This document shows, piece by piece, positions 1-64,000 of a stretch of DNA of 64,000 bases. Position 1 is the stretch's first letter. Each line of letters begins with the position of its first letter. Below the pieces are notes generated by a model. The model made no database searches, was not told where the DNA came from, and saw nothing but the letters and a program-made list of their open reading frames with translations. The DNA comes from SAR202 cluster bacterium bin87 (GTDB lineage: Bacteria; Chloroflexota; Dehalococcoidia; Lucifugimonadales; UBA3495), in contig MPNC01000005.1 in NCBI GenBank assembly GCA_002238825.1, forward strand, positions 186,001-250,000, in the 5' to 3' direction. The translations under genes were made by a program, and so were the position numbers.

Positions 1-1
1 C

Positions 2-769
2 GCGCTGGGAACCGCCTGTATCCTGGGATTGTTCCTGGCGCTGCTGGGGTGCCAGTCGACCATGGAACCGATGCCCGCGCCGCAAGCGACGCCGTTGGCA
101 ATTGCCACGGTCACGCCTCTGCCCACACCCACGCCTTTGCCCACACCCACGAACACCATCACATCGGTGGGGAGATCATTCATCCCCACGCTGGCGCCCT
201 CCCAACCAACGGCAACGCCCGCGCCCACCGCGACCGCCGCGCCTACTCCTACGGAGGTCGCAGCAGCGATGGTGCAGCCCACCGACGGGCCGATCCGGGT
301 GGAGGCCATGCCCAGTAGGGACCACTTCCCGCCTCAACTGAAAATCACCGACGTGATCCCCGGCGGTTACAGCACGGTACCCCCGACTTCCGGACGCCAC
401 TGGGGAGCGTGGAGCGACTGCGGGTTTTACAACCACCCGTTGCCGGACGAGTTGCTGGTGCATAACCTCGAACACGGCAACATCATCGTGAGCTATAACC
501 TGGCCAGCGAAGCCGAGGTTGCGGCTTTGCGCGCGGCGGTGGAGGCAATTCCGCTGGCCCGCGAATTCGCCATCGTCCGCCGCTACCTGGCAATCCCGGA
601 AGGGATGGTGGCAATAACAACTTGGGGCGTCCTCGACCGGATGGAGGGCGTGGACCCGGCGCGCATCGCCAGGTTCTTTGAGGACTATCCCGCGAACACC
701 GGACCGGAATTCGCCAACGGGCTGCCGTGCACCACCGGCATTGATATGACGCAGTCGTCGGGCGGTTGA
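2..769 (+). CDS. DUF3105-like lipoprotein, probably truncated at the window's left edge
   Basis: Frame is open to base 2 (ALGTACILGLFLALLGCQ, lipobox-like); Pro/Thr-rich linker; HWGAWSDCGFYNHPLPDELLVHNLEHGNIIVSYNL resembles DUF3105. Confidence 0.75.
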   Translation, partial: ALGTACILGLFLALLGCQSTMEPMPAPQATPLAIATVTPLPTPTPLPTPTNTITSVGRSFIPTLAPSQPTATPAPTATAAPTPTEVAAAMVQPTDGPIRVEAMPSRDHFPPQLKITDVIPGGYSTVPPTSGRHWGAWSDCGFYNHPLPDELLVHNLEHGNIIVSYNLASEAEVAALRAAVEAIPLAREFAIVRRYLAIPEGMVAITTWGVLDRMEGVDPARIARFFEDYPANTGPEFANGLPCTTGIDMTQSSGG

Positions 770-802
770 CCGCCAAGGCGACCGGAGAGGCAGGGCACCA
801 GC

Positions 803-1054
803 ATGTTTTTGGCACGAGTCTATGTGACCCTGAAACCCGCGGTGAACGACCCCCAGGGCCTGACGGTCATGGGCGGTCTGCACAGTCTGGGCTACGAAGC
901 CGTGGCGGACGTGCGCATCGGCAAGTATCTGGAAATCAGGGTGGACGCCGAAGACCAAGCCCGGGCCGAGAGCGACGTAGCGGGAATGTGCGACCGGTTG
1001 CTGGCAAACCCGGTCATCGAGAATTACCGGTTCACGCTGGAACCAGTCGAATAA
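803..1054 (+). CDS. purS: Phosphoribosylformylglycinamidine synthase subunit PurS
   Basis: 83 aa; ARVYVTLKPAVNDPQGLTV..LHSLGYEAVADVRIGKYLEI. Confidence 0.9.
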   Translation: MFLARVYVTLKPAVNDPQGLTVMGGLHSLGYEAVADVRIGKYLEIRVDAEDQARAESDVAGMCDRLLANPVIENYRFTLEPVE

Positions 1055-1055
1055 A

Positions 1056-1085
1056 CATCGGGGCGAACGCGTGTCCGCCCCGATG
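1056..1085. terminator. Bidirectional hairpin between convergent genes
   Basis: CATCGGGGCG...CGCCCCGATG inverted repeat 2 bp after the purS stop, facing the 1118-1717 gene. Confidence 0.6.
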
Positions 1086-1117
1086 GCATTGGGCAGGCCT
1101 GAGGACCGAGCCGGACG

Positions 1118-1702
1118 TCAGTGCAGGTGGTCCTGCAGGAGTCCCACCAACTCGTCAACTGTGGCTTTCTGCCAGTCGCCGGCCCGGGCCGCCGTGCGGG
1201 CGCGCCGCTGGCGGCCAAAGTCCTGGTCCGAGATATCCGGCTGTTCGGAGCGGATGGCCGCCTCGATCTCGCCCTGCTCCCGGCTAGCGGTCTCCGAGCG
1301 CTCGATCCAGTGGCAGATGTACTCGTGGCCCTGGTCGTAGAACACAGCGACCGGGATCGACATGTACAGGCCCTCTTTGAGGAACTCGTTCATGATGTCG
1401 TGATTTTCGTCGCGGGGGAAGATGCGCAGCTCAACGCCGGCGGCTTCTGCTACACGGGCGAGCACCGGCAGCTCGCGAACCACGTCGCCGCACCAGTCTT
1501 CGCCGATCACCATCATGCGAGCCGGGCCGTTTTCGTGTGATGCCAACTCCTGCAGCCGGTTGGCCTGCTCGGCGCTCAGCTCCACGTTGGAGTAATACTC
1601 TTCGATCCGGGCCTTGTTGACCTTGACCGTGTCCATGTATTGATCGTAGGTCATACCCTGGGCGTAGCGCTCCTGGGTCACGACGCTGGCTTCCTGCACC
1701 AT
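1118..1702 (-). CDS. Thioredoxin-family protein
   Basis: VIGEDWCGDVVRELPVLARVAEAAGVELRIFPRDEN; start probably MVQEASVV near 1702. Confidence 0.75.
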   Translation of the reverse strand: MVQEASVVTQERYAQGMTYDQYMDTVKVNKARIEEYYSNVELSAEQANRLQELASHENGPARMMVIGEDWCGDVVRELPVLARVAEAAGVELRIFPRDENHDIMNEFLKEGLYMSIPVAVFYDQGHEYICHWIERSETASREQGEIEAAIRSEQPDISDQDFGRQRRARTAARAGDWQKATVDELVGLLQDHLH

Positions 1703-1789
1703 GATTGCACCTCTCAAGTTGCGCGATGTCGTTATGGCTGTTGCCGAGGGAAGGATTGGGGACGGGCCACCGGCCGGTCAGCCGATTTC

Positions 1790-2005
1790 TCAACCGCGCT
1801 GCCCGCGAAACCCTGTCTCAACCTTGCCATCGGGCCACACGATGATAGGAACGGCATCCCCAAAGTCCAGAGCTTCGTCCAATGTGTCCTGGCTCTGGTC
1901 GACGCGTCGCTCCTCGTATGCAACGCCTTCACGGCGCCAGGCGGCGCGCAGGGAGTCGCATGCGGGACACACCGTCAGGGTATACACGATGGGGATATCT
2001 GCCAT
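1790..2005 (-). CDS. Glutaredoxin-like protein
   Basis: MADIPIVYTLTVCPACDSLRAAWRREGVAYEERRVD (CPAC motif); internal Met of ORF 1790..2455. Confidence 0.8.
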   Translation of the reverse strand: MADIPIVYTLTVCPACDSLRAAWRREGVAYEERRVDQSQDTLDEALDFGDAVPIIVWPDGKVETGFRGQRG

Positions 2006-2107
2006 GATTGCCTCCCGGGTGGCGAGCCGACTATGGCGGCATTCTACAACTTTGCGTCGGTCGCTGCTATAATCCCCGGCGATTCGCTGCCATCGAAGGA
2101 GACGAAA

Positions 2108-2437
2108 ATGATCGCGCTGATTGTGGAAATCAACATCAAACCCGGCTTCAAGGACCAGTTCATGGCTTCCATGCTGGGGGACGCCCGGGGTTCGAACAAC
2201 GATGAGCCCGGGTGCCTGCGCTTCGACGTCCTGCAGGACAACGAAGACGAGAACAAAATCCACCTGTTCGAAGTATATGAGGACGATGCGGCGGTAGATG
2301 CCCATCGCAACGCTCCGCACTTCATCAAGTGGCGGGAGGAATGCGCGGACTGGTTCGCCACGGAGAACATCCGCAAGATTGCCACGCCGGTGTATCCGGT
2401 ACCCGAAAAGTGGGAAAAGCGGCCTCCGGTGGACTGA
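2108..2437 (+). CDS. Antibiotic biosynthesis monooxygenase (ABM) domain protein
   Basis: MIALIVEINIKPGFKDQFMASMLGDARGSNNDEPGCLRFDVLQD; 109 aa; TATAAT-like box about 40 bp upstream. Confidence 0.85.
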   Translation: MIALIVEINIKPGFKDQFMASMLGDARGSNNDEPGCLRFDVLQDNEDENKIHLFEVYEDDAAVDAHRNAPHFIKWREECADWFATENIRKIATPVYPVPEKWEKRPPVD

Positions 2438-2458
2438 GCTGGAGCATCCAGGCAAATG

Positions 2459-2489
2459 AAACGGGGCAGGCTCATCACCTGCCCCGTTT
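2459..2489. terminator. Bidirectional terminator-like hairpin between convergent genes
   Basis: AAACGGGGCAGG-ctcatca-CCTGCCCCGTTT, perfect 12-bp arms. Confidence 0.75.
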
Positions 2490-2507
2490 GGATTCTATGC
2501 CTATGAA

Positions 2508-3833
2508 CTAATCGATCTGGCGCTGGAGGACCCGCTTGAATCCGCGCACGAAAGCGTCGACCTCGACCTCGCCCAATTCGGTTGAAACCGCGCCGACCAG
2601 GTTGGGGGCCAGCAGGAAGCCTTCGTTCAACATTCCGATGAACACCCGTCCCGCCAGCGCCTTGTCCGTGGCGGCGATGTCACGGTAGTTATGGAGCGGT
2701 CCGCTGCCGAAGTGAATGCCGAACAGGGAACCGGCTCCCGTGACCACGACGGGCTGCTCCAACTCGGCGCAGACCTGGCGGATGCCCTGTTTCAGCATCT
2801 CCGTCAGCTCGGCGAGGCGGCGGTACACGGTCGGCGTCAGCTCGTTCAGCGTCGCGACGCCGGCGGCCATGCTGATGGGGTTGGCGTTGAAGGTACCGCC
2901 GTGCGCAATGGCAGCGCCATTGACCGGGCTGTATTGCGCCATGACGTCGGACCGGCCACCGAAGGCGCCCACCGCGAACCCGCCGCCGATGATCTTGCCC
3001 AGGGCGGTCATGTCCGGGGTGACGCCGTAATACTCCTGGGCGCCGCCGGGCGCGACGCGGAAGCTGATCACCTCGTCGAATATGAGCAGCGCGCCGCTGT
3101 CGTCGGCGAAATCGCGCAGCATGGACAGGTAGGCGGGCTCCGCCGGCAACATGCCCACGGAGCCCATCACCGGCTCGACGATTACTGCAGCCAGATCGTC
3201 GCGATTTTCCTCCAGGATGTTCCGCGCAACCTCCACGTCGTTGTAGGGAACTATCACGGCCTGATCCAGAACGCCGTCAGCCAAGCCGGCGCTGGATGCC
3301 ACGGGTTCGGGATGATCGTAGGCTCCGCCGCTGGCGGGGTCGATCCTCAAGCTGACCAGGACTGCATCGTGGGTCCCGTGATAACCACCCTCGACCTTGG
3401 CGAACTTGCTGCGACCGGTGAACGCGCGAGCGGCGCGAATGGTGTTGAGAGTTGCCTCGGTGCCAGAGTTGGTGAAGCGAACCTGGTCAAACGAGGGGAT
3501 GCGTTCGCACAGCAGTTTGGCGAGTTCCACCTGGTGGCGGTTGGGCGAGTTGTAAGCCAGACCCAACTCCATCTGCTGGCGCGCAGCGTCGAGCACGGGA
3601 GCGGGGCCGTGGCCGAGGATCATGGTGGTCATCGTGTTGATGAAGTCGAGGCGCTCAACACCGTCGGCGTCAGTGACCACCGCTCCCTGCGCCGATTCGG
3701 TGAAGATCGGGTACGGGTTCCAGAAAATGGAATGCCGGCTATCGCCGTCGGGCAGGTACCGGCAGGCCTCCTCCCAGATGGCCTGGGACTTGGGCGTAGT
3801 TTCAACGTAACGGGTTATTTCATCGTAAGCCAC
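2508..3833 (-). CDS. Class III aminotransferase, glutamate-1-semialdehyde aminomutase-like
   Basis: GSGTEATLNTIRAARAFTGRSKFAKVEGGYHG; LLIFDEVISFRVAPGGAQEYYGVTPDMTALGKIIGGGF; GTG start inferred. Confidence 0.85.
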   Translation of the reverse strand: MAYDEITRYVETTPKSQAIWEEACRYLPDGDSRHSIFWNPYPIFTESAQGAVVTDADGVERLDFINTMTTMILGHGPAPVLDAARQQMELGLAYNSPNRHQVELAKLLCERIPSFDQVRFTNSGTEATLNTIRAARAFTGRSKFAKVEGGYHGTHDAVLVSLRIDPASGGAYDHPEPVASSAGLADGVLDQAVIVPYNDVEVARNILEENRDDLAAVIVEPVMGSVGMLPAEPAYLSMLRDFADDSGALLIFDEVISFRVAPGGAQEYYGVTPDMTALGKIIGGGFAVGAFGGRSDVMAQYSPVNGAAIAHGGTFNANPISMAAGVATLNELTPTVYRRLAELTEMLKQGIRQVCAELEQPVVVTGAGSLFGIHFGSGPLHNYRDIAATDKALAGRVFIGMLNEGFLLAPNLVGAVSTELGEVEVDAFVRGFKRVLQRQID

Positions 3834-3996
3834 GGTACAACTCCGAATAAATTCGATGTCCTGTGCCAAGGATAGCAAAACAGGGGAACGTGCGGTGAAC
3901 ACGGCCCGGTCAACGCGCGACCAAATGCGCGCAAGTTCAGTTCGCGGAGCGGTCGTTGCGGCGTGGTCCGGGCGGCTACGGCGGAACCCAAGCGCG

Positions 3997-5403
3997 CTAA
4001 TCGTCCGCGCCGGCGGGACTGGCCGCTGCGGCAACCGGGCGGGCTTCGCCGCGGAAGTAGATGCCGCGCCAGAAGCCGCTGCCGACCACCGTTCCGACAA
4101 CCACCAGGGTGAACGCCGCGCCCGCAACCGCCATGACAAGTCCGGGCGACCAGAAGTCCGCCAGCCGTCCGTACAACAGGTTGGCGAACGCCATGCTGCC
4201 GCCCACGTGCATGGAATACACGGACGACACGCGGCCGCGAATGTCGTCGGGGACGACCGACTGGATGATGGTGTGGGTAATGGTCATGAACCCGGAAGTC
4301 CCCAGCCCCATGAGGATAGCGGCGATCATGGAAATACCGGTCTGGGCGGAGAGACCCAGCCCGATGGGGGTCAGGCTGCTGGTAAAGCCCAGGAACAGGA
4401 ACACGCGGCCCCGCGTCATGTGGCTGACGATGCCGCCCACAAAAATCGAAGAGAGCAGCGCCCCGATGCCCAGGGCAGCCATCAGCGCGTAAACGTCGTT
4501 CTCGCTGAACGTGATCCCGTCCGGGGACAACTTCTCCAGCGCCAGGGGCGGCAGCATCGACTCGAAGGACATGACCAGCACACAGTGGGCCAGGGTCATG
4601 AGAATGATGCCGAAAACCAGTGGCGTGCTGTACGTGTAAACGAACCCGGCCGCCGTGTTCGCCCAGAAACTGCGCCTGCGGTCGATGACACCAGAGGAAA
4701 CGGTGCGAATGCTCAGGGCGGCCCCCAGGGCAACCAGGTAGAAGACCGCGCAGGCCCAGAACACGATCGCCGAAGTACCTATGGTCAACGCCAGGTTTTG
4801 AATGGAGAACCCCACGCCTCCCTCGCCGAACAGCACGCTGCTGCCCACAGTGGCGGAGACGGCCAACAGGATCGCCGGACCTACCGCCCGCGAACCCTGC
4901 TGCATGGCCTCGTTGAGCGCCACGGCGTTGGGCAGCCGTTCCCGGTCCACCAGGTTGGGCGTCAGCGCCTGGGCGGCGGTCTGCTGGGTGGCGCGCAGCG
5001 TACCGTTCACGATTGCCAGCAGCAACACGTACCAGGGGTTATCTACCCCCGTCATCACCAGTAGCGCCATGATCGCCGCTTGAGTGAGCTGCAGGGCGTA
5101 GACCCACTGCAGCAGTGTCTTGCGGGTCATTTTGTCGGCAAGGTACCCGATGAAGGGAGTGGCGAAGAAGCGCGGAGACATGGCGGCGAAGGTGATCAGG
5201 CCGACCCACAGGCCCCAGGTTCCCTGCAACTCCGGGATGCTGTAGACCCACGCGCCGCGGGCGACAATGAGAGCCCAGGCGCCACTGCCGCTGGAAAGGG
5301 AGGCTACGGCGAGGAACCGGAAGTCGCGGAACACCAGCGCGGCAAGGAACCGGTAGGCTTTTTGCTGGAAGAAGTTGCGCTGCGGGGCGGGAGTCGTGGC
5401 CAT
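3997..5403 (-). CDS. MFS transporter
   Basis: About 12 hydrophobic segments; RDFRFLAVASLSSGSG; FIGYLADKMTRKTLLQ. Confidence 0.85.
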   Translation of the reverse strand: MATTPAPQRNFFQQKAYRFLAALVFRDFRFLAVASLSSGSGAWALIVARGAWVYSIPELQGTWGLWVGLITFAAMSPRFFATPFIGYLADKMTRKTLLQWVYALQLTQAAIMALLVMTGVDNPWYVLLLAIVNGTLRATQQTAAQALTPNLVDRERLPNAVALNEAMQQGSRAVGPAILLAVSATVGSSVLFGEGGVGFSIQNLALTIGTSAIVFWACAVFYLVALGAALSIRTVSSGVIDRRRSFWANTAAGFVYTYSTPLVFGIILMTLAHCVLVMSFESMLPPLALEKLSPDGITFSENDVYALMAALGIGALLSSIFVGGIVSHMTRGRVFLFLGFTSSLTPIGLGLSAQTGISMIAAILMGLGTSGFMTITHTIIQSVVPDDIRGRVSSVYSMHVGGSMAFANLLYGRLADFWSPGLVMAVAGAAFTLVVVGTVVGSGFWRGIYFRGEARPVAAAASPAGADD

Positions 5404-5783
5404 TTCGACACTCCTGCTTGCGACCAAGACCGGGACTGACGACCCACGTGATCCGGCTACGTGCGCAGGTCAGAGACCGACTGACATCCGCTGCCAAATG
5501 CGCTGATGTCGTCTTTGCCAGTGGTCAACTAGTGACAGTTGGCGCATTATAACCCACGCTTACCGGGGGTCAAATCGCGGCCATCCGCGCGGGCGCATGG
5601 CGGGGGCCCTCCCGCAAAGTTCCCGGTGCGGCACGCGAGACTAACTGAGAGCCCTCGGAGGACGGTGGCGCGTGATACGCCTGCGCCGGTTGCCAGCGGT
5701 CTGCAGGCGTTGCCGACCAGGGCCGCGGCCAACGTGGGACGGACGGCCCCGAGGCAACCGAGCGGACGACGACGGTCAGGTCG

Positions 5784-6033
5784 TCAATGGCCCTGATGAA
5801 GGCGCACGCGAGAGATCAGGAACAGGTCGTCGCCGTCACGCTGTATTCCGAACTCAGCGAACTCGGGGGCGACCGGGAGGTGTTCCCGTATCGTGAAAAG
5901 CATGCTGTCTCGGAGGGCGGTCAGTTGTGGCGCCGACACCTCGACGCGGTCCCGACGGATAGCCGTCTGAACTCGTTCCCGGGCGACCTGCCGCGGATTG
6001 CCGCGCCTGTGACCCCGGTTATTGCGAAAGAGA

Positions 6034-6041
<8 letters not shown>
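5784..6041 (-). CDS. minE: Cell division topological specificity factor MinE
   Basis: 85 aa; ARERVQTAIRRDRVEVSAPQLTALRDSMLFTIREHLPV; overlaps minD. Confidence 0.8.
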
Positions 6042-6847
<806 letters not shown>

Positions 6848-6858
<11 letters not shown>

Positions 6859-7693
6859 TGGGATTGCCTCCCTGGTTGATCGAGTTGTTTTTCAGATAAG
6901 GGGCGACCTGAATGGCTCCGTTGGACACCCGGGCCAGGGTGGGACCGTTGCCATCGTTGCTTTGGCGCGCGAACGCGTCCGTGGGCCCGTCGCGATGCCA
7001 GGAGTAATCGGAGATCCGTAGCACCGGATACGCGATGGACATGGCCAGTATGGTGGCGGTGATGTCGCCGCCGGCGCCGGCGTGGGCCTGGCCGCGCAAA
7101 CCGCCAAAGACGATGATGTCTCCTTCGGCGATAACCTGAGCTCCCGGATTCACGTTGCCCAGAATGACGGCATGACCCGGGAACCGACGCGTTTCACCGG
7201 CACGCAGGTTTCCGCGCGAGATCTCTACGGCCATTCGATAAGTCTCTTCGATTTGGTCAGCAGCAGGACCGGAACCCAATCCTTGGGGCTCCTCTGCTCC
7301 ATCGAGCTCAACAGGCGGCAGTTCGTCACGGTCACTGCCCGGGACGTGGGAACCCACGATGGCCGCCTGCTGTTCCATCAACCGGGTGATGCGGAGGCGC
7401 TCCTGTTCCAGGATTTCGGATCGGCACCAGAATTGCTTGACGGACAATCCGGATTCAGACTCGATGACCTTGCGGATGCGGTCCTGATCGCGGTCGCTCA
7501 GGAGGCGGGCGCCAATATTGGCGATTACTTCGCCGCCGGAATAGAGGTGCCGGTTCCGGCCCAAGTGCTCACGCAGAGCCCGGCAGGCGTCGTTCAGCGG
7601 CGCGTGGTCGTCGATTTCGAAGTTGACCAACGCGCCCCGGCCGGACACCCTGACCAAATCATGGGTTTCTGTGAAATCGGTCAACATCGCCAC
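6848..7693 (-). CDS. minC: Septum site-determining protein MinC
   Basis: C-terminal RAGETRRFPGHAVILGNVNPGAQVIAEGDIIVFGGLRGQAHAGAGGD; upstream of and overlapping minD. Confidence 0.9.
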
Positions 7694-7798
7694 CAGTTAT
7701 AGCAATTGGCGGCCGGCGGAAGCCTTGGGGCAGATGTGCGAGTTTGGTCGAATTCAAGAACGGCCGCTCTCGCGTCGGGTCGGCGTCCTGGCCGCGGG

Positions 7799-8203
7799 CT
7801 ACGGACCGGCGTCGTGCGGTTCAGGCAGGCGAGCAATGGATTGGTCGGTCAAACCCAGCCAGTTGGCGTCCGGATCCTCAATCGCGGCGAAGGTTCCCCA
7901 CGGCAACTCCGCAGGCGGCATGGCGATTCTGACGCCCCGCGTCTCCAGACTGGCGACCGTGCCGGCAACGTCGGCGCAATGGAAAACCAACGACGGCTTG
8001 CGCTCCGCCCAGTCAGACATCAGGTCTCGCGGATAAATTACCAGACACGTTTCCGCGCCGGGCGGAGCGACTTCCACCCACTCGGCGTCGGCCCCCATTA
8101 GCATGCGTCGGCGGACCTCAAAGCCCAGGACGTTCACGTAGAAATCGACGGATGTCGCCTGGTCGGAAACATAGAGCCCGACGGTTTTGACCGGCCCAAG
8201 CAT
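7799..8203 (-). CDS. VOC/glyoxalase family protein
   Basis: LGPVKTVGLYVSDQATSVDFYVNVLGFEVRRR; FAAIEDPDANWLGL. Confidence 0.8.
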   Translation of the reverse strand: MLGPVKTVGLYVSDQATSVDFYVNVLGFEVRRRMLMGADAEWVEVAPPGAETCLVIYPRDLMSDWAERKPSLVFHCADVAGTVASLETRGVRIAMPPAELPWGTFAAIEDPDANWLGLTDQSIARLPEPHDAGP

Positions 8204-8319
8204 GAAGACGTTCCCTCATCAAATCGGCCGGAGACCGCTTACACGGCTCCGGCCAGATCGTTGGTCAATCGCTGCTTTTGCGATTGGTACGTATCGACTG
8301 CCGCCGATATCGATTGCCG

Positions 8320-9493
8320 CTAATCAGGTCGCCCGAAAATGGCCACGGAACAGGTGAACGAACCCGGACGGCCGCCTAGGTTGTGGGTGATGCCCAGATC
8401 GGCCTTCTGCAACTGCCGACCGCCGGCCTTGCCCTGCATCTGCTTGTAGACCTCGTAGATCATGCGGATGCCGCTGGCTCCGATGGGATGGCCGAAGCAC
8501 TTGAGACCGCCATCGGTGTTGACCGGCAGATCGCCCTCCAGCGAGAACGCCCCGTCGGCGACGTCGGCGCTGGCCTGACCCCGGGGGCTGAACCCCAGGT
8601 CCTCCATGATGATCAGCTCGGTGATGGTGAAGCAATCGTGCACCATCGCCATGTCGATTTCGGCGCGAGGATCGGCGATGCCAGCCTCCTCGTAAGCGGC
8701 CCGGCTGGCGCGAACCGTCTCCGGGAAATATGTAAAGTCCCAGTCGTTGCGCAGGACGCCAAATGCGCCAACCGCGAGGCCAAGGCCCTTGACCAGGATG
8801 TAGTCGTCGCGGAGGGTGCGCGCGATCTCAGGAGTGGTGATGATGGCGGCCGCGGCGCCGTCGCTAACCCCGCAGCAATCGTAGAGCCCCAGGGGCCAGG
8901 CGATCATCGGGGCATTGATTATCTGGTCCTCGCTGACCTCGCGCTGGAAGTGGGCCTTGGAGTTCAGCGTGCCGTTGTGATGGTTCTTCGAAGCGATCTG
9001 CGCCAGCGTGCGCTTGCCGTCGTCGTAGTCGATGCCATAGTGGTGGAAGTAACGGGTGGCCGCCATGGCAAATTGGGAAGGCGGCGGGGTGGGAGGCTCC
9101 ACATCGGAGCCGGGACCGCCGGCGATGGCCAGGCCGGAGAATCCGCTGTCCTTGAGTTTCTCGACGCCCATGGCCAGGACGATGTCGTACACGCCGGCGG
9201 CGACGGCATAACAGGCGTTGCGGAAGGCGTCGGTGGCGGTGGCGCAGGCGTTTTCCACCCGGGTGATGGGGATGTAGTCCAGCTTGAGGGCTTCGGCCAG
9301 AGGTTGGCCGGTGCGGAAGCTGCTGACGGTGCCGAGCCAGGCGGCCTGGATGTCACCGGATTCCAACCCCGCATCTTCATAGGCTTCATACGCGGCTTCG
9401 ACCATGAGGTCCGCCGACGACGCGTCCCAACGCTCGCCGAAACGGGTGCACCCCATGCCGACTACGGCGACCCGATCCCTGATTCCACTCATC
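8320..9493 (-). CDS. Thiolase-family protein (acetyl-CoA acetyltransferase/lipid-transfer-protein-like)
   Basis: RVENACATATDAFRNACYAVAAGVYDIVLAMGVEKL; GGLKCFGHPIGASGIRMIYEV; start near the MSGIRDRVAVVGMG methionine. Confidence 0.85.
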
Positions 9494-9507
9494 GTTCTTT
9501 CCTCCAA

Positions 9508-10941
9508 TTACGCGGCTACCGCCGCCGGCTCGGGTGTTCGCCTGGGCATGGCTTTCCAATAGTAGTTGTGGATCCCGTTGACGACGCGCAGCTTGCGGAA
9601 ACTCATCTCAACCGGCATGCCGACCCGAATCTCGTCCAGTTCGCGGTCGGTGATCATGCAAAGGACACGACCGCCGCCCCGGAAATCCACGACGGCAACC
9701 ACCAGCGGGGTATCGACCGCGCCGGCGATGTAGTCCATGGAATAAGTGAAGACCTCGGCCGGCGTCTCGCTCAGCCGCACCGGTTCGCTCTCGTCCACCG
9801 TTCGGCACTCAACGCAGACCCGCTGCGCCGGATATTGGACGTAGCCGCAACGAAGGCATCGGGCCCCGTACAGCCGCACGTTCTTGTCCCCCTCGCGCCA
9901 CAGCGCGGACACGGACGGCGACGCGGCGGCAGGACGGCGAGAGGCGTCGTCCAGGGTCCAGACCTCGCGCCAGCGAGCGTAGGTCTCGTAGTCACTGAGC
10001 GTGCGCTTGGCCTCCAGCCAGCCGGATACTCCCATGGACTGCGGGGTACTCTGCGCGACAGCCCCAGTAGCGCGGAAGCCGATGACGTCGCTGCCGTCGC
10101 CATAGGACACGGTCAGCAACAGATCGTCGGGCTTGGCGGTCTCCAGCGCCGACGCCAGGAGCATCGGTGCGAAGGCGGCGCCGGTGTTGCCCATTGCGCC
10201 GAAAAGCGGTTCCTGGACCTGGTTGTCCGCGAACCCCAACTGGCGGGCCAGTCGCGCATGGCGGCGCGCATCGGGAGCGTACAGGGCGATTTTCGCGACG
10301 TCCGCCGGAGTTGCATCGGTTCGCTGGCAATATCCGGTCACGGCGTCAGGGACGATCCGCTCGATGCCTTCTTCGGTGGCAAAGCGGTCCTCCCACGTGC
10401 GGACGAAGGGGTCGCCGGGAGCGCGCCACGAATCGAGCATGTTATCGGTCACGGCGTGGCTGCCGACGTGTTCGGCGATCACTTCCCGGTCGGCAACAAC
10501 AAAAGCGGCGGCTCCGTCTCCGGATGCCCGTTCGGTCTCGCCGCGGGGCGGACCCTGGCGGCTGTCGGCGACGACCACGAGCACCTGTCCGCCCCTTCCC
10601 GAGGCCACCGCGTCCAGCGCGGCTTGCAAAGCGTTCGTGCCGGCCCGGAGCACATTGGCTACGTCTACCGCGAAGATGTCGGTCCGGAGGTCCAGGGCCG
10701 CAGCGACGATGGCGGCGCACTGCTTTTCGGCATAGGGCGGAGTGGTGCTGGCAAACACGATGCCATCGATTAAAGCGCGGTCCCGCCCGGCGAGACAGTC
10801 AGATCCGGCGGCGACCGCCATGGTCACACTGTCCTCATCAAAGTTGGCCACCGCGCGTTCCTGGCGAGAGTTCCAGCCAACGGTTTCCGCGCCCAAGCGG
10901 TAGCGGGGGATATACGCGCCATAGGCTGCGATGCCGACCAA
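9508..10941 (-). CDS. HMG-CoA synthase-like condensing domain fused to a zinc-ribbon/OB-fold (DUF35-type) domain
   Basis: N-term MVGIAAYGAYIPRYRL and VDVANVLRAGTNAL; C-term YGARCLRCGYVQYPAQRVCVECR followed by an OB-like region. Confidence 0.8.
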   Translation of the reverse strand: MVGIAAYGAYIPRYRLGAETVGWNSRQERAVANFDEDSVTMAVAAGSDCLAGRDRALIDGIVFASTTPPYAEKQCAAIVAAALDLRTDIFAVDVANVLRAGTNALQAALDAVASGRGGQVLVVVADSRQGPPRGETERASGDGAAAFVVADREVIAEHVGSHAVTDNMLDSWRAPGDPFVRTWEDRFATEEGIERIVPDAVTGYCQRTDATPADVAKIALYAPDARRHARLARQLGFADNQVQEPLFGAMGNTGAAFAPMLLASALETAKPDDLLLTVSYGDGSDVIGFRATGAVAQSTPQSMGVSGWLEAKRTLSDYETYARWREVWTLDDASRRPAAASPSVSALWREGDKNVRLYGARCLRCGYVQYPAQRVCVECRTVDESEPVRLSETPAEVFTYSMDYIAGAVDTPLVVAVVDFRGGGRVLCMITDRELDEIRVGMPVEMSFRKLRVVNGIHNYYWKAMPRRTPEPAAVAA

Positions 10942-11026
10942 ATTGCTACTCCAAACCCGTGAAAAGACGTGCCGGCGATGCTATCAGCGTGCGTGACGGA
11001 GTGTCAACGAAAGGGCGCATGCTACA

Positions 11027-12238
11027 ATGCAATCAATGACTGATCGCTTGACAGCCGCGAGGTTGCCGCTGCTTTTGGTTGCCCTGTCACTGCTCGTGTT
11101 TTTGACCGGTTGCAACCGCGTGAGCGCCGGCGCTACGGAGCCGATTCCCCCGGGCGACCGCCTGCCGGCTGAACTCGGAACCGTGGGAGAGGCTTACCGA
11201 ATCCTGCTGGACGAACACGTCGACCATCAAGTGCTGGAGCCGCAAGCACTGTCGGAAGGCGCCATTCGCGGGATGCTGGAGGCGCTGGAAGATCCGCACG
11301 CCTCGTACCTCAGCGCAGAGCAGCACTCCCGGGAACAGGAAGGCTATCGAGGTTACTTCGAAGGCATTGGAGCTCAGGTCACGCTGACGGAAGCCGGCCT
11401 GACCGTCATCGCGCCGATCCCCGGCGCCCCGGCCGAGGAGGCCGGCATTCGCGCGGGCGACCTGATCCTGGAGGTGGATGGCGAAGACATCAAGGGGCTG
11501 ACGCTGATCGAGTCGGTGAACCTGATTCGAGGACCGGGCGGCACCGAGGTCACGCTGTTGGTCCGGCACGTCGGAGAGTTCGAGGATGTGAACATCACGG
11601 TCACGCGCGGGCGGATACCCATCGAAAGCACCGCATTCCGGATGCTCGACGACGGAATCGGTCACCTGTGGGTGTACAGCTTCTCCAACACCACCGAGGA
11701 AGAGGTCCGGCGGGCATTGGATGAGTTGGAAGCCGTAGACGGGCGCGGCCTGATTCTGGATCTGCGCAACAATCCCGGCGGCCTGCTGGCATCGGTCATC
11801 AGCGTCACAGATCTGTTCCTGGACAGCGGCACGATACTCTACGAAATTGACGCCGAAGGCGGCCGCAGCGACTATGAGGCTGCTCGCAGAGGGCCGGGCA
11901 CCGACGTGCCGCTGGTCGTGATCGTCAACCAATTCTCGGCCAGCGCCAGCGAAATCATGGCCGGGGCCATCCAGACCAGCGGTCGCGCCACCGTGGTGGG
12001 AACGAGCACCTTCGGCAAGGGCAGCGTCAACATCGCCCGAGAATTGTCGGACGGGTCTGCTATCTACTTCACCATCCGGCGGTGGTACCTGTCGGACGGA
12101 ACCCAGATCGAAGGTGAGGGGGTAACCCCAGACATCGAAATCGAATCCGAAGCGCACCCTCTACCCACTGACCCCGAGCAAGACGCAGCGCTGAAGCGCG
12201 CTTTCGACCTGCTCGAGGAACAAATCACCCAGCAATAG
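11027..12238 (+). CDS. S41 family C-terminal processing peptidase (lipoprotein)
   Basis: LLVFLTGC lipobox; PDZ (PIPGAPAEEAGIRAGDLILEVDGEDI); FSASASEIMAGAIQTSGRATVVGTSTFGKGSV. Confidence 0.9.
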   Translation: MQSMTDRLTAARLPLLLVALSLLVFLTGCNRVSAGATEPIPPGDRLPAELGTVGEAYRILLDEHVDHQVLEPQALSEGAIRGMLEALEDPHASYLSAEQHSREQEGYRGYFEGIGAQVTLTEAGLTVIAPIPGAPAEEAGIRAGDLILEVDGEDIKGLTLIESVNLIRGPGGTEVTLLVRHVGEFEDVNITVTRGRIPIESTAFRMLDDGIGHLWVYSFSNTTEEEVRRALDELEAVDGRGLILDLRNNPGGLLASVISVTDLFLDSGTILYEIDAEGGRSDYEAARRGPGTDVPLVVIVNQFSASASEIMAGAIQTSGRATVVGTSTFGKGSVNIARELSDGSAIYFTIRRWYLSDGTQIEGEGVTPDIEIESEAHPLPTDPEQDAALKRAFDLLEEQITQQ

Positions 12239-12318
12239 CCTCCGGGTTTTCAGGAAATGCCCAAGGCCGACCACTCCTGGGTGGCCGCAGCCTTCACAGA
12301 AAAGAGACGGCGCCGATC

Positions 12319-12825
12319 ATGCCGCGAAAGAACAGAAACAGTAAAAAGAAAAACCAGGCGACGGGCAGCGGCGACAACCGCCAGATTGCGGTGAACCGCA
12401 AGGCCCTGTACGACTACGAAATCCTGGACCGGGTAGAAGCGGGCCTGGTGCTGACCGGCACGGAGATCAAGTCGATACGCGCCGGGAAGGTCGACCTGCG
12501 GGACGCCTACGCCCGGGTGCAGGACGGCGAGCTGTGGCTTCACGGGGCCCACATCGCTCCATACGACGCGGGGAGCTACATGAACCACGAGCCACGGCGC
12601 GCGCGCAAGCTCCTGGTGCATCGCAGCGAGATGAGCGACCTGGCGTCGCAGATTGCGGAAAAGGGACTGACCCTGGCCGCGCTCCGCCTGTACCTGAAGA
12701 ACCACAACGCGAAGGTCGAACTGGGAGTGGCGCGGGGAAAGCGCCAATACGACAAGCGGCGCACCATCATCGAACGGGAACGGGAGCGGCAGGCGAGACA
12801 AGCGATCAAGGAGTGGCGGGAGTAA
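12319..12825 (+). CDS. smpB: SsrA-binding protein SmpB
   Basis: NRKALYDYEILDRVEAGLVLTGTEIKSIRAGKVDLRDAYARV; KRQYDKRRTIIERERERQ. Confidence 0.95.
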   Translation: MPRKNRNSKKKNQATGSGDNRQIAVNRKALYDYEILDRVEAGLVLTGTEIKSIRAGKVDLRDAYARVQDGELWLHGAHIAPYDAGSYMNHEPRRARKLLVHRSEMSDLASQIAEKGLTLAALRLYLKNHNAKVELGVARGKRQYDKRRTIIERERERQARQAIKEWRE

Positions 12826-12850
12826 TCAGGCCCTTTCTAATGTAGCTTTT

Positions 12851-12956
12851 GTCATTGCGAGCAAAGCGCGGCAATCTCGCTCCGGGAACATGACTCATAC
12901 GGCAAAGCCTGGTTGCATCGACGGGGTTGCCACGTCGCTCCGCTCTTCGCAATGAC
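12851..12956. repeat. MITE-like element with terminal inverted repeats (GTCATTGCGAG... type)
   Basis: Left GTCATTGCGAGCAAAGCG; right CGCTCCGCTCTTCGCAATGAC; intergenic, no ORF. Confidence 0.6.
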
Positions 12957-13033
12957 CGTGGAAAGGCCCTGGGGAGTAATTCAGGCCACTGTTTGCCGCC
13001 CTCGCACCGCGTTATAATTTCCCAGGAAAACGG

Positions 13034-13059
13034 CGTCCCGGCTCGCAGGGGCCGGGACG
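13034..13059 (+). promoter_or_regulatory. 5' UTR hairpin just downstream of a TATAAT box (13013-13018)
   Basis: CGTCCCGGC-tcgcaggg-GCCGGGACG; precedes the hexapeptide-repeat gene. Confidence 0.45.
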
Positions 13060-13080
13060 TTCTATTGTGAGGTAAGCATC

Positions 13081-13584
13081 TTGATACGTAGCTTGCGTGG
13101 CATTGAACCGAAGGTCGCGCCCACCGCCTGGGTGAGCGAGGCCGCCTACGTGGTGGGCAACGTGGTGATCGGCGAGTACAGCAGCGTCTGGCCGGGCGTT
13201 ACGATACGGGGAGACGGCGATTTGATCACCATCGGCAACCACGTGAACATCCAGGAGGGTTCAGTGGTGCATGGCGACGGGTTGGTGATTGAGGACTATG
13301 TGTCCATCGGTCATTGCGTGGTGGTCCACGGCGACCGGATTGGGACGGGCAGCCTGCTGGGCAACAACTGCACTTTCCTGACCGAATCGACCATCGGAAA
13401 GGAGTGCCTGATCGCCTCCAACGCGGTGGTGTTGTCCAACGTGGACGTGCCCGACCGCAGCTTTGTGGCGGGCGTGCCAGGCTCGGTGAAACGGCCGGTG
13501 TCCGATGAGCAGATCGAGCAGATGCGGATGACCGCCGAGCACCTGGTGGAACGCGCGGAATGGTTCAAGGAGAGCGGGTTGTAA
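13081..13584 (+). CDS. Gamma carbonic anhydrase-like hexapeptide-repeat protein
   Basis: AAYVVGNVVIGEYSSVWPGVTIRGDGDLITIGNHVNIQEGSVVHGDGLVIEDYVSIGHCVVVHGDRIG; TTG start. Confidence 0.85.
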   Translation: MIRSLRGIEPKVAPTAWVSEAAYVVGNVVIGEYSSVWPGVTIRGDGDLITIGNHVNIQEGSVVHGDGLVIEDYVSIGHCVVVHGDRIGTGSLLGNNCTFLTESTIGKECLIASNAVVLSNVDVPDRSFVAGVPGSVKRPVSDEQIEQMRMTAEHLVERAEWFKESGL

Positions 13585-13608
13585 GCCGGCCGTCGCCGTG
13601 ACAGCAAA

Positions 13609-13634
13609 AAGGGGCGAATGGTCATTCGCCCCTT
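13609..13634. repeat. Intergenic palindrome, GGGGCGAAT family
   Basis: AAGGGGCGAATG-gt-CATTCGCCCCTT between convergent genes. Confidence 0.75.
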
Positions 13635-13660
13635 GTCATTTGGCGCCGGTGTGTAATGGC

Positions 13661-14602
13661 TCAGCCCAGCCGTTCCGCCACGGGCAGGATGTGCTCCGCC
13701 AGGTGTTCCATTACCTGAATGCACGGACCAATGCCGTCGACGCGGAAGTCGAAGGTCAGCTGGTCGATCCCCAGTTCGTTGCAGTAGTGGACATCGTCGA
13801 CGACGGCCTGGGTGGTATTGATGAGCGCGCCGCCGGAACGGACACCCACGCCCTCCTCGGAGCCGTCCATGTCCGTGAAGTGCAGGCTGCGCTTCAGGGA
13901 GATCGTTATGTCCGCCGGGTCGCGGCCGGCCAGTTCCGTCTGCTCGCGCAGGTACGGCAGGTTCTCGGCGACGAAGTCGGGGGTCTGGCGGGTGGTGTGC
14001 CAGCAGTCCCCGTATTTGGCGGTGCGGCGCAGGGCGCGTCGCGTGTGACCGCCGACCCAGATCGGGATGCGCGGCTGCTGGATGGGTTTCGGCTCGAAGT
14101 AGATACCATCGATCTGGTAGTACTTACCCTGTAATTCGGGGACCTCCTCGGTCCAAAGGGCGTTGAATATGGCGAGGAATTCGTCGGTCATGGGCCCCCG
14201 GTCGGCATAGGGGACGCCGAGGATGTCGAACTCCTTTTCCAGCCAGCCGACACCCACGCCGCAGATCATCCTGCCGCCGGACAGCACGTCCAGCGAAGCA
14301 AACATCTTGGCCTGAACCACGGGATTGCGGTAGGGGAGGATCAGGACCGTACTGCCCAGGCGAATCTCGCTGGTGCAGGCGGCCATGAACCCGAGCATGG
14401 TCATGGTCTCCAGGAAAGGTTCATCGGACGGACGCTGGAACGCGCCGGTGGGTGTGTATGGGTATTGGTTGGTGCCGCCCACGGGAAGCACAATGTGATC
14501 GCCAGCCATCACCGATTCGAAGCCCAACCGCTCGGCGCGCTCGCAGAACTCGCGGATACCGTCGGCGTCCGGAAGACGCGGAATACTGACACCTATTTTC
14601 AT
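13661..14602 (-). CDS. LLM-class (F420-type) oxidoreductase
   Basis: MKIGVSIPRLPDADGIREFCERAERLGFESVMAGDHIVLP; GVGVGWLEKEFDILGVPYADRGPMTDE. Confidence 0.85.
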   Translation of the reverse strand: MKIGVSIPRLPDADGIREFCERAERLGFESVMAGDHIVLPVGGTNQYPYTPTGAFQRPSDEPFLETMTMLGFMAACTSEIRLGSTVLILPYRNPVVQAKMFASLDVLSGGRMICGVGVGWLEKEFDILGVPYADRGPMTDEFLAIFNALWTEEVPELQGKYYQIDGIYFEPKPIQQPRIPIWVGGHTRRALRRTAKYGDCWHTTRQTPDFVAENLPYLREQTELAGRDPADITISLKRSLHFTDMDGSEEGVGVRSGGALINTTQAVVDDVHYCNELGIDQLTFDFRVDGIGPCIQVMEHLAEHILPVAERLG

Positions 14603-14725
14603 GTGGAAATCTCCTGGCCGCAGGCCGGTTTAACGGGATATTTCGGCAGACCCGGTGGCGGCGGCATTATAGCACCGCGATTCGCACGCCTTTGACCGGA
14701 TTGGCCATGAGCCCGCGGTGATCGG

Positions 14726-15403
14726 CTATGCGACGGCGTCGGTATTCCTGCGCCAGGTTATCGTGCCCCCGCACTTTGCGCAGGCGCGGTTCCGCATGAT
14801 GCGCCGCTGGAGGGTTTGCCGGAACCACTGCTGGCCGCAACCACACTCCCCGACCCACTTGGGCGTGGAGTGCTGTACACGGTGACAGCGCTCGCCGGCG
14901 CAGCCGATTTCGCGGGCCTTCGCCTTCCAGACGGCGTCGTGATTATGTCGAGGCCCGACAATCGCATGGGCGATTTCGTGAAGCACGGTGTCTTCAATCT
15001 CGGCCCGCGTGGCAGCGAGACAATAGCTGACCGACAGGTCGATGCGCCGCTCCGCGTACCGGCAGACGCCGGCGCGGGAAGTGGCAAGATCGAACCCGAA
15101 CACCCACTCCGAGGGCAGCATCCCACTGGCCTGGAAGGAGGAAACAACGCGATTCCCCAGGCTCTCGATTTCGCCCAGCGTGCATTCGGATGCGGGCGCA
15201 TCGTCGACCGACAGGATTCCTGCGTACGGAACATTCCATTCGACGCCAGCGTCGTCGACGGCGTGGGCGCCGCGCGCGCGTATGGAAGTGACGGTGGCGC
15301 GATGCTCATGGCCACCGGTTCCAACAAAGCGTATGACGCTGCGGGGCGGGCACGCTGCGCCCGGAAAGTCAGCGGTGATGGAGGTGTTTCGTCGCTGGTT
15401 CAT
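14726..15403 (-). CDS. SprT-like zinc metallopeptidase with C-terminal zinc ribbon
   Basis: DTVLHEIAHAIVGPRHNHDAVWKAKAREIGCAG (HExxH); C-terminal GECGCGQQW..RACAKCGG. Confidence 0.75.
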   Translation of the reverse strand: MNQRRNTSITADFPGAACPPRSVIRFVGTGGHEHRATVTSIRARGAHAVDDAGVEWNVPYAGILSVDDAPASECTLGEIESLGNRVVSSFQASGMLPSEWVFGFDLATSRAGVCRYAERRIDLSVSYCLAATRAEIEDTVLHEIAHAIVGPRHNHDAVWKAKAREIGCAGERCHRVQHSTPKWVGECGCGQQWFRQTLQRRIMRNRACAKCGGTITWRRNTDAVA

Positions 15404-15482
15404 CGGAGTGACGGGGGGCCACAATTATACGGCCGGCCCGGAGCCGTTTCGACGGATTTGGGCAAACTTTTGTAAAGTGTTC

Positions 15483-15547
15483 TTGCGCTAATTCCCGTCG
15501 GTGCTATAATCCGCGCAAAAGAGACGGTCACGGCAACTGTGACCGTC
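15483..15547 (+). promoter_or_regulatory. Promoter (TTGCGC-N16-TATAAT) and 5' UTR hairpin
   Basis: TATAAT at 15505-15510; hairpin GACGGTCAC-ggcaact-GTGACCGTC at 15523-15547. Confidence 0.55.
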
Positions 15548-15581
15548 GGAAACACGCACATTCCACGAGGAGGCGAGCTTC

Positions 15582-16385
15582 ATGGAAAAGGGAGACACCA
15601 TTGTCAATATCGGGCCGGTGGACGTCGCGCTGTCCTACCGCAAGGAAATCATGCCCGACCAGGGCCTGATGGTCCAGGTGTTCGGCGATATCGACGGCAA
15701 CGAGACGGAGATTCTGCGGTTCGATTGCTTCGACCAGGACCCGCACTACCACTACGGGCCGGAGAACATGAACATCCGGCTGCACATGGACAAGACCACC
15801 GTTGGCACGCCGTTGGGCTGGACCTTGAAGAACATCCGGACCAACCTGCCCGCCATGGTGCGCCGAGCCGGCTACGACGACCTGGCATCCGCCGTCGAGT
15901 CCCAGGGCATCGACGAGAACAAGATGGATGAGGTTGAGGCCTGCGCGTTGGGCAAGGCCCGCGACGAGCGCCGCACGGTCACCCACTTCCGCGGCGACCA
16001 CATCTACGAGGCCGGCAACATCCGGTTCGGCGTGGAGTTCCGCAGCAACATCGGCGCCGCCAACGACCGCGGCGTGGCCATCCACGTGCTGACCGACCAT
16101 CTGGGGCAGGAGTTCGAGCTGTTGGCTTTCGACTGCTTCGAGATCGCGCCGCACTACCACTATGGCCCGCGCAACCAGGACGTACGGATCTACTGGGACG
16201 TGACCACCAGCGGGAACACCCTGGCCTGGACCCTCGAACAGTTCAAGTCCGGCAACCTGGCCACCATGATCGACCGCGCCGGCTACCCCACCGTGGCCTC
16301 CAATGTCGACAACGACCTGGTGCAGGCAGTCCTTCCGTCGATGGAAGAGAAGGCCTGGGCCCTGGTTGGCACCAACCAGCAGTAA
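15582..16385 (+). CDS. Uncharacterised protein with two tandem FDCF...PHYHYGP domains
   Basis: Internal duplication: RFDCFDQDPHYHYGPENMNIR / AFDCFEIAPHYHYGPRNQDVR; RBS GAGGAGG. Confidence 0.85.
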   Translation: MEKGDTIVNIGPVDVALSYRKEIMPDQGLMVQVFGDIDGNETEILRFDCFDQDPHYHYGPENMNIRLHMDKTTVGTPLGWTLKNIRTNLPAMVRRAGYDDLASAVESQGIDENKMDEVEACALGKARDERRTVTHFRGDHIYEAGNIRFGVEFRSNIGAANDRGVAIHVLTDHLGQEFELLAFDCFEIAPHYHYGPRNQDVRIYWDVTTSGNTLAWTLEQFKSGNLATMIDRAGYPTVASNVDNDLVQAVLPSMEEKAWALVGTNQQ

Positions 16386-16399
16386 TCATGCCGGTACAA

Positions 16400-16425
16400 C
16401 AGGGGCGGACGATCATCCGCCCCTG
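16400..16425. repeat. Intergenic palindrome (GGGGCGGA variant)
   Basis: CAGGGGCGGACGA/TCATCCGCCCCTG, one mismatch. Confidence 0.7.
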
Positions 16426-16437
16426 CAGGTGAGACGC

Positions 16438-16464
16438 CAGGGGCGGGTCGTTGACCCGCCCCTG
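16438..16464. repeat. Intergenic palindrome (GGGGCGGG variant)
   Basis: CAGGGGCGGGTC-gtt-GACCCGCCCCTG, perfect arms. Confidence 0.7.
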
Positions 16465-16508
16465 ATTTCGTCTGCGCGTGCGTCGAACGGCCTACATCAT
16501 CGAACGCC

Positions 16509-17306
16509 CTACATCATGGTGTAGCCGCCGGACACGCTGAGGGTCTGACCGGTGATGAAACTGGCCGCATCGGAGGCGAGGAACACCACCGCGTTGGCCA
16601 CCTCGTTGGCAGAGCCCATGCGACGGAGCGGGTAGGCGCGCTTCACGCGTTCCAGGACTTCGTCAGTGAACAGGTCCTGCATTCCCTGGCTCCACATGCT
16701 CTCGGTGCCGGCCACCTCGGACTGCTCCGGCACAACCAGCCCGGGGCAAACCATGTTCAGCCGGAGACCATAACGGCCGGTCTCGCGCGCCAGGGACTTG
16801 CTCAGAGCGATAACGCCGGCCTTGCAGGCCGAGTAGACGGCTTCGCGGTATTCGCCCATCCTGCCGGCATCGCTGCTGATGCTGACGATGGCGCCGGACT
16901 GCCGTTCGATCATGTGCGGGAGCGCTGCGTGGATGCAGTTGATCGCGCCCCAGAGGTTGACGTCCACCTCCTTGACGTGCTCGTCGTGCGACTTTTCCAT
17001 GAACAGGCGGTCGATGGTCCAGCCAACGTTGTTGACCAGGACGTCCAGGCTCCCCAGGCGGGCGATAGCTTCGGTCATCATGGCGTCGGTACGGGTCTGA
17101 TCCGTCACGTCGGCGTCGACCACGATGGCAGACGCACCCGATTCCAAGGCGGCAACCTCGGCGGCGACGCGCTTGCCAGCGGCGTGATTCAACTCGGCAA
17201 TGGCGACGTTGCTACCCTCGGCGGCAAACGCGAGCACAATGGCCCGGCCAATATTGTTCCCTCCTCCGGTCACGAGCACGTTCTTGCCTTTCAGTCCAAG
17301 TTCCAA
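16509..17306 (-). CDS. SDR family oxidoreductase
   Basis: LVTGGGNNIGRAIVLAFAAEG; YSACKAGVIALSKSLARE; LASDAASFITGQTLSVSGGYT. Confidence 0.9.
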   Translation of the reverse strand: MELGLKGKNVLVTGGGNNIGRAIVLAFAAEGSNVAIAELNHAAGKRVAAEVAALESGASAIVVDADVTDQTRTDAMMTEAIARLGSLDVLVNNVGWTIDRLFMEKSHDEHVKEVDVNLWGAINCIHAALPHMIERQSGAIVSISSDAGRMGEYREAVYSACKAGVIALSKSLARETGRYGLRLNMVCPGLVVPEQSEVAGTESMWSQGMQDLFTDEVLERVKRAYPLRRMGSANEVANAVVFLASDAASFITGQTLSVSGGYTMM

Positions 17307-17791
17307 TTTTCATCCTCCAACATATTCCGCAGAACGCGCAGGTTTTCGACGTCCTCGCGGTTGTATTCAAGCAGCATATCCAGGGCGTCGTGGTTATGTT
17401 CACGACAATATTTGTCCCAAAGCAAAACAGCGTCGTAGCCAGCCATATCCGGCAGGTTCCGAGCTATGCCCAAAGACTTCTCGATGGCTTTCAGTCCGCC
17501 CTTCAGGCCGGCACGACGGGACTCCCGCATGAGATCCCGATGCACAAAGCGACGGCGAAGGTCAACACCGGGCTTCCAGGCCAGGAACGGCAGGTCAAAG
17601 CTGCCGCCGTTGAACGTGTGGATGGTGGTAACGCCTTCAAGGACATGGAGGACGGCGTCAGCAGTGATGCCGTTTCCCACCAACTGGGTGGTCGACCAGT
17701 CGCCGGGGAAATCCACGGCGATGCCGACAACAGTCGGGTAGGCGCCACCACCGATGAAACCAGTGGTCTCAATGTCCAGGTAGGCGTCCAA
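17291..17791 (-). CDS. RNase H-like (YprB-type) exonuclease-domain protein
   Basis: [42 protein letters not shown]. Confidence 0.75.
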
Positions 17792-17800
17792 CGGGGACGG

Positions 17801-19339
17801 TCAGTGCCGGAAGTGGCGGACGCCGGTGAACACCATGGCGATGCCGGCCTGGTTGGCGGCGGCTATCACCTCGTCGTCGCGAATGGAGCCGCCGGGCTGG
17901 ACAATGGCGGTGATGCCGGCCGCGGCAGCGAGTTCGATGTTGTCGGGGAAGGGGAAGAAAGCGTCGGATGCCAGCACGCACCCAGCGGCTTTATCGCCCG
18001 CAGCGCGCTCAGACAGGTGAACGCTGACCACGCGGTTGGGCTGGCCGGCGCCCATTCCGACCAAAGTGCGATCCTTGACGAAAGCGATGGCGTTGGACTT
18101 GATGTGCTTGACTGCCTTCCAGGCGAATGCCAAATCCGCCAATTCTGCGGGAGTCGGCGGGCGTTCAGTAGCGGTGGCCCACGCCTCGGGATTTTCGTCG
18201 ATGACGTCGGGGGTCTGCACCAGGACGCCGCCGCTGAGAGGGCGGACATCATAAGCGGGAGATGCCGGGGAAGCGGCAACCGGATCCACGGTGAGGATAC
18301 GCAGGTTGCGCTTGCGCCGCAGGATCTCCAGAGCATCGTCATCGTACCCGGGCGCGACGACCACTTCGTAGAACACGGGGTCCATGGCCTCCGCAGCGGT
18401 GGCGGTGACGCTGCGATTGAAACCGACGATGCCACCAAAGGCCGACACGGGGTCCCCGGCATACGCCAGCTCGTAAGCCTGCGCGATGTCGTCGCGTGAC
18501 GCCAGGCCGCACGGATTGGCGTGCTTGATCACGCAGACCGACGGGTACGGATAATCGCTGACCGTGCGCCACGCGGCATCGGCATCCATCAGGTTGTTGA
18601 AAGAAAGTTCCCGGCCGTGCAGTTGAGTGGCGCGCGCCAGGCCTCCCTCGCCGCCGCTGGCGGGAACATACAGCGCGCCGCGTTGGTGGGGGTTCTCGCC
18701 GTAGCGCAGGCTGGAGACGCGGGTGAGCCCGATGGTCACCTGCTGGGGCATCTCCTCCTCTGCGGTGGGGTCGGTGGAGAGGTAGTCCGCCACGGCCGCA
18801 TCGTAGACGGCGACGTGCTGAAAGGCCTTGGCGGCGAGCGCACGGCGCTGTTGCGCGTCCAGTCCCGGGCCAGCCAAAGCGTCGGCGACCCATCGGTAGT
18901 CGGACGGGTCCACGACGACGGCGACGGACGGGAAGTTCTTGGCCGCGGCGCGCAGCATCGTCGGGCCGCCGATGTCGATGTTTTCGAGGGCATCGTCCAG
19001 CGTGACGCCGGCTTTACTGACGGTTTCCACGAAGGGATAGAGGTTGACGACAACCACATCAATCGGGCCGATGCCGTGCTGCTCCAACTCCGCCATGTGA
19101 GCGGGCGAATCACGGCGGGCCAGCAGGCCGCCGTGTATCACCGGATGCAGAGTCTTGACGCGGCCCTCAAGGATTTCCGGCGAGCCGGTAACGTCGGACA
19201 CCTGCGTGACCGGAACGCTGGCGTCTGCCAAACTTCGGTGGGTGCCGCCGGTGCTGATCAGTTCATAGCCGGCGCCGACCAGGGATTTGCCGAAATCCTC
19301 GATGCCGGTCTTGTCGAATACGCTCAGTAGTGCTTTCAA
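17801..19339 (-). CDS. purH: Bifunctional AICAR formyltransferase/IMP cyclohydrolase
   Basis: [61 protein letters not shown]. Confidence 0.95.
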
Positions 19340-19375
19340 CTTGCCTGGATGCTCCTCGTCGAATAAAAGTCGGAT

Positions 19376-19627
19376 CTAGATTGCGCCGCCGCCGCCGTCG
19401 AAGCCGCCAAATCCACCGCCCATGTCGCCGGGTTGGTGAAAATTGGCCGCGTCTCCGGAATGGTGAATTTGTCCAGGGTCAACCGGCGTGTCGGAGTGGT
19501 GGCCCCCGTACCACATCAGGCCCAGCGGGCCCCAGGCCCACCAGGGGCGCATGACATCGAAGACGGGTTCGGATTTGTCGTCGGCGTTGTTGCGAACGTT
19601 ACGGCGGAATGGGTTTTTCAGATTCAT
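19376..19627 (-). CDS. Small hypothetical protein, Trp/His/Gly-rich C-terminus
   Basis: MNLKNPFRRNVRNNADD..RPWWAWGPLGLMWYGGHHSDT..GGGFGGFDGGGGAI; ORF in the purM-purH interval. Confidence 0.5.
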   Translation of the reverse strand: MNLKNPFRRNVRNNADDKSEPVFDVMRPWWAWGPLGLMWYGGHHSDTPVDPGQIHHSGDAANFHQPGDMGGGFGGFDGGGGAI

Positions 19628-19697
19628 GACAGCCTCCACCTTCTTCCATCTTGTGCGGTCCGGGTTGAGGGGTCAGGGTTCAGCGATCCGGTTTGGA

Positions 19698-20750
19698 TCA
19701 CCCAGACCGGAATGCAGTCCGGCCGGGACCCGTGCCCTCTACGATTTGACCGACTTCCAACGCGTCCGGCAAGCCGGAGAGCAACTCCGGAGCGCGGTCA
19801 GGATCGCATACGGCGACCATGCCGAGCCCCATGTTGAACACGCGGTACATCTCTTCGTCGCTGATGCCGCCGGCGCTCTGAATCGCGCCGAATATGGGAG
19901 GAATGGGCCAGGCGCCGAGTTGAAACTCAGCGGTCACGCCATTGGGCAGTGAGGCCGGCATCTTACCGGGCAGGCCTCCGCCGGTTATATGACTGAGAGC
20001 CTTGATGCTGCCCAGGTAAGGCTCCAACATGGGATGGTAGGCGCGGTGCCGCACCATCAACTCGTCACCGAGGTTGCGATCGAGGCCGGGGCCGGGGCGG
20101 AACAGCGCTTCAGGATCATCGTCGGTGTTGAACACCCGCCGGACCAGAGAGAACCCGTTGGTGTGCACGCCGCTGGATGGTATGCCGATGAGGCGGTCGC
20201 CGGCGATGACGCTGCTGCCGTCGAGCAGACTGTCCCGCTCGGCCACGCCCACCACGAAGCCCGCCAGATCGAAATCGGCATCTGCATAGACGCCGGGAAG
20301 CTGGGCGGTCTCACCGCCGATCAGGGCGCACCCGGCCTCTCGACAACCCCAGACCATGCCACGCATCAGCATCTCCATGCGATGTTCGTCGTAGGCGCTG
20401 AACGACATGTAGTCCAGAAAGAAAAGGGGACGCGCGCCCTTGGTGAGGATGTCGTTGACATTGAGGGTGACCAGATCCTGGCCGACGCCTTCGAAATGGC
20501 CAAGCTGGGCCGCGATCTTGAGCTTGGTGCCCACGCCGTCGGTGCTGGCAACCAGCACGGGATCCCGATAACTGCCCAGGGCGAACAGACCGGCGAATCC
20601 TCCGCTGCCGTCCAGAACCTCCGGGCCGTGGGTCATGGCGGCAAATGCCTTGATCCGGTCCTTCAAACCGTCCATGGCGTCCAGGGCGACGCCGGCGGCC
20701 TCGTATTCGGCCGATGCGCGAGCAGCCGCGCCAACCTCGCCGGCCGTCAT
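19698..20750 (-). CDS. purM: Phosphoribosylformylglycinamidine cyclo-ligase
   Basis: DPVLVASTDGVGTKLKIA; LVTLNVNDILTKGARPLFFLDY; LIGGETAQLPG. Confidence 0.95.
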   Translation of the reverse strand: MTAGEVGAAARASAEYEAAGVALDAMDGLKDRIKAFAAMTHGPEVLDGSGGFAGLFALGSYRDPVLVASTDGVGTKLKIAAQLGHFEGVGQDLVTLNVNDILTKGARPLFFLDYMSFSAYDEHRMEMLMRGMVWGCREAGCALIGGETAQLPGVYADADFDLAGFVVGVAERDSLLDGSSVIAGDRLIGIPSSGVHTNGFSLVRRVFNTDDDPEALFRPGPGLDRNLGDELMVRHRAYHPMLEPYLGSIKALSHITGGGLPGKMPASLPNGVTAEFQLGAWPIPPIFGAIQSAGGISDEEMYRVFNMGLGMVAVCDPDRAPELLSGLPDALEVGQIVEGTGPGRTAFRSG

Positions 20751-22198
20751 CAGGCGGTGGCCCGTTCCAGGGACTGCTTGGTCAGTTCCAACTGCACCGG
20801 CACCGGATAGTTACCCGTGAAGCAGGCGTCGCAGAAACCGCCCTGCTGGCCGTGCACCAGGTTCATCAAGCCGCGCACGCTGAGGTAACCCAACGAATCC
20901 GATCCGGTCAACTCGCAAATCTCGGCTATGGTCTTGTTGGCGGCGATCAGTTCCCCGCGCGTCGCCATATCCACCCCCAAGTAGCAGGGATGCTTGATGG
21001 GCGGCGCGCACACCCGCAGATGCACTTCGGTCGCGCCGGCGCGGCGCAGCAGGTCCACCACGTGGGGCGTGGTGGTTCCCCGGACGATGCTGTCGTCCAC
21101 CACGACCAGCCGCTTGCCACCAATCACAGCCGGCATGGGGTTGAACTTCTGCCGGACCCCGCGGTCCCGGCGCTGCTGCTCAGGCTCGATGAAGGTGCGA
21201 CCGACGTAACGGTTGCGCACCAGGCCGTTGGCGAAGGGGATACCGGATTCGCGGGCGAAGCCCACCGCGGCTGAGGTGGAAGAGTCGGGAATGCCGATCA
21301 CCAGATCAGCGTCCACGGGGTGTTCCCGCGCCAGCTGGGCGCCCATGTCCTCGCGGGCGGTGTGCATGAGCCGGCCGTCCATGACGCTATCCGGTCGGGC
21401 GAAGTAGATCCACTCGAACACGCACAGTGCGCGGCCCCGGCGGGCGGCATCGCCGTAAACTGCGCTCTGCACGCCGTCGCCGCTGATGACTGCCACCTCT
21501 CCGGGGTCGAGCTCGCGCACGAATTCCGCCTGCATGTGGTCAAGGGCGCAGGTCTCGGAAGCGACCACCCATCCGTTGTCCAGGCGACCCAGGCACAGGG
21601 GCCGGATGCCCAACGGATCGCGCACCGCGATGATGGCATCCGGCGTCAACAACGCCAGGGAGAATGCCCCCTGCATGCGCGCCATGGCGTAGAAAATCCT
21701 CTCGGGCCAGGTATTCCCGGGGGCGTTGGCCAGAAGCTGAGCAATTACTTCGCTGTCGGTGCTGGTCTGGAACACGCAATTCCACTGGGTCTGTGCCTGT
21801 TCCCGCAATTGCCTCGAGTTGATGACGTTGCCATTGTGCGCCACCGCCAGGGGTCCGTTCAATCCGTTGACCAGGAGGGGTTGAGCGTTGTCGCTGCGAC
21901 TGGCTCCGGTGGTCGAATACCGGGTGTGACCGATGGCCAAGCCTCCCGTGATCCCGTCGATGTCGCCGTCCCGGAAAGCCTCCGAAACCAGGCCCATGCC
22001 CGTGTGCAGTCGGATCCGGCCCTGGTCGGCCGCTGCGACGCCGGCGGACTCCTGCCCCCGGTGCTGCAATGCGAAAAGGCCGATGGAGGTCAGCGTGGCG
22101 CTGTGTGACCCGGGCGCGTATACGCCCACCACGCCGCACTCCTCGCGCGGGTGATCGAGAGCGGAGCTTTCCGTATAGAATGCCGGTTGCGACGTCAT
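20750..22198 (-). CDS. purF: Amidophosphoribosyltransferase
   Basis: EECGVVGVYAPGSHSATLTSIGLFALQHRGQESAGV; GKRLVVVDDSIVRGTTTPHVVDLLRRAGA. Confidence 0.95.
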   Translation of the reverse strand: MTSQPAFYTESSALDHPREECGVVGVYAPGSHSATLTSIGLFALQHRGQESAGVAAADQGRIRLHTGMGLVSEAFRDGDIDGITGGLAIGHTRYSTTGASRSDNAQPLLVNGLNGPLAVAHNGNVINSRQLREQAQTQWNCVFQTSTDSEVIAQLLANAPGNTWPERIFYAMARMQGAFSLALLTPDAIIAVRDPLGIRPLCLGRLDNGWVVASETCALDHMQAEFVRELDPGEVAVISGDGVQSAVYGDAARRGRALCVFEWIYFARPDSVMDGRLMHTAREDMGAQLAREHPVDADLVIGIPDSSTSAAVGFARESGIPFANGLVRNRYVGRTFIEPEQQRRDRGVRQKFNPMPAVIGGKRLVVVDDSIVRGTTTPHVVDLLRRAGATEVHLRVCAPPIKHPCYLGVDMATRGELIAANKTIAEICELTGSDSLGYLSVRGLMNLVHGQQGGFCDACFTGNYPVPVQLELTKQSLERATA

Positions 22199-22288
22199 GG
22201 TTGCATTCTATGTGGCAGCCGGCGGCGGGTCAACGAAAACGCCGCCGACAATAGCAGCCAATGCCCGGACATCGGGTAAACCGCGGGT

Positions 22289-23095
22289 TCAGTCCCGATC
22301 GGGGATGATCTGCACCTTTCGGGCGTCGCCGAAGCCGACGCTTTCGGTACGGATGCCCTCACGCTCGCCGAGATAGAGGTGAATCACCCGGCGGTCGGAC
22401 GGCGCCATGGGCTCCAAAGTGATGCTGCGGCCGGTCTGCGCGACCCTATCGGCAACGCGGTCGGCCATCTCACGCAGAGAGTCCTCCCGTCGCTGCCGGT
22501 ACTGCTCAACATCCAGCGAAACCCGGACTTCTTCATCGTACTGCTGCCGGACGATGCTCTGCACGATGAACTGCAGGGAATGCAGAGTGTTCCCGCGCCG
22601 ACCGATCAACAAGCCGGAATCGGGGCCGTTGATGTCGATCACGGGGCCGCCGGCCAACTCATCGTGCTCCGAGCGCAGGGTCACGTCGACTTCGGCGCCG
22701 ACCGCCGTGAGGATGCGCTGGATAGCCTGGACTGCCGTTCCAGCGGGGGTGTCCGCGGTCATGGCCGGGATCGGCGTCGGTGCATCTTCCGGGTCGGATT
22801 CGTCAAACTCTTCCGGGTCATCCCCGGAAGGCTCATCGCCCGGAGATTCATACCGGGGAGGTTCATCCCGGGGAGGCTCATCCACATCGAATTCGGCGAT
22901 CTCCGCCGCCGCGGATGGCGCGGCTCCAATGCGCGTGACGCGAACCTCGGCCAGTTCGCCACCGATGCCCAGGAAGCCCTGGCGGCCCCTATTTAGTATT
23001 TCGACCTCTACCTCGCTGCGGTCGGCGCCGAGAGCTGCGAGCGCCTGCTCTTCGGCTTCTTCTACGGTTCTCCCGGTCTGCACTATCTGATCCAT
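22289..23095 (-). CDS. jag: Jag/KhpB-type RNA-binding protein (Jag_N, KH, R3H)
   Basis: MDQIVQTGRTVEEAEEQALAALGADRSEVEVEILNRGRQGFLGIGG; LIGRRGNTLHSLQFIVQ; SDRRVIHLYL. Confidence 0.9.
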   Translation of the reverse strand: MDQIVQTGRTVEEAEEQALAALGADRSEVEVEILNRGRQGFLGIGGELAEVRVTRIGAAPSAAAEIAEFDVDEPPRDEPPRYESPGDEPSGDDPEEFDESDPEDAPTPIPAMTADTPAGTAVQAIQRILTAVGAEVDVTLRSEHDELAGGPVIDINGPDSGLLIGRRGNTLHSLQFIVQSIVRQQYDEEVRVSLDVEQYRQRREDSLREMADRVADRVAQTGRSITLEPMAPSDRRVIHLYLGEREGIRTESVGFGDARKVQIIPDRD

Positions 23096-23918
23096 CGGGT
23101 TTACTCTCCTGAGGGTCGGGAGACTGGACTTCCAGAGTCGCTCCGTCGTCGTCCTGCCCGCGCCGTGGGAACAGCGGGAACAATGGCCCCCAACCGGTGA
23201 TGAAATACTGGATCGTGATGCCGATGAGGTTGGAAACCACCCAATAGAGGGGCAGTCCGCTGGGCCAGCCCAGGGAGAATGCTCCAAGGAAGATGGGCAT
23301 CATCCACAACATCATCGTTTGGCTCGATTGCTGACGCGGATCCGGGGAAGGCATCTGCGTCATCTTCTGCTGCACCCAGGTGGTGACCGCCACCAGGATC
23401 GGCATGACTATGGGCGACGGGTCCGGCTGGCTGAGGTCGAGCCACAGGAAGGTGTTGTTGACCGGCGCCGCGGAATGGATCGGCACGAAAGTGATCCACG
23501 GGTACAGCTTGTCGGAAAGATTGACCAAGTCTTCCGGGTTGTTGAACAGGGTGAGAATGAGGACCCGGAACAGGCCGATCAGGATGGGCATTTGAACGAT
23601 CAACGGGCCCAGGCAGCCGATGGGGTTCACGCCGCTCTCGCGGTACAACCGCATGGTTTCCTGGGAGATCCGCTGGCGGTCGCCCTCGTAGCGCTGCTGG
23701 ATCTCGCGGACCCTGGGCTGCATCCCGGTCATGGCGCGCATCTGCCGCAATTGGCGCACGGTCAGGGGAATGGTCACCACGCGCACCAGCGCGGTGAACA
23801 CGATGATGGCGACGCCCATCTGGGTGAAGCACAGCACATACAACACCAACAGGGTGTTGAGCATGGGCCGGATGATCACCTCATTCCAGATGAGGATGAA
23901 TATGGAGAAAAATTCCAC
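22989..23918 (-). CDS. yidC: YidC/Oxa1 family membrane insertase
   Basis: RQLRQMRAMTGMQPRVREIQQRYEGDRQRISQETMRLYRESGVNPIGCLGPLIVQMPI; Arg-rich C-tail. Confidence 0.92.
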   Translation of the reverse strand: MEFFSIFILIWNEVIIRPMLNTLLVLYVLCFTQMGVAIIVFTALVRVVTIPLTVRQLRQMRAMTGMQPRVREIQQRYEGDRQRISQETMRLYRESGVNPIGCLGPLIVQMPILIGLFRVLILTLFNNPEDLVNLSDKLYPWITFVPIHSAAPVNNTFLWLDLSQPDPSPIVMPILVAVTTWVQQKMTQMPSPDPRQQSSQTMMLWMMPIFLGAFSLGWPSGLPLYWVVSNLIGITIQYFITGWGPLFPLFPRRGQDDDGATLEVQSPDPQESKPDGSDSADRENRRRSRRAGARSSRRRPQRGRGRNTK

Positions 23919-23959
23919 TTATTCCTGCCTGTCGCCGCCGGGTCAGCAGCCCCGGGTTT

Positions 23960-25210
23960 CTAGTTCCGGGGACATTGGACATTGTTTTCCGTGTCGTAGC
24001 ACCAATGGGGCATGAAGCCGGAAAGCACCTGCAGCCGGAGCACCTTGCCATCGTCAGTACCCACGTACACGACCTCCTGCTCGGTGGTACCGCCGAAGCC
24101 GATGGCGCCGGATTTGACCAGGGGCGCCTTGATCTCACCGTCGCGAACGCTATAGGAGGCAATTTCCTGGGGCGGTTCCTGGGCCGATGCCGAAGCGCGC
24201 AGCAATACCACCCTGCCCTCGCGAGAAGCGATTACGATGCCACGTTCCACGAGGACGGGATCGGCGACTATGGGCGCGCCCATGTCGTAGGTCCAGAGCA
24301 GCACTCCATTGTCGTCAATGGCGTATACGTTGCCGTCCATGGAGGCAGCGTATACCGCGCGGCCGGAGGAAACGGGGGTTGCCCACCACCAGTTTTCGGC
24401 AGTGAACTGCCAACGGGGCTGGCCATCATTCAGGCCCAGGGCATACAACTGGCGGTCGAAGGAACCGACTATCAGCAGATTTTTGTGGATGAGCGGCCTG
24501 GCCACCACCGCGCCACCAGCGTCAAACCGCCAGACCAATGCGCCGGTTTCGAGGCTGACGGCGTACACGCTGCCGTCCTGCGATCCGAAATAGGCGACAC
24601 CGTTGCGCAGAACTGGCGTCGACCAGACCTTCCCATCGGTGCGGAACGGCGACCAATGCAGGTTCTCCCCGGTCAACGCGTTGTAAGCGTACAGGCCACC
24701 GTCTTCGGAACCCACCGCGATGATGCCGCCGGCTTCGTCCAGAGCCGGGCTGCTGACCAGCGGCGGCATATCTTCCGCTTCAAATTGGGGTTGACGCCAT
24801 GCCACCTGAACCGAACCCGCGCCGGCGGAACCATCAAAGGCGTACAGGAAACCGTCGATGCCCGAAACGTAAACATAGCGCCCCACGGCCGGGGAGCCGT
24901 AGGCGCCGCCAAAACCGTTTTCGCTTCCCAGGGCGGACACCCATCTGGTGCTGACGCCATCCACTCCGAAGTCGTCCAGGGCATACAGCTGGCCGGACAA
25001 AGCCGTCGCGTAGACGATCCCGTTGGCGACTGAGACGGAACCCCATCCCTTGGTTGACGCCCCCAAATCACGGCCGCAACCGGTAAGCGCTAGGCACAGA
25101 ATGGCCAGGGCGGCCAAAGCCAGAAACAACCTCTTGGGTCGGAGTGTAGCGGTGAACGCCCAGCGGGTCGGGGGATTGCGGGAGGGCAGGAAATAATGGG
25201 TCATTGTCAA
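23960..25210 (-). CDS. PQQ-type beta-propeller lipoprotein (BamB-like repeats)
   Basis: LALTGC lipobox; repeated GGLYAYNALTGE, GSVYAVSLETGALVWRFDAGG, RQLYALGLNDGQPRWQFTAE. Confidence 0.85.
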   Translation of the reverse strand: MTMTHYFLPSRNPPTRWAFTATLRPKRLFLALAALAILCLALTGCGRDLGASTKGWGSVSVANGIVYATALSGQLYALDDFGVDGVSTRWVSALGSENGFGGAYGSPAVGRYVYVSGIDGFLYAFDGSAGAGSVQVAWRQPQFEAEDMPPLVSSPALDEAGGIIAVGSEDGGLYAYNALTGENLHWSPFRTDGKVWSTPVLRNGVAYFGSQDGSVYAVSLETGALVWRFDAGGAVVARPLIHKNLLIVGSFDRQLYALGLNDGQPRWQFTAENWWWATPVSSGRAVYAASMDGNVYAIDDNGVLLWTYDMGAPIVADPVLVERGIVIASREGRVVLLRASASAQEPPQEIASYSVRDGEIKAPLVKSGAIGFGGTTEQEVVYVGTDDGKVLRLQVLSGFMPHWCYDTENNVQCPRN

Positions 25211-25213
25211 CGA

Positions 25214-25423
25214 TCAAACGACAGGGTCATACCCATGGCCGCCCACGGGAGTACAGCGTAAAATGCGGCGCAAGCCGAGCCACGTCCCCTGGAGCACACC
25301 GTAACGGGCGATGGCGTCGGCGGTGTATTGGGAGCAACTGGGTTGGTAGCGGCAAACCCCGGGCAGGTACGGCGACAGCGCCTGCTGGTATACCCGTATG
25401 GCGGCCACAGCAACGGTTTTCAT
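25214..25423 (-). CDS. yidD: Membrane protein insertion efficiency factor YidD
   Basis: IRVYQQALSPYLPGVCRYQPSCSQYTADAIARYG. Confidence 0.93.
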   Translation of the reverse strand: MKTVAVAAIRVYQQALSPYLPGVCRYQPSCSQYTADAIARYGVLQGTWLGLRRILRCTPVGGHGYDPVV

Positions 25424-25797
25424 TTTGCAGACTCCCGCTGGTGGTCCGGATTTTCAGCCGGGGCCGGGGGAGCATTCAACCTGGTGCGGCGGATCAGGTT
25501 ATGTACAGCTCGTTCCAACTGCTTGAAATCGGCGTCCGCGGACCCCTTACGGGCGATGAGGACGGTGTCCCAGCCGGGAGCGGCAGCGGAGTTGCGCACA
25601 ACCTCGCGCAGGCGTCGTTTGACGCGGTTTCGCGCCACGGCATTGCCCACGCGTTTTCCGGTGACGAAACAGAATCGACTGCGATCCAGGCCGTTGGGCA
25701 GGACGCGCATTACAAGCAAACCGTTGGCCACGCTTCGTCCCCGCCCATGGATTTCAGTAATCCGCCCGGCGCCGGTCAGCCTATGTTGCCGTTGCAT
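25420..25797 (-). CDS. rnpA: Ribonuclease P protein component
   Basis: RFCFVTGKRVGNAVARNRVKRRLREVVR; overlaps yidD by 4 bp. Confidence 0.92.
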   Translation of the reverse strand: MQRQHRLTGAGRITEIHGRGRSVANGLLVMRVLPNGLDRSRFCFVTGKRVGNAVARNRVKRRLREVVRNSAAAPGWDTVLIARKGSADADFKQLERAVHNLIRRTRLNAPPAPAENPDHQRESAK

Positions 25798-25844
25798 CGA
25801 CTGAAGGAAACCGGCGGCAATCAAAGCGGCCAACAGACCGTTGG

Positions 25845-25982
25845 CTATACGGAGAGCCGGTGCCGGCCCTTGAAACGCCGGCGGCGCAGGACGGCGCGGC
25901 CGTCAGAAGTGCGTGAACGTGAGCGGAAGCCATGCACACGGGCACGACGTCGCTTTTTGGGTTGGTAGGTTCGTTTGGGCAT
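25845..25982 (-). CDS. rpmH: 50S ribosomal protein L34
   Basis: Manual translation [45 protein letters not shown]; absent from the ORF track because it is 45 aa. Confidence 0.97.
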
Positions 25983-26114
25983 AGGTAGTACTCCGACGGC
26001 GGATTATGGTACTGCGTAACCTGAAATGCGTCAAGAAAATGCAACCGTCCGGCGAATATGGGTGGTCACGGGCGGAACGGGGTTGACGCGTTTTTCAGTG
26101 GCAATATGGATCGG

Positions 26115-26852
26115 TCAAGAAGGCGCGAAAGCGAGCAAGATGTCAGCTAACTCCCGTGGCGTGGTGACCATGGGATCATGGCCGGTGTCAATGTGGTGGA
26201 CGCCCCACCCGGAGGCGGAGGCTCGCTCCGCCACGGGCTCGAAACCGGACTCGGTGCAGAGGATGAACTCCCGCCGCACGCCAACGGCATCAGGATTGCC
26301 CATTCGGACGGGCTGCGAGAAGGTGAGGGTAGGCTGGGGGGACAAACGGGGCAGCATGAAATCCTGGTCCGACGTTTCGGTTATCGACCAACGGAGAGCG
26401 ATTTCCTCGGCGCTGGTCGGCGCGGGCATGAACGGAGCGCTCTCGGCGATGAATCCCCGGATGCGGGACACGAACTCAGGGCCACGTACGGCTTCAAGCT
26501 GATCAACCATGGCCTCGCCATCGGACGGGGCGACGCCGTTGACGTAGACCAGGGATGCGATGCGCTCAGGAGCCAGTTCCGCGGCTCCCGTGATCACCAT
26601 TCCGGCGTAAGCGTGACCGACCAGGACAACTTCTTCGAGGTCTTCGGCGTGGAGCAGGGAAACGACGTCGCGGATGTGCAGGTCGAGATTGATCACGGCG
26701 GGAGGCATGAGCCCCGCCAGGTGCTGCCGCTCTCCCAGCCCGGTGAGGCTGGGGGCCAGCACGCGATGGCCGGCCTCCCGCAACAGCGGAGCGGTCTTCC
26801 ACCAGGACCATCCGCCGTGCCAGGCTCCGTGGACAAGTACAAAGGTCGCCAT
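26115..26852 (-). CDS. Alpha/beta hydrolase
   Basis: MATFVLVHGAWHGGWSWWKTAPLLREAGHRVLAPSLTGLGER; VLVGHAYAGMVITG. Confidence 0.85.
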   Translation of the reverse strand: MATFVLVHGAWHGGWSWWKTAPLLREAGHRVLAPSLTGLGERQHLAGLMPPAVINLDLHIRDVVSLLHAEDLEEVVLVGHAYAGMVITGAAELAPERIASLVYVNGVAPSDGEAMVDQLEAVRGPEFVSRIRGFIAESAPFMPAPTSAEEIALRWSITETSDQDFMLPRLSPQPTLTFSQPVRMGNPDAVGVRREFILCTESGFEPVAERASASGWGVHHIDTGHDPMVTTPRELADILLAFAPS

Positions 26853-26861
26853 GACGCGGGG

Positions 26862-27950
26862 CTACATTACGACGACGGAACGCAGCACCTCGCCGCGCTC
26901 CATGCTGGCGAAGGCCGTTTCCACGTCGCCGATGCCGATGCTCTCGCTGACAAAGGCATCCAGATCCAGCCGGCCCTGGAGGTACAGGTCGATGAGCATC
27001 GGGAAATCGCGGCTGGGCAGGCAATCACCGTACCACGAGGACTTCAGCGAGCCGCCGCGACCGAACACCTCGATGAGAGGAAGTTCGATTTTCATGGTGG
27101 GATCCGGGACCCCGACCAGGACCACGGTGCCGGCCAGATCGCGAGCGTAGAAGGCCTGCTCGTAGGTGGCGGGATTCCCGACGGCCTCGATGACCACGTC
27201 GGCGCCGTTGCCGCCCGTGAGTTCCCGGATCGTCTCGACCGGATCGGTGTCGGTTGAGTTGACGGTGTGAGTGGCGCCCAATTGGCGGGCCCATTCCAGC
27301 TTGCGTTCGTCGATGTCGACGCCGATGATGGTATGGGCGCCAGCCAAACGGGAACCGGCAATGGCCGCGTTGCCCACGCCGCCGCAGCCGATGACGGCAA
27401 CCGAGTCCCCCCGGCCAACGTTGCCGGTGTTCATGGCGGCGCCCAGACCGGCCATAACGCCGCAGCCGATGAGTCCGGCCGCCAACGCGCTCGCCGATGG
27501 ATCGACCTTGACCGCCTGGAGGGCGTCCACCAGGGTCAGTTCGCAGAAGGCGCCAATGCCCAGCGCCGGCGATAGTGGAGACCCATCAGCGAGCGTCATT
27601 TTCTGCTGGGCGTTGCGGCTGGCGAAGCAATACCAGGGTCGACCGCGCAGACATGACCGGCAGTTGCCGCAAGGAGCCCGCCAGGCCAGGATGACGAAAT
27701 CGCCGGGTTGGACGTTGGACACGTCCGGGCCGACCTTTTCAACCACCCCTGCCGCTTCATGGCCCAGCAGGAAGGGGAACTCATCATTGATGGCGCCTTC
27801 CCGGTAGTGGAGGTCGGTATGGCAGACACCGCAGGCCTGCACGCGCACCAGGGCCTCGCCCTCGCCCGGGTCCGGCACCAGGATCGGAACCAGCTCAACC
27901 GGCGAACCTTTGGCCCGCGAAACGACCGCCTGAACTTCGTTGACCGGCAT
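26862..27950 (-). CDS. Zinc-dependent alcohol dehydrogenase
   Basis: [65 protein letters not shown]. Confidence 0.88.
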
Positions 27951-28240
27951 CAGTTTTCCCTCCGAGTGGGCCACACCGAGCAGCCCGCATAGCGGCAGGT
28001 ATAATGCCTCAACCCGGTGCCGGCGTCAAAGCAGTGAACCGGAAGCAGGGATCTGTATCTGCCGAGCGCCCTCGGCACCCGCCTGGGAATCTCCGCGAGC
28101 TCGGCTCTCCTGGCGTTGGGTGGGAAATGTGTGACGAACCGGCGTCATCCCCGAATTCCGGTGCGGGCGTGCGGACGGCATAGCGCGAGGACAGATCACC
28201 GGGGCCGAACTTTTGGCAAGGCTCGGGACGGAGGACCAGG

Positions 28241-29215
28241 ATGCCCAAACGGGTAATAATCGACACGGATCCGGGGGTCGACGATTGCGCCGCGATCCTG
28301 TTGGCGTTGGCGAGCCCTGAGTTGCAGGTCGACGCGCTGACCATCAGCTACGGCAACGGGTCGATGGCGCGATGCGCGGAAAACGCCCGGAAAATCCTGG
28401 AGGCGGCGGGGCGCGAGGACATACCGGTGTACCCGGGAGCGGAGGGGCCACTGATCCGGCCTCCGGTCGCGGGTTGGGCGTCGCACATCCACGGCGGCGA
28501 TGCGTTGGGAGAGGTGACCGGCGCCAGCCGGGATATTGCAGCCGGCGAGAGCATGCCCGGGCAGCGCGCTGCGGTGCAGATAGCCGACCGGGCGCTCAAC
28601 GCTCCGGGAGAAATAACGGTGCTCGCGTTGGGCCGGATGACCAACGTGGCGCTGGCCCTGCGGTTGGCGCCGGAAATTACAGGTGCGCTGGCGGGCGTGG
28701 TGGTCATGGGCGGTGCGGTCAGGGTTCCCGGCAACGTTTCGCCCGTGGCCACGGCGAACATCCACGAGGACCCGGAAGCGGCGGCGGTTCTTTACGACTC
28801 CGGCGTGCCCATCGTACAAGTGGGGTTGGACGTATGCGACCGGTGCGGGTTTTCGGACGAACAGTTTGAGCGGCTGCACGCCAGTGCCTCCCCGGCGGTG
28901 CAACTGCTGGTGTCGGCTTCGGCTTACACGCGGGCGGCGTACCGACGGTTGGGTCGTTTGGCGGACGGTGAAGCGGTGCGTTACAACGACGTGCCGGCCG
29001 TGGCCGCCGCGGTCGATCCGAGCCTGATGACCATGCAGCGGTTGCCGGTAGCCGTCGACACGGGAAGCGACCTGACCCGCGGGCAAACGGTGACGGACTG
29101 GTATGGTCTGACCGGCCGGGCCGCCAACGTCGACGTGTGCCTGGAAGTCGACGCCCAACGACTGACGGAGATGGTGGTGCAGAGGCTACTGAACCACCCC
29201 TGGAACACCGGATAG
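28241..29215 (+). CDS. Nucleoside hydrolase
   Basis: KRVIIDTDPGVDDCAAILLAL; ITVLALGRMTNVALAL; VVMGGAVRVPGNVSPVATANIHEDPEAA. Confidence 0.92.
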   Translation: MPKRVIIDTDPGVDDCAAILLALASPELQVDALTISYGNGSMARCAENARKILEAAGREDIPVYPGAEGPLIRPPVAGWASHIHGGDALGEVTGASRDIAAGESMPGQRAAVQIADRALNAPGEITVLALGRMTNVALALRLAPEITGALAGVVVMGGAVRVPGNVSPVATANIHEDPEAAAVLYDSGVPIVQVGLDVCDRCGFSDEQFERLHASASPAVQLLVSASAYTRAAYRRLGRLADGEAVRYNDVPAVAAAVDPSLMTMQRLPVAVDTGSDLTRGQTVTDWYGLTGRAANVDVCLEVDAQRLTEMVVQRLLNHPWNTG

Positions 29216-29288
29216 GCGAACACCCAAGCTGACAAAAAGAAAGGGCGACCGCAAGGGCCGCCCCTGAGTTTTCCGTGCGTTCGGAGTG

Positions 29289-29762
29289 TCAGCCCAGCGC
29301 GGCGACGGCGGCCTTGACCTCGGCGTAGTCGGGCTCGTTGACCGGCGCGTCGGCGACCCAGTGGTAGCGGACAACGCCCTCGGCGTCTACGATGGTCACG
29401 GCGCGCTTGGCGGCGACGTAGCCTTCCATGCCGGCGAGACCGGGCAGCGCAACGTCGTAGGAGTTGACCACCTCCCGGTTGTAATCGCTCAGGAAGGTGT
29501 AGTTGACGTTATTGGCGGCCTTCCAGGCGGCCTGGGCGAAGGGCGGGTCCACGGTGATGCCGATGACCTCCGCGTTCATGTTTTCGAACTCGCCGATGCT
29601 GTCCCGCAGGGTGCACATTTCAGTGGTGCAAACGCCTGTGAAAGCGCCGGGGAAGAAGGCAAGCACCACGTTTTTGCCGCGGTAGTCGCTGAGACTGTGG
29701 CGCGTGGCCGGGTTTTCGTGCAGGGTGAAATCGGGAGCTGGCTGCCCTACGGTGATAGCCAT
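29289..29762 (-). CDS. Peroxiredoxin (AhpC/TSA type)
   Basis: YRGKNVVLAFFPGAFTGVCTTEMCTLRDSIGEF. Confidence 0.92.
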   Translation of the reverse strand: MAITVGQPAPDFTLHENPATRHSLSDYRGKNVVLAFFPGAFTGVCTTEMCTLRDSIGEFENMNAEVIGITVDPPFAQAAWKAANNVNYTFLSDYNREVVNSYDVALPGLAGMEGYVAAKRAVTIVDAEGVVRYHWVADAPVNEPDYAEVKAAVAALG

Positions 29763-29928
29763 CGAGGAACCTCCTGGGGTGGTGGAATTGCGGGGTAATG
29801 AGCGTGTCCCTGGCAGCCGAACAGGCAGGGCTGAGGAAACGACGCGAGCATCTTATCATAACGACCGGAACCCTCACGTTTCCGGGGGCATGCTAAACTG
29901 GCGGGCACCTCAATCCGGAGCAATTGTC

Positions 29929-31530
29929 ATGTTCTTCAACTCACGCCGTTCCACCATTCATGCCACCCGCGGGATGGTCGCGACCAGCCAACCGCTGGCG
30001 GCCATGGCCGGACTCAGGGTACTGATGGATGGCGGCAACGCCGTCGACGCGGCAGTGGCAACGGCGGCAACGCTGAACGTGGTGGAGCCCATGTCCACCG
30101 GGGTTGGCGGCGACGTGTTCGCGCTGATCTGGAAAGCGGCGGACAAGAACGTTCTGGCGCTGAATGGCAGCGGCCGCGCCCCGAAAGCCGCTTCGATCGA
30201 GGACCTGCACGCCAAGGGACGCAGCCGGATGCCGGCATTCGGACCACTGTCCATATCGGTTCCCGGAACTGTGCACGGATGGGAGGTGCTGCTGGAGAGC
30301 GAAGGGTCAATGAGCCTGGCCGACGCGCTGGCGCCAGCCATCGATTACGCGGAGAACGGGTTTCCCGTAAGCGACATCATCGGTTTCCAATGGAAGCAGC
30401 AGGAAGACAAGCTGGCGGCGTTGCCGTCGGGCCAGGAGTTGCTGGTGAACGGGCGCGCCCCGCGTGAGGGGGAAGTCATGCGGCTGCCCACTCTGGCGGG
30501 CACGCTGCGGGCAGTGGCGGAGGGCGGCAGCGAGGCGTTTTACACCGGCCCCATCGCCGCCGTGATGGCACAGTTCGTCCAGGAACAGGGCGGCTGGCTG
30601 GCGGAAGAAGATCTGGAGTCGCACCACTCGGATTGGGACGAGCCCATCAAGACGGACTACCGGGGCGTGACCTGCTGGGAGTGCCCTCCGAATGGCCAGG
30701 GAATCGTCGCGCTGGAGGCGCTCAACATTGTCGAAGGGTTCGACATTGCGGGCATGGGCCCCCAGAGCGCGGAACGGTACCATCACCTGATCGAGGCGAC
30801 CCGGCTGGGATTTGCCGACGCGTTTGAATACCTGGCCGACCCACGCTGCGCCGACGTGCCCACTGAAATGTGGACATCCAAGGAGTACGCCAAGGGCCGG
30901 CGCGCCCTGATCAACCCCGAGCGGGCGTTGGACACCGCACCCTACGGCAAGATGGTTCCAGGCAGCGACACCGTATACATCAGCGTGGTCGACGGCGCGG
31001 GGAACGCCTGCTCGCTGATCAACAGCGTTTTCGCCAATTTCGGCTCGGGCCTGGTGGTTCCCGGAACGGGCATCGTGATGCACAACCGGGCATCCCTGTT
31101 CAACGTCAGGCCCGGACATCCGAACTCGCTGGAAGGCGGCAAGCGGCCGTTCCACACCATCATTCCCGCGATGGTGACCCGCGATAACGAGCTGTGGCTG
31201 AGCTACGGCGTCATGGGCGGGTTCATGCAGCCACAGGGGCACCTGCAGGTAATCAGCAATATGGTGGACTTCGGCATGGATTCCCAGGGAGCCATGGACG
31301 CCCTGCGGTTCCAGGTGGCGGGCGATTCGGTGTGGCTGGAAGGCGACGTGGACGACGCGGTGGTGACCGGACTGCACCAGCGGGGCCATCGCGTGAACGT
31401 GATGCACGGCCCGCAGCGGGGCGGCGCCGGCGGGATGGGCGGTGGCCAGGTGATCAGCCGGGACCCCGACTCCGGAGTGCTCAGCGGCGGCAGCGAACCG
31501 CGCAAAGACGGAGCCGCCGTCGGCTGGTAA
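29929..31530 (+). CDS. Gamma-glutamyltransferase family protein
   Basis: HATRGMVATSQPLAAMAGLRVLMDGGNAVDAAVATAATLNVVEPMSTGVGGD; GNACSLINSVFANFGSGLVVPGTGIVMHNR. Confidence 0.9.
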   Translation: MFFNSRRSTIHATRGMVATSQPLAAMAGLRVLMDGGNAVDAAVATAATLNVVEPMSTGVGGDVFALIWKAADKNVLALNGSGRAPKAASIEDLHAKGRSRMPAFGPLSISVPGTVHGWEVLLESEGSMSLADALAPAIDYAENGFPVSDIIGFQWKQQEDKLAALPSGQELLVNGRAPREGEVMRLPTLAGTLRAVAEGGSEAFYTGPIAAVMAQFVQEQGGWLAEEDLESHHSDWDEPIKTDYRGVTCWECPPNGQGIVALEALNIVEGFDIAGMGPQSAERYHHLIEATRLGFADAFEYLADPRCADVPTEMWTSKEYAKGRRALINPERALDTAPYGKMVPGSDTVYISVVDGAGNACSLINSVFANFGSGLVVPGTGIVMHNRASLFNVRPGHPNSLEGGKRPFHTIIPAMVTRDNELWLSYGVMGGFMQPQGHLQVISNMVDFGMDSQGAMDALRFQVAGDSVWLEGDVDDAVVTGLHQRGHRVNVMHGPQRGGAGGMGGGQVISRDPDSGVLSGGSEPRKDGAAVGW

Positions 31531-31914
31531 TTACTGGGACAGCCACCTGCGGAAACGCTGCCAGGTTCCCTGGGGCTCGGGCTCGATGGGACGCCCGCGC
31601 CAATACTGCTGGCTCCGGTTGCCCATGCGTCGGAAGAACATCCACGCGATTGCCGCCGCCATCAGGACCAGGCCGGCCAGGGAAAGCCACATCATCCTGG
31701 CCAGGAACAGGCCAATGAGGGCCAGCACCCCGCCGGCGATGGCCAGCTTTGTGGGTGAAATGAAGGCCCGGGGTTGACGCGGCCGCGGCGTGAACGGAGA
31801 CGGTTGGTCATCCAGGGGCGGTGGAGCGTCAGCCGGCGCGGGAGTGGGTTCGGGCGCGTCGGAATCCAGCTCGTTGAGCAGTTGTTCGATTTCCTGTTCG
31901 TAACGATCTTTCAT
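31531..31914 (-). CDS. Small membrane protein of unknown function
   Basis: MKDRYEQEIEQLLNELDSD, Pro-rich linker, two hydrophobic stretches. Confidence 0.6.
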   Translation of the reverse strand: MKDRYEQEIEQLLNELDSDAPEPTPAPADAPPPLDDQPSPFTPRPRQPRAFISPTKLAIAGGVLALIGLFLARMMWLSLAGLVLMAAAIAWMFFRRMGNRSQQYWRGRPIEPEPQGTWQRFRRWLSQ

Positions 31915-32134
31915 CTTCGCACCTACCCCTGACTGCAGCGGAACTGTAGATCCGGCTCGGATTATAGCGTGTACTCGCCGCGGAAGTAAGCGAGCATCGC
32001 CGGAGGATTTTATTGGCCCCGTATTCGACCAGCGCAATGACGGACAACCCCGGTCGGGAAGTAGCGTCAGCGGGATATGCTAGGATATCGGCGGCAACGG
32101 CAGGGCGGACCTGCCGGCAAAGGAGACACACATC

Positions 32135-32860
32135 ATGGCGAATACCCCGTTGGGGCTGGATATCAGAGCCTGCATCTTTGACGTTTTCGGCACGGTGGTC
32201 GACTGGCGGTCGAGCATCACCGAGCAGTGCGCGAACATGGGTCGGATCAAGGGGATCGAAAGGGATTGGGGCGCCTTCGCCGACGCGTGGCGCGGCAAGT
32301 ACGGGCCTTACATGAACAAAGTGCGCACCGGAGAACTACCCTGGACCAACCTGGACGCGCTGCACCGGATGTCCCTGGACGAGGTGCTGGACGAATATGA
32401 GATCAGCGGGTTGGATGACGATGAGAAGATGGAGGTCACCCATTTCTGGCACAACCTCCGCCCCTGGTCCGACAGCGTTCCCGGCCTCTACCGGCTCAAG
32501 AACAGGTTCGTCATCGCCCCCATGTCCAACGGCAACATTGCGCTGATGACCAACATGGCCAAGAACGGCGGCATGCCCTGGGACTGCATCCTGGGCGCCG
32601 AGGTGGCGCAGCACTACAAGCCGGACCCGGAGAGCTACGGCACCGCGGTCAAACTGCTGGGTCTGAAGCCCGAGCAGGTGATGATGGTGGCGGCGCACCA
32701 GGGTGATCTGCTGGCGTCGTCCAAGGTGGGCCTCCGCACGGGATTCGTGCCTCGCCCGCGCGAGCACGGGCCGGATCGCACGCCGGACCCCACTCCGGAC
32801 CCGTCGTTCAACGTGGTCGCGAACAGTTTCGTGGACCTGGCGGCCAAGCTGGGAGCGTAA
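32135..32860 (+). CDS. HAD superfamily, haloacid dehalogenase type II-like
   Basis: IRACIFDVFGTVVDWRSSITEQ; IAPMSNGNIALMTNMAK; HYKPDPESYGTAVKLLGL. Confidence 0.88.
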   Translation: MANTPLGLDIRACIFDVFGTVVDWRSSITEQCANMGRIKGIERDWGAFADAWRGKYGPYMNKVRTGELPWTNLDALHRMSLDEVLDEYEISGLDDDEKMEVTHFWHNLRPWSDSVPGLYRLKNRFVIAPMSNGNIALMTNMAKNGGMPWDCILGAEVAQHYKPDPESYGTAVKLLGLKPEQVMMVAAHQGDLLASSKVGLRTGFVPRPREHGPDRTPDPTPDPSFNVVANSFVDLAAKLGA

Positions 32861-32891
32861 TCCTCAACCGGTGGGGTTGATCAGGATGCTG

Positions 32892-32913
32892 GGGGCGAAT
32901 AATCATTCGCCCC
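32892..32913. repeat. Intergenic palindrome, GGGGCGAAT family
   Basis: GGGGCGAATAA/TCATTCGCCCC between convergent genes. Confidence 0.7.
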
Positions 32914-33947
32914 TACGTCGTTAAGGGTTCCAGTCCGCAGACTTCGGCAACCAATTCATAGGATCGAACGCGGTCTTCATAGTGGTAGCAAATGGTTACT
33001 ACGCTGAGATCGGGGGTCTGGTAATCCTCAGCCACTTTCTCCAAGCCTTCCTTGACCTGCTGGGGATCGCCGTCGACGCAGTTGCGGCTGTACTGCTCGA
33101 TGAACTGCCATTCGTTGGCGAGGTACTTGTAACTGGCGGCCAAATCGGGGTGAGGGACACCCTTGGCCCGACCGGTCACCGAGCGGAGGCGGCCCAAGTT
33201 GCGGCTGGCCGCGATGCGGCGAGCCTCTTCCTCGGTGTCGGCGCACAGTACCTGGACACCGACGTTGACCAACGGCGCTGAAAGGTACTCTGAAGCCTCA
33301 AAATTCTGGCGGTATGACTCGACGATCTGCGGGCCGTCGGTGGCTCCCATGCCGAAAAAGTGAGCGTAGGCGAAGGGCAGGCCCATTTTCGCGGCCATGA
33401 AGGCGGATTCGTATCGGGAACCCAGGAGCCAGACCTGGGGCACCGTTTCCGACTCTTCCGGCGCCGCGAGGACCTCGTTGAACGGATGGTCATCGGGTTG
33501 GGTGTGATTCAGGTAGTTGATTACGTCCCGCACCTGCTGAGGGAAGTGACGGACGTCCTTCGGCATACTGGGATAGGCCAGGGCCGCCGCAGTAATCTGG
33601 TCGCTGCCGGGGGCGCGGCCAATGCCCAGGTCAATTCGGTCCGGGTACAGCGAGTCCAGGATCCGAAAGGTTTCGGCCACTTTGAGGGAGCTGTAGTGAG
33701 GCAGCATCACGCCGCCGGAACCGACGCGGATGCTCTTGGTGTGCGCCGCGATCTGGCCCACCATGACCTCGGGAGCGGTGCCCGCGAAGTTGGGCAGGTT
33801 GTGGTGCTCGGCCACCCAATAACGCTGGTAACCCATTTGTTCGGTGGCGACCGCCAGTTGGATGGTTTCTCGAAGAGCGACACCGGCGTTGCTACCCTCC
33901 CGCATTGGCGATTGGTCGACCACGCTCAGTTGCAGTTTTTGGCTCAA
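32913..33947 (-). CDS. LLM-class flavin-dependent oxidoreductase (luciferase-like)
   Basis: MGYQRYWVAEHHNLPNFAGTAPEVMVGQIAAHTKSIRVGSGGVMLPHYSSLKVAE. Confidence 0.9.
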   Translation of the reverse strand: MSQKLQLSVVDQSPMREGSNAGVALRETIQLAVATEQMGYQRYWVAEHHNLPNFAGTAPEVMVGQIAAHTKSIRVGSGGVMLPHYSSLKVAETFRILDSLYPDRIDLGIGRAPGSDQITAAALAYPSMPKDVRHFPQQVRDVINYLNHTQPDDHPFNEVLAAPEESETVPQVWLLGSRYESAFMAAKMGLPFAYAHFFGMGATDGPQIVESYRQNFEASEYLSAPLVNVGVQVLCADTEEEARRIAASRNLGRLRSVTGRAKGVPHPDLAASYKYLANEWQFIEQYSRNCVDGDPQQVKEGLEKVAEDYQTPDLSVVTICYHYEDRVRSYELVAEVCGLEPLTT

Positions 33948-34156
33948 GTGATCCCCCTGGGTTGTAGGTGCGTCAGATGCTGCCCAGCAGCGCGGTATCC
34001 GACGCCGGTATTTTTAGTATCAAGAAAGCTCGTCTTGTCGGCAGGGGCCGGCTGGCATATTATAATAACGCCCAACGGAGAAAGTAGCGGCCTAGAACTC
34101 CAGCCACGCGGTGCCGGGCAAAAGGCGCCGGTTGCCGACCAGACAGGTGAACCGCT

Positions 34157-35488
34157 TTGCTTTTCGATAAAATAATTAAAGCAAAACCGGGGGTGGGAGA
34201 TACTCCGACAGCCGGGATACCGCTCAAGGGCAGCGGCACAAAGTACCTACTTGAACGCATCGTCAAGTGGGTACTTTTTCTTTTGGCGTCCGTTTCGGTG
34301 CTGACTACCGTTGGAATCGTGTCGGTGCTGCTGTTCGAGGGCGTGCGGTTCTTCACTTCGGACTTTTACGAGCAGCGGCCGACGGAACGGGTGGCTACCA
34401 GCGAAGCCGAGGGCCAGAACGGCGCGGCGCCCGGCACGTTGGCCCCCGGGATCATTCCCCGGGTGGAGGTCCGGGCTACCACCGACTCGCTGATCTACGT
34501 GAACTGGGAAAAACCCACCCCGGGACGAGAAGTCACCGGATACGAGGTGTCCGTCCTGCCCAGCCTCAATACCGACCTTTCGGACTGCGCCAATCTGGCG
34601 GCAGATCAGACCTCCTGCGTGATCGCCAACGCGGCGCCGGGCCGCTCGCACAAGGTGACGGTGGCCGCGCTGGCCGGTCCCGGCGAGGGAGTGGGCCTGC
34701 AAACCGAATCCTTCAGCGTGCCCGAAGAGGTGAAATGGCACCGGTTCCTGACGGACACCAAATGGCGGACGCTGTTGGTTCCGCGGTCCTACGGCATCTG
34801 GCCGCTTCTGGTGGGCACCACCATGATCGCCGTGCTGGCGATGGTGGTGGCAGTGCCCCTGGGACTGCTGAGCGCGATCTTCCTGAGCGAGTACGCACAC
34901 CCGCAAGTTCGGGCGATCACCAAGCCGATATTGGAGGTGCTGGCCGGTGTCCCAACGGTGGTGTACGGGTTCTTCGCGCTGTTCTTCATCACTCCGATCC
35001 TGCGCTCATTCAGCGACGACGTTGGCATCTTCAACGCGCTGTCGGCCGCCATCGTGATGGGCGTGATGATCATCCCGATGGTCTCCAGCCTCAGCGAGGA
35101 CGCGATGCGGGCGGTGCCTAACGCGCTGCGTGAAGGCGCCTACGCCCTGGGAGCAACCAAGGTTGAAGTGGCCACCAAGGTGGTGCTGCCCGCCGCCCTG
35201 TCGGGCATCGTGGCCGCGTTCATCCTGGCGATGTCCCGGGCGATTGGCGAAACGATGATCGTTTTCATCGCTGCGGGACAAAACGACAGCCTGACCTTCA
35301 ACCCGCTGGATCCGGTGAACACCATGACCGGCTTCATGGCGACCACAAACTTCAGCGACAACGCAATCCCGGGGACTGCACAATTTCAGGCGCTGTTCGC
35401 CGTGGGCATAACGCTGTTCATCATCACCCTCGGCATGAATCTGATCAGCCAGTTCGTCGTGTCCAAGTTCCGCGAGGTGTACGAATAA
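34157..35488 (+). CDS. pstC: Phosphate ABC transporter permease PstC with an FN3-like insertion
   Basis: SYGIWPLLVGTTMIAVLAMVVAVPLGLLSAIFLSEYAHP; VPTVVYGFFALFFITPIL; insertion VEVRATTDSLIYVNWEKPTPGREVTGYEVSVLP...GRSHKVTVAALAGPGEG; TTG start. Confidence 0.92.
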   Translation: MLFDKIIKAKPGVGDTPTAGIPLKGSGTKYLLERIVKWVLFLLASVSVLTTVGIVSVLLFEGVRFFTSDFYEQRPTERVATSEAEGQNGAAPGTLAPGIIPRVEVRATTDSLIYVNWEKPTPGREVTGYEVSVLPSLNTDLSDCANLAADQTSCVIANAAPGRSHKVTVAALAGPGEGVGLQTESFSVPEEVKWHRFLTDTKWRTLLVPRSYGIWPLLVGTTMIAVLAMVVAVPLGLLSAIFLSEYAHPQVRAITKPILEVLAGVPTVVYGFFALFFITPILRSFSDDVGIFNALSAAIVMGVMIIPMVSSLSEDAMRAVPNALREGAYALGATKVEVATKVVLPAALSGIVAAFILAMSRAIGETMIVFIAAGQNDSLTFNPLDPVNTMTGFMATTNFSDNAIPGTAQFQALFAVGITLFIITLGMNLISQFVVSKFREVYE

Positions 35489-36390
35489 TGGCAGCAGGAA
35501 TTGACGGCAATTACAACCAGCGGCTGGCCCACCGCAAACGACGCGCCTCGCTTTTCTACGGCGTTTGCGTGGCGGCGGTGATCCTCGCGCTGTTGATGCT
35601 GGTCGCGCTGCTTTACAGCGTGATCTCAGAGGCCGTGGCGTGGCTCAACCTCGACGGTACATCGATCAAAACACTGCTGACGGAAATACCGTCCAGCAAG
35701 GCGGTGAATTCCGGGCTGTTCCCGGCGATCGTGGGCACCCTGTGGGTCATGGGAATCTGCGTGTTTGTATCCTTCACCGTAGGCGTGTCCGCAGCCATAT
35801 ACCTTGAGGAATACTCCGGCGGCAGTCGCCTCGCTGAATTGATCCAGATAAACATACAGAACCTGGCCGCAGTACCGTCCATCGTGTACGGCATCCTGGG
35901 CCTGAGTATTTTCGTTGTGCTGTTTTCGATGGGGAAAAGCACTTTGGCTGCCGGGCTCACGCTGGCGTTGCTCATCATGCCCGTCGTGATCGTGTCTTCG
36001 CAGGAAGCGATCAAGGCAGTGCCGTCATCAATACGGGAGGGCGGGTTCGCGCTGGGCGGAACCCGATGGCAGGTGATCCAGCGCCTGGTGCTGCCGCAGG
36101 CCATGCCAGGTATCCTGACGGGAATCATCCTGGCGGTGAGCCGCGCGATGGGAGAGGCGGCGCCGCTGGTGATCATGGGCGCGCTGTCCTTCGTGCCGTT
36201 CGCGCCGGCCAGCCCGCTGGACCGTTTCACCGTGCTGCCAATCCAGATCTACGTCTGGATATCCAAGCCGCAGGAAGAGTTCCACCACCTGGCGGCCGCC
36301 GGTATCGTGGTGCTGTTGATCATGCTTTTGGGGATGAACGCGTTCGCAATCATCCTGCGAAACCGGTTACAGAAGAATCTACGGGGGTAA
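35488..36390 (+). CDS. pstA: Phosphate ABC transporter permease PstA
   Basis: AAIYLEEYSGGSRLAELIQINIQNLAAVPSIVYGILGLSIFV; SREAIKAVPSS-type motif. Confidence 0.93.
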   Translation: MAAGIDGNYNQRLAHRKRRASLFYGVCVAAVILALLMLVALLYSVISEAVAWLNLDGTSIKTLLTEIPSSKAVNSGLFPAIVGTLWVMGICVFVSFTVGVSAAIYLEEYSGGSRLAELIQINIQNLAAVPSIVYGILGLSIFVVLFSMGKSTLAAGLTLALLIMPVVIVSSQEAIKAVPSSIREGGFALGGTRWQVIQRLVLPQAMPGILTGIILAVSRAMGEAAPLVIMGALSFVPFAPASPLDRFTVLPIQIYVWISKPQEEFHHLAAAGIVVLLIMLLGMNAFAIILRNRLQKNLRG

Positions 36391-36396
36391 AACGGA

Positions 36397-37182
36397 ATGG
36401 CTACAACCTCAATGGCAACCCGTCCCGCCGTCCGCGCCATCAACGTCGGGGTCTATTACGGCTCAAACAAGGTGATTGAGGGCGTGACCATGGACATGCC
36501 GGAGCACGAGATCACGGCCATAATCGGGCCCAGCGGGGCGGGCAAGAGCACCCTGTTGCGCTGCATCAACCGGTTGAACGACCTGATCGAAATCTTCCGC
36601 ATGGAAGGCGAGATGTGGTTCGGGGATTTCAACCTGTACGCTCCGGATTCGGATCCAACGCAAATCCGGTATCGCATTGGTATGGTGTTCCAACGGCCGA
36701 ACCCATTTCCGAAGTCGATCTACGACAACATCGCCTTTGGTCCACGGATCAACGGATTCAAAGGCAAAATGGATGATTTGGTGGAGCAGTCCCTGCAGGG
36801 CGCTGCGTTGTGGGACGAAGTGAAGGATCGGCTGAAGGAGTCGGCGCTTTCGCTGTCCGGCGGTCAGCAGCAGAGGCTGTGCATTGCCCGGGCGCTGGCG
36901 GTGGAACCCAGCGTGATCCTCATGGACGAACCCTGTTCGGCCCTGGACCCGATCGCCACGTTGGCCATCGAAGAACTGATGCAGGAACTCAAAAAAACCT
37001 ATAGCATCGTGATCGTGACGCACAACATGCAGCAGGCCGGCCGGGTGTCCGACAAAACCGCCTTCCTGATGCCGGACGAAAACCGCGTGGCGCATCTCAT
37101 CGAATTCGACGACACGCGTACCATGTTCACCAACCCCAGCGACGAGCGTACCGAGGCATATATCACCGGCCGTTTTGGCTAA
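36397..37182 (+). CDS. pstB: Phosphate ABC transporter ATPase PstB
   Basis: [79 protein letters not shown]. Confidence 0.96.
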
Positions 37183-37185
37183 CCA

Positions 37186-37208
37186 CCCGGGCGAAAGCCC
37201 GGCGTTTT
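37186..37208 (+). promoter_or_regulatory. GNRA-capped intergenic hairpin between pstB and phoU
   Basis: CCGGGC-GAAA-GCCCGG followed by cgtttt. Confidence 0.5.
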
Positions 37209-37233
37209 GAGGTTCACCCAAAGGGGGTGTCAA

Positions 37234-37914
37234 ATGCTGAGATCAGATTACGAACGCGATCTGTCGAGCTTGCAGGCCGACCTGAGGGAAATGGCAACGC
37301 ACGTCGAGCAGGCGACCCGCCGCGCCCTCAACGCGCTGGAAAACCAGGACCTCGAGCTGGCGCAGCAGATCATCGACGAGGATGACCATATCGACCGGCT
37401 GCAGGACGCCCTGGAAGACAAGTGCGTTACGCTGATGGCGACGCAGCAGCCGATGGCCATCGACCTGCGGGCATTGATGTCGGCGGTCCACATCGGGGTG
37501 GAGCTGGAGCGGATGGGGGACTACGCCGAGGGCATTGCCAAGATCTGCCTTAGGATCGGCGACCAGCCGCTGCTCAAGCCGCTGATAGACATCCCCCGGA
37601 TGGCGGACCGGGCGCTGACCATGCTCGACGAGAGCCTCCAGTCGCACGCCAACCGGGATGAATGGCTGGCGCGCAAAGTGTGCCAGGATGACGATGCGGT
37701 CGATGATTTGTACGACCAGATCTACAGGGAACTGCTGACGTACATGCTGCAGGACCCGCGCAATATCGAGCGGGCCACCTACCTGCTTTGGGTAGCCCAC
37801 GACCTGGAACGGATCGCCGACCGGGCCACCAACATTGCGGAACGGGTCATGTGGCTGGTTTCCGGGCACACGGTGGGAACCGGAAGCATGAAATCCGACC
37901 GGTCCCTGCGCTGA
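37234..37914 (+). CDS. phoU: Phosphate signalling protein PhoU
   Basis: MLRSDYERDLSSLQADLREMATHVEQATRRALNALENQD; AHDLERIADRATNIAERV. Confidence 0.93.
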   Translation: MLRSDYERDLSSLQADLREMATHVEQATRRALNALENQDLELAQQIIDEDDHIDRLQDALEDKCVTLMATQQPMAIDLRALMSAVHIGVELERMGDYAEGIAKICLRIGDQPLLKPLIDIPRMADRALTMLDESLQSHANRDEWLARKVCQDDDAVDDLYDQIYRELLTYMLQDPRNIERATYLLWVAHDLERIADRATNIAERVMWLVSGHTVGTGSMKSDRSLR

Positions 37915-37968
37915 TCCGCCCGAGTCGGCAAAGCCCGAAATCCGCCGAATCCGGCAAAAATTCCCTCG

Positions 37969-37997
37969 TTGACAATTCCCGACCTCGACAGTATAGT
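37969..37997 (+). promoter_or_regulatory. Sigma-70-type promoter for the leader/reductase transcript
   Basis: TTGACA (37969-37974), 17-nt spacer, TATAGT (37992-37997). Confidence 0.8.
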
Positions 37998-38005
37998 TTT
38001 CGCAA

Positions 38006-38080
38006 ATGCATAGTACTTGCAAAACCATTTGCATCTGCACATGTACCTGTCCCCCGACAGCGGGGGCAGGCAAAACCTGA
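38006..38080 (+). CDS. Cys-rich putative leader peptide MHSTCKTICICTCTCPPTAGAGKT*
   Basis: ATG about 8 nt after the -10 box; Cys codons at 38018, 38030, 38036, 38042, 38048; stop TGA at 38078. Confidence 0.75.
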   Translation: MHSTCKTICICTCTCPPTAGAGKT

Positions 38081-38109
38081 TTAACAACTACAGGTCCGCA
38101 CCTGCGCCC
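38046..38109 (+). promoter_or_regulatory. Attenuator switch region with alternative stems
   Basis: Stem 1:2 CCTGtCCCCC(38046-38055)/GGGGGCAGG(38062-38070); alternative 2:3 GGGGGCAGG with CCTGCGCCC(38101-38109), 8 of 9 pairs; ACCTG(38075)/CAGGT(38091)/ACCTG(38100). Confidence 0.65.
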
Positions 38110-38143
38110 ACCGATTTTGCCGCGCGGCAACGGTGGGTTTTTT
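38107..38143 (+). terminator. Intrinsic terminator inside the leader
   Basis: CCCACCG-att-TTGCC-GCGC-GGCAA-CGGTGGG followed by TTTTTT, 27 bp before the reductase start. Confidence 0.88.
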
Positions 38144-38169
38144 ATTGCCAGAGCTCGGAGGAGGACACC

Positions 38170-40005
38170 TTGACCAGCCCAGCGCAAATTCCCAACCAGG
38201 AAGACATCCACGAATCGAGTATGCGGCTGGCTGCCGATGCGCCAGCGATCATCCCGTTCATGGAGGACGAGATACAGCGGTTCGACGCGGAGGTCGACCG
38301 ATTCCGTACGGGAGAATTGGACAACACCGTGTTCACACCCTTCCGCCTGCGCCAGGGCGTGTACGGGCAGCGTCAGGCGGACGTGCAGATGATCCGGGTC
38401 AAACTGCCCGGCGGAATAATATCGGCGGACATGCTGGACAGCTTCGGCGACATCACTGAGAAATACGCGCCGTTGCAGAAGGGGCACATCACCACGCGGG
38501 AGAACATCCAGATACACCACATCCCGCTGGAGCAAACCTCCGAAGTGCTGCGCATCCTCGGTAGCGTGGGCCTGTCGACCCGCGAGGCGTGCGGGAACAC
38601 GGTCCGCAACGTCGTTGGCCCTCCCACGGCCGGCGTAAGCCCTGAAGAGGTGTTTGACCCCACGCCCTATCTGACCGCCTACGTCCGTTTCGGCGTGCGC
38701 CATCCCATCACGCAGAACTTCCCGCGCAAGTTCAAGTCCGCGTTCACCGGCAACGACCAGCGCGACGAAGTAGCCGCGGCGATCCAGGACCTGACATTCG
38801 TGTCGCAGTTCAAGGAAGTGGACGGCGAGCAGCGCAAGGGTTTCAAGGTCTACTGCGGCGGCGGCACGTCGATCATGCCGCGGCTGGCCAAGCCGCTGTA
38901 CGAGTGGGTGTCGGAAGACGACTACCTGCGAGTGGCCCTGGCGGTCTGGACGGTATTCAACAACGCCGACATTCTGCGCAAGAACCGCATGATGGCACGC
39001 CTGAAGGTCCTGATCGACAAGATCGGCCTGGACGAATTTCGGGACATGGTGGACGCCGAACTGGCCAACATCGGGCCGATCGATTTCCGGCCGCTGATGA
39101 CCGCCGAGGATATCCAGCACGAAGAGCCGCCGGCACAACCGTCCACCGGGAACGGCGACCACAGCGAACCTGAATACCAGGCCTGGATACAGTCCAACGT
39201 GGAGGCGCAGCGACAGGATGGCTACCACGTAGCCCACATCAAAATAGTGCGCGGCGACCTCACGCCGGAACAATTCCACGGGCTGGCCGACATCGTACGG
39301 AAGTACACCGGCGGCAAGGCGCGCACCACCCAGGAGCAGAACCTGGTGCTGCGGTGGGTTCCCACGGGCCACCTGCACGACGTCTGGACAGCGTTGAAGT
39401 CCCTGGACCTTGGGGAGGCTGGCCATAGCCACATCAGCAATGTGGTTTCCTGCCCGGGAACCGACAGCTGCAAGTTGGGCATCACCGCCTCCATGGGCCT
39501 GGCGCAGGCGCTGCGCACCGAGATGGCGGGCTGGAACGGCCTGTCCGAGGACAAGGGCGTGGGCGACATCCGCATCAAGATGAGCGGTTGCCCCAACGGC
39601 TGCGGCCTGCACCACATCGCCAACATCGGCTTCCACGGAGCGGCGGTCAAGGGAGCGGAAGGGCAGCAGATTCCGGCTTATGAACTGTTCCTGGGCGGCA
39701 ACTACGGCGACAACCAGGTGGAAGACTCCCGCATCGGCACCCGGGTGCCACGGGTCAAGGTGCCGGCCAAACTGGTTCCGTCGGTGTTAAAAGACATCGT
39801 TAGTTATTACAAAGACAACCGCGCCAACGATGCCGAGCGGTTCAACGACTTCCTGGACCGGGTTGGTCTTGAAGATATGACCGCGGTGGCGGCCAAGGCC
39901 CAGGAGATCGGGCACGAGGCCGAAGGCGGCGGCGAGATGTACTTCGACTGGGAGCGCACCAACCAGTACGTGCTGGAGCGCGGCGAAGGGGAGTGCGCCG
40001 TTTAG
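38170..40005 (+). CDS. Siroheme/[4Fe-4S] nitrite/sulfite reductase (sulfite favoured by leader logic)
   Basis: NVVSCPGTDSCKLGITAS; KMSGCPNGCGLHHIANIGFHG; RBS GGAGGAGG then TTG. Confidence 0.9.
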   Translation: MTSPAQIPNQEDIHESSMRLAADAPAIIPFMEDEIQRFDAEVDRFRTGELDNTVFTPFRLRQGVYGQRQADVQMIRVKLPGGIISADMLDSFGDITEKYAPLQKGHITTRENIQIHHIPLEQTSEVLRILGSVGLSTREACGNTVRNVVGPPTAGVSPEEVFDPTPYLTAYVRFGVRHPITQNFPRKFKSAFTGNDQRDEVAAAIQDLTFVSQFKEVDGEQRKGFKVYCGGGTSIMPRLAKPLYEWVSEDDYLRVALAVWTVFNNADILRKNRMMARLKVLIDKIGLDEFRDMVDAELANIGPIDFRPLMTAEDIQHEEPPAQPSTGNGDHSEPEYQAWIQSNVEAQRQDGYHVAHIKIVRGDLTPEQFHGLADIVRKYTGGKARTTQEQNLVLRWVPTGHLHDVWTALKSLDLGEAGHSHISNVVSCPGTDSCKLGITASMGLAQALRTEMAGWNGLSEDKGVGDIRIKMSGCPNGCGLHHIANIGFHGAAVKGAEGQQIPAYELFLGGNYGDNQVEDSRIGTRVPRVKVPAKLVPSVLKDIVSYYKDNRANDAERFNDFLDRVGLEDMTAVAAKAQEIGHEAEGGGEMYFDWERTNQYVLERGEGECAV

Positions 40006-40023
40006 CGGCTTTGCGACGTCCCA

Positions 40024-40851
40024 ATGGCGAAAGCATCTCTGAACGGCAGAGTGCTGGCCTTCGTCGAGGCCCGGATGCCCGACGAAATGGCCAGCCTCAT
40101 CCGGCGGCACGGAGGCGTGCCCGTCGGTGCGCCGGTTATGCAGGAACATTACCTGCAGGATAGCCCGCAAGTGCAGCGGGCTATCCTGGACGTCTGCGAG
40201 GAGCGCGTGGACACCGCCATCTTCCTGACCGGAGTTGGCGCCAGCGCGATGATGGGCATCGCGGATGGCATGGGCCGGCTGGCGGAATTCGAAGAGGCCC
40301 TGCGCAAGATCACGGTGGTGGCTCGCAGCCCGAAACCGGGACGAATTCTGCGCCGCCACAAGATACCCATCGACATCATGCCTCCGGAGCCGTACACCTC
40401 CCGCGACCTCATCGCCGCGATGCGGGACCTCGAGCTCGAAAGCAAGCGGGTGATTTTCCAGCGCTACGGCGGCCCGGACTCCGAGCTTCCCACCTACCTG
40501 AGGGAGCAACGCGCCGATTACGAAGAGCTGACGCTATATGACTGGGGTTTGCCCGACGACACCGCGCCGGTGGTGGACCTGATCGACCGCATGGCGGAAG
40601 GTGAAATCGACGCCCTGGCTTTTACCAGCCGGCCGCAGGTGCCGAACCTGATGACCATCGCCGCCGACTCGGGGCGCGAAGAGTCCCTGCGGGGAAGCCT
40701 CGGCGGAACCGTGACAGTGGCCTCGGTGGGCCCGGTATGCACCCGCAAGTTGCAGGAGCTCGGCATCGGGGTGGACGTGGAGCCGGAGCACCCTCACATG
40801 GGCAACCTGGTGATGGCGGTGGCGGAGTATTTCGGCGAAGGGGCTCATTGA
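40024..40851 (+). CDS. hemD: Uroporphyrinogen-III synthase-like protein
   Basis: LNGRVLAFVEARMPDEMASLIRRHGGVPVGAPVMQEHY; DALAFTSRPQVPNLM; VASVGPVCTRKLQELGI; 19 bp after the reductase. Confidence 0.8.
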   Translation: MAKASLNGRVLAFVEARMPDEMASLIRRHGGVPVGAPVMQEHYLQDSPQVQRAILDVCEERVDTAIFLTGVGASAMMGIADGMGRLAEFEEALRKITVVARSPKPGRILRRHKIPIDIMPPEPYTSRDLIAAMRDLELESKRVIFQRYGGPDSELPTYLREQRADYEELTLYDWGLPDDTAPVVDLIDRMAEGEIDALAFTSRPQVPNLMTIAADSGREESLRGSLGGTVTVASVGPVCTRKLQELGIGVDVEPEHPHMGNLVMAVAEYFGEGAH

Positions 40852-40916
40852 AACCATTTGAGCGAACGGATGAGAAAACCATCTGCCTATGAAGTTAGTC
40901 ACCGGCTTCCTGTCCG

Positions 40917-41393
40917 CTACTTAGCAGGCTTCACGCAGAATCCCAGCGGCACTTCGAGGATCCCTGCTCCTACGCTTTCGTATTGGTAAGGATTTGGTGC
41001 CATCGCGGCGTAGACGGTTACTATATCGTCCACTAGCACTCTACCTTCGTCCCTGAAGCATTTCCAAGTGTCGGACCCGATCACGACGTGATGTTCGTAA
41101 CCACCGCTTGGAATAATCCACACGTCTATGAAGCCGCTAGAATCAGTGTTGACGTCAGCAACGGTTCCTTGAAACCGTAGGCATTCAAGCGCGTACTTGT
41201 CCGGGTTGCGCAACAATTCCCGTCGCGGAGGAGCGTCCAGGCAATCCGCTACGCGATATACCGGAGTGGGCGTTGGTGGAATGGGCGTGTTGGTAGGAGG
41301 TGGTGTTTCGGTGGGGGGAACTGTCGCGACCGAGCCGCAAGCCACTGAAACTGCGAGGACAATTAACACCATTGAAAACCGGTCTGCTTTCAT
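40917..41393 (-). CDS. Hypothetical lipoprotein
   Basis: VSVACGSVATVPPTETPPPTNTPIPPTPTP linker; LECLRFQGTVADVNTDSSGFIDVWI. Confidence 0.6.
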   Translation of the reverse strand: MKADRFSMVLIVLAVSVACGSVATVPPTETPPPTNTPIPPTPTPVYRVADCLDAPPRRELLRNPDKYALECLRFQGTVADVNTDSSGFIDVWIIPSGGYEHHVVIGSDTWKCFRDEGRVLVDDIVTVYAAMAPNPYQYESVGAGILEVPLGFCVKPAK

Positions 41394-41423
41394 TGAATTT
41401 CCTCCGATTGCAGGGGAACCCGC

Positions 41424-41756
41424 CTAGTATTTGAACTCCTCGCGGACCGGACTGAATATGTCCAGCGCGACGGCTTTGGTTCCCTGCCCCTTGGCATAGT
41501 GCTCAACGTCGCCGGGGATGATGTACATGTCGCCCGGCTTGAGGACACGCACCTCGCCTCCGATGCCCATCTCAAGCTCGCCCTCGACGATGATGCCGCC
41601 CTGCTCGTGGGGATGGGTGTGCAGCGGCACCAGGGCGCCGGCCTCTACCTCCACCAGGGAAAAGAGCATCTGGGCGCCCCAGAAGGTGCGGGTGCGGGCG
41701 CCTTCCGCCAGTTCTTTGTAGCCACGGCCCTCGGGGCTGAGGAAGTAGTCGCTCAT
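41424..41756 (-). CDS. Cupin domain protein
   Basis: VEAGALVPLHTHPHEQGGIIVEGELEMGIGGEVRVLKPGDMYIIPGDVEH. Confidence 0.88.
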   Translation of the reverse strand: MSDYFLSPEGRGYKELAEGARTRTFWGAQMLFSLVEVEAGALVPLHTHPHEQGGIIVEGELEMGIGGEVRVLKPGDMYIIPGDVEHYAKGQGTKAVALDIFSPVREEFKY

Positions 41757-41833
41757 GGTGTGGTCTCCTTGTTGGGCGGGTCCATAGGGACTGGATTCCG
41801 GCGTGCGCCGGAATGACGTTGCAACAAGCGGGG

Positions 41834-42727
41834 TCAGTCGAACCCCTGTCGTTTTTCCTTGAGGCTGGTGAACCGTCCGCCGTGTCCGATGACCAGATGA
41901 TCCAGGAGTTCGATGTCCATGAGTTTCCCGGCGGCGGCCAGGTCGCGGGTTACGCTGATGTCCTCCGGGCTGGGCGTCGGGTCACCGGACGGGTGGTTGT
42001 GGGCCACGATGATGGAAGGGGCGTTCTCCCGGATGGCCGGTCGCAGGACCTCGGCGGGGCGTACGGCGCTGCTGTTCACCGTTCCGATATAGATTGTACG
42101 GCGAGCAACCACCTGATTCCTGGTGTTGAGCAGCAACACGACCAGGTTCTCCTGAACCAGTTGCTCCATCTCCGCTATTAGCAGGCTGGCCGCGTCCTGA
42201 GGACAGGATATCCGGGCACGTTCCTCCGGGGCAAGCGAAGCGATACGGCGGCCGAGTTCCAGCGCGGCCATGATCTCGCTGGCCTTGGCGTGGTTGAGGC
42301 CACGCTGTTCACACAGCTCCGAGTATCCGGCGCGGGCCAACCCGGCAAGGCCGTCGAACTCGGCGAGAACGCGCATGGCGACGCTGATCGCGTTCTCGCC
42401 GGCGACGCCGGAACGCAACAATATCGCGACCAGTTCAGCGTTGTTCAGGTAACGCGCACCGTGCTCCCGCAGGCGTTCCCGGGGACGCTCGCATGGCGGA
42501 AGGTCCAGTATGGTCGGTTGGTAAGAAACCGTAGCGTCGCGCCGAGGGGAGACGCGTTCATCCGCGTGATCTGCGTCGGGTTCCACCGCAGTATCAACCC
42601 GATCCAGGTCCGATGCAGGGTGGCTGACGGGCGCGCCGGCGATGATGCGCTCGAGTTCGGAGCGGAAGGCATCGAGGTCGGCAGGTTCGGCCGGTGGTCC
42701 GGCAACAGTCATCGTCGTCTCCGTCAT
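41834..42727 (-). CDS. radC: DNA repair protein RadC (JAB domain)
   Basis: PRERLREHGARYLNNAELVAILLRSG; SIIVAHNHPSGDPTPSPEDISVTRDL. Confidence 0.92.
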   Translation of the reverse strand: MTETTMTVAGPPAEPADLDAFRSELERIIAGAPVSHPASDLDRVDTAVEPDADHADERVSPRRDATVSYQPTILDLPPCERPRERLREHGARYLNNAELVAILLRSGVAGENAISVAMRVLAEFDGLAGLARAGYSELCEQRGLNHAKASEIMAALELGRRIASLAPEERARISCPQDAASLLIAEMEQLVQENLVVLLLNTRNQVVARRTIYIGTVNSSAVRPAEVLRPAIRENAPSIIVAHNHPSGDPTPSPEDISVTRDLAAAGKLMDIELLDHLVIGHGGRFTSLKEKRQGFD

Positions 42728-42834
42728 ACGAGATTGGCCGCGGCCAGTCTAAATGGAAGCCACGCGGGCGCGCCATCGCTCGGTGTCAGCAATTGACGGG
42801 ACGGATCGCCCGCAGACGGGACGCGGGACCCGGC

Positions 42835-44028
42835 CTAATCGACCTGTGAGCTGCTAATCTTGCGGTACACGCGTACCGCGTTCGCCGACAACGTGGATGC
42901 GACCCTGCTCGTACTGAACGCGCGAGGCCGATCGGGGAGGAACTCGGCCGCGCCCAGTTCTTCGACCGCCGCGAGCGTGCGGCCGAGGCCAACTTCGATG
43001 GTGCGTCGGCTGGCCTCATCGCTGAGATCCAGGCTCCCGCACGTGAAAATCGGACCGATCAGGCAGCTCAACATGACACTGCGATATTCGCGCCAGCAGT
43101 CCTCAAACGAGTAACCGTGGACCCCCGCAGCAACGATGGCATCGTGGTATTCGCCGATGGCATCGCGTTCAATCACGCGACGGGTTTCGCGCGTGACGCT
43201 GGTGGACAGGAAATATGTTATGTCTCGCAGACCGGAATGCAAGCCGCAGTTTTGCCAGTCGATCGCCACGACGTCACCCGAACCCTGCGCATCGAAAAAG
43301 AGATTGTCCAGTCTGAAATCGCCATGCGTGAAGCTCCTGGGTCCGCGGGACATTTGGACGAGGTGATCGGCAATCCGGGCGCCATACATCTCAGCGAGAC
43401 GACGGGTTTCGGGAGTGAACAGGCCTCCGAATCGGCCGAGGGCGGGCGCCAGGTTGAACATATAGCCGAGCTGGGTCAGGCGTCGGTATTTTTCCGTGTA
43501 GTCCGGGATGCCTGACAAAACGGGCTGGTTGAGGTTGTTCCAGTAGCGGCCGTGCATCCTGGCGACCGCGCGAACGGCGGAGATTGCCTGTGCCGAGTTG
43601 GCCCCGTCCAGCTGCGAAACCGACTGCAAATCCGTCAGGTCTTCGAACACCATCGCGAACCGATGGCTGATGGGAGCGACATCCAGGTAAAACACCTCAG
43701 GGGACCGGATACCCGCCAATGGAGCGATTCGCTGGTAGAAGTCGTACTCCCGGCGATACAGTTTGAGGATCCGCGCGACCCGGAACGTTTTGCGATCCTG
43801 GCTGTGAAGTTTGACGATCACGCTGCACGGCGGCTCTGGAGCTACTGAAGCCCAGGCCAGGCGGCAACGTACAACTGTGCTGAACAAACCGCGGCCGGAA
43901 CCGACGGGTTCGATGCGAACGGATTGCAACTGCGAAGGTTCGAAACCGCGTGCGCGTGCCAACGCCTGCCGGAGCCAGTCGACCGTTATGTCGTGTGGGC
44001 CGGACGGTATGGCAGGACCGATAGGCAC
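42835..44028 (-). CDS. Aminoglycoside/EcKL-type phosphotransferase
   Basis: SFTHGDFRLDNLFFDAQGSGDVVAIDWQNCGLHSGLRDITYFLSTSV; start uncertain (GTG proposed). Confidence 0.75.
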   Translation of the reverse strand: MPIGPAIPSGPHDITVDWLRQALARARGFEPSQLQSVRIEPVGSGRGLFSTVVRCRLAWASVAPEPPCSVIVKLHSQDRKTFRVARILKLYRREYDFYQRIAPLAGIRSPEVFYLDVAPISHRFAMVFEDLTDLQSVSQLDGANSAQAISAVRAVARMHGRYWNNLNQPVLSGIPDYTEKYRRLTQLGYMFNLAPALGRFGGLFTPETRRLAEMYGARIADHLVQMSRGPRSFTHGDFRLDNLFFDAQGSGDVVAIDWQNCGLHSGLRDITYFLSTSVTRETRRVIERDAIGEYHDAIVAAGVHGYSFEDCWREYRSVMLSCLIGPIFTCGSLDLSDEASRRTIEVGLGRTLAAVEELGAAEFLPDRPRAFSTSRVASTLSANAVRVYRKISSSQVD

Positions 44029-44057
44029 ACTGGCGATACGCGGGGCCGCTCCTTTTC

Positions 44058-45173
44058 TTATGGAGAGGCGCCGCCGGCCAAAAACTCCACAGCGTCCAGG
44101 TCCTCGATGGCCGTCAGGGTACGCGTCAGCATTGCGTCGGCCAATTTCCGGCCCTGGGCATCGCTGAAATCGAGTTGCCCTCCGGCGATTATCGGGGTCT
44201 GAAAGCAGCTGAGGATATTCTGACGGTAGCTGCGCCAGCATTCTTCGGGCGAAAGATCCGTCGCCCCGACGCTCCGTACGATGTCGTGATACTCGGCCAC
44301 CGCCTCGGCCTCGACCGCCCGGCGAACCTCGACGGGGACGCTGGAGGAGAGGAAGTAGGCCACGTCGTACAGCCCGCTACGCACCCCGCACACCTGCCAA
44401 TCAACGACGGCGAAATCATCACTTCCGTCGGCGCTGAAGAACATATTCCCCAGCCTGAAATCGCCGTGGCTGAAAGTCAGCGGGCCGGCGGCAAGCGCGT
44501 CCGTGTGCTCGATGAGATGCTCTCCATACTCCCGGGCCAGCCCCTCCATCCGGGGGGAGAACAAACTTCCAAAACGTTCGAAAACGACCGCCAGGCTGGC
44601 CTGGTAAACACGCTGAACGAGACGCCGACGATCCGGGTTCGCAGAGTCGTGGAAGTGGGAAATCGGCGGCCGATCTACCCGGTTCCAATAGGCGCCGTGC
44701 ATACGGGCGATGGCGCGCAAGGCCGTTTTCGCCTGCGCGGCGCTGGCCCCTGCAACCTGGTCCGCGGTCGTCATGCCGCGAAGGTCCTCCAGAACCAGGA
44801 CGAACCGATGGTCCCGGTCGTCGAAATCACCGTGGATCAACGCGGGCGAACGTATCTGCGCCTGACGCGCCATCTTTCCGTAGAAGGCGTATTCACGTTC
44901 ATACAACCGCAGCCGACGGGCAGTCTGAACGGTTTCCGGGTGTGAGCTGTGCAGCTTGACTATTACCGATTCCGGCAAGACGCCGGCATCACCGTGAAAG
45001 GACAAATGACAGCGGAGTATGGTTCCGACGAACCCCACGCCGGCGCCGATGTTTTCCACGGACACGGCCTCGATGCCCTCCGCACCGGCCAGACCGCCGG
45101 CGGCCAACGCCTGCTGCATCCAGGCAGCGGTTATGTCCTCTGCGGTTGCAGGTATTGCGGGACGCGATTCCAT
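44058..45173 (-). CDS. Aminoglycoside/EcKL-type phosphotransferase, paralog of the neighbouring gene
   Basis: TFSHGDFRLGNMFFSADGSDDFAVVDWQVCGVRSGLYDVAYFLSSSV. Confidence 0.82.
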   Translation of the reverse strand: MESRPAIPATAEDITAAWMQQALAAGGLAGAEGIEAVSVENIGAGVGFVGTILRCHLSFHGDAGVLPESVIVKLHSSHPETVQTARRLRLYEREYAFYGKMARQAQIRSPALIHGDFDDRDHRFVLVLEDLRGMTTADQVAGASAAQAKTALRAIARMHGAYWNRVDRPPISHFHDSANPDRRRLVQRVYQASLAVVFERFGSLFSPRMEGLAREYGEHLIEHTDALAAGPLTFSHGDFRLGNMFFSADGSDDFAVVDWQVCGVRSGLYDVAYFLSSSVPVEVRRAVEAEAVAEYHDIVRSVGATDLSPEECWRSYRQNILSCFQTPIIAGGQLDFSDAQGRKLADAMLTRTLTAIEDLDAVEFLAGGASP

Positions 45174-45252
45174 GGTCCTATTGTACGGGACGGGGACGAC
45201 AGGGCCGCGGATGGCGCAACCGATTTGGTTGGCTTACGCCGAACAAAACTGC

Positions 45253-45276
45253 AGGGGCGAATGATCATTCGCCCCT
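45253..45276. repeat. Perfect 24-bp intergenic palindrome, GGGGCGAAT family
   Basis: AGGGGCGAATGATCATTCGCCCCT. Confidence 0.8.
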
Positions 45277-45312
45277 ACGGGAATCGCCGCCGGAAGACCA
45301 GTCGCCTGCGAC

Positions 45313-46959
45313 CTAGTCAAAGCGGAACTTGGAGAAGGTGCCCTCCTCCTTGGTGATGAACTCAAGCAGGGCCGGGCGGCCGTCGGCGTTGGCCTGCATG
45401 GCGCGCTCCATGGCCGGCTTGATCTCGTCCGGCTCAGTGATCTGCTCGGCGTAGGCCCCCAGCGCCAGAGCGACCCGATAGAAGTCGCCGCTGAGGTCCT
45501 TCAAACCGTAGCGCTCGACGGCCGTTGGAATCCGGCTGTCGGGGTAAATTGCCATGGTGGAGTTGTTCATCACCACCGTCGTGATGGGAATGTTGGCGCG
45601 GACGGCGGTCTCAACGTCCAGACCCACCATACCGAAAGCGGCATCACCCATGAAGTTGATGACCATCTTCTCGGGAGCGGCCATCTTGGCGCCCATGGCC
45701 AGGCCCAGACTGTAACCCAGCTGGGTGGACTTGCCCCAACCGATGAAGCTGCGAGGAGCGCGGGCTTCCCAGAAGGGAGACACCTGCTCGCGGGGACTGC
45801 CCGACTCGTGCGTGACAATGGTGTTGTCCAGGTCGACGGTGTGCATGATGTCCCAGACCACGCGGTAGGGGTTCAACGGGACCTCGTCGCTGGTGAGGCG
45901 AGGCAGCCACTCGGCCATCCACGCTTCGCGGCTGGCGGTGATCTCATCGGTCAGGTCCTGGTTCGGCGCCTGCTGCTGCGCACCCTGTGCCTTTAGTTCA
46001 TCGATGAATTGCCGCAGGGCCAGCTTGGCGTCTCCAAGGATGGGGTAATCGGTTCGGTGGTCCTTGTTGATGTCCGCGTCACCGTTGGTGAGGTGGATAA
46101 GGGTCTTGCCGGCCGGCATGGGAACCGTAAATCCGCTCTTGGTGAAGCTGACGCCCACGCCAAAGACCACGTCGGCGTTGGTCAGGAAACGATGCACGGG
46201 GCCGGTCTGACTGGAACCACCCACGCCCAGGGACAGAGGGTGGTTCTCCGGGAAGGCGCTCTTGCCCTCGAGGGTGGTCATCACCGGAATCTGCAGGAAC
46301 TCGGCCAACTCCATCAGCTCATCGGTGGCCTCGGCGTAGAGGACGCCCTGGCCCGCGTGGATGACCGGGCGATGGGCCGTGAGCAGGGCACGAACGCCAC
46401 GAGTGATGGCCGCGGGATCGGCGGCGACGCGCATTTTGGTCGGCGGGACGTAATCGAAGTCCTCCTCGCTGATCTGATCGGACACCAGATCGGAGGGGAT
46501 TTCCAGAAGAACGGGACCGGGCTTGCCGGACCGGAGCTTGGTGTACGCCTGACGGAAGAGCTCCGGAACCCGATCCGCGAAGTTGACGTGGGCGGCCCAC
46601 TTGGTGATTGTCGAGTAGGCTTGCACGGGATGGAAGTTCGGTTCCACGCCCAGGCGATTCCTCGCGACGCCGGCTGGCAGCACGAGAATCGGCACGGAGT
46701 CGGCATAGGCCTGAGCGACGCCGCCGAAGGAGTTCTCGGCGCCGGGACCATTCTGGGCGAGGAAGATGCCGATTTTGTTGCCGTTGGTAATCCGGGAAAA
46801 GCCGTCGGCCATGTGCACGCCGGTGCGTTCCTGCCGACAGACAACCGGGCGAATTCCGGCGATGGCCGCCGCCTCGATGAGCGGGTTAGAGGGCATGACA
46901 GCGATCCAGTCCACGCCTTCCATCTTCAATACGTTAGCTACAGCGGTGACTCCGTCCAC
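45313..46959 (-). CDS. Thiamine-pyrophosphate enzyme, acetolactate synthase-like
   Basis: VCRQERTGVHMADGFSRITNGNKIGIFLAQNGPGAENSFGGVAQAYADSVPIL; MGDAAFGMVGLDVETAVRANIPITTVVMNNS. Confidence 0.88.
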   Translation of the reverse strand: MDGVTAVANVLKMEGVDWIAVMPSNPLIEAAAIAGIRPVVCRQERTGVHMADGFSRITNGNKIGIFLAQNGPGAENSFGGVAQAYADSVPILVLPAGVARNRLGVEPNFHPVQAYSTITKWAAHVNFADRVPELFRQAYTKLRSGKPGPVLLEIPSDLVSDQISEEDFDYVPPTKMRVAADPAAITRGVRALLTAHRPVIHAGQGVLYAEATDELMELAEFLQIPVMTTLEGKSAFPENHPLSLGVGGSSQTGPVHRFLTNADVVFGVGVSFTKSGFTVPMPAGKTLIHLTNGDADINKDHRTDYPILGDAKLALRQFIDELKAQGAQQQAPNQDLTDEITASREAWMAEWLPRLTSDEVPLNPYRVVWDIMHTVDLDNTIVTHESGSPREQVSPFWEARAPRSFIGWGKSTQLGYSLGLAMGAKMAAPEKMVINFMGDAAFGMVGLDVETAVRANIPITTVVMNNSTMAIYPDSRIPTAVERYGLKDLSGDFYRVALALGAYAEQITEPDEIKPAMERAMQANADGRPALLEFITKEEGTFSKFRFD

Positions 46960-47017
46960 AGTGGGGTTCCTCCAATATTGGCGCTTGCACGAATGTGCAG
47001 GATTTCAGGATAGTGAT

Positions 47018-47731
47018 TCAGCCGATTTCGTTCAGGAAATCGTCCAGGGCAGCGTTGAATTCGTCCGGCTTTTCCACCATCGGGAAATGGCCGGCGTCTT
47101 TCATCTTGATGAGCTTTGATCCGGGGACAGCGCGGTGGATCTCCTCCTCGTAGTCGCCGGTGGACAGGGGATCGTCGACGCCCCGGATCAGCATCAGGGG
47201 AGATTCAAGGGTGTGGATCCGGTCCCGCACGTCGAAACGGTCGATGACCACGAGGTCACTGTGCTGGGCCACGGGTCCCACCTCGCGGTGTCGCTGCAAC
47301 AGGTGGGCGCGAAGGTCGGGCTCCACGAAGTGCATGATGCCGTCCATCATGCCCAGCCACTTCTCGTAGGTCGCCTCGTCCTCGGCGGCGTCAAGGCGAA
47401 ACTGCAAGTCCTGGGGACGTCGCACCTTGGGGCGCATGGCGATGGTCATGAGGGCCAGGCCTTTGACCTCTTCAGGGTAATCCAGGGCATATTGCAAGGC
47501 GACGCAGGCGCCCAGGGTGAACCCGCTCAAAACCAGGTCGCGGTGGTGTCCGCGAGCATGCAGCCAGCCGCGCAGCCATTCGGTGTAGCGTTCGACGCTG
47601 CTGCACGGGGCGCCATCCAGGTGGCCGGGCAGGTTCGGAGCCAGGCTGTTCGGATAATGGTAGAGCTGGTTGATGTAGGAGTCTGCGCAACCGCCGGCGC
47701 CGGGGCCGTGGATGAAAACAATCTGGGTCAT
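47018..47731 (-). CDS. Alpha/beta hydrolase
   Basis: MTQIVFIHGPGAGG; LVLSGFTLGACVALQYALDYPEEVKGLALM; AGHFPMVEKPDEF. Confidence 0.83.
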   Translation of the reverse strand: MTQIVFIHGPGAGGCADSYINQLYHYPNSLAPNLPGHLDGAPCSSVERYTEWLRGWLHARGHHRDLVLSGFTLGACVALQYALDYPEEVKGLALMTIAMRPKVRRPQDLQFRLDAAEDEATYEKWLGMMDGIMHFVEPDLRAHLLQRHREVGPVAQHSDLVVIDRFDVRDRIHTLESPLMLIRGVDDPLSTGDYEEEIHRAVPGSKLIKMKDAGHFPMVEKPDEFNAALDDFLNEIG

Positions 47732-47859
47732 GGAAACCTGCGAAAGACGGCCCTGCGGGCCGGGTGCCGGCATTCTAGGGTGCGGCGGCTATGGGGTCAA
47801 GGCAACGGGCGATGGGCGATGGGTCAGGGCCCGTGGAAAGTAATGGGCTTCTTTGGTTT

Positions 47860-47931
47860 CCGCTCATCCTGAGCCTGTCGAAGGATGCTGCCCTTGCAGG
47901 AGTCGTGGTTCGACAAGCTCACCATGAGCGG
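47860..47931. repeat. Short inverted-repeat element (CTCATCCTGAGCCTGTCGAAGGATG type)
   Basis: CCGCTCATCCTGAGCCTGTCGAAGG ... GGTTCGACAAGCTCACCATGAGCGG. Confidence 0.7.
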
Positions 47932-47964
47932 GAGGACGGACTTTGCACAGGCCCTGGCGATGGG

Positions 47965-48390
47965 TCAGCTGCCGGACCAACCGGTGACACGCTCGGGGAT
48001 GATGCGGATCACCGGGTTGCCGTCGAGAGGCATGTTTCGATATTGAGGATACTTTTCGCGCAGTTTGGCGATGGCCGCCGGCGGTTCGGGCCCGTGTTCG
48101 ACCAGTTCCGCCTTCCCCTGGACCAGCAGATACCAGAGCCGGGTCCAGTCCTCGTCGTAATGGTCGATGACCAGCGAGACCTGCGGATTGGACAGTATGT
48201 TGCGCACGCGGCGCAGGCCAGTGAGGCTCCCGCGCTTGGGTTTGGCGTCGAGAACCGAGTAGATGTGCCGGCCGTCATAAGCGAAGCAGACCGGGATGAC
48301 GTGAGGCCGGCCATTGCCGTCGGCGGTGGCCAGGTGCCCCACCGGGGTTTCGGACAGGCGCGCCGCCTGCTGCGGGGTCAGGCTAACCAC
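47965..48390 (-). CDS. Pyridoxamine 5'-phosphate oxidase-like (PPOX/F420-type) protein
   Basis: LSETPVGHLATADGNGRPHVIPVCFAYDGRHIYSVLDAKPKRG; start inferred. Confidence 0.8.
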   Translation of the reverse strand: MVSLTPQQAARLSETPVGHLATADGNGRPHVIPVCFAYDGRHIYSVLDAKPKRGSLTGLRRVRNILSNPQVSLVIDHYDEDWTRLWYLLVQGKAELVEHGPEPPAAIAKLREKYPQYRNMPLDGNPVIRIIPERVTGWSGS

Positions 48391-49975
48391 CAGTTGCCTC
48401 CGGGTTGCGCAGGCCCGCGATGATGCGGGGGATGCGATCCAGCAGGTCGCTGGCGATGACTCCGGCGCTGCCGGATTCGGAGCGCACCTGCTCTGCTGCC
48501 GTGCCGTGGAGGAACCCGCCCAGACGCGCGGCGTCATATGGAGCGAGACCCTGGGCCATCAGCCCGCCGATGATGCCGGTTAGCACGTCACCGGTACCGC
48601 CGGCCGCCAGCGCCGGATTGGCGAAGGGAAGGATGCAGCCTGGTCCTTCCGGTGAAGCGACTATGCTGTGGGCTCCCTTGAGCAGCACCGTCTGGCGCCA
48701 GTCCGCCGCCGATTTGCTGGCGGCGCCGATGCGATCAGTCTGCACCTGCGGGGTCGACATCCCGGTAAGGGTTGCCATCTCACCCGGATGTGGCGTGAGC
48801 ACGGCGGAAGCGCGCAAGCGGTACTCCCAGTTGAGGCAGCGGGAAAGGTTGTTCAATCCGTCAGCGTCAATGACCACCGGCAGCAACGGCGCATCTCCGC
48901 CTCTCAACAGGAGACGAGCCATCAGGGTTGTGGTACCGGTCGACCAACCCATACCACAGCCCACGGCCAGCGCCGAGAAGTTGTCGATCCGCTGCCGTAT
49001 CACGTCGGCGGCGGAAGGATCGATGCGTCCGTCGGCGTCTTCAGGGAGGGGTAGGTGGATGGTTTCCGTGAGTCGGGAGGCGGCGACGCGATACACCGAT
49101 TCGGGGGCCGCGAGGGTCACGAGGCCGGCGCCGGCGCGGTGAGCGCCCCGGGCGGCCAGCACAGCGGCGCCGACAAAATTGCGAGAACCCGCGACGATCA
49201 ACAGATGGCCGAAGGTTCCCTTGTGCGCGGTCAGGGGCCGGGCGGGAAGCAGGGCGCGGGCCGACTCTGAGTTCATCCACTCGGTGGGCAGATCAGCGTT
49301 GGCCGCGGCGGAAACCTCGGCCGGCAGGCCGATGCCAAGCACGGTTATGCGTCCGGCGAAGCCAGCCCCCGGGAAATTCGCGATGCCGTACTTGGGGTGG
49401 CAGAGAGCGAGGGTTTCGTCGGCGATGATTGTGCGCGGGTCAGCGTCTCCGGTGTCGGGGTTGACGCCGGTGGGTAGATCCACGGCGATGACGGGGAGAG
49501 CCGGCCGACCCGAACGGATTTCGTTGACCAGAGACGTCACATCTCCAACGAGGCCGTCCAGGGGACGATAGCGGCCGGCCCCAAGGATTGCGTCGACGAC
49601 CGAGTCGCAACGGCGCAGCAAATCGCCCAGGTTGGACAGTCCGTCATCGTCGGCCGCATCGTGCACCGCGATACCGTAGGCGAGGGCATCGGTCATCTTC
49701 GGATCATCCGCCGGGCGTCCGCGCACGATGTAGCAGAACACATCGGCGCCCCAGCGGGCCAGGTGCCGGGCGAGGACGAGGCCATCCGCGCCATTGTTGC
49801 CGGGTCCGACCAGGACGACGATTCGGCGGCCGGCGGCTCCGCCCATGCGCTGCCGTGTGCTGTGGGCGCAGGCCAAACCGGCGTTTTCCATCAGCGTGTC
49901 GGTGCTCACGCCGGCAGATTCTGAGGCGCCCTCGAGAGCCTGCATCTCGGCGACGGTGACGACCTTGACGGTCAT
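48383..49975 (-). CDS. nnr: Bifunctional NAD(P)H-hydrate epimerase/ADP-dependent dehydratase
   Basis: VLVGPGNNGADGLVLARHLARWGADV; HKGTFGHLLIVAGSRNFVGAAVLAARGAHRAGAGLVT; LAAGGTGDVLTGIIGGLMAQG. Confidence 0.93.
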   Translation of the reverse strand: MTVKVVTVAEMQALEGASESAGVSTDTLMENAGLACAHSTRQRMGGAAGRRIVVLVGPGNNGADGLVLARHLARWGADVFCYIVRGRPADDPKMTDALAYGIAVHDAADDDGLSNLGDLLRRCDSVVDAILGAGRYRPLDGLVGDVTSLVNEIRSGRPALPVIAVDLPTGVNPDTGDADPRTIIADETLALCHPKYGIANFPGAGFAGRITVLGIGLPAEVSAAANADLPTEWMNSESARALLPARPLTAHKGTFGHLLIVAGSRNFVGAAVLAARGAHRAGAGLVTLAAPESVYRVAASRLTETIHLPLPEDADGRIDPSAADVIRQRIDNFSALAVGCGMGWSTGTTTLMARLLLRGGDAPLLPVVIDADGLNNLSRCLNWEYRLRASAVLTPHPGEMATLTGMSTPQVQTDRIGAASKSAADWRQTVLLKGAHSIVASPEGPGCILPFANPALAAGGTGDVLTGIIGGLMAQGLAPYDAARLGGFLHGTAAEQVRSESGSAGVIASDLLDRIPRIIAGLRNPEATGG

Positions 49976-49981
49976 GGCGTG

Positions 49982-50416
49982 TCAACCGGCAAGGGGAGCA
50001 AGATCGTCGCCCCAGAGCGTTGCTCTAGCGGCTTCCACGGATTCCGGGGTGTCAGGGCGCAACGCGACCGCAACGACCATGGCAAACCCGCGGGAATGGG
50101 ACAGGCTGATGGCAATTTCAGTGACGCCCAACCGCTCGGCGCGACGGCGGGCCCGACCGTGGAGCCGCGCGCTCGGGGCGCCGCTGGGAGCCCGGACTAC
50201 CTCGACATCGCGCCAGCCGACGCCACGAAAACCGGTGCCCAGGGACTTCATCACGGCCTCTTTCGCCGCGAAACGCGCCGCCAGGTTGGGCGCGCGACCG
50301 CGGCAATAGGCGATTTCCCCAGGGGTGAAAACGCGACGCAGGAACCGGTCTCCATAGCGCTCCAGGACACTGGCCACGCGATCGATCTCTATGAAGTCAA
50401 CACCGGTGGAGAGCAT
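49982..50416 (-). CDS. acpS: Holo-[acyl-carrier-protein] synthase
   Basis: STGVDFIEIDRVASVLERYGDRFLRRVFTPGEIAYC; LAARFAAKEAVMKSLGTG. Confidence 0.92.
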   Translation of the reverse strand: MLSTGVDFIEIDRVASVLERYGDRFLRRVFTPGEIAYCRGRAPNLAARFAAKEAVMKSLGTGFRGVGWRDVEVVRAPSGAPSARLHGRARRRAERLGVTEIAISLSHSRGFAMVVAVALRPDTPESVEAARATLWGDDLAPLAG

Positions 50417-50439
50417 GGGCGATCAGCGACCCGGCTGGA

Positions 50440-51318
50440 TCAATCTCCGTCGTGGCCCCCGATGTGCAGGTCGCCGAGGATGTGGGAAACCGAGTAGGTC
50501 CGATTGAGGACGTAAAAATGGATGCCCGGCACGCCATTGGCCCATAGGTCATCGGCCTGGCGGGTGGCATGTTCGATGCCGATTTCGCGCACGGCTCGAT
50601 TGTCTTCGGAGAAGCGCTCCAGCCGAGCGTCCAGTTGCGACGGGATCGTTGCCCCGCAGAGCGAGGTGAAGCGCCGGATCTGCGGAGTGCTCAAGATGGG
50701 CAGCACGCCGGGGATGATGGGGATGGTAATCCCGGCGGCCGCGGCGCGGTCCAGCAGCTCGTAGAAGTAACTGTTGTCGTAAAAGAGCTGGGTGATGAGA
50801 AAATCCGCGCCGAGGTCCTGCTTGAGGCGGGCGTACGCGATGTCCGAATCCAGGCTGCTCGATTCGGTGTGACCTTCCGGGTAACAGGCCCCGGCGATGC
50901 CGAAGTCGAAATTGGCGCGTATGTGCTCGATCAGTTCGGTAGCATGGGCGAATTCGTCCCCGCTGGGCGGTTCATCTTCGGATCCCGGGGGACGATCGCC
51001 ACGGAGGGCGATGACATTATCGATGCCGGCCGCCTGGAGGCGCTGGAGCACACCGTGAACTTCTTCCCGTCCCTGGGCAACGCAGGTCAGGTGGGCCATT
51101 ACTTCCATGTCACCGCGCTGCTTGAGGCTCATGGTGATCTCTTCCGTAAAGGCCCTCGTGCCCCCTCCGGCCCCGTAGGTGACGGACACAAAGTCAGGGG
51201 AGAATCGCTGGAGGCGATTGGCGACGTCGACGACGCCGGGGACGCCATCGGCTTCCCGCGGCGGGAAGAATTCGAAGGAAATGGTTCTCCGGTTGCAGAG
51301 GATGTCTTTGATTTTCAA
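50440..51318 (-). CDS. metF: Methylenetetrahydrofolate reductase
   Basis: TISFEFFPPREADG; DFVSVTYGAGGGTR; VIALRGDRP; LGADFLITQLFYDNSYF. Confidence 0.93.
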   Translation of the reverse strand: MKIKDILCNRRTISFEFFPPREADGVPGVVDVANRLQRFSPDFVSVTYGAGGGTRAFTEEITMSLKQRGDMEVMAHLTCVAQGREEVHGVLQRLQAAGIDNVIALRGDRPPGSEDEPPSGDEFAHATELIEHIRANFDFGIAGACYPEGHTESSSLDSDIAYARLKQDLGADFLITQLFYDNSYFYELLDRAAAAGITIPIIPGVLPILSTPQIRRFTSLCGATIPSQLDARLERFSEDNRAVREIGIEHATRQADDLWANGVPGIHFYVLNRTYSVSHILGDLHIGGHDGD

Positions 51319-51410
51319 TCCAATAAATCCAAAACGGCCAACCTAGACATAGGCAGCAATGACATAGGCAGCGATAGTGCAGTGATGGGAAACGCTACGG
51401 CGGCGAAGCA

Positions 51411-52190
51411 TCAGAATTCGGGATTTCGCTTTTCCTTGAACGCCTGGATCCCCTCACGCGGATGGCTCGACGTGGCGAACACATGGGTAAAGGTCGCGCC
51501 TTCCAAGGCGACGCCATCCTTGAGGGGGAGGTCCTGGCTCCGCCGGGCCAGGGATTTCATCAGACTCAAACCCACGCGGCTCTTGGCGCGCAGGCCTTCG
51601 AGAATGGATTCCAGCTCATCCTCGAGGTATTCCGGAGGAGCGGAGCGGAGCGCCAGGCCCCACTCGACGGCTTCTCTGCCGGACAGCCACCGACCGGTGG
51701 TCAGCAGCTCCATGGCGCGGGGCATGCCGACTCGTCGCGGCAGGCGCTGGGTGGAGCCGCCACCCGGGATCAACCCGAAGTTGGCGTGCTGGTCACCGAT
51801 ACGCGCGTCCTCGGCGACGACGGCCATGTCACAGGCCATCATCAACTCCATCCCGCCGGCCAGAGCGTAGCCATGCACCACGGCGACGGTCGGGACGGGC
51901 ATTGCCTCCAGGGCGAAGAACGCGTCGTTGAGGGCGGTCACGTAGTCTGGCAACAGGGACAGGTCGTCGAATACCTGGTCGAAGTACAGCAGGTCGGCGC
52001 CGGCGCAAAAGCCGCGACCCTCGCCGCGAACGACCATTACCTTGACGGAAGGATCATCGCTGACGGCGGCGACAGCGTCGGAAAACTCGGCGATCAGATC
52101 CGGGTTGAGCGCATTGAGTGCGTCCGGGCGGTTGAGGCAGAGCGTGGCGACGCGGTCTCCCACCGAAAGCGTAATATTGCTATACTCCAT
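51411..52190 (-). CDS. Enoyl-CoA hydratase/isomerase family protein
   Basis: RPDALNALNPDLIAEFSDAV; VVRGEGRGFCAGADL; ALAGGMELMMACDMAVVAEDARIG. Confidence 0.9.
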   Translation of the reverse strand: MEYSNITLSVGDRVATLCLNRPDALNALNPDLIAEFSDAVAAVSDDPSVKVMVVRGEGRGFCAGADLLYFDQVFDDLSLLPDYVTALNDAFFALEAMPVPTVAVVHGYALAGGMELMMACDMAVVAEDARIGDQHANFGLIPGGGSTQRLPRRVGMPRAMELLTTGRWLSGREAVEWGLALRSAPPEYLEDELESILEGLRAKSRVGLSLMKSLARRSQDLPLKDGVALEGATFTHVFATSSHPREGIQAFKEKRNPEF

Positions 52191-52264
52191 TCGATCTCCT
52201 GCCTCAGCGTTCCGGTTCCCAGAACCATCAGTGCCCATACTATACCAGACCTATTATCACGTCA

Positions 52265-52579
52265 TTGATGACCCAGCCGGCCACAGCCCACTTGCGGGTA
52301 AGGGTGCAACCCAATGCCTCCCGGGCGGAGATCGCAGGCTGGTATGACGGCGCGCTGCGGGTGCGGACCACCGCTTCCCCGGTTAGGGGCCAAGCCAATC
52401 GGGCAGTGGCGGAGATGCTGGCGCGTGCCATGGGCATCCCCCAGTCCGGTGTTAGCGTGGTGCGGGGCCGCGGCGCCCGGGAAAAGATTATGGAAATAGT
52501 CGGTATCGACGATTCGGAAATGCTGCGCCGCCTGGATGAGTCGATGGCATACCATAAACGGGCGGCGGCGCCCTGCTGA
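52265..52579 (+). CDS. DUF167 (YggU-type) protein
   Basis: AHLRVRVQPNASRAEIAGWYDGALRVRTTASPVRGQANRAVAEMLARAMGIP. Confidence 0.85.
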   Translation: MMTQPATAHLRVRVQPNASRAEIAGWYDGALRVRTTASPVRGQANRAVAEMLARAMGIPQSGVSVVRGRGAREKIMEIVGIDDSEMLRRLDESMAYHKRAAAPC

Positions 52580-52613
52580 CAACAGACAGGTTTGCCAGAA
52601 CACGGAGCGACCC

Positions 52614-53093
52614 ATGCAAGACAACTTTCGGAACTTCAGCTGGATTTTGCCCGGCGCGCTGGCGGGAGCCATGGGGCCGACGGAACGCCGCCACCTCATC
52701 TATCTTGAGCTCAACGACGTCACCGCCATCGTGCGGATGGAAGAGCAGACCATTTCGGGCGAGCCGTGGGGCTTCTACGAATTGTTCGAACCGGTGCCAG
52801 ATTTCGAAGCTCCGTCAGTGGAGCAGATCGACCGCATCGTCACCTTTGCGGAGCAGCAGATAGAGACCTGGGAACGGCCCACCGTGGTGACATGCGCCGC
52901 CGGTATCGGCCGGACGGGAACGATCCTCGCGTCCTACCTGGTCAACACCGGTTGGGAACCCGATGAGGCGATCGACTACATTCGGCAACTGCGCCCGGGA
53001 TCGATCCAGACCGCATCCCAGGAAGAGGCGGTACGACAGTACGCGGTGTTTGTGAAGGACCGCAACGACAACATGCCCCGCCGGTACCGGTGA
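52614..53093 (+). CDS. Dual-specificity/tyrosine phosphatase-like protein
   Basis: VTCAAGIGRTGTILASYLVNTGWEPDEAIDYIRQLRPGSIQT (CX5R). Confidence 0.87.
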   Translation: MQDNFRNFSWILPGALAGAMGPTERRHLIYLELNDVTAIVRMEEQTISGEPWGFYELFEPVPDFEAPSVEQIDRIVTFAEQQIETWERPTVVTCAAGIGRTGTILASYLVNTGWEPDEAIDYIRQLRPGSIQTASQEEAVRQYAVFVKDRNDNMPRRYR

Positions 53094-53128
53094 CCCTCCA
53101 GGCGGCTGCCGGCTTACGCATAAAAAAC

Positions 53129-53155
53129 GGGGTCCGCGTTCTGAACGCGGACCCC
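53129..53155. terminator. Intergenic terminator hairpin between convergent genes
   Basis: GGGGTCCGCGTT-ctg-AACGCGGACCCC, 12-bp perfect arms. Confidence 0.75.
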
Positions 53156-53182
53156 ATTCAAGTCAACCGCTACGGCCACGGA

Positions 53183-53422
53183 TTACGCCGCCAGCAACTC
53201 GTCGGATTCCGGCGCAGTGGGTAGATTACCCGGGCCGGCCTGAGTCATCGGGGCGGGATCCGCGGGGATTTCCCGGCTGCACTGCAGGCACTGGCGGTAA
53301 TCGCCGTAGATGTCGCGGACCTGGCGTACGTCGCCGCCGCAATGGGGGCAGCAGCCCAGGTCCATGCGCCGCCGGCGTACGCCCAGAACAGAGCCTTCCC
53401 GGTTCAGTGTGGTCTCCATCAT
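53183..53422 (-). CDS. Small zinc-ribbon protein A
   Basis: CCPHCGGDVRQVRDIYGDYRQCLQCSREI (two CxxC pairs). Confidence 0.7.
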   Translation of the reverse strand: MMETTLNREGSVLGVRRRRMDLGCCPHCGGDVRQVRDIYGDYRQCLQCSREIPADPAPMTQAGPGNLPTAPESDELLAA

Positions 53423-53537
53423 CTCATCTCCTTGACTCAACGGCCCGTGGTGGCCAGCGGTCGCAGGTATGCGTACTCGTTTGCAGGTGGTTCGGTGCCC
53501 GGTTGTCGCTACGGTCGAGATGCGGTTTTAAAAGGTT

Positions 53538-53565
53538 GCGGCCTCGGAGCCAAGTCCGAGGCCGC
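53538..53565 (-). terminator. Terminator-like hairpin downstream of zinc-ribbon protein B
   Basis: GCGGCCTCGGA-6 nt-TCCGAGGCCGC, 11-bp perfect stem, then AACCTTTT on the minus strand. Confidence 0.65.
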
Positions 53566-53596
53566 TGCCAACGGTTGCTTGTGCTCAGGGTTTGGA

Positions 53597-53815
53597 TCAG
53601 ACCGTGATCTTCTCGCGATGGTGGTTCGGATTCGACGGCATGTCCATGGTTGCCATGGTGGTGGCTGGCGCCGGGCTGGTGGCCACGCGTCGGATTTCGC
53701 GGCCGCACTGGGCGCACTGGTGGTAGACTCCGAAGGTATCCCTCATACGGCAAATGTCGCCGCCACAGCGAGGGCATGCCTTGAGCTTCAAAGAATTGCG
53801 GGTTAGGGTCTGCAT
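53597..53815 (-). CDS. Small zinc-ribbon protein B, paralog of A
   Basis: ACPRCGGDICRMRDTFGVYHQCAQCGREI. Confidence 0.7.
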   Translation of the reverse strand: MQTLTRNSLKLKACPRCGGDICRMRDTFGVYHQCAQCGREIRRVATSPAPATTMATMDMPSNPNHHREKITV

Positions 53816-53974
53816 TTCTCCATCCTGTTCGCGATTTTCGCCGTTGTCGTTGCGGCGGGTTGTCAGTTTGCGATTTCAGTTTACCGCTACTGTATTACCG
53901 GAGTGTTACGGTAAACCAGTCATTAGCGGCTGAATTAGAATATCAGGTTACGGTTTTCGTAACAAGGGGGTTTT

Positions 53975-54463
53975 ATGGCCAATTTTGGCGAACCGTTGGA
54001 GATTCCGCCGGAAATCATGGATGCTGTTTTCCGACAGGCGCGGGATTCATACCCGGCGGAATGTTGCGGATGGCTCAGCGGCCCGGCCAGCGGATTCTCG
54101 GTCAGTGCCATCAGGCCAGTCCTCAACGACCAGGCGTCGGGCAACCATCCCACCGCGGCGGAGCGCACTGCCGAATCAGCGTACGTTTTCAGCACCGCCG
54201 ACCTCCTGGACCTGAACAACAGCCTGGATTCGGACAACCCGGCCCGCATCATCTACCACTCCCATCCCAACGGCCGGGCCTATCTGTCGGAAACGGACCG
54301 GACGGTGGCGACCAGCCCGTGGGGGGACGGACCCGCCTATCCTGTACAGCAACTGGTGGTGGGAATCGATGCGGAGCGCGTGGTCGAAGCCGCGCTGTTC
54401 GACTGGGATTACGACGCCGGGGAGTTCGTGGAACTTCTGCGGCTTGCCGGAGCTGATATCTAG
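53975..54463 (+). CDS. JAB/MPN (M67 family) metallopeptidase-like protein
   Basis: SYPAECCGWLSG; IIYHSHPNGRAYLSETD (JAMM motif HxHxxxxxxxxxxD). Confidence 0.85.
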   Translation: MANFGEPLEIPPEIMDAVFRQARDSYPAECCGWLSGPASGFSVSAIRPVLNDQASGNHPTAAERTAESAYVFSTADLLDLNNSLDSDNPARIIYHSHPNGRAYLSETDRTVATSPWGDGPAYPVQQLVVGIDAERVVEAALFDWDYDAGEFVELLRLAGADI

Positions 54464-55473
54464 TGCGACGGTGCGCCCAGCAGGGCGACCCAAACCGCCC
54501 CGCCGATGGTGACCAACAGCATGAGCGCCAGGCCGCCCATTATCAGCGGTTGGGGTAAATTTCGACCCCAAAGCAGCACGCCACCCCAAATGATCAACCC
54601 AAGAGCGATCACTCCGGCGATGTAGTGTTCGGGATCAGCAGTGTTCACCACCACGCCCTTGCGGTAGAAGAAATCAGCGTACGCCAAAATCGTGATGTTA
54701 AAGACGCAACTGCCGTAGACTCCGGCGAACCCCAAGTCGGCCGCCCCAAGGCGCGCAGCGGCGAATGTAGCCGATATTTCGGGCATGCTGGTAACCAGGG
54801 CCACGGCCAATATGCCGAGTACGCCGGAGGATACACCGGTCACGTGGGCGATGCGGTCAACGCTCTGGGCCAGCAGCACTCCTGAAACGATGACGCCCAA
54901 CGACACCAGGATGAACATGATCCAGGCGCGTCGTAGCGTGATGCCGCTTTCGCCGCCGCCCTCGTCATTAGCGGCGGATGGGCGCCTGTTGTACACGATC
55001 CACATGCCGACCAGGTAGGCAACCAGGATGATGATGGAAGACAGCCCGACCTGCCAAACATGCACGCCTGAGTTAGCGAACATGGCGACCACCGCGAGTC
55101 CCGTGAGGACGGCGGCAAGCAATATGAGATAACCCTGCTCGGGCGCCACCCGTTGCAAAAATCGCTTGCCGCCAAAAAGCAGTGCCACCATACCCAGCGT
55201 GAGTATATTGAACATGTTGGAGCCGAGCACGTCGCCCAGGGCCAGCTGTGGGTTATCGATGCGCACCGCAGTGATATTGTTCGACACCTCCGGCAGGGAG
55301 GTTGCCAACGCCACCAGGATGCTCCCAACGAACAGACGGCCCCAACCCGTCAGCGACGCCAGCGCGTCTCCATACTTGGCGAGGTAGCCGCCAAGAAAAA
55401 CCACCGCAACCGCGCTGGCCAAAAATATGGCAACGGCGACGGTAAGGCCGACGCCGGAAAGAACATTCAGCAC
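54460..55473 (-). CDS. Sodium/calcium exchanger family protein
   Basis: VGSILVALATSLPEVSNNITAVRIDNPQLALGDVLGSNMFNI; LAVALVTSMPEISATFAAARLGAADLGFAGVYGSCVFNI. Confidence 0.9.
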   Translation of the reverse strand: MLNVLSGVGLTVAVAIFLASAVAVVFLGGYLAKYGDALASLTGWGRLFVGSILVALATSLPEVSNNITAVRIDNPQLALGDVLGSNMFNILTLGMVALLFGGKRFLQRVAPEQGYLILLAAVLTGLAVVAMFANSGVHVWQVGLSSIIILVAYLVGMWIVYNRRPSAANDEGGGESGITLRRAWIMFILVSLGVIVSGVLLAQSVDRIAHVTGVSSGVLGILAVALVTSMPEISATFAAARLGAADLGFAGVYGSCVFNITILAYADFFYRKGVVVNTADPEHYIAGVIALGLIIWGGVLLWGRNLPQPLIMGGLALMLLVTIGGAVWVALLGAPSH

Positions 55474-55492
55474 GGTTGATGCGCTGGATGCC

Positions 55493-56585
55493 CTAGGCGA
55501 TCGCGTTGACGATCAGGTCGCCCATCCGAGTGGTCGCCGTTGCCGTGTCGCCTGGAGTGGCGATATCGGCTGTGCGGTAACCCTGCTCCAGCACGGTCTG
55601 CACGGCTCGCTCGATGGCTGCGGCTTCCTCGGTGAGGCCTAACGAGTAGCGAAGCATCATGGCCGCGCTGAGGATGGACCCGCAGGGGTTGGCGATACCC
55701 TGACCGGCGATGTCTGGAGCGGTGCCGTGAATGGGCTCGTAGAAGCCTGGCGTGCGCGCGCCGGCCTGAGGGACGCCCGACAGGCTGGCCGAGGGCAGCA
55801 GTCCCATGGAGGCGGCCAGGATCGCAGCTTCGTCGGTGAGGATGTCACCAAACGTATTTTCAGCGACGATCACGTCGTAGCTGGCCGGCCGCAGGACGAT
55901 CTGCATGGCGCAGGCGTCGACGAGAGCATGCTCGAGCTCGACTTCCGGATATTCACCGGCCAGACGCGTGGCGGTGGCCCGCCAGAGGCGCGAAGTCTCC
56001 AGCACGTTGGCCTTGTCCACCGAGGTCAGCTTGCCGCGACGCCCACGAGCCAACTCGAACCCAACCCGAAGCACCCGCTCGATTTCCGATTCCGAGTAGC
56101 GCATGGTGTCTACGCCGACGATGCCCTGAGGCGTTTCGGTACGACCCTTTGGCTGAGCGTAGTAGAGGCCGCCGGTCAGTTCGCGGACCACCACCATGTC
56201 CACCCCCTCCAGCACGTGGGGTTTCAGCACGCTGGAGTCGGTGAGTTGTGGATAGACTTTGACGGGGCGGATGTTGGCGAAAACGTTGAGGTGCGCGCGC
56301 AGTGCGAGCAGGCCATCCTCCGGCCGCGTGGGAGCGGAAGGGTCGTCCCATTTTGGTCCGCCCACCGCGCCGAACAGGACTGCATCGGCGGACGTGGCCA
56401 GATCGCGAACGCCATCGGTCAACGGCGTGCCGTGTTTGTCGATGGATATGCCGCCGACGTCACCATACTCGAGGATGAAGTTGTGCCCGAAGGCGCGGCC
56501 CACGGCCTGCATGGTCTTGACGCCCTCAGCGGTGACCTCGGGTCCGATACCGTCGCCGCCGAGCACCGCGATATTGAAATCCATT
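55493..56585 (-). CDS. leuB: 3-isopropylmalate dehydrogenase
   Basis: MDFNIAVLGGDGIGPEVTAEGVKTMQAVG; GAVGGPKWDD; VVRELTGGLYYAQPKG; GSAPDIAGQGIANP-like. Confidence 0.93.
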
Positions 56586-56659
56586 CTGCCAACGGCTCCC
56601 GTCGATAATACGTCCCCGTCAGCCGGGCCTGAAATCCAGGCAAGCGCGGGGCGACCGGT

Positions 56660-56688
56660 AGTATAGCCTATGGGTAATCGGTCATCAA
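56660..56688 (-). promoter_or_regulatory. Probable leuB promoter
   Basis: Minus strand TTGATG-N17-TATACT (RC of catcaa 56683-56688 and agtata 56660-56665). Confidence 0.5.
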
Positions 56689-56938
56689 ATCGGAGCGTAG
56701 AAACGAGAGGCGCCGAGTGAGCGGACCCGGCCCCCAGTTGACCTCGGTTTGATGAGGACCCCGTCAGCATCTGGCCGGTGCGCCGTGCGTGGACATTGCG
56801 ATGCTCGGAAGTCGTGAGGTGGGCGAGGATTTCGCGCGCATCGCGTTGACACGCCGGGGTGCACACTTTAAACTGCGAGCATCAGCCAAACCTGCGCTGG
56901 CGCGTTTTGTCGCGCCTGAATATGGAGGCCCATCCGCG

Positions 56939-58069
56939 ATGACCACCACTAATAAACAACGGTCTTTGGTCGTAATCCAGTTGGCCGGCGCCAATGACCC
57001 GTTGAATACCGTCATCCCCTACGCCGACGGACACTACTACGACTTTCGGCCAAACGTCGGTATTCCCACCGACCAGGTGATCCCGCTGGACGGACAGCTT
57101 GGCCTCAATCCCAACATGGCGCCGATCAAGGCCCTGTGGGACGAGGGCAAGGTTGCGATCGTCAACGGCATCGGATACCCCAATCCCACCCGGTCGCACT
57201 TCCGCAGCATGGACATCTGGCATACCTGCGAGCCGGAAAAGATCGCCACCGAGGGCTGGCTGGGCCGCGTGATTCGCGACCTCGACCCCGCCGGACAGAA
57301 CGTGATCACCGGCGTGAACTTCGGGCGCGGCCTTCCCCGCTCCATGGGCGCCTCCGGTGTCCCCGTAGCCTCCGTGGGCAACCTCGAGACCTATGGTCTG
57401 TTCCCCGATGTGGAAGAGGAGCGCATCCGCGGGCTGTGCCTGGACGCCTTCGGCAAGATGTACGGCGGGTCTATCCAGGACGCGGTGATGGACTACCTGG
57501 GACAGACCGGCCGCGACGCGCTGAAGGGCGCGGATATCCTGCGCACCGCTCCGGAGCAGTATTCCTCCGCGGTGGAGTACGCGGAAAACCCCATCGCCCA
57601 GTCCCTCAAGAACGTGGCGCAGGTGATGACCGCCGATCTGGGCACCCGCATCTATTACACCCAGCACGGCAGTTTTGACACCCACGGCGACGAGGTCAAG
57701 GTGCATGGCGGGCTGTGGACCCAGGTTTCCGGCGCCATCAGCGACTTCCTGGCCGATCTCGACGAGCACGGCCGCGGTGACGACGCAATCGTGCTGGTGT
57801 GGACCGAATTCGGGCGCCGCATCCGCGACAACGGCACCGGCACCGACCACGGCTCCGGCGGAACCGCCTTCATCATCGGCAACCCGGTCAACGGCGGCTT
57901 CTACGGGCAGTACCCGTCCCTGGCCGAGCGCGACCACCTGGACGGCGACCTGCACTGGAACAACGATTTCCGTTCCACCTACTCGACCATCGCCGACAAG
58001 TGGCTGGGCCTGGACCCGGTCCCGATTGTCAACGGCCAGTTCGAGCAGTGGGACTTCGTCGGCAACTAA
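56939..58069 (+). CDS. DUF1501 family protein
   Basis: RSLVVIQLAGANDPLNTVIPYADGHYYDFRP; DLGTRIYYTQHGSFDTHGDEVKVHGGLWTQVSGAISDFLADLDEHG; TDHGSGGTAFIIGNPVNGG. Confidence 0.88.
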   Translation: MTTTNKQRSLVVIQLAGANDPLNTVIPYADGHYYDFRPNVGIPTDQVIPLDGQLGLNPNMAPIKALWDEGKVAIVNGIGYPNPTRSHFRSMDIWHTCEPEKIATEGWLGRVIRDLDPAGQNVITGVNFGRGLPRSMGASGVPVASVGNLETYGLFPDVEEERIRGLCLDAFGKMYGGSIQDAVMDYLGQTGRDALKGADILRTAPEQYSSAVEYAENPIAQSLKNVAQVMTADLGTRIYYTQHGSFDTHGDEVKVHGGLWTQVSGAISDFLADLDEHGRGDDAIVLVWTEFGRRIRDNGTGTDHGSGGTAFIIGNPVNGGFYGQYPSLAERDHLDGDLHWNNDFRSTYSTIADKWLGLDPVPIVNGQFEQWDFVGN

Positions 58070-58117
58070 CCCAACCGGTCGCCCCAATAATTTGGAACAG
58101 AACTTGCGGAGGCAATT

Positions 58118-59533
58118 ATGAGCAATGCCGATATTGCCCTGATGGCTCACCTGATGCGTCGGGCCGGCTTCGGCGCAACCCGCGATGAGCTGGAGCAGCT
58201 GGTCGAACAGGGTTACGAAAACGTCGTTGAGAACCTGATCAATCCGGGAGATCCTGGCGTGATGCCCGACGACGTGATCCGAAGGTACCACTCGGAAATG
58301 GCCGAGATGCGCGAGCTGAACAGCGCCGGCGCATACTGGATGTACCGGATGGTCACGACCCGAAACCAGTTGGAAGAGAAGCTGGCCCTGTTCTGGCATG
58401 GCCTCTTCGCCACCGGCTACTCCAAGTTGAACCAGGCCAGCGCGCTGGTCAACCAGATCAACACCTTCCGTCGCCACTCCCTGGGTTCCTACAAGACGAT
58501 GCTGGTGGAACTGTCCAAGGACCCGGCCATGATCATCTGGCTGGACAACCACGACAACCACCACGACAACATCAACGAGAACTACGGGCGGGAGTTGCTC
58601 GAGCTCTTCTCCATGGGCGTCGGCAACTACACGGAAGACGATATCAAGGAGTGCGCGCGCGCGTTCACCGGCTGGACGCTGGGGAACGTCGAGTACATGT
58701 CCACCCGCGCCAGCCGCGACTCCATCTGGCCGTACAGCCGCATCAACTGGCACTTTAACTACCGCGACTACGACCATGACGACGGAGAGAAGACCTTCCT
58801 GGGGCACACGGGCAACTTCAACGGTGAGGACATCATCGACATCATCGTGCAGCAGGAAGCCACGGCACGGTTCATCTGCACCCGCCTGTTCCAGTTCTTC
58901 GCCGCCGACGAGGTGGACGAAGCCGGGGAATCGGTCATCAATGACATGATGGCCTCCTACTTCGACTCCGAGTACGAAATTCGCTCCGTCATGCGGACGA
59001 TGTTCAACTCGGACTACTTCAGGTCGGAGGAGGCGCGATTCGCCCGTGTCAAGGGACCGGTGGAATTGGTGGTGGGCGCGGTCCGCATGGCCGGCACCTA
59101 CCAGGAACCCACCTTCGGGGCAGACCAACTGGCCCGCCAGACCATGTACATGGGCCAGGGCATCTTCCAGCCGCCCAGCGTGGAGGGCTGGCACGAGGGC
59201 GCCGAGTGGATCGACAGCGGCGCGCTGGTGGAACGCGTGAACTTCGTGGGCAAGGAACTCGGCGATCCGGGCAACCCGGGCGTCAAAGCGATCATTGACC
59301 GGATGGCCCGACAGGGCCAGGGCATCCTGTCGCCTGAGGAGCAGGTCGCCGCGTGCGCGGACCTGCTCGGACCACTGGAACTGTCCGAATCCACCGCCAC
59401 GTCGATCCGGGAGTTCGCCAGCGAGCAGGGACCTGCCGACCTCCGGGATGGCTCGCGCACCGAGGCTGACGAGCAGCGCATCGCCAACCTGTTGCGTCTG
59501 CTGACTGCCACGCGAGAATACCAACTGGCGTAG
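58118..59533 (+). CDS. DUF1800 family protein
   Basis: AHLMRRAGFGATRDELEQLVEQGYENVVENLINPG; LALFWHGLFATGYSKL; NENYGRELLELFSMGVGNYTEDDIKECARAFTGWT. Confidence 0.9.
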   Translation: MSNADIALMAHLMRRAGFGATRDELEQLVEQGYENVVENLINPGDPGVMPDDVIRRYHSEMAEMRELNSAGAYWMYRMVTTRNQLEEKLALFWHGLFATGYSKLNQASALVNQINTFRRHSLGSYKTMLVELSKDPAMIIWLDNHDNHHDNINENYGRELLELFSMGVGNYTEDDIKECARAFTGWTLGNVEYMSTRASRDSIWPYSRINWHFNYRDYDHDDGEKTFLGHTGNFNGEDIIDIIVQQEATARFICTRLFQFFAADEVDEAGESVINDMMASYFDSEYEIRSVMRTMFNSDYFRSEEARFARVKGPVELVVGAVRMAGTYQEPTFGADQLARQTMYMGQGIFQPPSVEGWHEGAEWIDSGALVERVNFVGKELGDPGNPGVKAIIDRMARQGQGILSPEEQVAACADLLGPLELSESTATSIREFASEQGPADLRDGSRTEADEQRIANLLRLLTATREYQLA

Positions 59534-59562
59534 CGTCGGCTACAACACCTAGCGGACGATTG

Positions 59563-59588
59563 CAGGGGCGAATGTTTATTCGCCCCTG
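59563..59588. repeat. Intergenic palindrome, GGGGCGAAT family
   Basis: CAGGGGCGAAT-gttt-ATTCGCCCCTG. Confidence 0.75.
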
Positions 59589-59609
59589 ATCAAAAGAGGA
59601 GTGGGTGCA

Positions 59610-60644
59610 ATGACTACCGCAACCGCGGTTAGCGCCGGCCCGATGGAATATTTGAAAACCATCGGCGTGACTACCAATCAGAGTGGTCGAGGGTTCATCA
59701 ACCCGTACGACTGCGCCTTCACCAACGACGGGCGGATCATGGTGCTGAACCATGCCGACGCGGCCCGACAGGCGCTGATCCGCATTGGCATCCTCAACTG
59801 GGACGAGGATTACCTGGGCGAATACAGCAAGGGCACCGGGCGAGGCGAGGGGCAGTGGACGCTGCCCATTGGCATGACGATCAGCGCCGACCAACGCATC
59901 CACGTCACCGACGAGCACCTGCACCGCGTAACCGTGTTCGATACCGACGGCGATTTCGTCAGGATGTGGGGAGAAAAGGGTGACGCTGCGGGACAGTTGA
60001 ACGGCCCAGCGGGCATAGCCGTAGCCGCTGACGGAACCGTGTACGTGGCCGAGCAGTACAACCATCGGGTGCAGGTATTCACCTCCGAAGGCGATGCGGT
60101 TACCACCTGGGGCGAGTACGGCGACGGGACCGGCCAATTCAACATGCCCTGGGGTTTGGCTTTGGACGGCGCCGGAAACGTGTACGTGGCGGACTGGCGC
60201 AACGACCGAGTCCAGAAATTCACCGGCGACGGGCAGCACCTGGCCACTTATGGCTCTTCCGGGACGGGCGACGAGCAGTTCAGTCGGCCTTCCGCCGTCG
60301 CCGTCGACTCCGAGGGTTACATATACGTGGCCGACTGGGGCAACGAACGGATCCAGTTGCTGGATCGCGACGGCAAGTTCATCCAGTCGCTGCGGGGTCA
60401 AGCCACGCTGTCAAAATGGGCGCAGGACTTCATGTCGGTGAACCCCGACGAGTACAACACTCGCCAGATCGCCAACCTGGTGCCGGACCTGCCTGACCAC
60501 CTGGACACGCCCTACCTGGTTTCCGCGCAAACCGAACCGTACTTCTGGGGGCCGGTTGCCCTCCGGCTGGACCACGAGGAAAGGCTGTTCGTGGTCGAGG
60601 CGAATCGGCACCGTATCCAGATATACCAGCGCCGGAAGGACTGA
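59610..60644 (+). CDS. NHL-repeat beta-propeller protein
   Basis: Repeated GQLNGPAGIAVAADGTVYVAEQYNHRVQVF, GQFNMPWGLALDGAGNVYVADWRNDRVQKF, EQFSRPSAVAVDSEGYIYVADWGNERIQLL. Confidence 0.92.
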   Translation: MTTATAVSAGPMEYLKTIGVTTNQSGRGFINPYDCAFTNDGRIMVLNHADAARQALIRIGILNWDEDYLGEYSKGTGRGEGQWTLPIGMTISADQRIHVTDEHLHRVTVFDTDGDFVRMWGEKGDAAGQLNGPAGIAVAADGTVYVAEQYNHRVQVFTSEGDAVTTWGEYGDGTGQFNMPWGLALDGAGNVYVADWRNDRVQKFTGDGQHLATYGSSGTGDEQFSRPSAVAVDSEGYIYVADWGNERIQLLDRDGKFIQSLRGQATLSKWAQDFMSVNPDEYNTRQIANLVPDLPDHLDTPYLVSAQTEPYFWGPVALRLDHEERLFVVEANRHRIQIYQRRKD

Positions 60645-60651
60645 CCGGACC

Positions 60652-62085
60652 TTGAACGGCAACGAACTTCTTGCAAGCATTCGTGCCGTCGTCGGTGACG
60701 ATTATGTAATCGCGCACCGCGAAGACCTGCTGGTCTACGAATACGACGGTTCTGTCGACCGCTCGATGCCCCGGGCGGTCGTTCTGCCGGCCGACACCGA
60801 CCAGGTCAGCCGGGTCATGGCGCTGGCCTACGAGGCCGGCGTAACCGTGGTCGGCCGCGGCAGCGGGACCGGACTGAGCGGCGGAGCGATCACACCGCCG
60901 GAAGGGCTGCAGATCGCGTTCCCGCGCATGGACCGTATCCTCGACGTCGATACGGTGAACCGCACGGCCCTGGTGGAACCTGGAGTGATCAACCTGGACC
61001 TGGACAACCACGTGCGACGGTTCGGGATGCGTTACGCTCCGGATCCGTCGAGCCAGCGGGCGTGCAGCCTGGGCGGGAACATCGCTGAGAACGCCGGCGG
61101 CCCACACTGCCTCGCATACGGCGCGACCACCAACCATGTCATTGGGATGGAGGTGGTGCTGGAAGACGGCGAGATCGTGCATCTTGGAAGCATGGCGCGG
61201 GAGGCGGCCGGATACGACCTGCGGGGCGCATTCGTTGGCTCCGAGGGCACCTTTGGCATCACGACGAAGATCCTGGTCAGACTGCTGCCCTTGCCGGAGA
61301 CGGTGCGCACCTTCCTCGGCATTTTCCCTGACATCGATTCGGCGTGCACTGCGGTGTCGGCGGTGATCGGCCACGGCATCGTGCCAGCCGCCCTGGAGAT
61401 GATCGACGCGCTGAGCATCAAGGCAGTGCAGAACGTGACCGACGCTGGGTATCCGAACGACGCCGGGGCGGTGCTCCTGATCGAACTGGAAGGCTTGAAC
61501 GAAGAGGTGGACGAGGTCAGCGGGGAGGTGGAAGCCGCCTTGTGGGATACGGGCGCAGCCGATGTGCGGGTGGCTGAAGACGACGCCGAGCGTGAGCGTC
61601 TCTGGGTGGGTCGGAAGACGGCGTTCGGCGCTTTCGGAACCATCGCACCAAACTACTACCTGGTCGATGGGGTGGTACCGCGGACCCGACTGACCCAGAT
61701 GCTGCGAAAAGTCACCGAGGTGAGCGAGCGCTACGGCATCACCATTGCCAACGTGTTCCACGCCGGCGACGGGAACCTGCATCCGTGCATGTTGTTCGAC
61801 GCCCGCGAGCCGGGTGTTATGGAAAGCGCGATGGCTGCCGCCGCGGAACTCATGGAGGAATGCGCGTTGCTGGGCGGCACTCTGAGCGGCGAGCACGGAA
61901 TCGGCCTCGAAAAGAAAGAGTTCATGCCCCTGGTCTACACGGATGCGGACATGGAAGCCATGCAGCGCGTACGTGAGGCATTCGCTCCGAAAAACCGGCT
62001 GAACCCCGGCAAGATTTTCCCCGATGGGAGCTACTGGCGGCCGTCAGCACACCCGGCGGCTTATACCGCCGGGATGTATATCTGA
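60652..62085 (+). CDS. glcD: FAD-linked oxidase, glycolate oxidase GlcD-like
   Basis: VVGRGSGTGLSGGAITPPEGLQIAFPRMDRILDVD; LGGNIAENAGGPHCLAYGATTNHVIGMEVVL; TTG start. Confidence 0.9.
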   Translation: MNGNELLASIRAVVGDDYVIAHREDLLVYEYDGSVDRSMPRAVVLPADTDQVSRVMALAYEAGVTVVGRGSGTGLSGGAITPPEGLQIAFPRMDRILDVDTVNRTALVEPGVINLDLDNHVRRFGMRYAPDPSSQRACSLGGNIAENAGGPHCLAYGATTNHVIGMEVVLEDGEIVHLGSMAREAAGYDLRGAFVGSEGTFGITTKILVRLLPLPETVRTFLGIFPDIDSACTAVSAVIGHGIVPAALEMIDALSIKAVQNVTDAGYPNDAGAVLLIELEGLNEEVDEVSGEVEAALWDTGAADVRVAEDDAERERLWVGRKTAFGAFGTIAPNYYLVDGVVPRTRLTQMLRKVTEVSERYGITIANVFHAGDGNLHPCMLFDAREPGVMESAMAAAAELMEECALLGGTLSGEHGIGLEKKEFMPLVYTDADMEAMQRVREAFAPKNRLNPGKIFPDGSYWRPSAHPAAYTAGMYI

Positions 62086-62132
62086 AGCCTGTCGCGGTGG
62101 TTGCGGGTATCCGCTCCACTGCCCGGTTCGGC

Positions 62133-63467
62133 ATGACAACTACACCGCCCATCGCTCAACAACTCGCGGAGTTGATTGGTCGGGAGGCGGTCGATAACCC
62201 GGCCAACCTCAGTGACTATGCCATCGGCCCGCTGGTGCCGGTGGCTGCGGTTAAACCGACCAACGCCGCTGAAGTGGCTGCGGTGATGGCTTGGGCGCAT
62301 CGCACCGGCATAGCCGTGTATCCGTCGGGCGGGCGCACACTTACGCAACTCGGCAATACGCCGGCGCGCCCGGGGATTGCATTAGACCTGACCGGAATGA
62401 ACCGATTGGTGGACTTCCAGCCGGCCGACCTGACCGTGATCGTTGAAGCCGGCGCGACGGTCGCGCAACTGGATGCGGCACTGACACAAGACGGCAAACA
62501 CGTGCCCATCTCGGCGCCGCTGGCTGAACGAGCGACTGTGGGCGGTACCCTCGCGACTGGGATCAGCGGGCCGGTGCGTTCGGCATACGGGTTGCCCAGG
62601 GATTGGCTGATCGGGGTCAGCGTGGTTGGAGCGGACGGATCTCAGACCAAGGCGGGCGGCAAGGTGGTGAAAAACGTCACCGGATACGATCTCAACCGCC
62701 TGTATACCGGGTCCCTGGGGACCCTGGCAGTGATTACCGAAGCCACGTTCAAGTTGGCTCCGGCGCCGACGGAATGGGCAGTTATTCTGGCCTCGTTCGG
62801 CGGAGCCGACACTGCCGCCAGCGCCGCCCAGAATCTCGAGGCGCAATACTACGCTCCGTTGGGGTTGCACATCCTCACCGGACCGGCGGCGCAACGGCTT
62901 GCGCCATCTTTAGCCGGCGATGCGCTGGCCATCGCGATCTCAGGCGGGCGCCCAACGTCCATGAGGCGCCGGGTTGAGGACACCGTCGGGCTATGGACTT
63001 CGGTTGCCGAAACGGTCCACGTCGCCAGAGGGGACGAAGCTGACGACCTGATCCGAGCCCTTACCGACCTTCCGGCCGACTCCGAAGCGCCGCCCTCGAT
63101 ATGCGTCCGGATCAACGCCCAACCCTCGGCCCTGCGGGATGTTCTGGACTTCCGCGGCACGCGGCTGGTAAACCTGGAGCCGCCGTCGGTGGTCGCGGAC
63201 GTCGGATTCGGCGGTGGCCGCCTGCTCTGGTGGGATGAATTCGCGGACGCAGAACCGGCGCGGGTGGCCAACGGACTCAAGGACATTCAAGCCGCGGCTT
63301 TATCAGTGGGTGGGGGAGCCATAGTGGAACGGTGTCCCGATGCCGTCAAGGGGACGCTCGATGTCTGGGGGGAGCAGCCCTCGGGCATGGAAATCATGCG
63401 CCGATTGAAGCGGCAATTTGATCCCCAAAACATATTGAACCCCGGCCGCTTCGTTGGAGGACTGTGA
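62133..63467 (+). CDS. glcE: FAD-binding oxidoreductase, GlcE-like
   Basis: VAVYPSGGRTLTQLGNTPARPGIALDLTGMNRLVDFQPADLTVIVEAGATV; KAGGKVVKNVTGYDLNRLYTGSLGTLAVITEATFKL. Confidence 0.88.
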   Translation: MTTTPPIAQQLAELIGREAVDNPANLSDYAIGPLVPVAAVKPTNAAEVAAVMAWAHRTGIAVYPSGGRTLTQLGNTPARPGIALDLTGMNRLVDFQPADLTVIVEAGATVAQLDAALTQDGKHVPISAPLAERATVGGTLATGISGPVRSAYGLPRDWLIGVSVVGADGSQTKAGGKVVKNVTGYDLNRLYTGSLGTLAVITEATFKLAPAPTEWAVILASFGGADTAASAAQNLEAQYYAPLGLHILTGPAAQRLAPSLAGDALAIAISGGRPTSMRRRVEDTVGLWTSVAETVHVARGDEADDLIRALTDLPADSEAPPSICVRINAQPSALRDVLDFRGTRLVNLEPPSVVADVGFGGGRLLWWDEFADAEPARVANGLKDIQAAALSVGGGAIVERCPDAVKGTLDVWGEQPSGMEIMRRLKRQFDPQNILNPGRFVGGL

Positions 63468-64000
63468 TGGTCAGCGCACCAGACCGGCATTCGGACGCGG
63501 GTCAGCACATGGGTGGCGGGATCGACGCCGGGCACGGTTTTCCGTACGGATTGCCCTTCGAGGGGTCACTGAACGATGGGCCCGGGTTTGCCGGTTCCGA
63601 CGCGCCGGCCGAGGCGGACCTGTACCGTTGCGTGCACTGCGGCCTGTGCCTGAGCGCCTGTCCCACATACGTGGAAACCCGATTGGAAACCGAGTCGCCG
63701 CGGGGACGGATCGCGCTGATGAAGGCGGTGCATGAGGGTCGCACCGGGATCAGCGACCGCCTGGTTTCGCATTGGGAACTGTGCCTGCAATGCCGGGCGT
63801 GCGAGGCGGTCTGTCCATCGGGAGTGCCCTACGGGCGACTCATGGAACATACGCGAGCGCAGGTCCAGGACAACGGCCTGCAGAGTCCCGAATTGGGCCG
63901 GCTATCGCGACTGTTTCTGAAAGCCGCGCTGCCCCACAATCGAAGACTGCGCCTGGCCGGACACCTGATGCGTCTATACCAGCGATCCGGAGTCCAAGGT
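63467..64000 (+). CDS. glcF: Glycolate oxidase iron-sulfur subunit GlcF-like, truncated by the window end
   Basis: Manual translation: YRCVHCGLCLSACPTYVETRLETESPRGRIALMKAV and LCLQCRACEAVCPSGVPYGRL; start overlaps the glcE stop. Confidence 0.9.
   Translation, partial: MVSAPDRHSDAGQHMGGGIDAGHGFPYGLPFEGSLNDGPGFAGSDAPAEADLYRCVHCGLCLSACPTYVETRLETESPRGRIALMKAVHEGRTGISDRLVSHWELCLQCRACEAVCPSGVPYGRLMEHTRAQVQDNGLQSPELGRLSRLFLKAALPHNRRLRLAGHLMRLYQRSGVQG

Follow-up and report, generated by a model that had tools for sequence, protein, structure and literature searches.

A siroheme/4Fe-4S reductase gene of the NirA type, situated in the 64 kb stretch of DNA analysed here (the window, which belongs to a 4.96 Mb assembly), is preceded by what is very probably a cysteine-responsive, ribosome-mediated transcription attenuator of the trp type. 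This is argued from the anatomy of the leader, its conservation, covariation and predicted energetics. A sequence-only reading had proposed the device for this single locus. That view can now be refined, since the same genome has a second copy, placed before an operon of E1 and cysteine synthase, and similar leaders are found before other sulfur genes in the order. The window derives from the Dehalococcoidia, mostly marine bacteria about which little is known.

In the proposed mechanism the ribosome would start directly on the leader ATG at the 5' end of the transcript. With ample Cys-tRNA it would arrive at the stop codon and cover segment 2 of the leader, so that segment 3 would be free, the terminator (3:4) would form and transcription would end before the reductase gene. 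If the leader is not translated, 1:2 would form and the terminator would form too. When Cys-tRNA is scarce, the ribosome would wait at Cys13 or Cys15 and cover segment 1, upon which 2:3 would pair, the terminator would be disfavoured and RNA polymerase would read into the reductase gene and hemD. The same device would also control the operon of E1 and cysteine synthase at another place in the genome. The start of the transcript, leader translation, termination and the response to cysteine are what we infer from the sequence.

Anatomy of the reductase leader and its genes

All features of the window described here are on the forward strand. A sigma-70-type promoter was predicted at 37969-37997 by a consensus scan (11 of 12 matches), with a -35 box TTGACA (37969-37974), a spacer of 17 nt and a -10 box TATAGT (37992-37997). 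It is followed by an ORF of 24 codons (38006-38080), the translation of which, MHSTCKTICICTCTCPPTAGAGKT and a stop codon, has Cys at residues 5, 9, 11, 13 and 15, exactly as the sequence-only reading had given it. Five Cys in 24 codons were reached in none of 20,000 composition-preserving shuffles. Because its ATG is only 8 nt past the -10 box the leader ORF is probably leaderless, and the 5' end of the transcript would coincide with the ATG or be only a few bases away from it. The same type of promoter is present in nearly all reductase leaders of the family, with the start codon 5-9 nt past the -10 box; in the leaders of the E1 gene this distance is mostly 8-12 nt.

Segment 1 (CCTGTCCCCC, 38046-38055), which overlaps the last Cys codon, pairs in the MFE fold with segment 2 (GGGGGCAGG, 38062-38070), the switch strand. 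The latter begins 14 nt from the first base of the last Cys codon, which puts it just outside the reach of a ribosome that has stalled on this codon. Its alternative partner is segment 3 (CCTGCGCCC, 38101-38109), the antiterminator partner, the last 3 bases of which open the terminator arm and are taken up in the 2:3 pairing. The intrinsic terminator (38107-38143) is composed of CCCACCG (38107-38113), CGGTGGG (38131-38137) and TTTTTT (38138-38143), and the likely ribosome binding site (RBS) of the reductase, GGAGGAGG (38157-38164), is located 3' of it. Both pairings and a strong terminator before the reductase gene had been claimed with these positions and letters, and all were correct, with one G.G mismatch in the 2:3 pairing. 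The leader fold beats 200 of 200 shuffles (z -3.7). The window was also scanned on both strands with a detector that combines the promoter, a start codon 4-12 nt past the -10 box, an ORF with a Cys pair and a terminator; the reductase leader was the sole match in the 64 kb. With regard to a T-box or another known RNA, no Rfam family reached its gathering score in the window, and the leader itself gave only a chance-level match (anti-hemB, E 1.9).

The reductase (38170-40005, 611 residues, TTG start) contains the Pfam domains NIR_SIR and NIR_SIR_ferr. Its best NCBIfam family is NirA, at a score below the family cut-off, and the closest solved structure is that of M. tuberculosis NirA (1zj8), which is a sulfite reductase despite the deposited name. 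The nearest orthologues (84-94% identity) are found in metagenome-assembled genomes of Dehalococcoidia/Chloroflexota. At 18 nt past the reductase gene follows hemD (40024-40851, Pfam HEM4), encoding uroporphyrinogen-III synthase, which likely belongs to the same operon and makes a siroheme precursor. Judged by homology, the regulated genes, here a member of the sulfite/nitrite reductase family and at the second locus E1 and cysteine synthase, would serve the synthesis of the sensed amino acid, and the fit of the reductase to the cysteine pathway asserted by the sequence-only reading is upheld to that extent. A CysH-family PAPS/APS reductase was not found in the whole window genome by a search with PF01507, a domain that was present in 14 of 14 control genomes. 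Sulfite may come from another source in this genome, for instance from sulfonates.

Conservation and predicted switching

The leader is kept by relatives, as had been supposed: a Cys-rich short ORF precedes the reductase gene in all 35 family genomes that have an orthologue, the window included (34 were read directly and 1 by the RNA model only; 13 others share the genus). In alignment A1, which comprises 33 reductase leaders, the ORFs have a mean of 4.1 Cys in 20 codons; counted over all of these leaders, the frame of the ORF holds 136 Cys codons and the two remaining frames hold 24 and 3. All 33 keep the last Cys as well as the Cys that stands two codons ahead of it. Conservation of the last Cys codon is partly structural, because the codon falls within segment 1. 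The Cys at -2 lies outside segment 1 and is invariant in 63 leaders, in which TGT and TGC vary (TGT in 20 and TGC in 10 of the E1 leaders, where this codon is likewise outside the stem). This mixture implies that the meaning of the codon is kept and not the nucleotide.

Within the same 33 leaders 95.2% of the terminator cells are paired and 21 cells are double changes. These occur in 5 of the 7 pairs, from A-U to G-C as well as from G-C to A-U, and the covariation score was reached in none of 500 shuffles. The antiterminator 2:3 is paired in 91.6% of the cells versus 39-58% when slid by 1-3 columns, and the protector 1:2 in 86.7% versus 37-66% when slid. Of what had been expected from orthologues, conservation of the Cys codons, the terminator and the antiterminator was borne out; compensatory change was found in the terminator, whereas it is weak for 2:3 because the strand barely varies. 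Diverged leaders form 2:3 with different letters: GGGGGCAGAC/GTCTGCGCCC in L036, GGAGAGGA/GCCTCTCC in L040 and GAGGGGGAG/CGCCCCCTC in L043. In 9 of 11 leaders examined by a simple pairing search, the last Cys codon and the start of segment 2 are 11-15 nt apart, a distance that a ribosome on this codon falls just short of covering, and segment 2 finds its partner at or beside the terminator arm; among these 11 no clear segment 2 partner was obtained for L028 and L033.

The conservation pattern also bears on the possibility that the nascent Cys-rich peptide senses another signal, such as a metal, oxidation or a persulfide, and arrests the ribosome, in which case the RNA switch would be the same but the signal would not be Cys-tRNA. 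CxCxC motifs are able to bind metals, yet the number and spacing of the Cys residues differ between leaders, and 5' of the end that encodes the stem the peptide is conserved at Cys codons only. Cys-Pro is nearly invariant, as a sensing peptide might require, but segment 1 accounts for the Pro codons. Similarly, one leader at the level of the order (L119) stands before a peroxiredoxin gene, whereas the targets are mostly genes of cysteine and sulfur assimilation. A sensing peptide is given a small chance on this evidence, and the supply of Cys-tRNA is retained as the signal of the attenuator.

A different peptide, MR(F/L)xDDLFHLC, with few Cys, was observed in three reductase leaders of other families of the order (L036, L040 and L130). 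It is conserved through synonymous changes and is possibly an arrest peptide. The DDLFHLC of these three leaders had no match in 344 genomes of the class, a sample that lies outside the carrier families.

The influence of the ribosome was calculated by masking 10 nt downstream of the A-site codon and determining the free energy of terminator formation. This explicit calculation was used instead of an equilibrium-only fold, which separated the stalled and free states poorly. For the window leader the terminator energy was -9.4 kcal/mol with the ribosome at Cys5, -8.1 at Cys9, -8.0 at Cys11, -4.4 at Cys13 and -1.1 at Cys15; a ribosome at the stop codon gave -9.3. In the control, the E. coli trp leader, the values were -2.9 kcal/mol at Trp10, -2.1 at Trp11 and -9.2 at the stop codon, a profile that the window leader is predicted to reproduce. 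As a weak terminator is predicted only for a ribosome at Cys13 or Cys15, only the last two Cys would be control codons; at Cys5, Cys9 or Cys11 the 1:2 hairpin or the terminator is predicted to stay intact. The earlier proposal that stalling on the Cys codons masks segment 1 thus holds for Cys13 and Cys15 and fails for the first three in this position scan. Its other half, that a ribosome at the stop codon covers segment 2 and lets the terminator form, agrees with the predicted -9.3 kcal/mol, and under constrained folding the leader switched as foreseen. The placement of the control codons fits as well, in that a stalled ribosome is predicted to cover segment 1 and not segment 2, and a ribosome at the stop codon to cover segment 2.

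In the stalled state of the window leader the equilibrium still leans slightly towards the terminator (-1.1 kcal/mol), and likewise in E. coli trp; the window 2:3 overlaps just 3 bases of the terminator arm. The stalled value of the window is higher than those of 95% of the shuffles of its own spacer, a modest result if taken alone. Across the leaders, the terminator is weaker in the stalled state than at the stop codon in 29 of 33 reductase leaders (median -3.7 stalled, -8.9 at stop) and in 25 of 26 E1 leaders (median -1.5 stalled, -7.8 at stop). The stalled terminator is also weaker than with shuffled spacers in 28 of 33 and 25 of 26, respectively. A Wilcoxon value of about 1e-6 was obtained for the stalled-state comparison, which is not an independent-sample probability since the genomes are related. 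The predicted switch was absent in L015, L031 and L032-L034.

Translational attenuation as in mycobacteria would operate differently, a ribosome stalled on the Cys tract freeing the RBS of the next gene. According to PMC13236596, this kind of attenuation is used by the leaderless polycysteine uORFs of M. smegmatis, the closest relatives that have been studied experimentally. Here, however, a conserved and covarying intrinsic terminator with its U-tract lies between the leader and the gene, and the predicted pairing of the reductase RBS is about 0.7, constant over the ribosome positions. Sequestration of the RBS was rejected, as the fold prediction shows no switch at the RBS and stalling does not expose it. 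Control at translation is accordingly judged very unlikely, and attenuation of transcription remains the preferred reading.

Second copy and related leaders

A covariance model of the reductase leaders was searched in 247 genomes of the order. In most family genomes a second site was found, 30 of which (the window genome and 29 relatives) were aligned, before a ThiF/MoeB/MoeZ-like E1 gene. In the window genome this second attenuator is located at C42:509298-509429 (L104:999-1130) and has a leader ORF encoding MSPAQIALVACACPRT and a stop codon (L104:1002-1052). It is followed by the MoeB/ThiF-like E1 gene (L104:1169-2017) and, 3' of E1, by a cysteine synthase gene (L104:2065-3009; TIGR01136, above cut-off), while the gene of an Rrf2-family regulator, distantly CymR/IscR-like, is directly 5' of it. 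The terminator arm is CCTGCGTCC in L104 and CCTGCGCCC in most relatives. As segment 3 of the E1 leaders is the terminator arm itself, 2:3 and 3:4 fully exclude each other. Terminator covariation in the E1 leaders beats 500 of 500 shuffles, and the share of paired 2:3 cells is 87%, versus 28-58% when slid. With the spacers tested, exactly two sites were found in the window genome. A degenerate promoter-ATG-TGYNNNTGY pattern was present in 46 of 60 relative genomes, and the reversed pattern in 0. In G022 (L118), a family genome without a close reductase orthologue, the attenuator is still present before the E1 gene.

The preservation of the leader at a second, unrelated locus makes it scarcely credible that the hairpin just ends transcription of the pst-phoU operon 5' of it or acts as a constitutive terminator in the leader, with the Cys-rich ORF as a by-product of a C-rich stem: although the phoU-like gene ends at 37914, just 5' of the leader, and the last Cys codon overlaps segment 1, a strong promoter lies between that gene and the leader, and the TGT/TGC variation at the invariant Cys -2 falls outside segment 1.

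In other families of the order, leaders were found before CysH and Sat (L205, L234), before CysH (L206, L121), before a TauE/SafE-type gene (L215) and before DsrE2 (L117), with Sat, TauE and the CysH of L205, L206 and L234 assigned by eye. A strict detector, which would miss a leader if another gene of a longer operon stood between it and the reductase, gave 5 matches in 60 reductase upstream regions of more distant families, 4 in the same order and 1 in another order of the class (L149). This suggests that the device at the reductase gene is mainly confined to the order. The balance of these observations tilts towards an order-wide cysteine regulon in the Dehalococcoidia that is run by ribosomes and not by a DNA-binding protein, in which leaderless polycysteine ORFs with their own intrinsic terminators would control sulfite reductase, E1-cysteine synthase, CysH-Sat and sulfur-compound transport in parallel.

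Some further leaders were noted on their own. A leader MKNI.NSNCCCCTPLNGVI with a terminator stands before a YeeE/YedE-type sulfur transporter gene in other families (L120:1915-2029, L122 and L131). The leader before the peroxiredoxin gene (L119:509-634) encodes MINSINVYNCSCCTDPAGSGY and is followed by a terminator; it is a weak model match (E 0.014). L204 and L208 have leader-like Cys-rich ORFs (MKVGSFCTVNVVCRCTHF and MRYNPCCCMCP, each ended by a stop codon) and then terminator-like hairpins. A few matches were dismissed as chance, such as the one in L210, which adjoins an apparent 16S rRNA gene.

Comparison with known systems

No Cys attenuation or leader-peptide attenuation described for Chloroflexota emerged from the literature search, for which subscription papers were mostly out of reach. 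The sequence-only reading had known of none for this lineage either, and the precedents come only from elsewhere. Some Chloroflexi are predicted to have leaderless genes, at about 5% of the genes in 4 of 12 genomes (PMC3160421). The mycobacterial precedent which the sequence-only reading had mentioned was confirmed, and a second close one has to be added to it. The first prediction of cys leader peptides dates from 2005 and concerned Mycobacterium and others, with no conserved terminators (PMC1262725); mycobacteria were also found to have leaderless uORFs rich in Cys (PMC4633059). The polycysteine uORFs were shown to be Cys-responsive by Canestrari et al. (2020, Mol Microbiol, doi 10.1111/mmi.14498), as cited in PMC13236596, PMC9031893 and PMC9094748, the first of which describes them as translation attenuation. 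The additional precedent is in Rhodobacterales, where a Cys-codon uORF with an intrinsic terminator was predicted before cysS (PMC8632094).

With a T-box riboswitch the proposed attenuator would share the sensing of uncharged tRNA and the control of an intrinsic terminator, but it would have a translated ORF instead, and it matches no Rfam family above chance. The Rhodobacterales uORFC-8-2 resembles it in the Cys-codon uORF, the U run, the intrinsic terminator and ribosome-mediated attenuation, all of them predicted. It differs in controlling cysteinyl-tRNA synthetase, in its tandem CysCys, usually at codons 14-15, and in belonging to alphaproteobacteria, and its description mentions no leaderless feature (PMC8632094). 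The mycobacterial polycysteine uORFs have in common with the present leaders a tract of Cys codons and the occurrence of several operons of cysteine metabolism with a leader of their own; their start at or near the transcript start would be a further likeness, as predicted for the present leaders from the promoter position. They are translational and without conserved terminators (PMC1262725), whereas the conserved intrinsic terminators found here imply transcriptional control. If the present reading is true, the polycysteine principle of mycobacteria recurs here, but its output is termination in place of translation. The attenuator would also offer a genetic readout of cysteine supply in uncultured Dehalococcoidia, whose part in sulfur cycling is under discussion.

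The E. coli trp attenuator likewise has a leader peptide with codons for the end-product, mutually exclusive 1:2, 2:3 and 3:4 pairings, an intrinsic terminator and a matching energetic profile in the same calculation. Unlike it, the window leader would sense Cys and not Trp, is probably leaderless and not dependent on a Shine-Dalgarno sequence, and is unrelated in sequence and phylum. Classical attenuation would be extended to Chloroflexota, and the combination of a trp-type switch with leaderless initiation is directly testable with a reporter. New in the present case are the phylum, the combination of a leaderless ORF with an intrinsic terminator, and the multi-operon regulon.
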